In this document: positions 1 to 45,067 of the stretch, piece after piece
How the letters are laid out: every line of letters starts with the position of its first letter
How positions within the stretch are numbered: position 1 is the first letter of the stretch
NCBI GenBank assembly: GCA_014193315.1
Contig: BJHS01000015.1
Span: forward strand, 1 to 45,067
DNA from: Verrucomicrobiota bacterium
GTDB taxonomy: Bacteria > Verrucomicrobiota > Verrucomicrobiia > Opitutales > UBA953
DNA: 45,067 bases
Direction: 5' to 3'
Translations under genes and position numbers: made by a program
Notes under the pieces: model-generated
Told to the model about the DNA's origin: nothing
What the model saw: the letters and a program-made list of their open reading frames with translations, nothing else
The model's database searches: none

Positions 1-861
1 CCGGACTACCCGGGGCTGTTCGCACGGGCGGTCGAAATGCTCGGGGCGCTCGGGGTCTTCCACTCGCTCGATGTCTACCGACTCTTCCTGGATGCGGAGC
101 AGCGCGAGCGCGGTCTGAAGCGTGCGGCCGACGCCCATTGCCAGCCGTTCATCCGCCGGATCACCGAACGCCCAGGCGAACTGCAGGCCGAACTTACCGA
201 CGGGCAGGGTGGGGCTTTGATGAAAGGCGCGTGGGTCGACTTGCCGAAATTGCTCGCCGAGAGCCGTGCGGGATTGGTGGCCGACGGTTCGCTGATCGAG
301 GCTAGTTTCGACCCGGCCGAACTGCAGGTCACACCCGAGGGGGTGGCCTGGCGTCAGGTCCGGGCCCGGGGGGTGGTTTACTGCGACGGGTATAAATCCT
401 CCCAGCGCGGCCCCTTCGCGTACCTGCCTTGGCAGCCCGCCAAGGGCGAGGCCTTGGATTTGACCTCAGACGCCCCGCAGAGCCCTTTTGTCCTTAATCG
501 GGAGGGATGGGCGCTTCCCTTGGGTCAAGGGCGCTGGCGGGCCGGCACGAACTGGGAATGGGTTGGTCTGGACGAGACCCCGACCACGCCCCAGCGGGAC
601 AAGCTCGTCGCGCGATTTCGGGGGTACTTCCAGCGACCTGTTTCCGTGGAAGTCACCGGCCACCTCGCTGGCGTCCGGCCCTGCACCGCGGACAATCGGC
701 CTTTCCTCGGGACGCATCCGGAAGAGCCGCGGTTCCATGTCTTCAACGGCCTCGGCCCTCGCGGCACCGTCTGGGCGCCGACCTTGGCGGAGGAGATGGC
801 CGATTATCTCGCCACAGGAAAACCGCTCCGCCCCGACTGCGACCTGCGGCGTTTCGCCTAA
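1..861 (+). CDS. FAD-dependent oxidoreductase (DAO family), 3' part
   Basis: The frame is open from the first base, so the gene starts outside the window; the first in-frame ATG (37) is probably internal. The visible part matches the substrate and C-terminal FAD-binding regions of D-amino-acid-oxidase/glycine-oxidase-like flavoproteins. The best motif is near the end, where a G-V-R-P-C-T-A-D-N-R-P stretch is followed by F-N-G-L-G-P-R-G-T, the segment that closes over the FAD in this family. The N-terminal GxGxxG dinucleotide-binding motif must lie upstream. The substrate cannot be told; amine or amino-acid oxidation is the family role. It converges on the sulfatase gene, with only 15 bases between the two stop codons and no clear terminator. 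Confidence 0.8.
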   Translation, partial: PDYPGLFARAVEMLGALGVFHSLDVYRLFLDAEQRERGLKRAADAHCQPFIRRITERPGELQAELTDGQGGALMKGAWVDLPKLLAESRAGLVADGSLIEASFDPAELQVTPEGVAWRQVRARGVVYCDGYKSSQRGPFAYLPWQPAKGEALDLTSDAPQSPFVLNREGWALPLGQGRWRAGTNWEWVGLDETPTTPQRDKLVARFRGYFQRPVSVEVTGHLAGVRPCTADNRPFLGTHPEEPRFHVFNGLGPRGTVWAPTLAEEMADYLATGKPLRPDCDLRRFA

Positions 862-876
862 GGGCTTCGGTCCACC

Positions 877-2259
877 TTATTTCGCTTTCCTGCCGCCTTT
901 GCCACCGCCGCGAGGCTCGCGGGCGTTGGGGTCGTAGGCAGGGTTAGGTTGGTCAGCGAGGAAGGCCCCCGTGGACTTTTGCCACGCAAGCAACTGCTTC
1001 TTGAGTGCCTCCACGCGGGCGGGTTCCTGTTGGGCGAGGTCCTTGCTTTCGTCCGGGTCCTTGCGCACGTCGTAGAGTTCGAAGGTCGGCCCCGCGAACT
1101 TTTCGATGAGCTTATAGTCGCCGGAGCGGAGGAGGCTCATCGGTTCGCCTTTGCCGATGTAGCAAGGGAAGTGCCAGTAAATGGCCGTGCGATCGAGGGA
1201 GGCCCCGGTGCGCAGTTGCTTCATGAGACTGAGCCCATCGGTGGGCTGTTCCTTGGGCAAGGGGGCGCCGACGGCCTCGAGGATTGTCGGCATGAAGTCG
1301 ATGCTGGCGACGGGTTCTTGGAACGTCTTGCCGGCCGGGATGACGCCGGGCCAACTGACGGCACCGGGTACGCGCAGGCCGCCTTCGTAGAGCAAGCCTT
1401 TGCTGCCACGCAGCGAGCCGACGACATAGGGCAGGCCTCCGTTGTCGGACGTAAAAATCACCAACGTGTCCTTGGTCAGGCCCAGGCTCTCGAGCTTGGT
1501 CATGATGCGGCCGATGCTTACGTCGACCGCTTCGACGGTCGCCGCGTATTCGGGGGTGATGCCTTTGTCCGCCCCGGTGGGCGTCTTCGCCTTGTACTTG
1601 GCGAGTAGCGCGGGTTTTGGGTCGAACGGTTCGTGCACGGAGTGTTCGGCGTAGTAGAGGAAGAAAGGCTTTTCGCGGTGCTTATCCACCCAGGCCAGCG
1701 CCTCGTCGCAAAGGACGTCGGAGAGGTAGCGCCCCTTGCCGTCCATATAGGCGTCCTTGGCGAAGCCCACATCGTCGGGTCGCACGTAGACATCGAAGCC
1801 ACGGCCGGTCGGGCTGCCAGCCGAACCATTGCGGCCGCGCCCGAGGTTCCACATGCCGATTAGGGCCGTGGCGTACCCTTGGCCGCGCAGCACGTCAGCG
1901 ACTGTCTTGGTGTTGGCGGGGAGCTCATCGTGGCCGCGGGTCGAAACCACCTTCATGTGGGGTTGCCCAGGCGCGTAGCGCTCGTCGACCACCGTGTAGA
2001 CGCCGTGGCGCGACGGGTATTGACCGGTCAGCAGGCAGGCCCGAGTCGGGGCGCAATTCGGGGCACTGGCGTAACACTGGGAGAAGACCGCGCCGGAGCG
2101 GGCGAGTTTGTCGAGGTTCGGCGTGTCGATGTACCGGTTGCCGGTGAAGCCTGGGTCGCGCCAGCCCATGTCATCGATCAGGATGAGGACGACGTTGGGT
2201 GGGCGCGCTTCGGTGAGGGTGGCCGCACCCATTAGCAGTAGCGTCAGGAGGCGACGCAT
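877..2259 (-). CDS. Secreted sulfatase with altered GKWHLG motif
   Basis: A 460-residue member of the formylglycine-dependent sulfatase family (alkaline phosphatase superfamily). Residues 1-18 look like a signal peptide. Metal ligands D29-D30 sit in IDDMGW. The formylglycine site is C69-A-P-T-R73, a C-x-P-T-R variant. The S-D-N-G-G metal motif and the later G-S-K-G lysine are present. The usual GKWHLG motif, whose Lys and His contact the sulfate in characterised sulfatases, reads G135-M-W-N-L-G140, so both residues are replaced. The end is a Gly/Lys/Arg-rich tail (GGGKGGRKAK). The gene starts 2 bases after the phosphoesterase stop and is probably cotranscribed with it. It may have altered chemistry or be catalytically weak. 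Confidence 0.88.
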   Translation of the reverse strand: MRRLLTLLLMGAATLTEARPPNVVLILIDDMGWRDPGFTGNRYIDTPNLDKLARSGAVFSQCYASAPNCAPTRACLLTGQYPSRHGVYTVVDERYAPGQPHMKVVSTRGHDELPANTKTVADVLRGQGYATALIGMWNLGRGRNGSAGSPTGRGFDVYVRPDDVGFAKDAYMDGKGRYLSDVLCDEALAWVDKHREKPFFLYYAEHSVHEPFDPKPALLAKYKAKTPTGADKGITPEYAATVEAVDVSIGRIMTKLESLGLTKDTLVIFTSDNGGLPYVVGSLRGSKGLLYEGGLRVPGAVSWPGVIPAGKTFQEPVASIDFMPTILEAVGAPLPKEQPTDGLSLMKQLRTGASLDRTAIYWHFPCYIGKGEPMSLLRSGDYKLIEKFAGPTFELYDVRKDPDESKDLAQQEPARVEALKKQLLAWQKSTGAFLADQPNPAYDPNAREPRGGGKGGRKAK

Positions 2260-2261
2260 GG

Positions 2262-3887
2262 TCAGGCGGAACGGGGCTTTACCTCGTAGGTGTGCGCGAC
2301 CATGCCGTGCCGTGCGTCTTTGGTCTCGTCCTTGGGTAAGAAGCAGCGGACGTAATCAACCTTCGTCTGTTGCGGCGCGACGCTGACACGCAGGTAGCCG
2401 GAACTTGGGAGTTTCTTGCCGGACTGGTAGCGGTCCTCGTTGTAGGCGATATAGCCGTGGTCGGAAGGCATCGGCACCTCTTGGTAAATCACCCCGTCCT
2501 TTTCCTGCTGGCAGTACAGGTGGTCGTGGCCTTGGAAGAAGACGTTGACCTTGTGCTTCACCATGAGCTGGTGGATGGGTAGATCCCAGCCGGGGCGTTT
2601 TTCTTTGAAGGTACCCTCGCCGCGCTTCCCTTGTCCGCCCCATTCGTAGAGGTCGGCCTCGTCCACGCCGCCGCGCCCGGAGCCGAGTACGTGGTGGGCG
2701 AAGACGAACTTGTACTTCGCCTTGCTCGTCTCGAGCGTCCGTTTGAACCATTGGTATTGGGCGTCACCGATCGTGATGCCCCACCAGTCGCGGTTTTTCT
2801 TTTCGTCACCTTTCGAGGCCTTGGCCTTCTCGCCGAAGCCGCTATCGACGAGCGTAGGCGAATGCCAGTAGTTATCGAGGATGACGAAGAGCGCGTCCCC
2901 CCAGGTCCAGGCGCAGTAGGTCTTGAGCGGGCCGACGTCTTTGAGCGTCTCGTCGCAGCCCGTGTAGAAGCCATCCGGGCCGACGGTCGGGAAAAGACGG
3001 TTGCGGGCTTTCTGCACGCCGACGGCGACGTCGCGACGTTCGTCGGTTTGCTGATAGTTGAAAAGCGAGCCCTGCTCATGGTTGCCGTTCATCAGGAACA
3101 CGCCGGCTTGTTGGCCGATCAGCCCCAGGAAGGGGCGCTGGAGTAGGTAGGGTTGGGCGAGGGCCGCCGGCGAGACCGTCCGGACCTTGTCGACGCTGAA
3201 GTCGTCGCCGATGCAGATATGGAAGTCGGGGCGCTCCGCCGCGGCCGCCTGCAGCGTGCGGGCGTAGAGGTCAGGATGGCTGCTCTGCGGGCGTTCCGGG
3301 TGGGAGTCGCCTTGAATTGTGAAGATGAAGGACGAGCCTGGCGCGCGCTGCGTGGCAAAGCGGCACTCCGGTCGGGCGGTGAACGCTCCCCCGCTGGCCT
3401 TTAGAAATCGGGATTGGAGCCGGTAGAAGTATTCCGTATTAGCGGTCAGCTTGTCAACGACGACCTCAACCGGTTCGCCCTTGGGCAAGGTGAGCGGACC
3501 GATCTTGCGGGCGTACTTGCCAGGTGTCGTGCCGAGTTCGATGACGGCCTCCATGGCTTCCGCGGCCAGCAGGCTGAGCGTCACGGTCTTGTCCGAGGCG
3601 CGGCCGAGCACGACCGAGAGCCGGGAGAATTCCGCGAGGGCTTCCGGTAGCACGTATTCGCCTTGGAAGGACGGTCCGCGAGCGCGGCTTTGGTCGTCGC
3701 CGGCACCGCTCTTGCCCTTGCCGCCTTTGCCTTTCTTCTCGGCCTCGGCTGCACTGACCATCGTCCAGCCGCAGGTTAGGGCCAGTAGCCCGAGGAAGTG
3801 GCGCCGGTCGACGGGCTGGAGCTGCGTGGCCTTTAGGTAGAAAGGGTTGGGCTTGGCAGACAGTTCGGACAAATGCTCGGGGTTCAT
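2262..3887 (-). CDS. Tat-exported metallophosphoesterase with purple-acid-phosphatase-like layout
   Basis: A 541-residue calcineurin-like phosphoesterase. Residues 27-46 hold a twin-arginine type signal (D-R-R-H-F-L-G then a hydrophobic run), which points to folded export. A Lys/Gly-rich low-complexity stretch follows (about 49-60). A beta-rich N-terminal domain (about 70-190) resembles the fibronectin-like domain of purple acid phosphatases. The metal-binding motifs then appear in order: G-D-S-H, G-D-D, G-N-H-E, A-H-H and G-H-D-H. It probably removes phosphate from an organic ester outside the cytoplasm; the substrate is unknown. It lies between two sulfatase genes, suggesting a joint role in stripping sulfate and phosphate groups. 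The 73-base gap upstream contains a small dyad. Confidence 0.85.
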   Translation of the reverse strand: MNPEHLSELSAKPNPFYLKATQLQPVDRRHFLGLLALTCGWTMVSAAEAEKKGKGGKGKSGAGDDQSRARGPSFQGEYVLPEALAEFSRLSVVLGRASDKTVTLSLLAAEAMEAVIELGTTPGKYARKIGPLTLPKGEPVEVVVDKLTANTEYFYRLQSRFLKASGGAFTARPECRFATQRAPGSSFIFTIQGDSHPERPQSSHPDLYARTLQAAAAERPDFHICIGDDFSVDKVRTVSPAALAQPYLLQRPFLGLIGQQAGVFLMNGNHEQGSLFNYQQTDERRDVAVGVQKARNRLFPTVGPDGFYTGCDETLKDVGPLKTYCAWTWGDALFVILDNYWHSPTLVDSGFGEKAKASKGDEKKNRDWWGITIGDAQYQWFKRTLETSKAKYKFVFAHHVLGSGRGGVDEADLYEWGGQGKRGEGTFKEKRPGWDLPIHQLMVKHKVNVFFQGHDHLYCQQEKDGVIYQEVPMPSDHGYIAYNEDRYQSGKKLPSSGYLRVSVAPQQTKVDYVRCFLPKDETKDARHGMVAHTYEVKPRSA

Positions 3888-3916
3888 GGATTGCGAACAA
3901 GGATACCAAACCCTAC

Positions 3917-3933
3917 CTTAAGCGTATGTTAAG
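3917..3933. promoter_or_regulatory. Small dyad upstream of the phosphoesterase gene
   Basis: Perfect inverted repeat CTTAA / TTAAG with a 7-base spacer, inside the 73-base gap between the sulfatase stop (3961) and the phosphoesterase start (3887). It is AT-rich against a GC-rich background, so it could be an operator or part of a promoter. No convincing -35/-10 pair was found around it. Confidence 0.25.
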
Positions 3934-3960
3934 ACAGGTGTGGCGTCGCCCGGCAGAGGG

Positions 3961-5520
3961 TTACTTCGCCTTGGCTTTCTTGCCCGCGGCTTCAGGGTAG
4001 GGCTTTACTTGCGCGCGGATGGCCCAAGTCTCCCACAGAGCGGCGAGTTCCTTGACCTTATCGGGCTGAGCTTCGGCGAGGTTCAGCATTTCCGTACGGT
4101 CTTTGCGGATATCGTAGAGTTCCCAAGCACCGTTGCGACCGACGCGCACGAGCTTGAGGTCGCCGACGCGTACGGCGGCATTACCTTCGTGTTCCCAATA
4201 CAGGGCTTCGCGTTGGATGGGTTGATTGGCAAAGGCGGGCAGGAGGCTGCGGCCTTCCGGCGGCTGTACGGCCACACCGTTGCGTTCCTTGAGCGCGGTT
4301 GCACCAGCGGCATCCAAGCAGGTCGGCAGGATATCAATGAGGTGGCCAGGTTGCGTGCGGAGTTCGTTGCGGGCCTTGATGCCGCTGGGCCAGTGAGCGA
4401 TGAGCGGGGTGGCGATACCGCCTTCGTGGTTGTAGTGCTTATAGCGGCGGAAGGGGGTGTTCTGGAGGAAGGCCCAGCTTTCGCCGCAAAACCAATCGGA
4501 GTTGGCCTTAGTGGGGTCGCCCTCGGTCCGGCCAGCGATACCAGCCTCCGCGTTGCCGCCATTATCGCTGAGGAAGAGGATCAGTGTGTTATCGAGTTCG
4601 CCGCGCTCCTTGAGTCCGGCCACGAGGTCACCAATGGCTTTGTCCATGAGTGTAATCGTGGCGGCGTAGACCGACATAATGTGATCGAAGCGGGCTTTTT
4701 CTTCGTCGGTATAGGTGGTCCAAGCTTTGATGGCGTCTGGGCGGGGCGAAAGTTTCCAGCTCGGATCGAGTAAGCCCAGTTCGAGTTGGCGGGCGTAGCG
4801 TTGGTTGCGTAACTCGCCCCAGCCGGCGAGGTACTTGCCGCGGAACTTCGCGATTTCTTCGGCCGGCGCTTGGAGCGGGAAGTGCGGGGCATTGTGCGCC
4901 AAGTAGAGGAAGAAGGGCTTCTTGGCCGCACGGGCTTCATCGATGAACTTCAGGCCGTAGGTGGTCCAGAGATCCGTCGAGTACCACTGCTTGGGCAGGC
5001 GTGCGTCGTCATTGGCGATGGCTTCACCGTTCAGGAAGAGTTTCGCCCGATTCGCGCCGGGTTGGTAGAAGCCACCCGCGGCGGCATTGAGGCTGCGGTC
5101 GAAGCCGCGATTGCTCGGGGTCACGCCTTGCTCTTGGCCCACGTGCCATTTTCCCGTCATGGCGGTGAAGTAACCGGCGGGCTTGAGTGCTTCCGCGATG
5201 GTGGCGCAACGTTCGTTCAGGTGGCCTTGGTAGCCAGGGGCGTTGCGGTTCTCCATCATGTGACCGACGCCGGTCTGGTGGGAATACAGGCCCGTCAGCA
5301 GCGAGGCGCGGGTCGGACAGCAGCGTCCCGTATTGTAGAACTGCGTGAAGCGCAGGCCGTTGGCGGCGAGCTTATCGAGGTTCGGGGTGGGGATTTCGGA
5401 GCCGTAGCAACCGATGTCGGCCCAGCCCATGTCATCGACGAGGATGACGACGATGTTCGGTTGAGCGGCGGGCGCAGTCAGGTTCACCAACAAGGCGAGA
5501 AGCAGGAGGAGGCGGGGCAT
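3961..5520 (-). CDS. Secreted arylsulfatase-type sulfatase
   Basis: A 519-residue sulfatase with an N-terminal signal peptide (about 1-19). Metal ligands are in V-D-D-M-G-W (D29-D30). The formylglycine motif is C67-C-P-T-R71, the GKWHVG motif is intact, and A-H-N-A-P-H and S-D-N-G-G are present, so all the usual catalytic positions can be seen. The family hydrolyses sulfate esters on carbohydrates or aryl compounds; the true substrate cannot be read from the sequence. It ends in a Lys/Ala tail (AAGKKAKAK) like those on the neighbouring sulfatases. It starts 23 bases after the stop of the sialidase-like gene. Activity would need a formylglycine-generating or anaerobic maturase enzyme, which is not in this window. 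Confidence 0.92.
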   Translation of the reverse strand: MPRLLLLLALLVNLTAPAAQPNIVVILVDDMGWADIGCYGSEIPTPNLDKLAANGLRFTQFYNTGRCCPTRASLLTGLYSHQTGVGHMMENRNAPGYQGHLNERCATIAEALKPAGYFTAMTGKWHVGQEQGVTPSNRGFDRSLNAAAGGFYQPGANRAKLFLNGEAIANDDARLPKQWYSTDLWTTYGLKFIDEARAAKKPFFLYLAHNAPHFPLQAPAEEIAKFRGKYLAGWGELRNQRYARQLELGLLDPSWKLSPRPDAIKAWTTYTDEEKARFDHIMSVYAATITLMDKAIGDLVAGLKERGELDNTLILFLSDNGGNAEAGIAGRTEGDPTKANSDWFCGESWAFLQNTPFRRYKHYNHEGGIATPLIAHWPSGIKARNELRTQPGHLIDILPTCLDAAGATALKERNGVAVQPPEGRSLLPAFANQPIQREALYWEHEGNAAVRVGDLKLVRVGRNGAWELYDIRKDRTEMLNLAEAQPDKVKELAALWETWAIRAQVKPYPEAAGKKAKAK

Positions 5521-5543
5521 GGTGGTGTCGTGAAAGGGGGTGT

Positions 5544-6614
5544 TCAGCGCAAGAGTTCGCAGAGGATCGTCTTGCGACCATGGGCGGTACCTTCGAAGGC
5601 GACGACGGCCTGTGGGCCGCGACTCGCGACGCTGGCGTATTGTCCGCCGGGAGCGAAGGCTTGAGGCGGCGTGGATCCCCGTTGCAGCATCAAGGTCCCT
5701 TGGGATTCCCAGAAAATCAGCGGGGTCGACCCGAGGAAGGTCGCCACGGGTTGAGCGGCCCCATCGGCGACCTTGCGCTCCTGCGCGGCATTGTCGCTCG
5801 CGAAGACCGTTCGGACCCGCTTCCAGACCGGTAGCCAGCCGCCGGCGGGGTCATAGGCCAGGGAGCCGCCGTCCATCGGGCAGCCGTTCAGCATCCAGGT
5901 GCCTTGGCCGAGCTTGCGGGCGGGGCTGAAATGCAGGCCGTCGGTGGTCTCCGTGGCATAAAGGTCACGCGCACCTTGCACGAGGTTGCGCCAGAGGATG
6001 CCGATGCGGCCATCGGGGGCGAACGCGACGCTAGGCGCGCAGCATTGGCAGATCGGCCCGTCCGGGGCGGCGTAGACCAAGCGGTCTTCAGACCAGGCCC
6101 GGCCGCCGTCGAGGGAGAATTTCGCCCAGAGGCTCATCTTGCCCGTGCGCAGGTCGAGCCAGGTGACCGCGACTTTGCCGCGGCCGTCGCCGGCCAGCGC
6201 TTGGAGGCCCTCCCGGGCGGAGAGCGGAACGCTATTCAGGGCCGGCTGTTCCTGCCAGCGCCGACCATCGGGTGAAGTCCAGGCATGGAGGTTGCCGTCG
6301 GCGTGGGAGAGCGCCGTGATCAGGATGGTGTCCTTGCTCGCGGTGATGCGCGGTCCGCGGCGCATGCCGAGGGCGAGTTTCTCCAGCCGGCCGACCTGGA
6401 TCGGCGGGGAGAACGTCGTGCCATCCGCCGAGGCGGTGTAGAAAATGGCCTGGCCTTGGCCGAAGGTCAGATGGATCCGGCCGTCGTCCCCCATGGTCAC
6501 CTGCGGCTGGACGGCACCGGTGATGTCCAGCGGTACCACGTCGACCGCGGCGGCTTCCAAGGCGCACCAGCCCAGCAAGCAGCTGGCAAGGAGCCCTTGG
6601 AAGGTCGGGCTCAT
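5544..6614 (-). CDS. Secreted sialidase-like (BNR/Asp-box) beta-propeller protein
   Basis: The ATG at 6614 gives a 356-residue protein with a hydrophobic signal sequence (first about 22 residues). Longer in-frame starts would run into aroQ, so this start is preferred; one base separates it from the aroQ stop. Asp-box-like turns (for example S-P-D-G-R-R-W and S-L-D-G-G-R-A-W) recur through the protein, as in six-bladed sialidase folds. A cysteine cluster (I-C-Q-C-C-A-P-S) lies in the middle. I do not see a full set of sialidase catalytic residues, so glycosidase activity is uncertain; it could bind or cleave glycans. Its position before two sulfatases and a phosphoesterase suggests a role in polysaccharide breakdown. 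Confidence 0.75.
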   Translation of the reverse strand: MSPTFQGLLASCLLGWCALEAAAVDVVPLDITGAVQPQVTMGDDGRIHLTFGQGQAIFYTASADGTTFSPPIQVGRLEKLALGMRRGPRITASKDTILITALSHADGNLHAWTSPDGRRWQEQPALNSVPLSAREGLQALAGDGRGKVAVTWLDLRTGKMSLWAKFSLDGGRAWSEDRLVYAAPDGPICQCCAPSVAFAPDGRIGILWRNLVQGARDLYATETTDGLHFSPARKLGQGTWMLNGCPMDGGSLAYDPAGGWLPVWKRVRTVFASDNAAQERKVADGAAQPVATFLGSTPLIFWESQGTLMLQRGSTPPQAFAPGGQYASVASRGPQAVVAFEGTAHGRKTILCELLR

Positions 6615-6615
6615 C

Positions 6616-7104
6616 TCACTTGCGGGTTTGCCTCGTTTTTTTCTTCTTCGCGGGCTTGGCCTTGGCGGCCGGCTGGTGCTGCGCGACAAGGTAGTCGACC
6701 GCGAGGAGGTAGCCCGGGAAGCCGAGGCCGGTGATGACGCCTTCGCACGCGGAGGCGGTCACGGACTTGTGGCGGAATTCCTCGCGCTTGTAGATGTTCG
6801 AGATGTGCACCTCGACGACCTTCATGCCGGAGCCGGCGAGGCAATCGCGCAGGGCCACGCTGACGTGGGTATGGCCCCCCGGGTTGATGACGAGGAACTT
6901 AACCCCTTCGTCGGCCCACTTGGCGATGGTGTCGATCAGTTTGCCTTCGTGGTTGGACTGGAAGAAACGGGTCTTCACGCCTGCCTTCTTGGCGTGCGCG
7001 GTAATCGTCGACTCGAGGTCGGCGAGGGTGGCGTGGCCGTAGACCTCGGGCTCGCGCTTGCCGAGTCGGTCGAGGTTGGGGCCGTTGACGATGCCGATTT
7101 CCAT
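6616..7104 (-). CDS. aroQ: Type II 3-dehydroquinate dehydratase
   Basis: Dehydrates 3-dehydroquinate to 3-dehydroshikimate in the shikimate pathway, in the cytoplasm. The family signatures are all present: N-G-P-N-L-D-R-L-G near the start, the catalytic Tyr in R-E-P-E-V-Y-G, Q-S-N-H-E-G-K-L-I-D, N-P-G-G-H-T-H, the catalytic His in V-E-V-H-I-S-N, and R-E-E-F-R-H. The core is about 145 residues, the normal size for this dodecameric enzyme. The last about 20 residues add a lysine-rich tail (with K-K-K-K-T-R) that the family does not usually have. It is the first gene of a run leading into secreted hydrolases, an unexpected pairing. Confidence 0.95.
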   Translation of the reverse strand: MEIGIVNGPNLDRLGKREPEVYGHATLADLESTITAHAKKAGVKTRFFQSNHEGKLIDTIAKWADEGVKFLVINPGGHTHVSVALRDCLAGSGMKVVEVHISNIYKREEFRHKSVTASACEGVITGLGFPGYLLAVDYLVAQHQPAAKAKPAKKKKTRQTRK

Positions 7105-7110
7105 GCCTCA

Positions 7111-7139
7111 GTCCTAGGGCGGGCGGGGTAGGCGGGCAA
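7111..7139 (-). promoter_or_regulatory. Candidate promoter of aroQ, leaderless spacing
   Basis: Read on the - strand: TTGCCC (7139-7134), a 17-base spacer, TAGGAC (7116-7111), then six bases before the ATG at 7104. Transcription would be expected to start at or next to the A of the start codon. The -10 box is a weak match; the main support is the identical spacing seen in front of the DUF4870 gene. Confidence 0.4.
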
Positions 7140-7144
7140 GGAAA

Positions 7145-7172
7145 AGGGGCGGCCCCTCGCGGGACCGCCCCT
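7145..7172 (-). terminator. Rho-independent terminator of aconitase
   Basis: A 12-pair stem with a four-base loop lies 22 bases past the aconitase stop. On the - strand RNA the loop is GCGA (a GNRA tetraloop), and one position pairs as U-G. On the + strand the same position would be a C-A mismatch. The stem is followed by UUUUCC on the - strand. This fits termination of acnA transcripts. Confidence 0.85.
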
Positions 7173-7193
7173 GGTCGCGTCGCGCCGGGGCGC

Positions 7194-9890
7194 TTACTTC
7201 TTCAGGATCTGGCGCAGGACGTACGGCAGGATACCGCCGTGGCGATAGTACTCACCCTCGATCGCGGTATCGATGCGGGCCACGAGTGGGGCCTGGTCGA
7301 CCTGCCCGTTGGCGCGGCGAATGACCAGCGTCACTGGCGTCTTCGGTTTGATCGGGCTGGCAAGGCCTTCGAGGTCGAAGGTCTCGGTGCCGTCGAGCTG
7401 GTAGGAGGAGGCGTTCTTGCCGTCGGCGAACTCAAGGGGCAGCACGCCCATGCCGAGGAGGTTGGAGCGGTGGATGCGCTCGAAGGACTGGGCGACCACG
7501 GCACGGATGCCGAGGAGGGCCGTGCCCTTGGCGGCCCAGTCGCGGGACGAGCCCATGCCATAGTCGACGCCACCGAAGACGATCATACCCTCGCCGCGCT
7601 GCGCGTAGGTCTGGCAGGCGTCGTAGATCGCCTCGATCTTGCCGTCGGGTTGGACCTTGGTGAAGCCACCTTCTTTGCCGTCGGCCATGCGGTTCTTCAC
7701 CTGGGTGTTGGCGAAGGTGCCGCGCGTCATGATGCGGTCGTTGCCGCGGCGCGAGCCATAGGAATTGAAGTCCTTCTTGGTGACGCCGGCGGCGAGCAGG
7801 AACTTGCCGGCCGGGGTGGCCTCGGCGAATGAGCCTGCGGGCGAGATATGGTCGGTGGTGACGGAGTCGCCGAGCAGCGCCAGCGGGCGGAGCTTGGTGA
7901 GCCCGGGGACCGCCGGGGGCGTCATGGAGAAGCCCTTGAAGAACGGCGGCTCCTGGATGTAGGTGGACGATTCCTTCCAGCTGAAGCGCGCGCCCGTGCC
8001 GCCCTGGACGCCCTTCCACTCGGCGGTGGCGTTGGCGAGGGACTCGGCGGCGTATTTCGACTTGAACATCGCGGGCTTGAGGCCGCGGGCGACGTGGTCG
8101 GCGATCTCCGCCTGGGTCGGCCAGAGGTCCTTGAGGAAGACCGGCTGCCCGTCCTTGCCCGTGCCGAGCGGTTCGGCATCGAGGTCGAGGTCGACGCGGC
8201 CGGCGAGGGCGAAGGCGACGACGAGGGGCGGGGACATCAGGAAGTTCGCGCGGACGGCGCCGTGGACGCGGGCTTCGAAGTTGCGGTTGCCTGAGAGCAC
8301 CGAGGCGGTGACGAGGTCGCCGGCCTTAATGGCGCCTTCGATGTCGGCGTCGAGCGGGCCGGAATTACCGATGCAGGTCGTGCAACCGTAACCGACGAGG
8401 TTGAAGCCGAGCTGGTCGAGGTAGCCAGAGAGCTGGATTTCATCGAGGTAGTCGGTGACCACCCGGGAACCGGGGGCCAACGAGCACTTCACGTTCGGGT
8501 TCACCTTCAGGCCCCTCTCGACGGCCTTCTTGGCGACGAGGCCGGCGGCGACCATCACGGACGGGTTGGAGGTGTTGGTGCAGGAGGTGATCGCGGCGAT
8601 CACGACGTCGGCATGCTTCAGCGAGCGGCCGGTCGCGCCCACGGGGGCGGCGGCGGCGCGGTCGGCCGCGGCCTTGCCGAAGCCGTTCTTATCCTTGGCG
8701 GCGGTGAAGAGCGAGTCGAAGGTGTCCTTGATCTTCGGGAGGTCAATGCGGTCCTGCGGGCGCTTCGGGCCGGAGACGCAAGGGACGACGGTGCTGATGT
8801 CGAGGTCGATGGTCTGGGTGTAGTCGATGCTGCCGGCCTTCGGGATGCCGAAGAGGCCCTGGGCCTGGTAGTAACCGCGCACCAGTTCCACGTGGGTTTC
8901 GTCGCGGCCCGTCTGGCGCAGGTAGTCGAGCGACTTGTCGTCGACCGGGAAGAAGCCCATGGTGGCGCCGTATTCCGGGGCCATGTTGGCGATGGTGGCG
9001 CGGTCGGCGAGCGAGAGGGCTTCGGTGCCTTCGCCGTAGAACTCGACGAACTTGCCGACGACCTTGGCCTTGCGGAGGATTTCGGTGAGGCGGAGCGTGA
9101 GGTCGGTGGCGGTGACGCCTTCGCGGAGGCGGCCGGTGAGATTGACGCCGATGACCTCGGGGGTCTGGAAGTAGACAGGCTGGCCGAGCATGCCGGCTTC
9201 GGCCTCGATACCGCCCACGCCCCAGCCGACGACGCCGATGCCGTTGATCATGGTCGTGTGGGAGTCGGTGCCGACGAGGGTGTCGGGGTAGAAGATGCCG
9301 TCCTTCTCGAAGACGAGCTTGGCGAGATACTCCAAGTTGACCTGGTGGACGATGCCGATGGCGGGCGGGACGACACCGAAGGTCTTGAAGGCCTGCATGC
9401 CCCACTTGAGGAACTCATAGCGCTCGGTGTTGCGGCCGAACTCCTGGCGAAGGTTCTCGAGGAACGCGGTGGCGGTGCCGGCGCGGTCGACCTGGACGGA
9501 GTGGTCGACGACAAGGTCGACGGGGACGAGCGGTTCGATGACGGCGCTATCCTTGCCGAGCTTCGCGACGGCCTCGCGCATGGCGGCGAGGTCGACGAGC
9601 AGTGGCACGCCGGTGAAGTCTTGCAGGACGATGCGCGCGACGACGAACGGGATTTCGGTGTCGACCGGCTTGGTGGCGTTCCAGGCGGCGAGGGCTTTGA
9701 CGTCGTTCTCGGTGACCGCGACGCCGTCGCAGTTGCGTAGCACGGACTCGAGCACGAGGCGGATCGAGACGGGCAGGCGGGAAATCTTGCCGAGACCGGC
9801 CTGCTCAAGCGCGGGCACGGAGTAGAGCTGCCCGGATTTGCCACCAGCGGTGAACGGGCGGAGGGCGTTGAAGGGGTCGGGGTGGGCCAT
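7194..9890 (-). CDS. acnA: Aconitate hydratase (AcnA/IRP1 type)
   Basis: Interconverts citrate and isocitrate in the TCA cycle using a 4Fe-4S cluster. The protein from the ATG at 9890 is 898 residues, the normal AcnA/IRP1 size. The cluster cysteines are visible in S-C-T-N-T-S-N-P and [10 protein letters not shown]. The swivel-domain motifs [13 protein letters not shown] and [11 protein letters not shown] are also present. An ATG at 9971 would extend the protein by 27 residues, but it lies inside the terminator hairpin of the upstream gene, and the extension is not family-like. No Shine-Dalgarno sequence precedes the chosen start; the leader is C/T-rich. The gene has its own terminator. Confidence 0.96.
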
Positions 9891-9955
9891 GAGTGGTGGG
9901 AGGAGAGGGGAGGGAGTCTGGGCGACGCCAGTCAGGCTATGAGCCAAAAGCAAAG

Positions 9956-9984
9956 AAGGCGGCCGGGGCAAGCCCGACCGCCTT
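9956..9984 (-). terminator. Rho-independent terminator of the DUF4870 gene
   Basis: A 12-pair stem with a five-base loop lies 19 bases after the DUF4870 stop. On the - strand one pair is U-G, while the + strand reading gives a C-A mismatch. The - strand continues CUUUGCUUUU. The + strand also runs into TTTT, but no + gene lies upstream of it. Confidence 0.8.
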
Positions 9985-10003
9985 TTAAACGCCTATCGCT
10001 TCC

Positions 10004-10354
10004 TTAGGACAGGAAGCCGATGGAGAGGGGGAATCGGTAGGTCTTGCCGTCCACCACCTTGACCAGACCGACGATGCTCAGGATGAAGTAGTAAATGCCG
10101 AGCAACCAGAGCAGTAAGTACCCGACAAGGACGAGAGTCAGGACCACGCCGATGAAGGCATAAAGCAGGGTGCTTAGATGGAAGTTGAGCAGGTTTGCGC
10201 CTTGGGTCCGCAGGTAGGGGCTTTCGTCCTTTTTGATCAGCCAGATGATGAAGGGGCCGATCAGCACCAGGCCGAAGAGCGGCATGACGTGCATGATGAT
10301 GGCCATGATCTTCTCATCCGACGTGGGCAGGGGCAGGGCAGGCGTGCTTTCCAT
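10004..10354 (-). CDS. DUF4870 small membrane protein
   Basis: A 116-residue protein of the DUF4870 (Tic20-like fold) family, function unknown. After a short polar N-terminus it has three hydrophobic segments (about 15-40, 58-80 and 80-100) and a polar loop with K-K-D-E-S-P-Y-L-R-T-Q-G, close to the family hallmark in which a charged helix contains Q-G-A-x-x-L-N. The end, with G-K-T-Y-R-F-P-L, is also typical. It probably sits in the inner membrane. It is monocistronic, with a strong promoter placed so that the mRNA would have almost no leader, and with terminators on both sides. Confidence 0.85.
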   Translation of the reverse strand: MESTPALPLPTSDEKIMAIIMHVMPLFGLVLIGPFIIWLIKKDESPYLRTQGANLLNFHLSTLLYAFIGVVLTLVLVGYLLLWLLGIYYFILSIVGLVKVVDGKTYRFPLSIGFLS

Positions 10355-10360
10355 CTAGTT

Positions 10361-10389
10361 TCTATATTTTCCAATGGGGTGATTGGCAA
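10361..10389 (-). promoter_or_regulatory. Sigma70-type promoter of the DUF4870 gene, leaderless spacing
   Basis: On the - strand: TTGCCA (10389-10384), exactly 17 bases, TATAGA (10366-10361), then AACTAG and the ATG at 10354. The six-base gap puts the expected transcription start at the start codon, so the mRNA would be leaderless. There is no Shine-Dalgarno sequence. This is the best promoter match in the window. Confidence 0.65.
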
Positions 10390-10395
10390 CCCAAT
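10371..10395. promoter_or_regulatory. Triple CCAAT/ATTGG half-sites over the promoter
   Basis: CCAAT (10371-10375), ATTGG (10382-10386) and CCAAT (10391-10395) form two overlapping inverted repeats with spacers of 6 and 4 bases. They cover the -35 box and the spacer of the DUF4870 promoter. This is a possible repressor or activator operator, or a switch between two alternative dyads. Confidence 0.35.
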
Positions 10396-10420
10396 TAGCA
10401 TCTCCGACTCCGTAAACGAA

Positions 10421-10442
10421 GCGACCGCCTTTCGGCGGTCGC
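10421..10442 (-). terminator. Rho-independent terminator of the peroxiredoxin gene
   Basis: A perfect 9-pair stem (GCGACCGCC / GGCGGTCGC) lies 21 bases past the peroxiredoxin stop. On the - strand the loop is GAAA, a GNRA tetraloop, followed by UUCGUUU. The tail is short, so termination may be only moderate. Confidence 0.75.
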
Positions 10443-10463
10443 GTTGGGAGGTCGTTGGGTCGC

Positions 10464-10949
10464 TTAGGCTTCGACGGCCTTCTTGATTTTGGCGAAGTTC
10501 GGCATGGAGGCCGGGTCGCGCTTGACCTCGGAGTGCACCACAAGGCCATTCTTGTCGGCGACGAAGACCGAACGCTTGGCGACGTTGAGCAGGTTGTACT
10601 TCTCCGGGATCACGCGGGTGTCCTTGACCTTGAAGGCCTTGACCGCGACGCGGTTGAAGTCGGAGAGGAGCGTGACGGAGATGCCCGCCTGCTTGGCCCA
10701 GGCTTCCTGGGCGAAGGGAGAGTCGACCGAGATCGCGATGACGTCGGCGCCGAGCTTCTTGTACTCGTCGAGCAGGCCGGTGACCTTGCAGAGCTCTTCG
10801 GTGCAGACGACGGAGAAGGCGAGCGGGACGAAGAGGATGACGGTCTTGCCCTTGCCGACGTTGCGGCGGAGGCTGACGTCCACGAGACCGGAGTCGGTCT
10901 TCTGCTTCAGGGTGATTTCAGGAAGGGGCTGGCCGAGTTTGAGGGGCAT
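10464..10949 (-). CDS. Peroxiredoxin (PrxQ/BCP-like, C-x4-C)
   Basis: A 161-residue thiol peroxidase that reduces hydrogen peroxide or organic hydroperoxides in the cytoplasm. The active-site segment is P-L-A-F-S-V-V-C49-T-E-E-L-C54. This is the PxxxTxxC motif with Ser in place of Thr, and a second Cys five residues later, as in PrxQ/BCP enzymes that form an intramolecular disulfide. The ATG at 10949 is chosen because the protein then begins at the expected peroxiredoxin N-terminus; the longer frame to 11000 adds an unrelated segment. No Shine-Dalgarno sequence is seen. A TTGGCT-N17-TAGTGC pair on the - strand lies just upstream and may be its promoter. A terminator follows the gene, so it is probably transcribed alone. 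Confidence 0.92.
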   Translation of the reverse strand: MPLKLGQPLPEITLKQKTDSGLVDVSLRRNVGKGKTVILFVPLAFSVVCTEELCKVTGLLDEYKKLGADVIAISVDSPFAQEAWAKQAGISVTLLSDFNRVAVKAFKVKDTRVIPEKYNLLNVAKRSVFVADKNGLVVHSEVKRDPASMPNFAKIKKAVEA

Positions 10950-11078
10950 GGGTAGGCGGGGTGAGGGTGCGGCACTAAAAAAGGGCAAAAAGCGAGCCAA
11001 AGCAAGGCAGGAGGCGGGAAAAGTGGCAAAGAAGGCCGCTTTTCGCCCGGCAAGGCCAGACTCGGCCCTTCCGAGGGC

Positions 11079-11975
11079 TTATTCCCCGGTATTTGGGCGC
11101 AAATCCAGCCGCCGAAACCATTTGCGCTGTTTCCGGACCAAGGCCCAGGTATCGAGGTTGATCCGCTCCGCGAGGCCCTCCAAGGCCACGCGACGGCCAT
11201 CCTGGAGCCACTCCATGGTCGCCCGGTAGCCTACCGCCCGGGCCGAGGCCAACTCGGGGTCGAGGTTAAGCGTGAGTAGGTGCTCCGCCTCGGCGATCAG
11301 CCCGGACCGGAGCATCTCGTCGGTGCGCTGGGCGATGCGCCTGCGCAACTCGCCGTCGGGCCGCTCCAGGAGTTCACTGCTCACCGGATGGTCGGCGAAG
11401 GGGCCGGGACGGAGGAGGAAGTCCTCGCGGAGGCTCTTCAGGGGGCGACCGGAAGCCAGCCGGCGTTCCAAGGCCTTCACAACGCGGATCGGGTTCCGGG
11501 TGTCGAGCCAGGCCGGAAGCCCGGTAGTGCCCTCGAGTTCCTGCAAGGCGGCGAGGACCGCGGCGGGGCCTTGGGTTTGCAAGGTGCGCACCATTTCGAT
11601 CACCGCGTCACTGATGGGGTATTCGTCCGAGACCGGGCCGAAGAACGCCGCGAGGTAGAAGCCGCTCCCGCCCGTCACCAGGATTTTCTTCCCGCGTTGG
11701 TGGGCGTCCGTGATCGCCGCCCGCGCCATCGATACGAACTGCACGACCGAGAAGCGTTCCGCCGGTGACACGAGGTCGAGCCCGTGATGCCGCACGCGGG
11801 CTTGCTGCGCCGCGGTCGGCTTGGCCGAGCCGATATCCATCCCGCGATAAACGCAGACCGAATCGCACGAGAGGATTTCGGCGTTGTGTTGTTCCGCCCA
11901 GTCCAGCGCGGCCTCCGTCTTCCCGGCCGCCGTCGGGCCGGTGAGGACATGGAGCGGAGGGGCTTCCGTCATCAT
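11079..11975 (-). CDS. miaA: tRNA dimethylallyltransferase
   Basis: Adds a dimethylallyl group to N6 of A37 in tRNAs that read UNN codons. The 298 residues cover the standard MiaA fold: P-loop G-P-T-A-A-G-K-T near residue 13, the catalytic Asp in S-C-D-S-V-C-V-Y-R, D-I-G-S-A-K-P-T, the H-H-G-L-D segment, and V-T-G-G-S-G-F-Y, where the family usually has G-G-T-G-L-Y. The A-V-G-Y-R motif lies near the end. The start overlaps the cdsA stop, so the two genes are probably translationally coupled. It is the last gene of the long lipid/cell-envelope run. Only weak stem-loops, and no convincing terminator, were seen in the 129 bases that follow it. Confidence 0.95.
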   Translation of the reverse strand: MMTEAPPLHVLTGPTAAGKTEAALDWAEQHNAEILSCDSVCVYRGMDIGSAKPTAAQQARVRHHGLDLVSPAERFSVVQFVSMARAAITDAHQRGKKILVTGGSGFYLAAFFGPVSDEYPISDAVIEMVRTLQTQGPAAVLAALQELEGTTGLPAWLDTRNPIRVVKALERRLASGRPLKSLREDFLLRPGPFADHPVSSELLERPDGELRRRIAQRTDEMLRSGLIAEAEHLLTLNLDPELASARAVGYRATMEWLQDGRRVALEGLAERINLDTWALVRKQRKWFRRLDLRPNTGE

Positions 11976-12859
11976 CAGGCCCGCTTAGCCCAATCGAGGC
12001 AGTAAGAGAGAAGGATGAGCGCCGTCGGTGAAGTCAGGACCAGGCTATCGAGAAGGTCGAGCGCCCCGCCGATGCCGGGGATGGTGGCGCCGGAGTCCTT
12101 GGCGCCCGCCAGTCGTTTGAAGACGGACTCGGCCAAGTCGGAGGGGATGCTGAGGACGGCGAGGGGCAGGGCCATGAGCGCCGCTTTGCCCGGGGTCATG
12201 AAGGGCAACTGCAGGGGGCCGACGCAAATCCAGGCGAAGAGGGCGGAGGCCGCGGCGGAGATGATGATCCCGCCGACGCTGCCTTCCCAACTTTTCGCCG
12301 GGCTGATGGTCGGGGCGACCTTGTGCTTGCCGAAGGGGACTCCGATCAACAGTCCCCCGACGTCGGTGAACTTCGTCGCGACGACGACCCAGATGACGTA
12401 GTAAAGACCGATGGGCTGCCGCGTCAGCAGCTGGCCATCTTCCATGCGCGCGATGGCCACGAGCGGGGCGAGCATGAACGGGATGTAGATGAAGCCGTAG
12501 AGCGTCGGGAAACGGCGGAGCAAGGCCGGGACTTCCGTCGGGCGGCGGAGTAGGGTCAGGAGGTGGAGTCCGAAGAGCAGGGCGCCGACGATGAGCAGGG
12601 CGTTGGCGCGGGCCCGTTCGTTCGCGAGGAAGAAAAGCGCGAAGAGCAGGATGAAGCCGGCGACGATTCCCGAGGGGCTCGGTTTCCGGACTCCCGGGAT
12701 GCGCGCCGCGAGTTGATGGAATTCGTATTGGGCGGCGCCGACCAGCAGGGCGAGCAGGCCGAAGGCGGCTTGCTCCGCGACCGAGAAGAAGCCCCCGACC
12801 CAGATGACCAGGCCGACGACGACCCACAGTCCAAGGGTGCTCAGGGCGCGGTCTTTCAT
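11975..12859 (-). CDS. cdsA: Phosphatidate cytidylyltransferase (CDP-diacylglycerol synthase)
   Basis: Makes CDP-diacylglycerol from phosphatidate and CTP in the inner membrane, the branch point to all major phospholipids. The 294 residues contain about eight hydrophobic segments. The C-terminal signature is present as S-V-F-K-R-L-A-G-A-K-D-S-G followed by I-P-G-I-G-G-A-L-D-L-L-D-S. The usual H-G-G and D-R-x-D are therefore I-G-G and D-L-L-D, a variant of the signature. It overlaps uppS by four bases (ATGA) and miaA by one base. With plsY upstream in the same run, it supports a phospholipid-synthesis role for this cluster. Confidence 0.93.
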   Translation of the reverse strand: MKDRALSTLGLWVVVGLVIWVGGFFSVAEQAAFGLLALLVGAAQYEFHQLAARIPGVRKPSPSGIVAGFILLFALFFLANERARANALLIVGALLFGLHLLTLLRRPTEVPALLRRFPTLYGFIYIPFMLAPLVAIARMEDGQLLTRQPIGLYYVIWVVVATKFTDVGGLLIGVPFGKHKVAPTISPAKSWEGSVGGIIISAAASALFAWICVGPLQLPFMTPGKAALMALPLAVLSIPSDLAESVFKRLAGAKDSGATIPGIGGALDLLDSLVLTSPTALILLSYCLDWAKRA

Positions 12860-13611
12860 GCGGTGGGTGGGGTGTGGAGTTGCTCGGGGGTCATGCCGAA
12901 ACGGCGCTCACGCTTGGCGTATTCGGCGAGGGCGAGCCGGAGTTGGTCCTTGGTAAAGTCGGGCCAATGCACCGAGGCAAATACAATCTCCGCATAAGCC
13001 GACTGGAGGAGGAGGAAGTTGCTGAGCCGATGCTCACCCGAGGTGCGGATGATGAGGTCGGGGTCCGGCAGGCCGGCGGTCTGCAGACGGGAGGCGACCG
13101 CGGGCCAGTCCACCTGGTCAGGCTGCAATCGGCCGGCGACGACATCCTCGGCGAGCTGGCGGGTGGCCGCGACGATCTCCTGACGGGCGCCATAGTTCAG
13201 CGCCACCACCAGTTCAAATGCCGTGAAGTCGCGGGTAGCCTCGATCGCATCGGCCAACGGGCGGCGGACGAACTCCGGCATCGCGCTGAGGTCGCCGATC
13301 ACCCGGAGCCGCACCTTGCGGCGCTCGAGGCGGCTCAGGTGCGCGCGCAGAACCCACTCGCCGAGTTTAAAGAGGCCGCTGATCTCCTCGGCCGGGCGTT
13401 TCCAGTTTTCGGCCGAGAAGGCGAACACGGTCAGCGTGCCGATGCCTAGGTCGAGGCAGTCGTCGACGATTTCGATCAAGCGCTCCGCCCCCCGGCGATG
13501 GCCTTCCAGTCGGGGGAGGCCCTTGGCGGCGGCCCACCGGCCATTTCCATCCATGATGATCCCCACGTGACGGGGAAGGTCGGTCGGCTTTGGGGGGACG
13601 GGCGTCGGCAC
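12856..13611 (-). CDS. uppS: Undecaprenyl diphosphate synthase (cis-prenyltransferase)
   Basis: Condenses isopentenyl diphosphate with farnesyl diphosphate to make the C55 carrier lipid for peptidoglycan. The 251-residue protein shows the full family pattern: H-V-G-I-I-M-D-G-N-G-R-W-A with the catalytic Asp, G-H-R-R-G-A, F-A-F-S-A-E-N-W-K-R-P, A-L-N-Y-G-A-R-Q-E-I and D-L-I-I-R-T-S-G-E-H-R-L-S-N-F. It overlaps cdsA by four bases, the common uppS-cdsA order. The 56-base gap from exbD contains no good promoter, so it is probably read through from the TPR/ExbB/ExbD genes. Confidence 0.96.
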   Translation of the reverse strand: MPTPVPPKPTDLPRHVGIIMDGNGRWAAAKGLPRLEGHRRGAERLIEIVDDCLDLGIGTLTVFAFSAENWKRPAEEISGLFKLGEWVLRAHLSRLERRKVRLRVIGDLSAMPEFVRRPLADAIEATRDFTAFELVVALNYGARQEIVAATRQLAEDVVAGRLQPDQVDWPAVASRLQTAGLPDPDLIIRTSGEHRLSNFLLLQSAYAEIVFASVHWPDFTKDQLRLALAEYAKRERRFGMTPEQLHTPPTA

Positions 13612-13667
13612 GGGAGAGCGGAGATTGCCCCCGGAGCCCCGCCTCTGGCAACCGTGAACAGCGAGGG

Positions 13668-14132
13668 CTACTTGGGCTCTTCGGTCGCGATCAGCACGCC
13701 AGGAAAACCCGCGGCCCGGGCGAGCGCGCAGACCTCCACGAAAGCCTGCATCGTCAAGGCGGCGTCGGCTTTGATCAGCACGGGTCGGTCTCGTCCGCCC
13801 GTGGCGGCAACCCGGCTGAGTTCCTTCTGGAGACCGGTGCGATCGATGACGCGGCCGGAGACGACGTAGATACCCGTGCCGCGCGCCGAGACCAGGGTGA
13901 CGGCGGTCGCGGTGCGCGCCAAGTCGCTTGCGGTATTGCGCGGAACCTGGGGCTGGCGGCTGACGGCGGCTTCGCGCTCGTCAAACGCCACATAGGTCCC
14001 GGGGATGAACGCGAATTGTCCGACCAGCAACCAGACCAAGGCACAAGCCAGGCCGGCGGCGGCCAAAGGGGTGAAGTCGAGCCCTTGTTCCAAGGGGCGG
14101 ACCTTCGCGAGGACTCCGAGCGGCGTGCGCAT
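13668..14132 (-). CDS. ExbD/TolR-like protein lacking the transmembrane Asp
   Basis: A 154-residue protein with the ExbD layout: a short cytoplasmic start, one membrane helix (about 22-45) and a periplasmic domain ending in V-L-I-K-A-D-A-A-L-T-M-Q-A-F-V and A-G-F-P-G-V-L-I-A-T. In E. coli ExbD the helix begins T21-P-F-I-D25, and Asp25 carries protons. Here the same numbering reads T21-P-L-A-A25, so the Asp is Ala. The nearest acid is D19, just before the helix. It starts 2 bases after the ExbB stop. It may use another ion path, act as a structural partner, or be a degenerate copy. Confidence 0.82.
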   Translation of the reverse strand: MRTPLGVLAKVRPLEQGLDFTPLAAAGLACALVWLLVGQFAFIPGTYVAFDEREAAVSRQPQVPRNTASDLARTATAVTLVSARGTGIYVVSGRVIDRTGLQKELSRVAATGGRDRPVLIKADAALTMQAFVEVCALARAAGFPGVLIATEEPK

Positions 14133-14134
14133 GC

Positions 14135-14776
14135 TCAGGCTTTGGGGACTGCCGCCGGCATTTCGTGGCGGACGAACGTGATGATCGAGTGGGCGGCGAT
14201 TTCCATCTCGGTCACGATCGAGCGGACGCGGCCGACCAAGAAGTGGTGGGCGAGGGCGCAGACCGCGGCGATGAGCAGACCGAAACCGACGGTGGCGAGG
14301 GCCGCCTGGGCTTGCAGCATGACGGCGTCGGCGCTGGCGTAAAGGCTGCCGTCACGCAGCGCGGTGACGATGCCATAACCGGAGAGGACGCCGCTAGCCA
14401 AGCCAAGCAGGGGCGCGACCCGGCCGATTGCGGCGATCGAGCCCAGCCGGCGTTCCAGGACGGGCAGTTCCAATAAGGCGGCCTCCGTCGCGGCGGCGCG
14501 CATGGCCTCTTCCCCTTGGGTCGAGCGCAGCAAGGCCGCTTTGACCACCCGGGGGATCGGCCCAGGGGATTCTTCGCAGGCGGCGAGCGCTTCGAGAGGA
14601 CGGCCCGCCAGGAGGTTGTTCCGTACCCCGTCGATGAAGTCTGACGAAAGTACCAAACCGCGGTGGAGAAACATCGTGCGCTCCACGACGAAGACCAGCA
14701 CCAAGAAGGCCAGCGCCACCAGCAGCCAAGCGAACGGGCCGGCGTCGAAGGGGAAGGAAAAGGCTAAGGCGGTCAT
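14135..14776 (-). CDS. ExbB/TolQ/MotA-like proton channel protein
   Basis: A 213-residue inner-membrane protein of the ExbB/TolQ family: an N-terminal helix (about 14-32), a cytoplasmic stretch, then two helices (about 118-138 and 153-180). The conserved A-P-x-x-G-L-x-G-T-V segment reads A-P-L-L-G-L-A-S-G-V, so the family Thr (T148 in E. coli ExbB) is Gly129. The third-helix Thr may be kept as T162, depending on alignment. It lies 9 bases after the TPR gene and 2 bases before the ExbD-like gene, forming a compact three-gene unit. The family role is to couple the proton gradient to outer-membrane work; the altered residues make this uncertain here. Confidence 0.85.
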   Translation of the reverse strand: MTALAFSFPFDAGPFAWLLVALAFLVLVFVVERTMFLHRGLVLSSDFIDGVRNNLLAGRPLEALAACEESPGPIPRVVKAALLRSTQGEEAMRAAATEAALLELPVLERRLGSIAAIGRVAPLLGLASGVLSGYGIVTALRDGSLYASADAVMLQAQAALATVGFGLLIAAVCALAHHFLVGRVRSIVTEMEIAAHSIITFVRHEMPAAVPKA

Positions 14777-14785
14777 TGGACGTTT

Positions 14786-17608
14786 TTATTTGGGGCGGCG
14801 GAGGGTCGCAAGTTTGCTTTCGGCGGCGGCTTGTCCAGGCAGGCGGGCTTCCCCGGCCTTGAGGCCTCTGTTCAGTTCCGGGATCAACTGGTAGGCGGCG
14901 ATGGCCTCCGCCACATTGCCTTCCTTTTCCCAGACCTGACCGAGCAGGAGGATCGAGCGGGCGAGCCAAGTGCGGCCGCCATGCGTGTACTCCGGGGCCG
15001 CCTTGGTCGGGTCGGCGCGGAGTTTGGCCAGTGACCCCATCAGGGTCGCCCGGGCTTCGCGGAGGGTGCCGTTGGCATCGATCCCCGTCTCCGTGCCCGC
15101 TCGTTCCAACAGGGCCAAGGCCAGTTTGTAGCGCGCCTCCGCGGCGGTGTCGGGGTCCTTGGCGTAGGAATCGCAGACGCGTTGGTAGGCCGCCACGGCG
15201 AGGCTCACGCGCGGGCGATCCAACTGGCCCATTCGGTCCCGGTTTAGTTCGGAGCGTCCCAGCAGGGCGTCCGCTCGAGCCATCTCCGCCTGGGGGCGAG
15301 CCGGATCCTCCGCGTGGTTGCGGATCAGTTCGTCGAGGATCTTATAGGCGTTATCGAAGAGCCCGAGCGCCCGCAGGAGCTCCGCGCGGCGCAAGGTGAC
15401 GCGGACGATCAGGGGGTTGCGGCTGTGTTCTTCGGCGAAGATCTCCAGCAGCTCCACCGCTTGCTTGAGCTTGGCCTCGCCCTCGGTGGGCGCTTGGAGG
15501 ACGGCCTGCTCGGCGGCCTCATAGAGACCCAGCGCGGCGAACTCGGCCAGGCCGGGCTTGCCCGCGAAGTCCTGACCAAGGCGCGTGAAGAGCGCCTGCG
15601 CCTCCGCATGCAGCTGTTGGCCGGCGAGGAACCGACCTTCGGCGAGGTAGGACGCCGCGGCCGCGGGGCTGTTCGGCTGGGCCGTGCGCAGTTTGCGGAA
15701 CTCATCGCGCCCCTTGTTGGCGTCTTGGCCGAGGAAGGTCCGGGCGCGCAGCAGGGCGACGTGGCCGCGCAACTCGGGGACCGCTTCCTTGAGTTCGCGG
15801 ATGACGGGGCTGTCGGGCGTGGTGTTGATGCGGTCCAGTCGCGTGGAAATCTCATCCGCCAGCCCGATCGCGGCGTTGGTCTGGCCATTGCCGAGCGCGA
15901 TGAGGGCTTTGAGCCAAGCGAAGCGGAGGCCGAAGACCGGGTCATTGGCCGCGCTCCGGATGAACGGGGCGAGCCGGGTCACGAGCCGGTCGGCCTCGTC
16001 CGGTTGCAGTGATTTGCGGGCGTCATCGATGACGTTCCAGGTGTTGCGCCAGAGGGTTTCGCGGTCGGGCGGGCGGCTGGCGCGGGCCGAGGTCTCGATG
16101 AGCCCGGCCGCTCGATCGCGGAGCACCGCATCCTTGCCTTGCGCCAGCACGCTCAAAATCAACTGGTAACTGGCGGCGGCGACCAACTCCGGGTCGCGCG
16201 CTTCATGCTGGAGGGTGGCGTAGGCTTTCTCGGCCAGCACGAAGTCGCCGGCGAGGAAGAGGGAGTCGGCCGTCAGCACGGCCAGGGTGTCGCGCACGGC
16301 CGGCTCCTCGGATTGCTCGCGCAACTTGGTCAGGTAGTCGGCCGCGAGCCGGTAGGAGCCCTCGCCCCAGGCGGCGATGGCCAAGGTGCGGTTGGCTTCG
16401 CGGGCGAGGGGGCTGGCGGGCACGTCGCGCAGGAGGTCTTCGGCGGCCTGGCGGGCTTTCTCCCGGTTGCCGGCCAAAGTCATGAGTTGGGCCCGGGCGA
16501 GGTGGATCGCATCGAGCACCTTGGGGTCGCGGGGGCAATCGTAGGCAAAGTCCCCCTGGCGTTTCATCAGGAAGTCGTAGACCTCATTGGCGACGGATTT
16601 GCGTTCCGTCAGCGGTGCCTCGAAGGCGGCGGCGACCAAGCCGCGCAACGCGGTGAGCCGGACGGCGGGGTTGGCGCTGTTGCGGGCGGCCGCCATCAGC
16701 CGGCGACGGCCATCCAAACTGTCCGGCCCGATGATCAGCCCGGCGAGCAAGTCGGCCTCCGCCAGCCGGGCTTCGCTGAGGGGGCCGCAGTCGGCGAGGA
16801 TTTGCGCGGCCTCGGAGCGGGTCGCGCGCACGCGAGCCTTCTCCTTGCGGTAGGCGTCGGTCTCGGGTGCGCCGGAAGCGAGCACTGGCCAATCGTTGAG
16901 CCGGGCGATGGCGAGCGCGAGGTTGCGCGCGTAGGCGAAAGCCAGCGGCGACCCCTTGGCATTGCTGGTCATTTCGCGGAGCAAACTGACCGTCTTCTCG
17001 TCGACCTTGCCCGCGGTGACCAAGGCGCGGTAGCCGAGGAGCTCGATGCGCTGTTTCTGTTCCTCCGACGTCGCGGTGCGGCCGGCCGCCTCCAGGTTCA
17101 GGTTGATCGCCAAGTTTTCGCCTTGGTTGGCGGCGATCATCCAGCGGAGGGCGTGCCCCCAGGCCACCTCATTGGGCGGGAGTCGGGGCGGGTCGAGGTC
17201 GTTGGCGATTTTCGCCGCCTCGGTGAGGCGGTCGTCCAGCAGGGCGATCAGGCCTTCGCGGAGTTGCCGGGCGGGTCCGGGCGGGGCTTCGGTCAAGGCG
17301 ACCTTGGCTTCTGCGAGGCGCGTGCGCTCGAGCAAGGCGGCGGAAAGGCCGAGGGCGATGCGGCCGCGCTCGGGGGTGCCGGGTGCCGTGTTGGTCGCCG
17401 CCTGCCGGTAAAGTTCCTCGGCGGTCGCGGACAAGCCGGCGCCTAGCGCCTCATCAGCCAACTCGATGAGGTCGCGCAGCCGGGCGACCCGTTCCGGGGT
17501 ACTGGCCCCGCCGGTTCCAAAGGTCTTGGACGGCAGGTCCTGACCGCGCGCGGGCGCGGCGAGGCCGCCGGCGACGGCGAGGAGGGTGGCCAGAAACAAC
17601 CGAGGCAT
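14786..17608 (-). CDS. Large secreted TPR-repeat protein
   Basis: A 940-residue protein with a signal peptide (about 1-22, ending A-R-G-Q) and then almost entirely helical, Ala/Leu-rich tetratricopeptide-like repeats. Recurring patterns such as A-x-x-L-Y-R-Q-A, A-E-K-A-Y-A-T-L and A-I-A-A-Y-Q-L-I are typical of TPR units. No enzymatic motif was seen. It is probably a periplasmic scaffold. Its position directly before ExbB- and ExbD-like genes resembles Tol/Pal-type clusters in which a periplasmic TPR protein (CpoB-like) accompanies the motor, but this one is much longer. The start codon lies in the 3' arm of an 11-pair hairpin, which may limit its translation or separate it from lysC. Confidence 0.85.
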   Translation of the reverse strand: MPRLFLATLLAVAGGLAAPARGQDLPSKTFGTGGASTPERVARLRDLIELADEALGAGLSATAEELYRQAATNTAPGTPERGRIALGLSAALLERTRLAEAKVALTEAPPGPARQLREGLIALLDDRLTEAAKIANDLDPPRLPPNEVAWGHALRWMIAANQGENLAINLNLEAAGRTATSEEQKQRIELLGYRALVTAGKVDEKTVSLLREMTSNAKGSPLAFAYARNLALAIARLNDWPVLASGAPETDAYRKEKARVRATRSEAAQILADCGPLSEARLAEADLLAGLIIGPDSLDGRRRLMAAARNSANPAVRLTALRGLVAAAFEAPLTERKSVANEVYDFLMKRQGDFAYDCPRDPKVLDAIHLARAQLMTLAGNREKARQAAEDLLRDVPASPLAREANRTLAIAAWGEGSYRLAADYLTKLREQSEEPAVRDTLAVLTADSLFLAGDFVLAEKAYATLQHEARDPELVAAASYQLILSVLAQGKDAVLRDRAAGLIETSARASRPPDRETLWRNTWNVIDDARKSLQPDEADRLVTRLAPFIRSAANDPVFGLRFAWLKALIALGNGQTNAAIGLADEISTRLDRINTTPDSPVIRELKEAVPELRGHVALLRARTFLGQDANKGRDEFRKLRTAQPNSPAAAASYLAEGRFLAGQQLHAEAQALFTRLGQDFAGKPGLAEFAALGLYEAAEQAVLQAPTEGEAKLKQAVELLEIFAEEHSRNPLIVRVTLRRAELLRALGLFDNAYKILDELIRNHAEDPARPQAEMARADALLGRSELNRDRMGQLDRPRVSLAVAAYQRVCDSYAKDPDTAAEARYKLALALLERAGTETGIDANGTLREARATLMGSLAKLRADPTKAAPEYTHGGRTWLARSILLLGQVWEKEGNVAEAIAAYQLIPELNRGLKAGEARLPGQAAAESKLATLRRPK

Positions 17609-17639
17609 CGACCTGACAATGTGCGGTCCGATGCCTCGG
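17600..17639 (-). promoter_or_regulatory. Hairpin between lysC and the TPR gene covering the start codon
   Basis: A perfect 11-base inverted repeat (CCGAGGCATCG / CGATGCCTCGG) with an 18-base loop. On the - strand it begins 21 bases after the lysC stop, and the ATG of the TPR gene (17608-17606) sits in the 3' arm. UUGUUUCU follows. It could be an intrinsic terminator for the amino-acid genes, a translation-blocking hairpin, or both. Confidence 0.6.
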
Positions 17640-17660
17640 GCAAGAGGGGAGTGCGGGGGC

Positions 17661-18878
17661 TCAGGCTTTGTCGAGACCGAAGGCGGTGTGCACGGCCCGG
17701 ACGGCGGCGTCGGCCTTGGCCGGCTCCAGCGCGACGGAGATTTTGATCTCGGAGGTCGTGATGAGCTCGCTGTTCACGCCGACGGAGGCCAGGGCCTTGA
17801 ACAGGGTGCCGGCCACGCCGGGGTGGGAGATCATGCCGACGCCCACGATGGAAAGCTTGGAGATCTCGCCGGCGGAGCGGACCGAGCCCGAGCCGAGCTT
17901 CTGGAGCGTCTCGCCGACGACTTTCTCGACGCGGCTGAATTGGTCGGTGGTGACCGAGAACGTCAGGTTGGACTTACCGTCCTTCCCGAGGTTCTTGATG
18001 ATCATGTCCACGCTCAGGCCGGCCTCGCCGAGGTCGTCGAAGAGGGCGGCGAAGGCCTGCGGGTTGTCGGGCAGGTCGCTGACCGTGACGCGGGTCTGCA
18101 GACGGTCGAGGGCGACGCCGGCGATAGCCGCGTCTTCGAGGGTTTTGGCGATGGCTTTCACGATGGTACCGGGTTGGTCGTTGAAGGAGGAGCGGACTTC
18201 GAAGGGGACGTTGTATTTCTGGGCGAACTCGACCGAGCGCGACTGCATCACCTTGGAGCCGCTGGAGGCCAGCTCGAGCATCTCCTCGTAGGAGATCTCG
18301 GGCAGCTTGCTCGCGTTGAGCACGATGCGAGGGTCCGCGGTGTAGACGCCGTCGACGTCGGTGTAGATCTGGCAGAGGTCGGCCTTGATGGAGGCCGCCA
18401 CGGCGATCGCGGTCAGGTCGGAGCCGCCGCGGCCCAGGGTCGTGACCTCGCCTTGCTCGGTGACCCCTTGGAAGCCGGCGACCACGACGACTTTGCCTTC
18501 GTCGAGGCGGGCGAGGAGGTCGCCCCCCGAAATGCGGGTGATGCGGGCGCGGGTGTGGACGTCGTCCGTGAAGATCCCCGCCTGGGCGCCGGTGCGGGAG
18601 ACCGCGGGTACGCCGATGGCGTGGAGGGCCATGACGGTCAGCGCGATGGTCTCCTGCTCGCCCACGGCCATGAGGACGTCCATCTCGCGTTCATCCGGAA
18701 GTTTCTGGAGGGCCTTGGCGCGGGCGATGAGGTCGTTGGTGACGCCGCTGCGGGCCGAGACCACCACCACGAGGCGATGCCCCTGGGACCACTGTTCCTT
18801 GATTTTGGCCGCCACATTCTGGATGCGGTCAACGTTGCCGACGGAAGTACCGCCGTATTTCTGGACAATCAGGGCCAT
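17661..18878 (-). CDS. lysC: Aspartate kinase
   Basis: Phosphorylates aspartate, the first step towards lysine, threonine, methionine and diaminopimelate. The 405-residue protein has the kinase motif K-Y-G-G-T-S-V-G-N at the N-terminus, T-L-G-R-G-G-S-D-L-T-A in the middle (about 168-178), and two C-terminal ACT domains (about 265-400) that usually bind lysine or threonine for feedback inhibition. The length fits the monofunctional class. It starts 2 bases after the hom stop, so both enzymes of the aspartate branch are made together. Regulation in this class is mostly allosteric, and no leader peptide or lysine riboswitch is present, as there is no space for one. Confidence 0.96.
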   Translation of the reverse strand: MALIVQKYGGTSVGNVDRIQNVAAKIKEQWSQGHRLVVVVSARSGVTNDLIARAKALQKLPDEREMDVLMAVGEQETIALTVMALHAIGVPAVSRTGAQAGIFTDDVHTRARITRISGGDLLARLDEGKVVVVAGFQGVTEQGEVTTLGRGGSDLTAIAVAASIKADLCQIYTDVDGVYTADPRIVLNASKLPEISYEEMLELASSGSKVMQSRSVEFAQKYNVPFEVRSSFNDQPGTIVKAIAKTLEDAAIAGVALDRLQTRVTVSDLPDNPQAFAALFDDLGEAGLSVDMIIKNLGKDGKSNLTFSVTTDQFSRVEKVVGETLQKLGSGSVRSAGEISKLSIVGVGMISHPGVAGTLFKALASVGVNSELITTSEIKISVALEPAKADAAVRAVHTAFGLDKA

Positions 18879-18880
18879 CC

Positions 18881-20212
18881 TTAGGATTCCGGGGAGAAGA
18901 TGCGGAGCACGACCGGCTCCTCGAGCACCGTCTTGAGGCGGCGGAGCTCTGTCAAGACCTTGGACATCTTGGCCTCGTTGACCGGGTAGGTCGAGAGGGT
19001 GACGGTGCCGCGCCCTTGGTTCGGGTGCTCGTACTGGATCACGCGAGCGATGGAGACCTTGTGCTTGGAGAAGATGCGGTAGATGCCCTCGGAGACGCCC
19101 GCCTTGTCGAGGAGCGAGAGGCGCAGGTAGAACGGCGAGACGATCTCATCGAGGTTGGCCATGCGGACTTGGCGGCCCAGTTGCTCGCGGGCGGCGAGGC
19201 TTTCGGCGGAGAGCCCGGGGTTGGCGGCTCCCGTGAGGGCGGCGATGGCGTCGACGATGTCGCCGATCACGGCCGAGGCGGTGGCGTCGCCACCGGCGCC
19301 GCGTCCCGTGAGGGTGGTCGCGCCGACCACGTCGCCGCGCAGGGTGATGCCGTTGTTCACGCCGGAGACGCGGGCGAGGATGTCGCGATTCGGCACGAGG
19401 GCGGGGTAGACCCCGACGGTCATCCAGCCGGCCTTGAAGTCGCGGCGGATAACGGCGAGGTGCTTGAGCGCGAAGCCGAAGCGGCGGGCGAAATCAATGT
19501 CCGCCGGGCCGATGTTGCGGATACCCTCGACGAGCGTGCGGGCCCGGGGCGCCCACTTGCCGTGGGCGAGCCAGGCGAGGATGGAAGCCTTGTGGAAGGC
19601 ATCGATGCCGTCGATGTCGAGCGTCGGGTCGGTCTCGGCATAGCCCAACTGCTGGGCCTCCTTGAGGGCGTCGGCGAAAGAGAGGCTGTCCTCGCCCATG
19701 CGGGTGAGGATGTGGTTGCATGTACCGTTGAGGATGCCGACGATCAGCTCGAAGCGATTCGCCACCAGGCCTTCGCGGATTGCCTTGATGATCGGAATGC
19801 CGCCGGCGACGCTCGCCTCGAAGAGGAACTGGCCGCCATGTCGGCGGACGGCGTCGAAGATTTCGGGACCGTGCTGGCAGAGCAGCGCCTTGTTGGCGGA
19901 AACCACGACCTTGCCGGCGCGGAGCGCGCGGAGGGTGAGCTCGCGGGCGATGGTCGTCCCGCCGATGAGTTCGCAGACGACGTGGACCTTGGGGTCGTCG
20001 ACGACCTCGAGGGGGTCGCGGGTGGTCTTGGTGGAAGGCACCTTGACCGCACGCTTCTTCTTGAGGTCGCGGACGGCGACGCGCCGGAGGTCGAGCTTGA
20101 CGCCGAGGCGCGACTCGAGGTCGGTTTGTTTCTCGGTGAGGTGCTTCCAGACGCCTTGGCCGACGGTGCCGAGGCCAAGGATGCCGATGCCGATGGTGCG
20201 AGGGGCGGTCAT
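18881..20212 (-). CDS. hom: Homoserine dehydrogenase
   Basis: Reduces aspartate semialdehyde to homoserine with NAD(P)H. The 443-residue protein has a Rossmann motif G-I-L-G-L-G-T-V-G-Q-G-V-W near the start, the family segment A-N-K-A-L-L, the homoserine dehydrogenase signature around A-E-T-D-P-T-L-D-I-D-G-I-D-A-F-H-K, and a C-terminal ACT domain (about 360-440) with Y-R-I-F-S-K-H-K. The ACT domain suggests threonine feedback. It lies between plsY (10-base gap) and lysC (2-base gap), so amino-acid and phospholipid genes share one transcript. Confidence 0.96.
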   Translation of the reverse strand: MTAPRTIGIGILGLGTVGQGVWKHLTEKQTDLESRLGVKLDLRRVAVRDLKKKRAVKVPSTKTTRDPLEVVDDPKVHVVCELIGGTTIARELTLRALRAGKVVVSANKALLCQHGPEIFDAVRRHGGQFLFEASVAGGIPIIKAIREGLVANRFELIVGILNGTCNHILTRMGEDSLSFADALKEAQQLGYAETDPTLDIDGIDAFHKASILAWLAHGKWAPRARTLVEGIRNIGPADIDFARRFGFALKHLAVIRRDFKAGWMTVGVYPALVPNRDILARVSGVNNGITLRGDVVGATTLTGRGAGGDATASAVIGDIVDAIAALTGAANPGLSAESLAAREQLGRQVRMANLDEIVSPFYLRLSLLDKAGVSEGIYRIFSKHKVSIARVIQYEHPNQGRGTVTLSTYPVNEAKMSKVLTELRRLKTVLEEPVVLRIFSPES

Positions 20213-20222
20213 TGCGAAGGGG

Positions 20223-20876
20223 TCATGCTTTCTTGCTGAAGCGATTCTCGGTGCCGGCGAGCAGGCGGCCGACGTTGGAACGGTGCGTCCACACGTTGAA
20301 GGCGGCGATGGCCGCGGCGAACCAGAACTCGGCGGGGCCGAACTTCAGCGAGGTCATGAGTGGGAGGAGCCAGCAGGAAAGGGGGAGGGAGACGCCGAGG
20401 GCGATCGAGGCGAGGGAAACGTAGCGCGCGCGAGCGAACACGAGCCCCCAGATGGCTGCGCCGATGATGATGGGGACGGGGAGGAGCACGAGGAGGCCGC
20501 CGATGGTGGAGGCCACTCCCTTGCCGCCCTTGAACCTGAGGAGGCACGAGAAGCAGTGGCCGAGCAAGGTGCCGATGAAGCCGGCGACGCTGACGAAGAA
20601 CAGCGCCTGGGCGTCGTCCTTGGGCAGGCCGAGGTCGAAGTTAAGGAGCAGGAGCAGGTGGGGCAGGCCGGTGCCGACCAGCCCTTTCAGGGCATCGAGG
20701 GCGAAGACCAAGTTGCCCGGGCCTTTGCCGAGGACGCGTTTGACGTTCGTCGCGCCGGGGTTGCCGGAGCCCTCCTTGTGGATGTCGACGCCGTGACGCT
20801 TGGCCACGAGCACGGCGAAGTTGACGGAGCCGAGCAGGTAGCCGAGCGCGGCGATGACTCCGAGCGCCAGGAACAT
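20223..20876 (-). CDS. plsY: Acyl-phosphate:glycerol-3-phosphate acyltransferase
   Basis: Makes 1-acyl-glycerol-3-phosphate from acyl-phosphate in the inner membrane, the first committed step of phospholipid synthesis in most bacteria. The 217 residues contain about five hydrophobic segments and all three PlsY motifs: G-S-G-N-P-G-A-T-N, G-H-C-F-S-x-x-L-R-F-K-G-G-K-G-V-A, and near the end H-R-S-N-V-G-R-L-L-A-G-T-E-N-R-F. PlsY works with PlsX, which is not in this window. The gene is 3 bases after serA and 10 before hom, so it sits inside an amino-acid operon. Confidence 0.96.
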   Translation of the reverse strand: MFLALGVIAALGYLLGSVNFAVLVAKRHGVDIHKEGSGNPGATNVKRVLGKGPGNLVFALDALKGLVGTGLPHLLLLLNFDLGLPKDDAQALFFVSVAGFIGTLLGHCFSCLLRFKGGKGVASTIGGLLVLLPVPIIIGAAIWGLVFARARYVSLASIALGVSLPLSCWLLPLMTSLKFGPAEFWFAAAIAAFNVWTHRSNVGRLLAGTENRFSKKA

Positions 20877-20879
20877 CGC

Positions 20880-22469
20880 TTAGGCGTCGATCAGCTTAGC
20901 GCTGACGATCGCCGGGTTGCGGAGAATCTCCGCCAGGGCGGCGGCACCCGGCGCGGTGTCGAGCTGGTAGACGGCGAGGGCGTTGGCGCCGCCGGTGCGG
21001 CTGAGGGCCATGTTGGCGATGTTGACGCGTTCCTGCGCAAGCAGGGTGCCGAGGGCGCCGATGATGCCGGGCTGGTCCTGGTTCTCGATGAGGAGGAGCT
21101 TGCCTTCGGGGACGAACTCGAGGGTGCGGCCGTTGATTGAGACGATGCGGGGCGAGTGGGCCTTGCCGAGGATGGTACCGGCGACGGAGACGGTCTTGCC
21201 GCCCGCGAGGAGGGCCTCGACGAGCACGAGTTCCTTGTAGTCGGCCTCGGCCGAGGAGCGCACGGACTGGACCTCGACGCCGAGGGCCTTGAGTTTGCTC
21301 GGGGCATTGACGTCATTGACGCCTTCACTGATGCCGCGAAGGTAGCCACGCTGGATGGAGCGGGCGATGGCGGTGGCGCCCTGCTCGGAGCCGGTGCCGA
21401 ACGTGGTCAGGCGAAGGGATTCGACGCGGCCGGGCGCGGCGAGCTGGCGGGCGATGGCCCCGAGCTTCTCGGCCAGGCTCTGGAAGGGACGGATGGCGGC
21501 GAGCGTCTGCGAGTCGACGGAGGGCAGGTTGACCGCGTTGGCGGGCGAACCGCCGCTGAGCACGATGATGGCGGCCTCGGCGACTTCGACGCCGACGTTT
21601 TCCTGGGCTTCCGAGGTGGAGGCGCCCAGGTGCGGGGAGAGGTGGGCCTTGGGCAGCGAGCGGAGCGGGTGATTCTTGGCGAGGGGCTCCTCGACGAAGA
21701 CGTCGAAGCCGCAACCGCCGCACTGGCCAGAGGCGAGCGCGTCCGCGAGGGCGGCTTCGACGACGATGCCGCCGCGGGCGCAGTTCACGATCTTGACACC
21801 CTTCTTCATCTTGGCGAACGCCGCGGCGTTGACCATGCCCTCGGTCTGCTCGGTGAGGGGCATGTGCACGGTGATGTAGTCGGCGGTCACGAAGACCTCT
21901 TCGAGGGTGGCCATGATGACGCCGAGCGACTTGGCGCGGGCCTCGGTGAGGTAGGGGTCGTAAGCGGCGACCTTCATGCCGAAGGCGAGGGCGCGCTTGG
22001 CGACTTCGGCGCCGATGCGGCCGAGGCCGAGCACGCCGAGGGTCTTGCCGAAGAGCTCGGTGCCGGAGAGGGTCTTCCGGTCCCACTTGCCTTCGCGCAT
22101 CGACTGGACGGCCTCGGGCACGGGACGGGCGAGCGAAAGCAGGTGGGTGAAGGTCAGCTCGGCGGTCGCGATGGTGTTGCCCGAGGGGGTGTTCATCACG
22201 ATCACGCCGCGCTCGGTGGCGGCGTCGACGTCGATGTTGTCAACGCCCACGCCGGCGCGGCCGACGCAGACGAGGCGGTGGGCGGCGGCGAGGACTTCCT
22301 TGGTGATCTGGGTTTCCGAGCGGACCAGGATGGCATGGACGTCGCCGACGAGCGTCAGGATCTTCTCGGGGGAAGAGCCGTAGGCTTCGATGACCTCATA
22401 GCCCGGCTGGGACTTAAGGAGGGCGACCCCGGTGGGTGAAATTTTGTCGGCGACGAGTACCTTGGGCAT
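20880..22469 (-). CDS. serA: D-3-phosphoglycerate dehydrogenase (long form)
   Basis: Oxidises 3-phosphoglycerate to phosphohydroxypyruvate, the entry to serine synthesis. The 529 residues match the long, mycobacterial-type SerA: a substrate domain, an NAD-binding domain with G-L-G-R-I-G-A-E-V-A-K, the catalytic Arg in V-N-C-A-R-G-G-I-V, and the His in S-P-H-L-G-A-S-T-x-E-A-Q. An intervening allosteric-substrate-binding domain (about 320-450) and a C-terminal ACT domain that usually senses serine follow. It is the first gene of the long serA-plsY-hom-lysC run. A TATAGC box eight bases before the ATG and a palindrome further upstream suggest its promoter region. No Shine-Dalgarno sequence is seen. 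Confidence 0.95.
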   Translation of the reverse strand: MPKVLVADKISPTGVALLKSQPGYEVIEAYGSSPEKILTLVGDVHAILVRSETQITKEVLAAAHRLVCVGRAGVGVDNIDVDAATERGVIVMNTPSGNTIATAELTFTHLLSLARPVPEAVQSMREGKWDRKTLSGTELFGKTLGVLGLGRIGAEVAKRALAFGMKVAAYDPYLTEARAKSLGVIMATLEEVFVTADYITVHMPLTEQTEGMVNAAAFAKMKKGVKIVNCARGGIVVEAALADALASGQCGGCGFDVFVEEPLAKNHPLRSLPKAHLSPHLGASTSEAQENVGVEVAEAAIIVLSGGSPANAVNLPSVDSQTLAAIRPFQSLAEKLGAIARQLAAPGRVESLRLTTFGTGSEQGATAIARSIQRGYLRGISEGVNDVNAPSKLKALGVEVQSVRSSAEADYKELVLVEALLAGGKTVSVAGTILGKAHSPRIVSINGRTLEFVPEGKLLLIENQDQPGIIGALGTLLAQERVNIANMALSRTGGANALAVYQLDTAPGAAALAEILRNPAIVSAKLIDA

Positions 22470-22480
22470 GGCGATGGGCT

Positions 22481-22508
22481 ATAAAGATTGGTTTGAGTCA
22501 TAAATGAC
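22481..22508 (-). promoter_or_regulatory. serA promoter region with palindrome
   Basis: The - strand has TTTATAGC ending about eight bases before the serA ATG, a plausible -10 box. No TTG-like -35 box is found at 16-18 bases. Instead the perfect palindrome GTCATAAATGAC (22497-22508) overlaps the -35 position. This suggests an activator-dependent or repressible promoter for the serine/aspartate/phospholipid run. Confidence 0.4.
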
Positions 22509-22558
22509 CACCCTTGGCAATGGCAAGCCACTACCCCTTGGGTCGCGTCATAATCAGC

Positions 22559-24610
22559 CTAAAGCCGACGGTGGGCATAATCCGCCAAATCGTAACAATC
22601 CGGGTTCATTTCCTCGATGAAACGGCAGGGGTCGAGGGGGCGGTAGCCTTCGCCGGAAACCGCGAAACGAGGGGCGAAGAGGAAGAGCATGTTCTCGGCC
22701 CGCGTGCAGGCCACGTAGAAGAGGCGGCGCTCCTCCTCGACATCACCATCATCGATGGCGCGGGTCAGCGGCAGGAGCCCGTCGGCGACGCCCAGCAGGA
22801 AGACGATGGGGAATTCCAGCCCCTTGGACTGGTGGATGGTCGTCAAGCGGAGCATGTCCTCGTCGGGCTCGGCCTTCTTGTCGGAGGATTCGCCGTTCAG
22901 CAGCGCCACCTGGGCGACCAGGTCGCCGAGTTCCTCGAACTTCGCGGCAAAGCTCAACAGGCCGACGAGGTCCTGCTCCCGTTCGCGCCAATCGGGGAAA
23001 ATCGTCTTCAAGTGGGTGCCGTACCAGCCCTCGATGCAGACGCGCGTCGTCTCGGCGGGCGTGCGGGCCACTTTCGGCGAGTTCGCCTCCGAGGCCGCGA
23101 CAAAGAGGTCCACCGCCGGGTTCGTCGGCACCGGTTTGGCCCGGGCCGCCTCGAGCCCCTCCAGCATGTCCGCGAGCGTGAGCGACAGGTCCGTGAAGTC
23201 TTCCTTGGCCGATTCGGGGACTTTCTTGAGCACCTCGGGGTCGCGCAGCGCGCGGACGAGGCCGCGTCCCTGGGCGGTATCGACCTCGTGGGCCGTGTGC
23301 GCGATCCGGCTGGCCGCGACCGGGCCGACTTTCGGGAGGAGGCAGAGCAGGCGCGCGAGCGCGACCTGGTCCCGCGGGTTGTGCACGAAGCGCAGGTGGG
23401 CCAACACGTCCTTCACGTGGATCAGGTCGAAGAACTTATGTCCGCTCGTGATGACGAAGGGGATGCCGAGCGCATTGAGCTCCATCTGGAGCTCCAAGGA
23501 CTGGTAGTGCGCCCGGTAGAGGACGTGGATGTCGGCGAGCGCGTGGCCCTCGTTGTGCAACTGGAGGATTTTGCGACCGATGAGCTTGGCCTGCTGGGAA
23601 GTGTCCCCGACCGTGAACACGGTGGGTTGCGGCCCACACGGGCGGACGGCTACCAGCTGCCGTTCGAAGCCTTCGACCTTGGGCCGATGGCGGAGAATCT
23701 CGTTGGCGAAGGCGAGGATTTCGGGGGTGGACCGGTAGTTGGTGTCGATGTGGTGGAACTCCGTGCCGGGGTGGCGCTCGGGGAAGGCCATGATGTTCTC
23801 CCAGTCGGCCCCGCGCCACGTGTAGATACACTGCGCGTCATCGCCCACGGCCATGATCTGGTGGCGGTCGCCCAGCAGGTCGATGATGCGGCTCTGCAGT
23901 CGGTTCGTGTCCTGGAACTCGTCGATCAGGATATGCTGGAAACGCTGCCGATAGTGGGCGAGGGCTTCCGGGTCGGTCTCGAGCACCTTGAGCCAGAGCA
24001 CCAGCAGGTCGTCGAAGTCGCACAAGTTCCCTTCCGCCTTTCGCGCCTCGTAGCGTTGGCAGAATTGGAGGAGTTTCTCCGGGCCGCTCTTCATCCAGTC
24101 CAGTCGCTCGGCAAGGACCTCGGGCAAGGGGCGCAGCGTGTTGCGGGCATGCGAATAGGCGTCGAGGATGACCCCCGCCTTCGGGTTCGTCTTATCTTTG
24201 ATGAAGGCCCTGTCGGTCTCCTTGACGATCTCCGAGAAGAGTTGTTCGGATTCCTTCTGGTCCAGGATGGTGAAGTCTGGTTGCCGGCCGGCGGCCTCGG
24301 CGTTGCGCCGCAGGATGCGTTGGCCGATGGAGTGGAAGGTGCCGCCCCAGAACTGCCCCCGCGGCACGCCCGTGAGGTCTTCGACCCGTTCCAACATCTC
24401 CTTGGCGGACTTATTGGTGAAGGTCAGCAGCAGGATGTCCCAGGGGCGGGCGCCTTGGTGCAGGAGCCAAGCGACGCGGTAGGTGAGGGTGCGGGTCTTG
24501 CCGGAGCCGGCGCCCGCTAGGACGAGGGCCGGGCCGGGCCGGGAGGTCACCGCCGCGTACTGCTCGTCGTTGAGCTCCGCGCGGAAGTCGATCGGGGGAA
24601 GGCCGTCCAC
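22559..24610 (-). CDS. UvrD/PcrA-family 3'-5' DNA helicase (SF1A)
   Basis: An ATP-dependent DNA helicase for repair or replication restart. The 683 residues carry the SF1A motifs in order: Walker A A-G-A-G-S-G-K-T, F-T-N-K-S-A-K-E-M motif Ia, L-I-D-E-F-Q-D-T-N (Walker B), D-D-A-Q-C-I-Y-T-W-R-G-A motif III, Y-R-S-T-P-E-I-L motif IV, T-I-H-Q-S-K-G-L-E-F motif V and F-Y-V-A-C-T-R-A motif VI. The protein stops about 45 residues after motif VI, so it lacks the long C-terminal region of E. coli UvrD and the Tudor domain of PcrA. The ATG is 4 bases after the lipA stop. Confidence 0.92.
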   Translation of the reverse strand: MDGLPPIDFRAELNDEQYAAVTSRPGPALVLAGAGSGKTRTLTYRVAWLLHQGARPWDILLLTFTNKSAKEMLERVEDLTGVPRGQFWGGTFHSIGQRILRRNAEAAGRQPDFTILDQKESEQLFSEIVKETDRAFIKDKTNPKAGVILDAYSHARNTLRPLPEVLAERLDWMKSGPEKLLQFCQRYEARKAEGNLCDFDDLLVLWLKVLETDPEALAHYRQRFQHILIDEFQDTNRLQSRIIDLLGDRHQIMAVGDDAQCIYTWRGADWENIMAFPERHPGTEFHHIDTNYRSTPEILAFANEILRHRPKVEGFERQLVAVRPCGPQPTVFTVGDTSQQAKLIGRKILQLHNEGHALADIHVLYRAHYQSLELQMELNALGIPFVITSGHKFFDLIHVKDVLAHLRFVHNPRDQVALARLLCLLPKVGPVAASRIAHTAHEVDTAQGRGLVRALRDPEVLKKVPESAKEDFTDLSLTLADMLEGLEAARAKPVPTNPAVDLFVAASEANSPKVARTPAETTRVCIEGWYGTHLKTIFPDWREREQDLVGLLSFAAKFEELGDLVAQVALLNGESSDKKAEPDEDMLRLTTIHQSKGLEFPIVFLLGVADGLLPLTRAIDDGDVEEERRLFYVACTRAENMLFLFAPRFAVSGEGYRPLDPCRFIEEMNPDCYDLADYAHRRL

Positions 24611-24614
24611 GGAC

Positions 24615-25502
24615 TCAGCGGGCGGGGCGCTGGCGGCGTTCCATCAGGCTGAACTTCACCACCTGCTCGTCGGCGCGGTAGGAGGAGCGGACCAAGGGGC
24701 CGGACTCGACGTGCTTGACGCCGGCGGCGAGGGCGAACGCCTTCCACTCCGCGAACTCGTCGGGGTGGACCCAGCGGTCGATGGGGGCATGCTCCTTGCT
24801 CGGCGAGAGGTACTGGCCGATCGTGAGGATGTCGATGTCGGCGGCGGCGATGTCGCGCAGGAGCGCCGCGACTTCCTCCTTCCGCTCGCCGATGCCGAGC
24901 ATCATGCCCGTCTTGGTGATGAAATCTCGGGACTTGGCGTGCTTGAGCACCCAGAAGGAGCGGTCGTAGCGCGCCGTCTTGCGCACGGGGCGCTGCAGGC
25001 GCTCCACGGTCTCGAGGTTGTGGTTGAGGATGTCCGGGCGGGCGTCGAGCAGGGTGTCCAGGTGGACCTGTTCGCCCCGGAAGTCGGCCGGCAGCACTTC
25101 GATGGTCGTCTCCGGGTTGCGGTGGCGGGTGGCTCGCACCGTGGCCGCCCAGACCGAGGCACCGCCGTCTTTGAGGTCGTCGCGGGCGACCGAGGTGATG
25201 ACCACGTGCCGGAGCTTCATCTGGGCGATGGACTCGGCCACGCGGGCGGGCTCCCCGAGGTCGAGCTCGGTCGGGCGGCCGGATTGGACGGCGCAGAAGG
25301 TGCAGGAGCGGGTGCAGATGTTACCGAGGATCATCACCGTGGCGGAGCGGCGCGACCAGCATTCGCCCATGTTGGGGCACTGGGCGGATTGGCAGACGGT
25401 GTGGAGCTTGTGCTGGTCGACGTTCTGCTTGGTCTCGAGGAACTCGGGCCCGGCGGGAAGCTTGGCGCGGAGCCAATCAGGTTTGCGGGCGGACTCGATC
25501 AT
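24615..25502 (-). CDS. lipA: Lipoyl synthase (radical SAM)
   Basis: Inserts two sulfurs into octanoyl groups on lipoyl domains of 2-oxoacid dehydrogenases and the glycine cleavage system. The 295-residue protein has both clusters: the auxiliary 4Fe-4S cysteines in C-Q-S-A-Q-C-P-N-M-G-E-C and the radical SAM motif C-T-R-S-C-T-F-C. The family R-S-S-Y-R-A motif, whose Ser binds the auxiliary cluster, is close to the C-terminus. The length is normal. No octanoyltransferase (lipB) lies nearby; the helicase follows instead. No clear promoter was found in the short region upstream, which also contains the porin terminator. Confidence 0.96.
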   Translation of the reverse strand: MIESARKPDWLRAKLPAGPEFLETKQNVDQHKLHTVCQSAQCPNMGECWSRRSATVMILGNICTRSCTFCAVQSGRPTELDLGEPARVAESIAQMKLRHVVITSVARDDLKDGGASVWAATVRATRHRNPETTIEVLPADFRGEQVHLDTLLDARPDILNHNLETVERLQRPVRKTARYDRSFWVLKHAKSRDFITKTGMMLGIGERKEEVAALLRDIAAADIDILTIGQYLSPSKEHAPIDRWVHPDEFAEWKAFALAAGVKHVESGPLVRSSYRADEQVVKFSLMERRQRPAR

Positions 25503-25555
25503 CGGTAGCGAGGCAAGATTGCCCGATTTCGACGATTTTCAACCTACAAAGAAAG

Positions 25556-25587
25556 AAGGGGCGCCTTCCTCGCGGAAGACGCCCCTT
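25556..25587 (-). terminator. Rho-independent terminator of the porin gene
   Basis: A 14-pair stem with a four-base loop lies 33 bases past the porin stop. On the - strand the loop is GCGA (GNRA), one pair is U-G (a C-A mismatch if read on the + strand), and CUUUCUUUG follows. A clean intrinsic terminator. Confidence 0.85.
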
Positions 25588-25620
25588 TTGCTATGCGATA
25601 TCCTAATTTAGTTTCCTAAA

Positions 25621-26250
25621 TTAGAAGGTCTTCTTCAGCGTGACGGCCGTGATGCTCTTACCCGCTTCGAGGTCGGAGTAGGACAGGGTGCCGGCGAAGC
25701 CGAAGACCGGGTAGGTCAAGGCGAGCGAGTAGTCGTACTTCGAGCTGGCGGCGTCGGAACCGTAGTGCAGGCCGAGGTTCAGGCCCTTGACGGCGGCGAT
25801 GTCGTAGCTGTAAGCGGCTTCGTAGTAGTAGTCGGACAGGTAGCCGCTCACGCCCTTGGAGATTTTGAGGGTCAGGCCGGAGAAGGCGGCCGAGACGTTG
25901 GCTTCGCCCCCGTTGACGGCGGAGCTGTAGGTGTAGTCGATGTAGCCGACGGAGACATCCACGGAGCCGACCTTGAAGCCGTAGTTGGCGTAGAGGTCGA
26001 CTTCGAGGTTACCGAAGGCGGCCGAGACGTTGGAGGCCCAGACGCCGGCGGTGAAGCCGTTCTTGAAGTCGGCGTCGAAGCCGCCCTGAACGGCGAGCTT
26101 GCCGCCGGTCTGGGAGATCCCGCGGAAGACGTAGTCCGTGGTGAAACCCAGGTTGCCGGTGATGGCCGGGACTGAGGCGGTGGTAGCGGTCTGGGCGAGA
26201 GCCGAGGCAGCGGTGAGGGTGAGGAGGGTGATGATGTTGGTGTGCTTCAT
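25621..26250 (-). CDS. TorF-family putative outer-membrane porin
   Basis: A 209-residue protein with a signal peptide (about 1-20, S-A-L-A-Q), then alternating polar/aromatic beta strands and a final Phe (K-K-T-F) typical of outer-membrane barrels. The segment G-F-T-T-D-Y-V-F-R-G-I-S-Q-T is the hallmark of the TorF/TIGR02001 (Gcw_chp) family, whose transported substrate is not established. The ATG at 26250 is preferred to 26265 because a strong AGAGGTGAT Shine-Dalgarno sequence ends just before it and the signal peptide then begins M-K-H. The gene has its own terminator and an A/T-rich leader, so it is probably transcribed alone and strongly expressed. Confidence 0.88.
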   Translation of the reverse strand: MKHTNIITLLTLTAASALAQTATTASVPAITGNLGFTTDYVFRGISQTGGKLAVQGGFDADFKNGFTAGVWASNVSAAFGNLEVDLYANYGFKVGSVDVSVGYIDYTYSSAVNGGEANVSAAFSGLTLKISKGVSGYLSDYYYEAAYSYDIAAVKGLNLGLHYGSDAASSKYDYSLALTYPVFGFAGTLSYSDLEAGKSITAVTLKKTF

Positions 26251-26253
26251 AGC

Positions 26254-26263
26254 ATCACCTCTC
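26254..26263 (-). promoter_or_regulatory. Strong ribosome binding site of the porin gene
   Basis: On the - strand GAGAGGTGAT lies 3 bases before the ATG at 26250, with the AGG core 7 bases away. It stands out because most genes here lack any Shine-Dalgarno sequence. It settles the start at 26250 rather than the upstream in-frame ATG at 26265, which overlaps the site itself. Confidence 0.75.
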
Positions 26264-26342
26264 ATGCTCGACCTGTGCCAAAGTTCGGTGGGCCGCGTTT
26301 AGGGTGTTTTTTCTGACTTTTGTTCAAAACAAGTCGAAGGCC

Positions 26343-26380
26343 CTGACTATTTGCGGTCAATCCTGCCAAAAAATAGTCAG
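26343..26380 (-). promoter_or_regulatory. Inverted repeat at the glgA stop / porin upstream region
   Basis: Perfect 10-base inverted repeat CTGACTATTT / AAATAGTCAG with an 18-base spacer; the glgA stop codon lies in one arm. It lacks a U-tract, so it is a weak terminator. It could instead be an operator for the porin gene, whose start is 92 bases further on. A TTGACC hexamer lies in the spacer, but no good -10 box follows it. Confidence 0.4.
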
Positions 26381-27825
26381 ATTTGTTTCTGTCGGATGGC
26401 TTTCGCGTAACAAAGCAGGTGGGCCTGCGCGGATTTCGACCAGCTGAACTCTTCGCGCATTGCCTGGCCTTGGGCAGCCGCGAAATCAGCGGGCTTGCCG
26501 TAGAGCCCCAAGGCTTGTTCGAGGGCCCACTCGATCCCCGCGACGTCTGCATGCTGGAAGACCACCCCGGTGCCCTTGCGTGCGGAGGGGCTCCAGGCCT
26601 TGACCGTATCGGCCAAGCCGCCGGTCGCCCGGACGATGGGGAGGGTGCCGTAGGCCATGGAATAGAGTTGGTTTAGCCCACAAGGCTCGAAGCGACTCGG
26701 CATGAGGAAGAAATCCGCGCCGGCTTCGATGCGGTGGGAGAGCCCGTGGTCGTAGCCGATTCGCACCGCGCAGCGCCCAGGGAAGTCCTTCTCGAGTCGG
26801 CGGTATTCGGTCTCAAGTGAGCCATCGCCGCTGCCGAGGAGCACGAATTGGAGCTGACCGGAGCGGAGGAAACGGGGGAGGGCGCGTGCGGCCAGATCCA
26901 GGCCCTTTTGCTCCCAGAGGCGGGAGATCACCCCGACGAGCGGGATGGGTAGGTCGGGGTCGAGTTTCATCTCGCGTAAGAATGCCTGCTTGCAAAAGGC
27001 CTTACCGGACAGGTCGTCGGCGGAGAATGATTTCACCAGATGCGGGTCGCGGCGCGGGTCCCATTCCTCGCTGTCGACCCCGTTGAGGATACCTTCGAGG
27101 TCGGCTTGCCGCCGGCGCACTACGTCATCCAGGCCATAACCGTAGGCCGGGGTCAGGATTTCCTGGGCATAGGTGGGGCTTACGGTGACGACGCGGGTCG
27201 CATGAAGGATGCCGCCCTTCAGGAAATTGACCCCGCCGAGGCACTCGAGTTCGGCAGGCTGGAAGAGCCATTCCGGCAAGCCGAGGAAGCCGAGGATTCG
27301 GCGGCTGAGCAGGCCTTGGTGCTGCAGGTTGTGGATGGTGAGGATGGAGGCGCAACGACCCAGCGGGGTGTCCTTCAGGGTGGTGTTGAGTAGGACCGGC
27401 ATGAGGCCGGTGGTCCAGTCGTGGCAGTGCACCACGTCGGGAATCCAGCCGGTCTCGAGGCAGGCCTGGAGGCCGGCCCGGCCGTAGAAGGCCGCCCGCT
27501 CGGCGGTGTCCTCGCGGGCCGGGTAAATCTCCCGGGCGCCGTAGAAGTCCTCGTGCTCGATGAACCAAGCCTCACAGTTTGGGGCCACGGCGAGCGAGCG
27601 GACTCGGCAGGCGGCGCGGCGTGGGTCGCCGCCGACCGGGACTTGTGACGACTCAAGTTTGATGCCCATCTGCTCGCGCTCAGGCACGGAACCGTAGAGC
27701 GGCGTCACGATCCGGACCTCGTGTCCGAGGGCCGCGAGCTGCCGCGCAAGCGCACTGGCCGCGTCGCCCAGCCCGCCTGCTTTCGACCAAGGCGCGAGTT
27801 CCGGGGTGAGGTGGAGGATCTTCAT
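26377..27825 (-). CDS. glgA: Glycogen synthase (ADP-glucose, GT5)
   Basis: Transfers glucose from ADP-glucose to the end of an alpha-1,4-glucan. The 482 residues fit bacterial GlgA. The N-terminal motif is S-K15-A-G-G-L-G-D (usually K-T-G-G-L), with H-C-H-D-W-T-T-G at about 133-140, N-G-V-D in the middle and, in the C-terminal domain, P-S-R-F-E-P-C-G-L-N-Q-L-Y-S-M and R-A-T-G-G-L-A-D-T, which bind nucleotide and phosphate. The start overlaps the exosortase stop by four bases (ATGA), so the two are translationally coupled, an odd pairing. Glycogen phosphorylase lies about 10 kb away on the other strand; no glgC or glgB is in the window. Confidence 0.96.
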   Translation of the reverse strand: MKILHLTPELAPWSKAGGLGDAASALARQLAALGHEVRIVTPLYGSVPEREQMGIKLESSQVPVGGDPRRAACRVRSLAVAPNCEAWFIEHEDFYGAREIYPAREDTAERAAFYGRAGLQACLETGWIPDVVHCHDWTTGLMPVLLNTTLKDTPLGRCASILTIHNLQHQGLLSRRILGFLGLPEWLFQPAELECLGGVNFLKGGILHATRVVTVSPTYAQEILTPAYGYGLDDVVRRRQADLEGILNGVDSEEWDPRRDPHLVKSFSADDLSGKAFCKQAFLREMKLDPDLPIPLVGVISRLWEQKGLDLAARALPRFLRSGQLQFVLLGSGDGSLETEYRRLEKDFPGRCAVRIGYDHGLSHRIEAGADFFLMPSRFEPCGLNQLYSMAYGTLPIVRATGGLADTVKAWSPSARKGTGVVFQHADVAGIEWALEQALGLYGKPADFAAAQGQAMREEFSWSKSAQAHLLCYAKAIRQKQI

Positions 27826-28850
27826 GCGGGAGGAGGGCCACGTTCGCCGCGGCCAAGTCGGTTAAGCAACGGAAGGAGGCAGAGGAGCAGGAGCAAGGCG
27901 AGCCCCATCGCCACATTGCCCGCGAGGTCGTGGACGGTGCCGAGGGCGGAGAAGCCGGGTTGGCCATGGGGGATGCCCGCTAAGTCGGCATCGAGCGATT
28001 TAGACCCATGCTGAAGGGCGTGGAACGCCAAGTAGGTGTTGCGTCCGATGTTGAGCAACAGGGCGACGCCGGCCGAGAGGACCAGCATGGCTGCGCCCCG
28101 CAGTAGGCGGCCGACGGGGCCGCCTTCGAGGAAGAGCGCGGCGAGGAAGGCGCCCGCGAACACGCAGGCGGAAAGCGAGCGGATCCCCGAGCAGGCGTCG
28201 GCGACGCCGACCGCGTCGCCGTTGGCGAAGATGATGGTATTGCCGCTGACCCGAATGGTCTGGTCGGCGGCGCGCAGGAAGCCGGAGACGAGCTCCGTGA
28301 CATTGCTCAGCAACTCGAGTTTGATGCGGTTATCGACGAGGTAAAGGAAGGGCCCCGAGATCAACCAGATGCTCGCGGGGAAGAGCACGAGTCCGGTGAG
28401 TCGCCAGCGCGCCGTGGCGGCAGGCGCCGTGTCGTCTGGGCCGCGCGCCGAGAGGAAGGCTAGGCACAGGGCGAAGGTCGTGAGGCCGCCGGCCATGAGC
28501 ACCGTCGGTGCCGGGCCGGTCCCGTACATGATGCGGCCCGCTGTTCCGAAGGTGAAGATGAGCAAGGCTCCGAACGCACCGAGGCCCGCCCCGCGCACGA
28601 CCCAGGGGTTGCTCGGGCCGGAGACGAAGCCGCGCTCACCCATGAGCAAGGGGCGGGACTCCGCCCAGCGATCCCAGACCACATAGCCGGCAAAAAGCGG
28701 CACGAGGTAGCCGAAGGTGTAATCGTCCTTGGTGCTCCAGATCGCCCATTGGTCCCAGGTGGTGAAGGCCGCGAGCGTCCCTAGCAAAACCCCGAGCCCG
28801 ACCGTCGTGCGGTCGAGCCCAGGGGCGGGGCGCGGGGCCGCGTCGGTCAT
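27822..28850 (-). CDS. Exosortase/archaeosortase family protein
   Basis: A 342-residue polytopic membrane transpeptidase of the exosortase family, which processes proteins with C-terminal PEP-CTERM-like sorting tails. The N-terminal D-D-Y-T-F-G-Y-L-V-P-L-F (about 42-53) is typical. The catalytic triad is visible: Cys220 in D-A-C-S-G-I-R-S, Arg270 in L-N-I-G-R-N and His307 in V-H-D-L-A-G. About eight or more hydrophobic helices are predicted. No EpsI-like extension is present, and no protein in this window has an obvious PEP-CTERM tail, so its targets lie elsewhere. It is 2 bases after the oligopeptide ATPase gene and overlaps glgA by four bases. Confidence 0.88.
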   Translation of the reverse strand: MTDAAPRPAPGLDRTTVGLGVLLGTLAAFTTWDQWAIWSTKDDYTFGYLVPLFAGYVVWDRWAESRPLLMGERGFVSGPSNPWVVRGAGLGAFGALLIFTFGTAGRIMYGTGPAPTVLMAGGLTTFALCLAFLSARGPDDTAPAATARWRLTGLVLFPASIWLISGPFLYLVDNRIKLELLSNVTELVSGFLRAADQTIRVSGNTIIFANGDAVGVADACSGIRSLSACVFAGAFLAALFLEGGPVGRLLRGAAMLVLSAGVALLLNIGRNTYLAFHALQHGSKSLDADLAGIPHGQPGFSALGTVHDLAGNVAMGLALLLLLCLLPLLNRLGRGERGPPPA

Positions 28851-28852
28851 CC

Positions 28853-29653
28853 TTAGAACTTCGGGACGGCCGCCAGCAGGCGACGCGTGTAGGCCTCGCG
28901 CGGCGAACCGAGGATCTCGGCCGGCGAGCCTTGTTCGACAATCTGGCCTTGTGACATCACCAGGATGTGGTCGCTGACATGCTCGATGACGGCGAGGTCG
29001 TGGCCGATGAAAAGGTAGGTGAGGCCAAGCTTCGCCTGTAGGTCCTGCAGGAGGTTGACGACCTCGGCCTGCACGGAGACGTCAAGGGCCGAGACCGGCT
29101 CATCGCAGATGATCAGCTCGGGTTGGACGGCGAGGGCGCGCGCGATGCCGATACGCTGGCGTTGGCCGCCGGAGAACTCGTGAGGGTAGCGGGTGAGGAA
29201 GTCGGGGGATAGCTGAACGCCGGCGAGTAGCTCGGCGCAACGGTCCTTGCGGTCTGCCTCGGAGAGTTCCGGGAAGTGAATCTCGAGCGGTTCGGACAGG
29301 ATACCGAGGATGTCCGCGCGGGGATTCAGGGAATTGTACGGGTCCTGGAAGATCATCTGGATTTTCTTCCGCCAGAGCTTGAAGGCGTGGTTGGGCAGGC
29401 CGCCGATGTCCTGGCCTTTATAGAGAATCAGGCCGGAGGTCAGGGGCGCCAGCTTGATGATGGCCTTGCCGGTGGTGCTTTTGCCCGAGCCAGACTCACC
29501 GACCACCCCGACCGTCTTGCCGCGCGGGACAGTAAAGGAAATCTGGTCGACCGCCTTTTTCGGGGCACCCTTGCGGAAGAGCCAGGTCGTGCGACCGGGG
29601 TAGTGCACGGAGAGGTCGCGGACCTCGAGGAGGGGTTGGGCGGGGGAGTTCAC
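28853..29653 (-). CDS. Peptide ABC transporter ATPase (second half of YejF type)
   Basis: A 266-residue ABC ATPase of the OppF/DppF class. The Walker A G-E-S-G-S-G-K-S-T-T, signature F-S-G-G-Q-R-Q-R, Walker B L-I-I-C-D-E-P-V-S-A-L-D and switch His (I-G-H-D) are all present, so it should hydrolyse ATP. It overlaps the preceding ATPase gene by four bases. In E. coli the matching YejF is one chain with two ATPase domains; here the two halves are separate genes. It probably drives uptake through the YejB/YejE-like channel. Confidence 0.92.
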   Translation of the reverse strand: MNSPAQPLLEVRDLSVHYPGRTTWLFRKGAPKKAVDQISFTVPRGKTVGVVGESGSGKSTTGKAIIKLAPLTSGLILYKGQDIGGLPNHAFKLWRKKIQMIFQDPYNSLNPRADILGILSEPLEIHFPELSEADRKDRCAELLAGVQLSPDFLTRYPHEFSGGQRQRIGIARALAVQPELIICDEPVSALDVSVQAEVVNLLQDLQAKLGLTYLFIGHDLAVIEHVSDHILVMSQGQIVEQGSPAEILGSPREAYTRRLLAAVPKF

Positions 29654-30489
29654 GAGACCTTGAGCTCGTCCTTGAGGGTAGTGAGGCGGTGGCGGCGTTG
29701 CCCGAGCCGCGGGATGCAGGCGATGAGGCCCTTCGTGTACTCGTGCTGGGGGTCGCCCATGACCTGCGCGGTCGGGCCGTGTTCGACGATGCGGCCCTTG
29801 CGCATCACCTGCACGTGGTCGGCGAAGTTGGCCACGATCCCGAAGTTATGGGTGATCAGGATGATGCTCATGCCGCGTTCGCGCCGCAAGCGGGCCAGCA
29901 GGTCCATGATTTCTTGCTGGATGGTCACGTCCAGGGCGGTGGTCGGTTCGTCGGCCACGAGAATCTTAGGGTCGCAGGCCAGCGCCATGGCGATCATCGC
30001 ACGTTGCTGCATGCCGCCGGAAAGTTCGTGTGGGTAACTGTCGGCGACCCGGGCCGGGTCATCGATATGGACATCCCGAAGGGCTGCCAGCACGGCCGCC
30101 CTTCGGTCGGAGATTTCGGGCCGATGGAGTTCGATGGCTTCCCCGATCTGGAAGCCGATGGTGTAGACCGGATTCAGGGAGGTGCCTGGCTCTTGGAAGA
30201 TATAGGCGATCTCGCGACCGCGGACCTTGGAGAGCTGGCCCTCGGTCAGGCCGACCAACTCGCGCCCGTTCAGTTTGATCGAGCCGTTTATTTCGCAACT
30301 GGGGCTCGGCGGTAGCAGCCGCGTGAGCGCGAGCGCGGAGACGGACTTACCGGAACCGGATTCGCCGACGACCGCAAGGACTTCGCCCGCCGCCAGCTCG
30401 AAGTTGACCTCGGTCGAAGCGATCGTGGTCCGGTCACCGGTGCGGAAGGTGACGCCAAGGTCCCGGACTTTCAGGATGGGCACGGACAT
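29650..30489 (-). CDS. Peptide ABC transporter ATPase (first half of YejF type)
   Basis: A 279-residue ABC ATPase of the OppD/DppD class: Walker A G-E-S-G-S-G-K-S-V near residue 42, signature L-S-G-G-M-Q-Q-R, Walker B I-L-V-A-D-E-P-T-T-A-L-D, and a C-terminal extension with G-P-T-A-Q-V-M and H-E-Y-T-K-G-L, typical of OppD/DppD. It starts 48 bases after the yejA-like stop and overlaps the next ATPase by four bases (ATGA), which fits a 1:1 pair. Together the two proteins have about the length of the single E. coli YejF. Confidence 0.92.
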   Translation of the reverse strand: MSVPILKVRDLGVTFRTGDRTTIASTEVNFELAAGEVLAVVGESGSGKSVSALALTRLLPPSPSCEINGSIKLNGRELVGLTEGQLSKVRGREIAYIFQEPGTSLNPVYTIGFQIGEAIELHRPEISDRRAAVLAALRDVHIDDPARVADSYPHELSGGMQQRAMIAMALACDPKILVADEPTTALDVTIQQEIMDLLARLRRERGMSIILITHNFGIVANFADHVQVMRKGRIVEHGPTAQVMGDPQHEYTKGLIACIPRLGQRRHRLTTLKDELKVS

Positions 30490-30537
30490 AGGGGGAGGTT
30501 AGGCGGGGAGAGGGCGGAGGGGAAGGCAGAACCAACC

Positions 30538-32424
30538 TCAGTTAACCCGAAAGGTGTCCTCGATGACCGACCGGGGCGGGCCTTTGGTCTCCCCGGCCCG
30601 GAACGACTTCAGGTCGCGATCGCGCTGCGCTGGGTCGAGCCAGAAGAGACCGTAGGTCAAGGGTTCGTCGGCCGACCGCACGTCAAAGCCCTCCGGGAAC
30701 TTGACCCAGTCCCAATGGCCGACGCGGTAGCCAGGTAGGCGCCAGCCGGGGATGAAGTCGGCTTCGTCGTGGATGATGCGCTGGAGGCGGAAGGAGAGCC
30801 GGATCATCTCATCATCCTTCGTGGCTACCCGGAAGTCATCGATCAGCCGAGACATCTCAGGGTTATCGATGCCGGTGATATTGTTCGTCTGGCGCTTGGG
30901 CACGCGCCGTCCGTCGGGTAGTTTCTCGAGCGCGTTGTCGGAGTGGTGCGACTCCCAGAGCGCGGGGATGCGGCTCGAGACGCTCCACGCCCAGAAGCAA
31001 ATCTCATGGTTCTTCTCCATGACCTTGCGGTACATGGTCGTGTGCTCGAGCGTCTCGGGGACGTATTCCACCCCGCAGCGCCGGGCCGACTCGATGAGCG
31101 TGGCCAGCATCTTGCGCCGGTCGCTGGTGTCGAAGGTCAGGCGAAACGAAAGCCGGCGGCCTTGTTCGTCCATCAGGACACCATCGCTCCCGACCTTGGT
31201 GTAGCCGGCTCGGGCGAAGGCGGCGCGGGCGAGCTCGGGCGAATAGCGGCGGGCGCGGATGGATGGGTCGGTGTAGACCCCGAGACCTTCGCTGAACTGA
31301 TTGAGCCGTTCGTAGTCGCCGCGGTAGAAGCCGTCGATGACCCGCTGGAAGTCCGTCGCGTGCTGGAGGCCGACCCGCACGTCGCGGTTATCCAGCCCGG
31401 GCTTCTGCGTGTTGATGTAGAGGCCGTAGGGCGGCCGCGGGATGTCGTTGTAGAACTGGGTCTTGGTCAGGAAGCCCCGCTGGTAGGCCGGGCGATCGTT
31501 CGCCCCGTACCAGTAGCGGGGTTGGCCGAGCAACATCATGTCCAGTTCCCCGGCCATCAGCGATTCGTAAAGGTTGTCGGGTTCGCGGATGATAAGGTAC
31601 TGGACCGTGTCCGGGTTGAAGCGGTGCCGGAAGAAGCGGCGACGGTCGCCCCACCAGTCGCCGATGCGTTCCAAGGTGACGGATTGGTTGCGCACGAAGC
31701 CGCCCGCCTTGATCGCGTAGGCTCCGGTGGTCGGCTGGAAGCGGTCGTTGTACCGCTTGAGGTAATCCGGCCCGAACTCGCGGAAGAACTCGCGCGGGAC
31801 CGGCTGGAGGCCGCCCAACAACTCGAGTTGGTGCGGGCGCGGGCGGGGGGCGTGGACCGCGATCGTGTGGTCGTCGTACTTGGTGACCCCGCCGAATTCC
31901 TTGGAGTAGTAGTCGGCGTACCAATCCGCGTCGGCCCAAGGCGACCGGTAGAAGTAGAACGCGTAGAGGAAGTCGTCCGCGGTGATCGGCTGGCCGTCGG
32001 TGAAGGTGGCCGTCGGGTCCAGTCGGAAGAACGCGGTCAGGCCGTCCGCGGAGAGCGCCCAGGCCGTCGCGAGGGCCGGGATGGGCTCGTCCGTGTTGGG
32101 GTGCGAGGCTAGGAGCCCGAAGTCGTTATCGTCGTAAAGGTAGCCGCGGAAGCCGTTGTTCGCGTTGGCGCCGACGCGCCGGAGGGTCGGGGGGCTGGTG
32201 ATCACGCCTTGGCGGAGCATCCCGCCGCGGACGGCGCGAGGGTCGGCGAACTCCTTCTGTTCGGCGCCATCCTTCCAGACCAGACCCGGAGGGAGGTCGG
32301 TGGGCTTGGCGAAATGAAAGAACTCCGGATGTTCCGCATAGAACTTACGCGCGTTCGGGTCTTGGTAGGTCTCGGCCGCGGCGAGGCTGGTCAGCGTCAG
32401 CAGGAAGAGCAGGAGGAGTCGCAT
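30538..32424 (-). CDS. yejA: YejA-like periplasmic peptide-binding protein
   Basis: A 628-residue extracellular solute-binding protein family 5 member with a signal peptide (about 1-18). Typical segments are L-A-T-A-W-A-L-S-A-D-G-L-T-A-F-F-R-L-D, F-T-D-G-Q-P-I-T-A-D-D-F and F-Q-P-T-T-G-A-Y. The order of motifs and the length agree with YejA rather than OppA. A frame open to 32940 would give 800 residues, but its first 172 residues are Pro/Arg/His-rich and antisense-like, and overlap yejE, so the ATG at 32424 is the start. It shares one base with the yejE stop. Family knowledge: Yej systems import microcin C-type peptides in E. coli and cell-wall muropeptides in some alphaproteobacteria. Confidence 0.9.
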   Translation of the reverse strand: MRLLLLFLLTLTSLAAAETYQDPNARKFYAEHPEFFHFAKPTDLPPGLVWKDGAEQKEFADPRAVRGGMLRQGVITSPPTLRRVGANANNGFRGYLYDDNDFGLLASHPNTDEPIPALATAWALSADGLTAFFRLDPTATFTDGQPITADDFLYAFYFYRSPWADADWYADYYSKEFGGVTKYDDHTIAVHAPRPRPHQLELLGGLQPVPREFFREFGPDYLKRYNDRFQPTTGAYAIKAGGFVRNQSVTLERIGDWWGDRRRFFRHRFNPDTVQYLIIREPDNLYESLMAGELDMMLLGQPRYWYGANDRPAYQRGFLTKTQFYNDIPRPPYGLYINTQKPGLDNRDVRVGLQHATDFQRVIDGFYRGDYERLNQFSEGLGVYTDPSIRARRYSPELARAAFARAGYTKVGSDGVLMDEQGRRLSFRLTFDTSDRRKMLATLIESARRCGVEYVPETLEHTTMYRKVMEKNHEICFWAWSVSSRIPALWESHHSDNALEKLPDGRRVPKRQTNNITGIDNPEMSRLIDDFRVATKDDEMIRLSFRLQRIIHDEADFIPGWRLPGYRVGHWDWVKFPEGFDVRSADEPLTYGLFWLDPAQRDRDLKSFRAGETKGPPRSVIEDTFRVN

Positions 32425-33713
32425 CAGCGGGAGCGTTTGAGGTCGAAGGCGTCCTGGAGGCCTTCGCCGACATAGTTGATGAGGATCATGGAGCCAACGA
32501 TGCACCCGACGGAGGGGAACAGCAGCCACCACGCTTGCCAGTTTTCCTTCGCTTGGTGCAGGAGGTCGCCCCACGACGGCTGCGTAGGCGGCAAACCGAA
32601 GCCGAGGTAGTCGAGGGCCGACATGGAGAAAATCAGGCCATGCAACGTGAAGGGCAGGGTGGTGAGGATGACCATCGTGCAGTTCGGCAGGATGTGCTTC
32701 CAGAGGATGCGTAGGTGGCCGGCGCCCAAGGTGCGGGAGGCCAAGACATAGTCGCGCGCCGAGACCTGGTAGGCGGTGGCCCGCAGTTGTTGGGCGATGC
32801 CGATCCAGGAGAAGGCCACCAGGATCAGGACCAGGAGGGCCAGCGTCGGTTCGAGCAGGCTCGAGAGCAGGATGATGGCGTAGAGGAAAGGGATATTGGA
32901 CCAGATCTCCATAAGTCGCTGGCAGACAAGGTCGAACCACCCGCCGAAGTAACCCATGGCCGCGCCGAGCAGCAGGCCGAAGCCATAAGCCACGGGCACG
33001 AAGATCAACGCGGCGAGCAGGAGGATGCGGAAGCCGCCGAATAGCCGGGCCAGGACGTCATGCCCGGATTCGTCGGTGCCAAGCCAGTGGCCGTCGAGGC
33101 CCGGCGGACAAGGCGAGGGAAGGAGCGTGCGCAGTTCGCCGGAGGGCGCCCAGTCGGCCGGATGGCCGGCGGGGATGACTTGGGCGACGGCCCCGTTGAC
33201 GAACTTGGCGCGCGCGACGGAGACCCCTTCGGCGAGGATCCGGGCGTCGCCGTGCGGACGGCCGTCGACGATGGACCAGGTGCGGGCGCGGGTGCCGTCG
33301 GTCTGGAGCGTGAAGATGCGGCCTTCGGCGATCACGCCGCGCGGGTCGCACCAGCGGCCTTGCGCATCGCGTGTCACCGCCGGCATGACTTCGCAGACTT
33401 CGTCAGGCGCGAAGGGGACCGGCGGGAACAGGGCCCAGCCGCGGCCCGCCTTTTCGAGGCGGAGCGCCAGCAGGCGGAAATTCGGTTCCGCGGGACCACC
33501 GACGCCGAGTTCGGCGCCGGCGAGGTGGCGGACGAACACGGGGAAGCGCCAGGTGCCGTCGACCTTCAGGACGAGCGGTCGGTTGCCGCACAACAGCGGG
33601 CCGAGCAGAGCCAGCAAGGCCAAGGTGCACAGGATGAGGAACGACCACCAAGCGGGTCGGTGGGCGCGGAAGCGGGCGAGTCGGCCGCGGGTGATGGGGT
33701 CGAGCCAGCTCAT
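32424..33713 (-). CDS. yejE: YejE-like permease with enlarged periplasmic loop
   Basis: A 429-residue inner-membrane permease. The N-terminus (L-D-P-I-T-R-G-R-L-A-R-F-R, then N-R-P-L-V-L-K-V-D-G-T-W-R-F-P) follows E. coli YejE closely. After the first helix (about 22-42) comes a long periplasmic region to residue 207, then W-L-G-T-D-E-S-G-H-D-V-L-A-R and five more helices with the permease EAA loop (A-S-R-T-L-G-A-G). Compared with YejE (341 residues), the loop has about 85 extra residues, including two or three Cys. It overlaps yejB by four bases and yejA by one. Confidence 0.88.
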   Translation of the reverse strand: MSWLDPITRGRLARFRAHRPAWWSFLILCTLALLALLGPLLCGNRPLVLKVDGTWRFPVFVRHLAGAELGVGGPAEPNFRLLALRLEKAGRGWALFPPVPFAPDEVCEVMPAVTRDAQGRWCDPRGVIAEGRIFTLQTDGTRARTWSIVDGRPHGDARILAEGVSVARAKFVNGAVAQVIPAGHPADWAPSGELRTLLPSPCPPGLDGHWLGTDESGHDVLARLFGGFRILLLAALIFVPVAYGFGLLLGAAMGYFGGWFDLVCQRLMEIWSNIPFLYAIILLSSLLEPTLALLVLILVAFSWIGIAQQLRATAYQVSARDYVLASRTLGAGHLRILWKHILPNCTMVILTTLPFTLHGLIFSMSALDYLGFGLPPTQPSWGDLLHQAKENWQAWWLLFPSVGCIVGSMILINYVGEGLQDAFDLKRSR

Positions 33714-34972
33714 GTTTGCTTGTCGAACCGAATCCGCGGGTCGACGGCGGCGACGCAGAGGTCGGAGACGATATTCCCCACGAGCATGGCCAAACTCGAG
33801 AGGGTGAGGAGGCCAAGGAAGACCGGGAAGTTTCGGTGGGTCAGCGCGTCGAAGCCGAGGAGGCCCATCCCCGGGATGTTGAACGTGACCTCGATGAGGA
33901 ACGAGCCGGTCAGGAAGAATCCGAGGTTATGGCCAAAGGTCGCGGCGATGGGGATCAGGGAGTTGCGCAAGGCGTGCACGAAGACGATCCGGCGATGGCT
34001 GACGCCCTTGGCGCGAGCCGTGCGGATGTAGTCTGAGCCTAGGCTCTCGAGGAGCCCGTTCCGGGTGAAGAGCGTGAGCGCCGTGAAGGCCCCGACGGTC
34101 ATGCAAGCCAGCGGTAACACCGTGTAGTGGACGCGTCCTGCCCAGGTCAGTCCGTCCCAGGCGAAGCCCTTGGTCGGGAACCAGTGCAGTTGGTAGCAGA
34201 GGAATTTCAGGAGGACGACGGCCAGCACGTAGCTGGGGATCGAGTACAGGATGAAGAGCCCGAGCGTGGAACTGCGGTCGAAAGCGCCGTCGCGTTTGAG
34301 CGCCTTGGCTACCCCCAAGGGGATCGAAACCGCGTAAGCGAGCAGGAGGGACCAGCCGCCGAACCAGATCGACAGCGGCAGGCGCGACTTGATTTCCTTC
34401 CAGACCGGCTGGTTGCTCTCGGTCGATTCGCCGAGGTCGAGCTGCAACAAGCCGGAGAAAGCCCGGCGGAAGGCGATGAAGCGAGGTGCCTTGTCCGGGT
34501 CGTCGGGCAGGGGGGCCGCTTCCGCCTGCCAGCCGGGCGCGGGGCGTCCGGCCATGTCGGTCACCACCCACCGGTCAGCCGCGCGACCGATGCGCAATTT
34601 CACGGTGGCGGGCTTGCCGTCCGGGCCGACCTCGGGCGCACTCAACTCGATGTCGTCCTGGCCGTTGGGGCCGAGTCGGCCGATCTGCCAGATGCCGGGA
34701 CCCGGCCAAACCCCGAGCCAGATGGCGTAGGCTTCGATGAGTGGCTTATCGAAGCCGTAGCGGCGCCGAAGGTTATCCAATTCCTCGGGGGATGCCGGTC
34801 CAGACGGCCGGGTTTTGCCCGCCCCACGTTTCTGGTCGGCTTGCTGGCGTTCGGCCATGGCTTGCTCGATGGGTCCGCCCGGCACGAAGCGGGTGAAGCA
34901 GAACGCGACGAAGGTGATTCCGACGAAAGTCAGCGGAATCAGCAGCAACCGTCTGAGGACGTAGTCGCGCAT
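33710..34972 (-). CDS. yejB: YejB-like permease with inserted periplasmic domain
   Basis: A 420-residue permease, the first gene of the transporter run. The N-terminal helix and F-V-P-G-G-P-I-E-Q-A-M-A match YejB. The R-R-Y-G-F-D-K-P segment is also shared. An insertion follows (about 90-170) with G-P-N-G-Q-D-D-I-E-L and an acidic, Pro-rich end, before L-D-L-G-E-S and the normal permease core with the EAA loop (T-A-R-A-K-G-V-S) and V-D-P-R-I at the end. E. coli YejB has 364 residues. The region upstream is shared with the divergent Aas-like gene; the - strand has TAGAGG six bases before the ATG, but no matching -35 box. Confidence 0.88.
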   Translation of the reverse strand: MRDYVLRRLLLIPLTFVGITFVAFCFTRFVPGGPIEQAMAERQQADQKRGAGKTRPSGPASPEELDNLRRRYGFDKPLIEAYAIWLGVWPGPGIWQIGRLGPNGQDDIELSAPEVGPDGKPATVKLRIGRAADRWVVTDMAGRPAPGWQAEAAPLPDDPDKAPRFIAFRRAFSGLLQLDLGESTESNQPVWKEIKSRLPLSIWFGGWSLLLAYAVSIPLGVAKALKRDGAFDRSSTLGLFILYSIPSYVLAVVLLKFLCYQLHWFPTKGFAWDGLTWAGRVHYTVLPLACMTVGAFTALTLFTRNGLLESLGSDYIRTARAKGVSHRRIVFVHALRNSLIPIAATFGHNLGFFLTGSFLIEVTFNIPGMGLLGFDALTHRNFPVFLGLLTLSSLAMLVGNIVSDLCVAAVDPRIRFDKQT

Positions 34973-35023
34973 GGGGAGCCTCTAGGGCAGTCGGGTCACC
35001 GAAGGGGTCAACCTCAAAGGACT

Positions 35024-35043
35024 CTCTTGCACCCTAGCAAGAG
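35024..35043. promoter_or_regulatory. Dyad in the divergent yejB / Aas-like promoter region
   Basis: Perfect 7-base inverted repeat CTCTTGC / GCAAGAG with a 6-base spacer, in the 88-base gap between two divergent genes. On the + strand TTGCAC (35027-35032), 16 bases and CATCGT precede the GTG start by six bases, so the dyad would overlap a possible -35 box. Candidate operator for either gene. Confidence 0.35.
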
Positions 35044-35060
35044 TTGGGCATCGTCGTTTT

Positions 35061-37388
35061 GTGCAGATATTCGCTCTTATCCTGATGGTCGCTGTGCTGT
35101 TGGTCCTAGGGGCGGTGGCCCTGCTCGTCATCGCGGGGCTTTTCCTGTTCGTCTTCGCTTATAAACTCTGCGTGAAGGATCGGTCGATGGGCGTCGGTTA
35201 TTGTGCCGTCCAGTCCGTGTGTCTGATCTTCACCAAGTTATTCTATCGGATCCGCGCCGAGGGTTGCGAGCAGCTCCCTGCCACCGGTGGCGCCCTGATC
35301 ATCTGCAACCACGCCTCCTACTTGGATCCGGTGGTGGTCGGTATCCTTTTCCGCCGCCCCGTCCGCTTCCTTTCCTGGGAAGGGTTCGAGCATATCCCGG
35401 TGATGCGGGCCATCACCCGCATGATGGGTAGCGTGCCGGTTTCCGAGGAAAAGTCGAAGGACGCCATCCAGCGGGCCAGCGAGGCCTTGCAGCGAGGCGA
35501 GGTCGTCTGCATTTTTCCCGAAGGGAGCCTGACTCGCACCGGGGGCGTGCTGCCTTTACGTCGGGGGTTCGAGCTCATCGCCCGCCGGGCCGGCGTCCCG
35601 ATCGTCCCGATGGCCATCGACGGTCTGTGGGGCTCGATCTTCAGTCACAGTGGCGGCAAGTTCTTCTGGAAGTTGCCGCGCCATTTCCCGCGCCCGTTGC
35701 ATGTTGTGGTCGGAGCGCCTTTCCCGGCCTCCGAGCACGCCGCGACTCGACTCCGCTTGCTCGAGTTAGCGGGCTTGGCGTTTGCCCGTCACTACACCCT
35801 GGAGGGGAATCTGGCCCGCGAGGTCGTCCAAGGGCTCGCCCACAAGGCTGGCCAGACGGCCCTGGTTGATCGCGCGGTGGGTCGCCGGGAGTTCTCCGGG
35901 TCCGTTTTGCTGGCCTTGGGTTGGATGATGGCCCGCCGCTTACGCGAGCGGACCACCTCGGCACGCGTCGGTATCATCCTGCCTCCCGGGGTGGGGGCAG
36001 TGGTCGCGAACCTAGCCTGCCTGCTGGCCGGCAAGGTGCCGGTGAATCTCAATTACACGTTGGGGCAGGAGCAAGCGGCCTCCTGCTTGCGGCGCGCGGA
36101 GATTGACCTCATCATCACGGCCCACGCGTTCCGGTCGAAGCTGCTCGAGAAGTACCCGGATTTCCCGTGGGGCGACCGCCTGCTCGACATCGTCGCGGAA
36201 CTCGAGGGCCTGCCGAAGCGCCGGGTCGCCTCGGTCGTGCTCGCGACGCGATGCTTGCCGGCTTGGGCTCTGTCCCTGATGATGGGGTTGCCGCGTCACG
36301 GCCGCGACCAGGAAGTCGCCATGCTGTTCACGAGCGGCAGCTCGGGTGAACCCAAGGGGGTCATGCTCTCCCATCGCAATATCCTAGCCAACCTGCGGCA
36401 GATCGAGGACGCCGACATCCTGCCGGACCGCGCGGTGCTTTTGTCGAGTCTCCCGGTCTTCCATAGTTTCGGCTTCACGGTCGGGCTTTGTTACCCGCTC
36501 ACGCATTCCGTCGGGCTGGTGACTCTGCCGTCGCCGTTGGATACCTCGGGGGCCATCAAGGCGGTGCGTGAGGAGGGCGTGACGAACATGGTCGGCACGC
36601 CGACGTTCCTCCGCCCTTACCTGCGGCGGGCTACGGCCGAAGATTTTGCCACGTTGAAATACGCGGTGGTTGGCGCCGAGAAATGTCCGGAAGACCTCGC
36701 GGTCGGTTTTCAGGAGCAGCTTGGCGTCACCTTGCTCGAGGGGTACGGCATCACCGAGACCAGCCCCGTCTTGTCGGTGAACGTGCCTGACCGAGCGGAC
36801 CCGGAAGGTCCGGACGGGGTTTGGCGCGGTGGCTTGCGTGGCTCCGTCGGCCGACCCGTGCGCGGCATCGCCGTGCGCTTCAAGGACCCTGACACCGGCG
36901 CCGAGCTACCCTTTGGCCAGGTCGGCTTGCTGGAGGTTCGTGGTCCCAACGTCTTCCTTGGTTACCTGGGCGACCCGGGCCGGACCGCCGAGGCCAAGTC
37001 CGATGGTTGGTATCGGACCGGTGACCTTGCCCGCATGGACCAAGATGGTTTCTTGCACCTGGCCGGTCGGCTTTCCCGGTTCTCGAAGATTGGCGGCGAG
37101 ATGGTTCCGCACGGCACTATCGAGGAGGCTTTGCTCAAAGTCTTGAAACTCACCGGCTCCTTCGAATTGAAACTAGCCGTCTCGAGCATCGCCGATGCCG
37201 CGAAGGGCGAGCAACTCGTCGTCCTGCACATCGATGAACTCGACGCCGAGTCCACGCGGGCCGCGCTGGCCGCCGAGGGGCTTGCCAATCTCTGGATACC
37301 CAAGGTGTTCAAGAAGGTGCCGAGCATCCCGATTTTAGGCACCGGTAAGCTGGATTTAAACAGGTTGCGGCAGTTGGCACAGGGCTGA
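35061..37388 (+). CDS. aas: Acyltransferase / acyl-ACP synthetase fusion (Aas-like)
   Basis: A 775-residue fusion for phospholipid repair: the N-terminal PlsC domain acylates lysophospholipid, and the C-terminal AMP-binding domain activates fatty acids. After N-terminal membrane helices (about 5-35), the PlsC motifs are N-H84-A-S-Y-L-D89 and F-P-E-G-S-L-T-R-T-G. The adenylation motifs are L-F-T-S-G-S-S-G-E-P-K-G-V, G-Y-G-I-T-E-T-S, Y-R-T-G-D-L-A and the terminal G-T-G-K-L-D-L Lys motif. The start is GTG with no Shine-Dalgarno sequence. E. coli Aas has 719 residues. It diverges from the yejB operon and is followed 45 bases later by glgP, which has its own promoter. Confidence 0.9.
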   Translation: MQIFALILMVAVLLVLGAVALLVIAGLFLFVFAYKLCVKDRSMGVGYCAVQSVCLIFTKLFYRIRAEGCEQLPATGGALIICNHASYLDPVVVGILFRRPVRFLSWEGFEHIPVMRAITRMMGSVPVSEEKSKDAIQRASEALQRGEVVCIFPEGSLTRTGGVLPLRRGFELIARRAGVPIVPMAIDGLWGSIFSHSGGKFFWKLPRHFPRPLHVVVGAPFPASEHAATRLRLLELAGLAFARHYTLEGNLAREVVQGLAHKAGQTALVDRAVGRREFSGSVLLALGWMMARRLRERTTSARVGIILPPGVGAVVANLACLLAGKVPVNLNYTLGQEQAASCLRRAEIDLIITAHAFRSKLLEKYPDFPWGDRLLDIVAELEGLPKRRVASVVLATRCLPAWALSLMMGLPRHGRDQEVAMLFTSGSSGEPKGVMLSHRNILANLRQIEDADILPDRAVLLSSLPVFHSFGFTVGLCYPLTHSVGLVTLPSPLDTSGAIKAVREEGVTNMVGTPTFLRPYLRRATAEDFATLKYAVVGAEKCPEDLAVGFQEQLGVTLLEGYGITETSPVLSVNVPDRADPEGPDGVWRGGLRGSVGRPVRGIAVRFKDPDTGAELPFGQVGLLEVRGPNVFLGYLGDPGRTAEAKSDGWYRTGDLARMDQDGFLHLAGRLSRFSKIGGEMVPHGTIEEALLKVLKLTGSFELKLAVSSIADAAKGEQLVVLHIDELDAESTRAALAAEGLANLWIPKVFKKVPSIPILGTGKLDLNRLRQLAQG

Positions 37389-37395
37389 AGCGGTT

Positions 37396-37423
37396 TTGGC
37401 TCGCTTGTGGCTTACGGTATACT
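37396..37423 (+). promoter_or_regulatory. Sigma70-type promoter of glgP
   Basis: TTGGCT (37396-37401), 16 bases, TATACT (37418-37423), then ten bases to the ATG at 37434. Transcription should start near 37430, leaving a leader of only about four bases. There is no Shine-Dalgarno sequence. The gap between the Aas-like gene and glgP is just 45 bases, and this element fills most of it. Confidence 0.6.
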
Positions 37424-37433
37424 GTCCTAACCG

Positions 37434-40028
37434 ATGACCATGCCGAAAAAGAAAAAGCCTGCTCCGAAGAAGCCCGTCGCGGCCCGTCGTCCCGCCCCCA
37501 AGCCTGCGCCTCGCTCCAAGCCGGTCGCCAAGGCCCGCGCGGCGAAGAACCCAGCGCGCTCGGCCCGCGCCGCGGCCCCCGCCGTCGCCCCGGACCGCGT
37601 CGCCGCGTTCCGAGAGGCCATCCTGCGCCACCTGAAGAGCACCTTTGCCCGCGACCCCGTCACCGCCACGCGCAACGACTGGTGGTTGGCCACGTGCATG
37701 GCCGTGCGCGACCAGATCCTTGAGCGTTACATCGCCACCCAAGGGGAGCACGCCGGCAAGAACGTCCGCCGGGTCTATTACCTCTCGCTGGAATACCTGA
37801 TGGGTCGCGTGCTCGGCAATAATCTCGTCAACCTCGGCTTGCGCGACGTCGCCACGCATGCGTTGGCGGAACTTGGCCAAGACCTCGAGGCGATCGCCGA
37901 CGAGGAGGCCGACATGGGGCTGGGCAACGGCGGCCTCGGTCGCCTCGCGGCTTGCTTCCTTGATTCCTTGGCGACGATGGATATCCCTGCCATCGGCTAC
38001 GGGATTCATTATGAGTTCGGCTTGTTCCGGCAGACTTTCGCCCAAGGTCGGCAGGTCGAGGTCGCAGATAACTGGCTGGCAAACAACAACCCTTGGCTCA
38101 TCCGTCGCCCGAACTTCCGCGTGACGGTGCCGCTCTACGGTCGCGTCGAGCACGTGACCGATGACCGCGGCAACCATTCGGCGGCCCTCCGGGATACCAA
38201 GGATTTGCTGGGCGTGCCCTGGGATATCCCGATCGCCGGCTTCGCGGCCAGCAGCGTAAACTTCCTGCGCCTCTGGGAATCCAAGGCTGCGTCCGAGTTC
38301 GACTTCCGCGTCTTCGACCGCGGTGGCTACGTCGATGCCGTCCGCGACCGCGACGCCGGTGAGACCGTCTCCAAGGTCCTCTATCCCAATGACAGCACCG
38401 AGAGCGGCAAGGAACTTCGCCTCGTCCAGCAGATCTTCTTCGTCTCCTGCTCCTTGCAGGATATCTTGCGCCGGCACCAGCGGTTGAACCGCAGCCTCGA
38501 CAGTTTGCCCGCCAAGGTGGCCATCCAGCTCAACGACACTCATCCCTCCATCGCCGTGGCCGAGCTCATGCGCCTGCTGGTCGATGTCGCGCGGCTGACT
38601 TGGGATGATGCCTGGGCGATCTGCGCCAAGGTCTTCAGTTACACCAACCACACCCTCCTGCCCGAGGCCCTTGAGACGTGGTCCGTGCCGCTGTTCGAGA
38701 AGGTGCTCCCGCGCCAGTTGGAGATCATCTACGAGATCAATCGTCGCCACCTCGAGGAGGTCGAGCGCTTCTGGCCGGGTGACGACGCCCGCAAGGCCGA
38801 CTTGTCCATCATCCAGGAAGGCAGCCCCAAGCGCGTCCGCATGGCCCACCTCGCGGTCGTCGGCTCCCACCACGTCAACGGCGTCGCCCAACTCCATACG
38901 CGCCTGCTGCGGGCGCACCTTTTCCCCGGCTTCAACGAGCTCTGGGATGGGAAGTTCGTGAACGTGACGAACGGGGTGACGCCGCGTCGCTGGATCCGCG
39001 GGTGCAACCCGGAATTGGCCCGCCTGTGCGATGATGTCGCCGGCAAAGGTTGGGAGACCGACCTGACGCGCCTGCGCCAGTTGGACGACTTGGCCGACCA
39101 GCCTGCCTTCCAGGATCGTTTCATGGCGGTCAAGCGCGCTAACAAAGTGCGCCTCGCGGCCCGCATCAAGGACCTGGTCGGGGTGGAAGTCTCCCCCGAC
39201 GCGCTGTTCGACGTGCAGATCAAGCGGCTGCATGAGTACAAGCGGCAGCACCTGAACCTGCTCCATATCCTGCACCTCTACCGCCGGATCCTCAACGAGC
39301 CAGGTACCACGTTCACCCCGCGCGTTTGCATCTTCGGTGCCAAGGCGGCCCCGGGCTACGCGCTGGCCAAGCACATCATCCATGCCATCAACCGCGTCGC
39401 CGCCGTCATCAACGACGACCCGCGGGTGCGTGGCCTGCTCAAGGTCGTCTTCCTGCCGGATTACCGTGTCTCGCTGGCTGAGCGCATCATCCCCGCGGCT
39501 GACCTCTCCGAGCAGATCTCGACGGCCGGCAAGGAGGCCTCGGGCACCGGCAATATGAAGCTCGCCTTGAACGGCGCGGTCACCATCGGTACCCTCGATG
39601 GCGCCAACGTGGAAATCCATGAGGAGGTGGGGGATGACAACATCTTCATCTTCGGCCTCGAGGTCGAGGACGTGGCGGAGTTGTGGCAGCGTGGCTATTC
39701 CCCCCGCGCGGTCTTGGAGGCGGACCCGGAGCTCGGCACCCTCATCGACTGGCTGCGGTCCGAGACCTTCTCGCCGGAGCAGGCGGGGGTGCTCTCGCCG
39801 GTGGCCGATTCGTTGGTGGATGGCGGCGACCCCTACCTTTGCCTGGCGGACTTCCGTGGTTATGTCGCCGCGCAGGAGAAGGCCGCCGAGGCCTTCCGGG
39901 ATCGGCGTCGCTGGGCCGCGATGGCCATCCGGAACGTCGCCCGTTGCGCCAAGTTCTCGTCCGACCGGTCGATTGGCGATTATGCCCGGCTGGTTTGGAA
40001 GACTAAGTCTCACCCCGTCCCCCGTTAA
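37434..40028 (+). CDS. glgP: Glycogen/starch (alpha-glucan) phosphorylase
   Basis: Releases glucose-1-phosphate from glycogen by phosphorolysis with pyridoxal phosphate. The 864 residues match GT35 phosphorylases: [28 protein letters not shown], and the PLP motif [14 protein letters not shown]. The first about 50 residues are an extra Lys/Ala/Pro/Arg tail, like a histone H1 tail, that is absent from E. coli GlgP. A second ATG at 37440 would shorten it by two residues. It has its own promoter and ends in a strong terminator. It is the breakdown partner of glgA in this window. Confidence 0.95.
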
Positions 40029-40049
40029 GTCAGGGTTGAGTTTTGCCCC

Positions 40050-40072
40050 AGCCCCCTCAACCTGAGGGGGCT
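40050..40072 (+). terminator. Rho-independent terminator of glgP
   Basis: A perfect 10-pair stem (AGCCCCCTCA / TGAGGGGGCT) with an ACC loop, 21 bases after the glgP stop and followed by TTGTTTTG. Its 3' arm contains GAGGGGG, which also lies at Shine-Dalgarno distance from the TTG at 40073, the likely start of the next gene. Confidence 0.85.
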
Positions 40073-40936
40073 TTGTTTTGGCGCACCTCCACCCTTGCCC
40101 TGCTGGCCGTCCTGACGGCGGGGGCGGCGTGGGCTGCCGATGCCCCGCCTAGGCCTATCTTGCGTGGCTTCAAGGTGACCACCGAGGGTGGGGTGGAAGG
40201 CAAACAGACTTTGGAGTATGGGCCCGATGGCCGGCCGTTGGATGGCTCCGCGCTACCCGCCACCACCCGGATCGGGACCGGCCGCCCCTTGCCAACCACG
40301 ACCGGCGGGGGCGCGTCCGTTGCCCCCAGCAGCCCGCCCCCGGTGCCCCCGGCGGAGAGCAAGGGGTTTTTCACGCCGAATGGGCGGAAGTTGCCGTTCA
40401 CGTTGGAGGGCCAGACGCGCAAGGACGTCGACGGCAATGTAGATTTCAGTTCGGCGCTCAAGAAGATGACCAAGAGCTCGGGCTTGCTTGAAGAACGCTA
40501 TGACAAAGAGATGGCACCGCTGACCAAGGACCCGCGTTTCTCGCGGGAGAACCTCGTCACCTTCGATTCGTGGCGTGGGAGGTTCGATACCTACGGCCGC
40601 CGCAAGGCCGACATCGACCTGGCGGACACCTTGGGCGCGGAAGTTCGCCCGAAGGACACAATCGAAGTGAAATCGGTCGAACTCCCCAGCAGTCCCTGGT
40701 CGCGCCGGACCGCGGATGTGAAGGGCTTTGACGGTCGCTTGACGACCGAGAAGGTCAGTCGTTATGACGTGAAGCCGATGTCCTTCCCCTCGCCGGTCGT
40801 TAAGTCCATCGATCAACTTTCGATGCAGGACATCAATCGGTACCAATTCCGTCGCAATCGCTCGGACGAGCCTGGCTTGGATCGGGTGCGTCCCGGCTCG
40901 GAAAAGGTGGATAAGACTGGTTCTGGCGTTAAATAA
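40073..40936 (+). CDS. Secreted protein of unknown function
   Basis: I do not recognise a family. The TTG at 40073 gives 287 residues with a good signal peptide (M-F-W-R-T-S-T-L-A-L-L then A-W-A-A-D-A). Another TTG at 40043 would add ten residues but starts before the glgP terminator. A Pro/Thr/Gly-rich linker (about 65-100) precedes a polar, charged domain rich in Asp, Arg, Lys and Ser, with short repeats of V-K-S-x-x-x-L-S and P-S-P-V-V-K-S. There are no Cys residues in the mature part. The end is basic (K-V-D-K-T-G-S-G-V-K). It could be a periplasmic or surface protein. The codon choice and sense-strand composition look like those of its neighbours. Confidence 0.7.
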   Translation: MFWRTSTLALLAVLTAGAAWAADAPPRPILRGFKVTTEGGVEGKQTLEYGPDGRPLDGSALPATTRIGTGRPLPTTTGGGASVAPSSPPPVPPAESKGFFTPNGRKLPFTLEGQTRKDVDGNVDFSSALKKMTKSSGLLEERYDKEMAPLTKDPRFSRENLVTFDSWRGRFDTYGRRKADIDLADTLGAEVRPKDTIEVKSVELPSSPWSRRTADVKGFDGRLTTEKVSRYDVKPMSFPSPVVKSIDQLSMQDINRYQFRRNRSDEPGLDRVRPGSEKVDKTGSGVK

Positions 40937-40995
40937 GCCGTTTTTCGCCTCGCCCGGAGGGGGCGGGTGGTGCTATCTAAACCTCTTCCCCACGC

Positions 40996-42201
40996 ATGAG
41001 CGACGCTCCCGCCAAATCGGTCGGCAACGGAACCAGTGACCTGGAGGTCAAGGATGGTCAGATCATCTTTGACTCGGTCTGGACCAGCCTCGAGCGGGAG
41101 TTGGGCCGGGCCAAGCTGGCCTTCCCGCGGGAGATTTTCTGGCTGAACGGGGCGCCGGGCGCCGGTAAGGGCACGAACACGCAGTTCATCCTGCAGTACA
41201 GGGACTATGGTGCCGAGCCGATCGTGGTCAGCGACCTACTCTCCAGCCCCGAGGCCAAGAAGCGCATCGACGCCGGCATGCTCGTCGGCGACCGCGAGGT
41301 GGTCGAGATCCTCTTCCGCAAGCTCCTCGCGCCCCAGTACGTCACCGGGGCCGTGGTCGACGGCTTCCCGCGCTCGATGGTCCAGGTGGAGTGCCTCAAG
41401 CATCTCTTCGCGCGGCTCAACGACCTCCGCCAGGAATTCCGTCACTCCGCCGACGGTGTCCGTTTCCCCAAGCCCCATTTCCACATCCTCGTCCTTTTCG
41501 TCGACGAGAACGAGTCGGTCCGCCGCCAGCTCAAGCGCGGGCAGGAATGCCTGGAGCAGAACGAGCGCGCCAAGCGCGACGGCGCCCCCGAGATCGAGGT
41601 GCGCAAGACCGACCTGAGCGCCGAGGCCGCCCGCAACCGCTACCGCGTCTTCAAGGAGCGCACCTACGAGCCGCTGCAGTCGCTGCGGGACATCTTCCAC
41701 TACCATTTCATCAACGCCCAGGGGTCCTTGCCCGAGGTTCAGGCCCGCATCATCAAGGAGCTGCAGTACCAGAGCTCCCTCGAGCTCTCGGAGGAGACCT
41801 ACGACCTCATCTCGCCGATCCCGCTGTCGTCGCAGATTACCCAGCACGCCCGCCAGGACCTCGTCCGGCGCCTCGACGACTACGCCGAACGCCAGACCGT
41901 GCTGTTCCGCCGGGTGATCGAGCTGATCCAGGAGAAGTTCCTCCCAATCATCCGCTCGCACGCCATCTCCGGCCAGGCCCACGTCAACATCGAGACCCCC
42001 GTCTTCGACGACGCCCTGGCGATCGCGATGTTCATCGACATCTTCTCCGAGCGAGGTTTCCACGCCGTCGTGGACCAGCACCGCATCGAGATCCCGGAGT
42101 CGGTCGACCTGACGACGGGCCGCATCCTGACGCGACTGAAGAAGGTCTGGCGTGTCTCGATCCGCTTCGAAGGTTCCGAGATCCGCCGCGGCGGCGCCTG
42201 A
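40996..42201 (+). CDS. Adenylate-kinase-like protein with extra C-terminal domain
   Basis: A 401-residue protein. The middle (about 45-250) is an adenylate-kinase-type P-loop NMP kinase: G52-A-P-G-A-G-K-G-T60, V-V-S-D-L-L-S for the NMP site, and V-D122-G-F-P-R-S127. A helix with A-A-R-N-R-Y-R-V-F near residues 206-220 resembles the end of the kinase core. The LID is replaced by a charged insertion (R-A-K-R-D-G-A-P-E-I-E). After about 250 comes a 150-residue domain with no motif I recognise (D-L-V-R-R-L-D-D-Y-A-E-R and I-R-F-E-G-S at the end). Ordinary adenylate kinases have about 215 residues. A role in nucleotide balance is likely, but substrate and oligomeric form are unknown. Confidence 0.82.
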   Translation: MSDAPAKSVGNGTSDLEVKDGQIIFDSVWTSLERELGRAKLAFPREIFWLNGAPGAGKGTNTQFILQYRDYGAEPIVVSDLLSSPEAKKRIDAGMLVGDREVVEILFRKLLAPQYVTGAVVDGFPRSMVQVECLKHLFARLNDLRQEFRHSADGVRFPKPHFHILVLFVDENESVRRQLKRGQECLEQNERAKRDGAPEIEVRKTDLSAEAARNRYRVFKERTYEPLQSLRDIFHYHFINAQGSLPEVQARIIKELQYQSSLELSEETYDLISPIPLSSQITQHARQDLVRRLDDYAERQTVLFRRVIELIQEKFLPIIRSHAISGQAHVNIETPVFDDALAIAMFIDIFSERGFHAVVDQHRIEIPESVDLTTGRILTRLKKVWRVSIRFEGSEIRRGGA

Positions 42202-42208
42202 GCCGCGT

Positions 42209-43951
42209 TCAACGGACGGGCACGTAGTATTCGACGTAGCCGATCATCATCTCGTCGGAGGTCTGCTCGCCCCAGCGCACCCGTTTGGTCGGGTCGGGGT
42301 TGGCCGGGTTTGCGGCGCTGTTGTCGAAGACCGCGGTGATCCGTACCCGGCTGCCCTGCGGGAGGACGCGCGGTTCGACGTAGTCGTGCCGGAGCTGCCA
42401 GTTGAAGTCGTAGCGGGGGAGGTCGAGCAACGTCTCCACGGAGCCGTCCGCCCCGAGCAGCTCGAACTTGAAGGCCGCGCCACGCACGTGCATGTGGGCC
42501 ATCAGCGCGGTGACTGGCAGGTCGACCGGTAAGGGGCGCACCAGGGTCTCGACGTGGCGGGCGGCGCCCGGAGGGATGTCGAGCCGGAGGTTGGCCAGAC
42601 CGACCGTACGCATCTCATGGCGCGGCGGGGTCTTCGCGAAGCGCAGTCCGATCTTCAGTTGGTCGGTGGTAGCCTGGCCGTTGGGCGTGTAGTGGATCTG
42701 GAACGTCAGCGTCGCGCCGGCGGGGAGCTTGCGCGCGAAGCCGGTCGGGTAGGCATGGCTGCCGTTGCCCGGGACGTAGGCCGCCCAGTAGTCCTCGGCC
42801 CCGCCGAAGGAGACCTTCTTACCCTTCGGGATGCAGCGGACGATGACATGGTGCACGACCCCGCGCACGGTGGGCAGGATCTCGTACGCCTGCACCCAGC
42901 GATCCTCGGGGAAAGACGTCTCGATGGTGTCATGCTCGTAGCGCATGAAACCGTCGGCCTTGATTGCATGCGGTCGGCTGACCTGCAGCACCGCGTCGGG
43001 TCGGCCGATGCTCCAGGCTCCCGGGTAGGTTCGGGGCGTAGGCGCGTCGGTCGGGTCGCCCAAGGGCCGGTCCGCGGAGTCCAGCCAGGCCAGCAGGTCC
43101 CGTCGGTCGGCGCCGGGCAGGGCGCAGTCGTTGGCCCACGGGCTCGGCTTCCCGGCCGGCGGCGGGGCGGCGAACCACGGCGGCATCTGGCCCTTGGTCA
43201 CGACCCGGCGGATGGTCTTGGCGCGCTCCGTCACGGCCGCCGACGTGTCCAGTCGGAACGGCGCGATCCCCTCGGGACGGTGGCAGTCCACGCAATGCTG
43301 CTGCAGGATCCGCGTGATATCGCGGTGGTAGGTCAGGCTCGTCGGCGCGGTCGGGGCGCGCGGTCCGAGGTCGAGTTCGCAGCCCGGGGCCTCGGTGAGG
43401 GGTCGTCGCGGTTTGCGGCCCACCTTGAGCGCGTCGGCGGCCTCGAGCAGGTGGCTGACCGTCGGAGCCTCGCGGCTGAAAGTCGGGCCGTATTGGTCAT
43501 CGAGGGCGCCCCGGTATAACAGCGTGCGATCCGGTGCCAGCAGGAAGACTTCCGTCGTGGTGCGCGCCTGTAGGGCGCGGGCGACCACCTGGGTCGCGTC
43601 ATGGCAGACGGTCGACCGGACCCCGCCCGCCGCCACCTGCGCACGGATCTCGTTGTCCGTCTCGGTCTTCATCGGGTTGAGCACGAGCAGGGCGATCCCG
43701 CGGTTGGAGAGTTCCTGCTCCAACTTCGCGAGCGAAGGCATCTGCCGCTTGCTCACCGGACAGGTCGCGCTCGACAGTGCGATCGCCATGCCCGCGTAGC
43801 GGGAGGCGTTCGCCAGCCGGTGGGGCTTGCCGGTGAGGTCCGTGAACGCGACATCCGGCACCTGTCGGCCGGGCAGGAGGGTGGGGGCCTCGTTCGCGAT
43901 CAGGGGCGACCCGAGGCCGGTCAGTCCGAGTAGCACGAGGAACAGACGCAT
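42209..43951 (-). CDS. Redoxin-cytochrome c-PHM-like copper monooxygenase fusion
   Basis: A 580-residue secreted protein with three domains: a signal peptide (about 1-19); a thioredoxin/peroxiredoxin-like domain (about 25-175) with C64-P-V-S-K and C116; a cytochrome c segment with C220-V-D-C-H224 and a likely distal Met256; and a C-terminal domain (about 310-580) that keeps all the copper-ligand positions of peptidylglycine monooxygenase, namely H367-H368, H420 (Q-I-H-Y), H486-M-H488 and Met568 in T-S-D-E-M-M-I-G-Y. This suggests an ascorbate-type two-copper oxygenase that may take electrons from the attached heme. Substrate unknown. It lies 4 bases after a sulfatase gene and converges on the kinase gene. 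Confidence 0.85.
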   Translation of the reverse strand: MRLFLVLLGLTGLGSPLIANEAPTLLPGRQVPDVAFTDLTGKPHRLANASRYAGMAIALSSATCPVSKRQMPSLAKLEQELSNRGIALLVLNPMKTETDNEIRAQVAAGGVRSTVCHDATQVVARALQARTTTEVFLLAPDRTLLYRGALDDQYGPTFSREAPTVSHLLEAADALKVGRKPRRPLTEAPGCELDLGPRAPTAPTSLTYHRDITRILQQHCVDCHRPEGIAPFRLDTSAAVTERAKTIRRVVTKGQMPPWFAAPPPAGKPSPWANDCALPGADRRDLLAWLDSADRPLGDPTDAPTPRTYPGAWSIGRPDAVLQVSRPHAIKADGFMRYEHDTIETSFPEDRWVQAYEILPTVRGVVHHVIVRCIPKGKKVSFGGAEDYWAAYVPGNGSHAYPTGFARKLPAGATLTFQIHYTPNGQATTDQLKIGLRFAKTPPRHEMRTVGLANLRLDIPPGAARHVETLVRPLPVDLPVTALMAHMHVRGAAFKFELLGADGSVETLLDLPRYDFNWQLRHDYVEPRVLPQGSRVRITAVFDNSAANPANPDPTKRVRWGEQTSDEMMIGYVEYYVPVR

Positions 43952-43955
43952 GGGT

Positions 43956-45067
43956 TTACTTGGCCGCCTTTTTCTTGCCCTTGCCGCCGCTGGCCGGAGT
44001 CGGGTCTACGCCAATTAGTGGGAAGTCGGGATTCGGGACGCGGGCGGCGGTCATCTTCGCTTCGAGTTCCTTGACGACCTCGGGGAATTTCGCGGCGAGG
44101 TCGGTTGTTTCGTTCGGGTCGGCATCGAGATCGTAGAGCTGGGTGACCACCTTGTCGCCGGCCTTGATTGCCTTGGTCATGTCGGTGCGAATCGCCTTCC
44201 ACTTGCCGTCCCAGATCGCCTGTTGCGAACCGTAGCCAGGGAATTCGCGGTAAAGCGGTTGCGCCCGCGGTGCGTCCGTTCCTTTGAGGGCAGGTACGAG
44301 GCTCTCGCTCGCGATATCGGCCGTGCGCTCTAACTTCACACCGGCCAGTTCGGCGAACGTGACCAGCCAATCCTCAAAGCCCGAGATACGGTTGGAGCGA
44401 GAGCCAGCTTTGATGCCCGCGGGCCAGCGGACCACGGTCGGTTCACGGATGCCGCCTTCGTGGAGCGAGCCCTTGAGGCCTTTGAGGCCGCCGGCGGAGT
44501 TGAAGTATTTCGTGTCGACGCCGCCGGCGTCGTGCGTGGCGCCGTTGTCGCCGGAGAAGACGATGATCGTGTTATCGGCGACGCCGGCCTTCTCGAGCGC
44601 GGCGAGGATGCGTCCGACTTCCTTATCGAGGCGTGAGATCATGGCGGCGTAGGTCGTGCGCGGCGTGCGGTTGGGCACGTACCCGCCTATGGTCGGGACG
44701 TAGGGGGCGGCTTCGGTGATCACGCCATCGTATTGCTTGAGCTCTTCGGCGGGCACCTGGAGGGAGACGTGCGGCAATGGCGAGGCGTAGTAGAGGAAGA
44801 ACGGCTTGCCCTTGTTGGCGGCGATGAAGGCTTCCGCGCCGCCGATGGTGCGGTCGCTTGAGAAGTCCTTCCCGATGTACGGGGCGAAGGCCTTCGGGTC
44901 CTTTGGATCGGCGTCGGCCGGGAAGTTCGCATGGCCAGGCGTGCCGTCGGGGCCGTTATCGAGCGGGATCTTCTTCCCGTCGTCCTGGATGTAGGGCGGG
45001 TAGTGGCTATGGGCGACCCACTGGCTCGTGACGCCGAGGAAACGGTCGAAGCCTTGTTTCATCGGGT
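43956..45067 (-). CDS. Sulfatase, 3' part
   Basis: The reading frame continues past the right edge, so the start and the formylglycine motif are not visible; the ATG at 45062 is probably internal. The visible part has F-F-L-Y-Y-A-S-P-L-P-H, V-F-S-G-D-N-G-A (metal site), G-L-K-G-S-L-H-E-G-G-I-R-E-P (the conserved Lys region) and the usual C-terminal domain with L-Y-D-L-D-A-D-P-N-E. It ends in a Gly/Lys/Ala tail (GGKGKKKAAK), as do the two sulfatases at the left end. It is followed 4 bases later by the copper monooxygenase-like gene and is probably cotranscribed with it. Confidence 0.88.
   Translation of the reverse strand, partial: PMKQGFDRFLGVTSQWVAHSHYPPYIQDDGKKIPLDNGPDGTPGHANFPADADPKDPKAFAPYIGKDFSSDRTIGGAEAFIAANKGKPFFLYYASPLPHVSLQVPAEELKQYDGVITEAAPYVPTIGGYVPNRTPRTTYAAMISRLDKEVGRILAALEKAGVADNTIIVFSGDNGATHDAGGVDTKYFNSAGGLKGLKGSLHEGGIREPTVVRWPAGIKAGSRSNRISGFEDWLVTFAELAGVKLERTADIASESLVPALKGTDAPRAQPLYREFPGYGSQQAIWDGKWKAIRTDMTKAIKAGDKVVTQLYDLDADPNETTDLAAKFPEVVKELEAKMTAARVPNPDFPLIGVDPTPASGGKGKKKAAK

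Follow-up and report, generated by a model that had tools for sequence, protein, structure and literature searches.

The window, by which we mean the whole stretch of DNA analysed, comprises positions 1-45,067 of the forward strand of contig BJHS01000015.1 (assembly GCA_014193315.1) from a Verrucomicrobiota bacterium, and the carriers of the Asp-less ExbB/ExbD machine described herein are a group of mostly freshwater bacteria. The locus of interest is a trio of genes that encodes a 940-aa TPR protein with a weak YbgF/CpoB match, an ExbB/TolQ-like protein and an ExbD/TolR-like protein, and that lies between the genes for an aspartate kinase and a UppS-like prenyltransferase (Table 1). The gaps from the aspartate kinase gene through TPR, ExbB and ExbD to UppS are 52, 9, 2 and 56 bases, and it is therefore likely that the genes from aspartate kinase to UppS share one transcript. 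The ExbB-like protein matches MotA_ExbB (PF01618) with an E-value of 1.7e-12 (47.6 bits against a cut-off of 22.9), and TolQ chains top the Foldseek list for its AF2 model (pLDDT 82, TM 0.71). The ExbD-like protein matches PF02472 over residues 62-151 only (E 6.4e-7, 29.9 bits against a cut-off of 25.4), and its AF2 model (pLDDT 64, pTM 0.45) consists of a helix at residues 19-41 and a periplasmic domain, whose fold resembles that of ExbD/TolR in the PDB (8pek, 5by4, 8vgc and 8p9r, E up to 7.9e-4). Both proteins were modelled as single chains.

Table 1 Genes, residues and segments at the trio locus, in coordinates of the window.
Feature	Position	Strand	Basis or remark
Homoserine dehydrogenase	18881-20212	-	upstream of aspartate kinase
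Aspartate-kinase-like gene, directly upstream of TPR gene	17661..18878	-	PF00696 + ACT domains; 52-base gap
940-aa TPR protein, first gene of trio	14786..17608	-	TPR_6; signal peptide by eye
ExbB/TolQ-like protein, 213 aa	14135..14776	-	PF01618; AF2 model pLDDT 82, TolQ = best PDB matches
ExbB residues 37-105, cytoplasmic loop	14462..14668	-	strong purifying selection, pN/pS 0.078
ExbB codon 129 = Gly, vs TM2 pore Thr (E. coli ExbB Thr148) in relatives	14390..14392	-	
ExbB codon 162 = Thr, TM3 pore Thr (E. coli ExbB Thr181)	14291..14293	-	
ExbB residues 181-205, cytoplasmic C-terminal helix	14162..14236	-	strong purifying selection, pN/pS 0.044 over 181-207
ExbD/TolR-like protein, 154 aa, without channel Asp	13668..14132	-	PF02472; AF2 model
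ExbD residues 19-41, predicted membrane helix DFTPLAAAGLACALVWLLVGQFA	14010..14078	-	AF2 model
ExbD codon 25 = Ala, vs proton-binding Asp of family	14058..14060	-	codon reading, relatives' alignment
UppS-like prenyltransferase, directly downstream of ExbD gene	12856..13611	-	PF01255; 56-base gap
CdsA-like cytidylyltransferase (context)	11975..12859	-	PF01148
IPP transferase, MiaA-like	11079-11975	-	beyond CdsA-like gene

The membrane Asp of MotB, ExbD and TolR is the residue that defines these motors. In the ExbD-like protein of the window this protonatable residue, the mark of a proton-driven axle, is absent from the membrane helix, and reading codon 25 (14058-14060) confirmed the initial annotation, which had placed Ala at the position of Asp25. 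In E. coli, the available text of PMC7014051 describes Asp25 of ExbD together with Thr148 and Thr181 of ExbB, as a polar ring around two ExbD helices. The initial annotation had also pointed to Gly129 in place of the second-helix (TM2) Thr of the ExbB-like protein, which the reading of codon 129 (14390-14392) bears out; the two-Thr polar ring of the ExbB/TolQ pore is incomplete in the window, with Gly129 at the first place and Thr162 at the second.

The state of the window is largely that of its genus. An orthologue of the trio ExbD was found in 33 of the 36 other genomes of the genus, and none was found in the remaining three (G006, G021 and G033). These 33 genomes together with 40 related loci, whose genus was inferred from similarity, gave 70 close loci with 44 distinct ExbD and 42 distinct ExbB sequences (the ExbB row L030, with ambiguous bases, is left out of the 43-row counts given below). 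The TPR and ExbB genes are present in all 70 loci, UppS follows ExbD in 69 (L074 ends inside ExbD), and aspartate kinase precedes the trio in 36 of the 40 longer loci, the other four of which begin inside the TPR gene. Position 25 of ExbD is Leu in 45 of 46 rows of close relatives, with Ala in the window alone, and no acid (D/E) was found at ExbD residues 20-37 in any of the 44 distinct close orthologue rows. A small alignment shift that would hide Asp25 is rejected on the latter count, as is a sequencing or assembly error behind the loss, since 70 loci and 46 rows agree. The initial annotation had raised an alternative ion route via D19, just before the helix. This residue is D in 41, E in one and G in two of the 44 close rows; because D is also frequent at the same place in Asp-bearing relatives (e.g., L098 and L099), D19 is no substitute for Asp25, and the proposed route was not borne out, D19 being ancestral but not invariant and the helix being without a conserved acid. 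Recent pseudogenisation is likewise rejected, as the median pairwise dN/dS of 0.154 for ExbD (818 pairs) and 0.091 for ExbB (1316 pairs) amounts to purifying selection; the neighbouring UppS and aspartate kinase gave 0.110 (931 pairs) and 0.055 (520 pairs), all for pairs with dS from 0.1 to 1.0 that are not independent and some of which include the partial row L074.

Five PF02472 places and four PF01618 places were found in the window's own genome. The question of whether it holds a normal ExbB/ExbD pair elsewhere, which the initial annotation had left to be checked, is answered positively, since the four other ExbDs all keep the PxxD motif (INVIPLID, FQVAPMID, FQIAPMID and LNVTPMLD). Within the taxonomic family of the window (f1), the Asp is kept in 24 non-trio ExbD readings from 20 regions of other genomes (L199 by eye), and the non-trio ExbDs of L173, L174, L178 and L179 also keep it. 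Because the non-trio ExbDs read from f1 retain the Asp, its loss is, by these readings, special to the trio ExbD. Two of the other sets in the window's genome have arrangements of their own: one (G000:C1, L176 3380-5087) consists of an ExbB and two tandem Asp-bearing ExbDs with long ORFs upstream, and in the other (G000:C7, L177 3562-5647) the ORF after ExbB-ExbD has a single N-terminal helix and carries a Ser-X3-His motif (SVAVHAG). Pfam gives this ORF no name, and the set as a whole is a normal Ton/Tol-like one.

Family f1 comprises five genera, namely g1 (the window's), g22, g23, g24 and g77. The ExbB orthologue adjoins UppS in g1 and g23 (4/4 g23 loci: L080, L100, L101 and L102) and lies elsewhere, away from UppS, in g22, g24 and g77; no ExbB was found at the five fetched UppS loci of g22 and g24 (L081-L085). 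In g24 (L108) a Thr occupies the Asp position of ExbD and ExbB keeps both Thr. Beside the ExbB of g22 and g77 the ExbD profile found no ExbD in 17 loci (L103-L107, L109-L119 and L172), 16 of which are informative (L106 has 301 bases after ExbB). These loci carry TPR-ExbB or ExbB alone, with ispH or other unrelated genes after ExbB in g22, and the TPR gene was not found upstream of ExbB in four of the nine g77 loci (L107, L109, L119 and L172). The TM2 Thr is kept in all 16 ExbB rows of g22 and g77, and the TM3 Thr is gone in all seven rows of g22.

An order-wide search with an Asp-bearing ExbB matched 166 of 177 genomes (E up to 1e-12, other ExbB paralogues included), and 54 loci outside f1, picked for coverage of many families, were read. 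The residue at the ExbD position is Asp in 36 of them, Asn in 13, Ala in two (f16 and f27) and Cys in one (f27), and no ExbD was found in two (L132 and L145). The Asn forms account for all five loci of f14 (L148, L149, L150, L153 and L154) and for one locus of f13, two of f25, three of f26 and two of f7 (L142, L160-L162, L165 and L169-L171). Orthology was assigned by best ExbB match plus gene order and is weakest in the small genomes of f7 and f25-f27, with ExbB identities of 36-45% to the query and a TPR gene in two of nine loci (L162 and L169; weak). In two genomes, G123 and G065, the sole PF01618 place is this ExbB, beside an Asn and a Cys ExbD, respectively. An ExbB-ExbD fusion, considered for the long open frames of some f11 genomes, was rejected, as the ExbD match of L146 lies in a separate frame segment.

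In most of the loci of the order outside f1, ExbD is followed by an ORF of ~250 aa. Common to the aligned sequences are an N-terminal membrane helix containing LGVxxHLxGF and a motif EQAxLFDSAPLFLPT, and the protein of distant relatives has a GxxxH-like membrane helix. Pfam and NCBIfam returned no match and no name for these proteins, and a profile of their C-terminal stretch has TonB as its best, though weak, PDB match (E 0.034). In TonB and TolA, according to the part of PMC12215075 that is available, a Ser-X3-His motif holds ExbB/TolQ and its His is essential. Judged by eye, the His of the TonB-like protein is present in 23 and missing in 10 of 33 Asp-bearing loci, and it is present in none of the 10 Asp-less loci with an adjacent ORF, three of which (f26) are doubtful as TonB-like because the profile found nothing in G062. 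The Asn-form loci of f14 still carry the adjacent TonB-like gene. On the grounds of gene order and ExbB similarity, the trio descends from an order-wide TPR-ExbB-ExbD-TonB-like operon in which the Asp is usual. The proposal of a new envelope complex was thus not upheld, the trio being a derivative of an order-wide operon that mostly keeps the Asp. Conservation of the trio together with the Asp loss holds for the close loci, in the order aspartate kinase-TPR-ExbB-ExbD-UppS, and fails for the distant orthologues; orthologues that keep the Asp, which the initial annotation had named as evidence against itself, accordingly exist among the distant relatives and not among the close ones.

Loss of the TonB-like gene in f1 was considered and rejected, as the profile matched in 15 of the 15 f1 genomes tested; the gene has moved. 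In the window's own genome it lies at G000:C13:26463-27188 (profile search, E 3e-28; L200 4922-5689), and in those of the loci L200-L213 that belong to g1, g23 and g24 it adjoins a trypsin-like/PDZ protease gene and EF-Tu. Of 14 fetched f1 loci, L202 (g24) and L203 (g77) have the His and the 12 others do not, including all seven of g1, where Phe is mostly at or near its place; the membrane helix encoded in the window's own genome is without the motor-binding His. Since L202 and L203 keep the His and part of the Asp-bearing loci are without it, the His does not strictly track the Asp, and the idea that the two are always lost together was rejected. All remaining genes of the trio/TonB-like system that were examined are intact. 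The Asp, the TM2 Thr and the transducer His have thus all disappeared from the lineage of the window, while all four genes persist.

The number of losses was assessed on a quick ExbB tree (91 rows, long branches) with Asp loss assumed to be irreversible. On the best tree the Asp was lost five times, while a tree that keeps in one group the 11 Asp-less rows from neither f1 nor f14 has a fit that is no worse (p 0.634) and brings the count to three; one common origin for every Asp-less row is rejected, but only marginally (p 0.046). The pore Thr/Ser of ExbB is kept in all 36 Asp rows at both TM2 and TM3, and is lost at TM3 in 36 and at TM2 in 19 of the 52 others (17 of these 52 are without adjacent ExbD). 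Thirteen losses are inferred for TM3 and four for TM2, all of them on Asp-less branches. With losses distributed in proportion to branch length on this quick, long-branched tree, the probability of such an outcome would be ~5e-5 for TM3 and 0.05 for TM2. An independent-pairs test offered two well-supported pairs, with an agreement of 1.7/2 on average, which is too few to reach significance. The loss of the Asp in ExbD and that of the TM3 Thr/Ser in ExbB thus appear to be correlated.

The ExbB of g1 and g23 also differs in where it is conserved. In the 43 rows of g1, position 129 is occupied by Ala (41 rows) or Gly (two), so that the TM2 Thr is gone throughout, and position 162 by Thr (30), Asn (11) or Val (two); in g23 the TM2 Thr is changed in all four rows, with Ser in two of these. 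Within the genus, pN/pS is 0.277 in TM2 and 0.263 in TM3, against 0.078 in the cytoplasmic loop and 0.044 in the C-terminal helix. Mean identity follows the same pattern, with 0.92 and 0.93 in the cytoplasmic parts of g1 versus 0.78 and 0.75 in TM2 and TM3, and 0.89 and 0.87 versus 0.57 and 0.65 in g23, while the Asp-bearing rows have 0.56 and 0.51 versus 0.53 and 0.54. In g22 and g77 TM2 is still conserved (mean identity 0.82 and 0.74). By these measures, the constraint on ExbB has moved from the pore to the cytoplasmic face in g1 and g23, and not in g22 and g77. For the E. coli TonB-ExbBD and TolAQR complexes, the accessible portion of PMC12215075 states that conservation is highest in the pore; the ExbB of g1 and g23 shows the reverse, its cytoplasmic parts being more conserved than its pore.

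We favour, with a probability of roughly 60%, the reading of the trio as a non-motor envelope complex derived from a Ton/Tol-like motor; as such, it is probably no longer powered. The initial annotation had taken the change in both subunits to suggest a specialised or non-motor version, and a non-motor version is still the best reading, with the close ExbD rows acid-free at residues 20-37 and the TM2 Thr of ExbB gone. It is further supported by the purifying selection on both genes, the Asp in most loci outside f1 and in the non-trio ExbDs of f1, the joint decay of Asp and TM3 Thr/Ser, the move of constraint from pore to cytoplasm, and the replaced transducer His of g1. What the comparisons establish is an Asp-bearing ancestry, the loss of ion-path residues in both subunits, intact genes under selection, and the moved constraint in g1 and g23. 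By comparison, the ancestor was an operon, of a type that persists across the order, for the TPR protein of the periplasm, a pentamer subunit related to ExbB/TolQ, an Asp-bearing axle related to ExbD/TolR, and a TonB-like transducer whose membrane helix carries a His. In f1 the transducer gene has moved away and the axle has lost its Asp; ExbB has further lost the TM2 Thr in g1 and g23, where the operon lies between the aspartate-kinase and uppS genes, and in g22 and g77 no ExbD was found beside ExbB. The former Ton/Tol-type 5:2 motor would then do no proton-driven work. Instead, ExbB-ExbD and the TPR protein, perhaps with the TonB-like protein, may form a static scaffold from the inner membrane to the periplasm, and the conserved cytoplasmic face of the g1 and g23 ExbB may bind a putative partner. 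Several points count against a non-motor complex, namely the TM3 Thr retained in the window and in the majority of g1 rows, the adjacent TonB-like gene of the Asn forms of f14, the His that does not strictly track the Asp, the small number of supported pairs and the quick, long-branched tree behind the tests of correlated loss, and the restriction of the shift in cytoplasmic constraint to g1 and g23.

Other explanations have to account for the same observations. The ExbB of the trio could still be a motor that works with an Asp-bearing ExbD from elsewhere, the local ExbD being a regulator or displaced: four such ExbDs are encoded in the same genome, and the ExbB of g22 and g77 retains its TM2 Thr (16/16) despite having no adjacent ExbD. 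However, g1 and g23 have lost this Thr, g22 has lost the TM3 Thr (7/7), and purifying selection acts on the local ExbD, whose gene is intact; we regard such pairing as unlikely. A decaying relic heading for loss would fit the components that have gone missing repeatedly within the order (the Asp, the Thr and the genes for ExbD, the TPR protein and the TonB-like protein) and the three of 36 other genus genomes in which the trio was not found, but it is rather improbable in view of dN/dS values well below 1, cytoplasmic parts of ExbB that are nearly invariant in the genus, and the kept gene order. That the trio is still an ion-driven motor via another ion route or residue seems very unlikely. 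Such a motor might use the retained TM3 Thr of the window, D19 at the cytoplasmic end of the ExbD helix, or R119, H177 and H178 of ExbB, which are invariant in 41 rows; yet ExbD 20-37 is acid-free in all rows, D19 is missing or changed in 3/44 and common in Asp-bearing relatives, ExbD position 39 varies among close rows (E/H/D/Q/N/S), and relatives with the Asp also have, as judged by eye, K/R at ExbB 119 and the HH pair.

TonB-ExbB-ExbD and TolA-TolQ-TolR of E. coli are among the closest known systems. The likeness extends to the ExbB fold, the periplasmic fold of ExbD, the ExbB-ExbD gene order and, at the level of the order, a fourth gene whose TonB-like product has a His in the membrane helix; unlike these systems, the window's lineage is without the channel Asp, the TM2 Thr and the transducer His, and a large TPR protein heads its operon. 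PVC-group clusters of TPR, tolQ-like, two tolR-like and vWA genes are described as PMF-driven in the available sections of PMC12204202, which make no mention of Asp-less ExbDs. As far as these sections describe them, the clusters share with the trio system a TPR gene upstream of a tolQ-like and a tolR-like gene in Verrucomicrobia and a TolA/TonB-like anchoring of the fourth protein, whereas the trio system has one ExbD and a TonB-like protein without a Pfam vWA match; the C1 locus of the same genome, with its ExbB and two ExbDs, looks closer to them. A pentamer-dimer architecture like that of the 5:2 rotary motors (MotAB and AglRQS) is expected by homology. The excerpted text of PMC9389320 describes a conserved membrane Asp in MotB, TolR and AglQ/S, which the window's ExbD does not have, and reports that MotB D22N mimics protonation, which bears on the natural Asn forms of f14. 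In the available parts of PMC7014051, PMC12204202 and PMC9389320 the membrane Asp is treated as conserved and essential, and no published description of an Asp-less ExbD was found in the open-licence PMC literature (most subscription papers fall outside this scope).

In g1 and its sister genus g23, the location of the operon between the genes for aspartate kinase and UppS hints at a connection with envelope supply, although it may be due to chance. As a tentative extension, these assemblies may have been de-motorised several times independently and kept structurally, and the cytoplasmic platform of the g1 and g23 ExbB, in an operon with uppS and cdsA, could possibly tie a cytoplasmic lipid-carrier/envelope-supply enzyme to the periplasmic TPR scaffold. 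The results also advise caution, since annotation with PF02472 or PF01618 is no proof of proton-driven work. The natural series of one operon, with Asp, Asn, Asp-less and ExbD-less forms, could be used to study what ExbB-ExbD does besides rotate, and to tell scaffold functions from motor functions.
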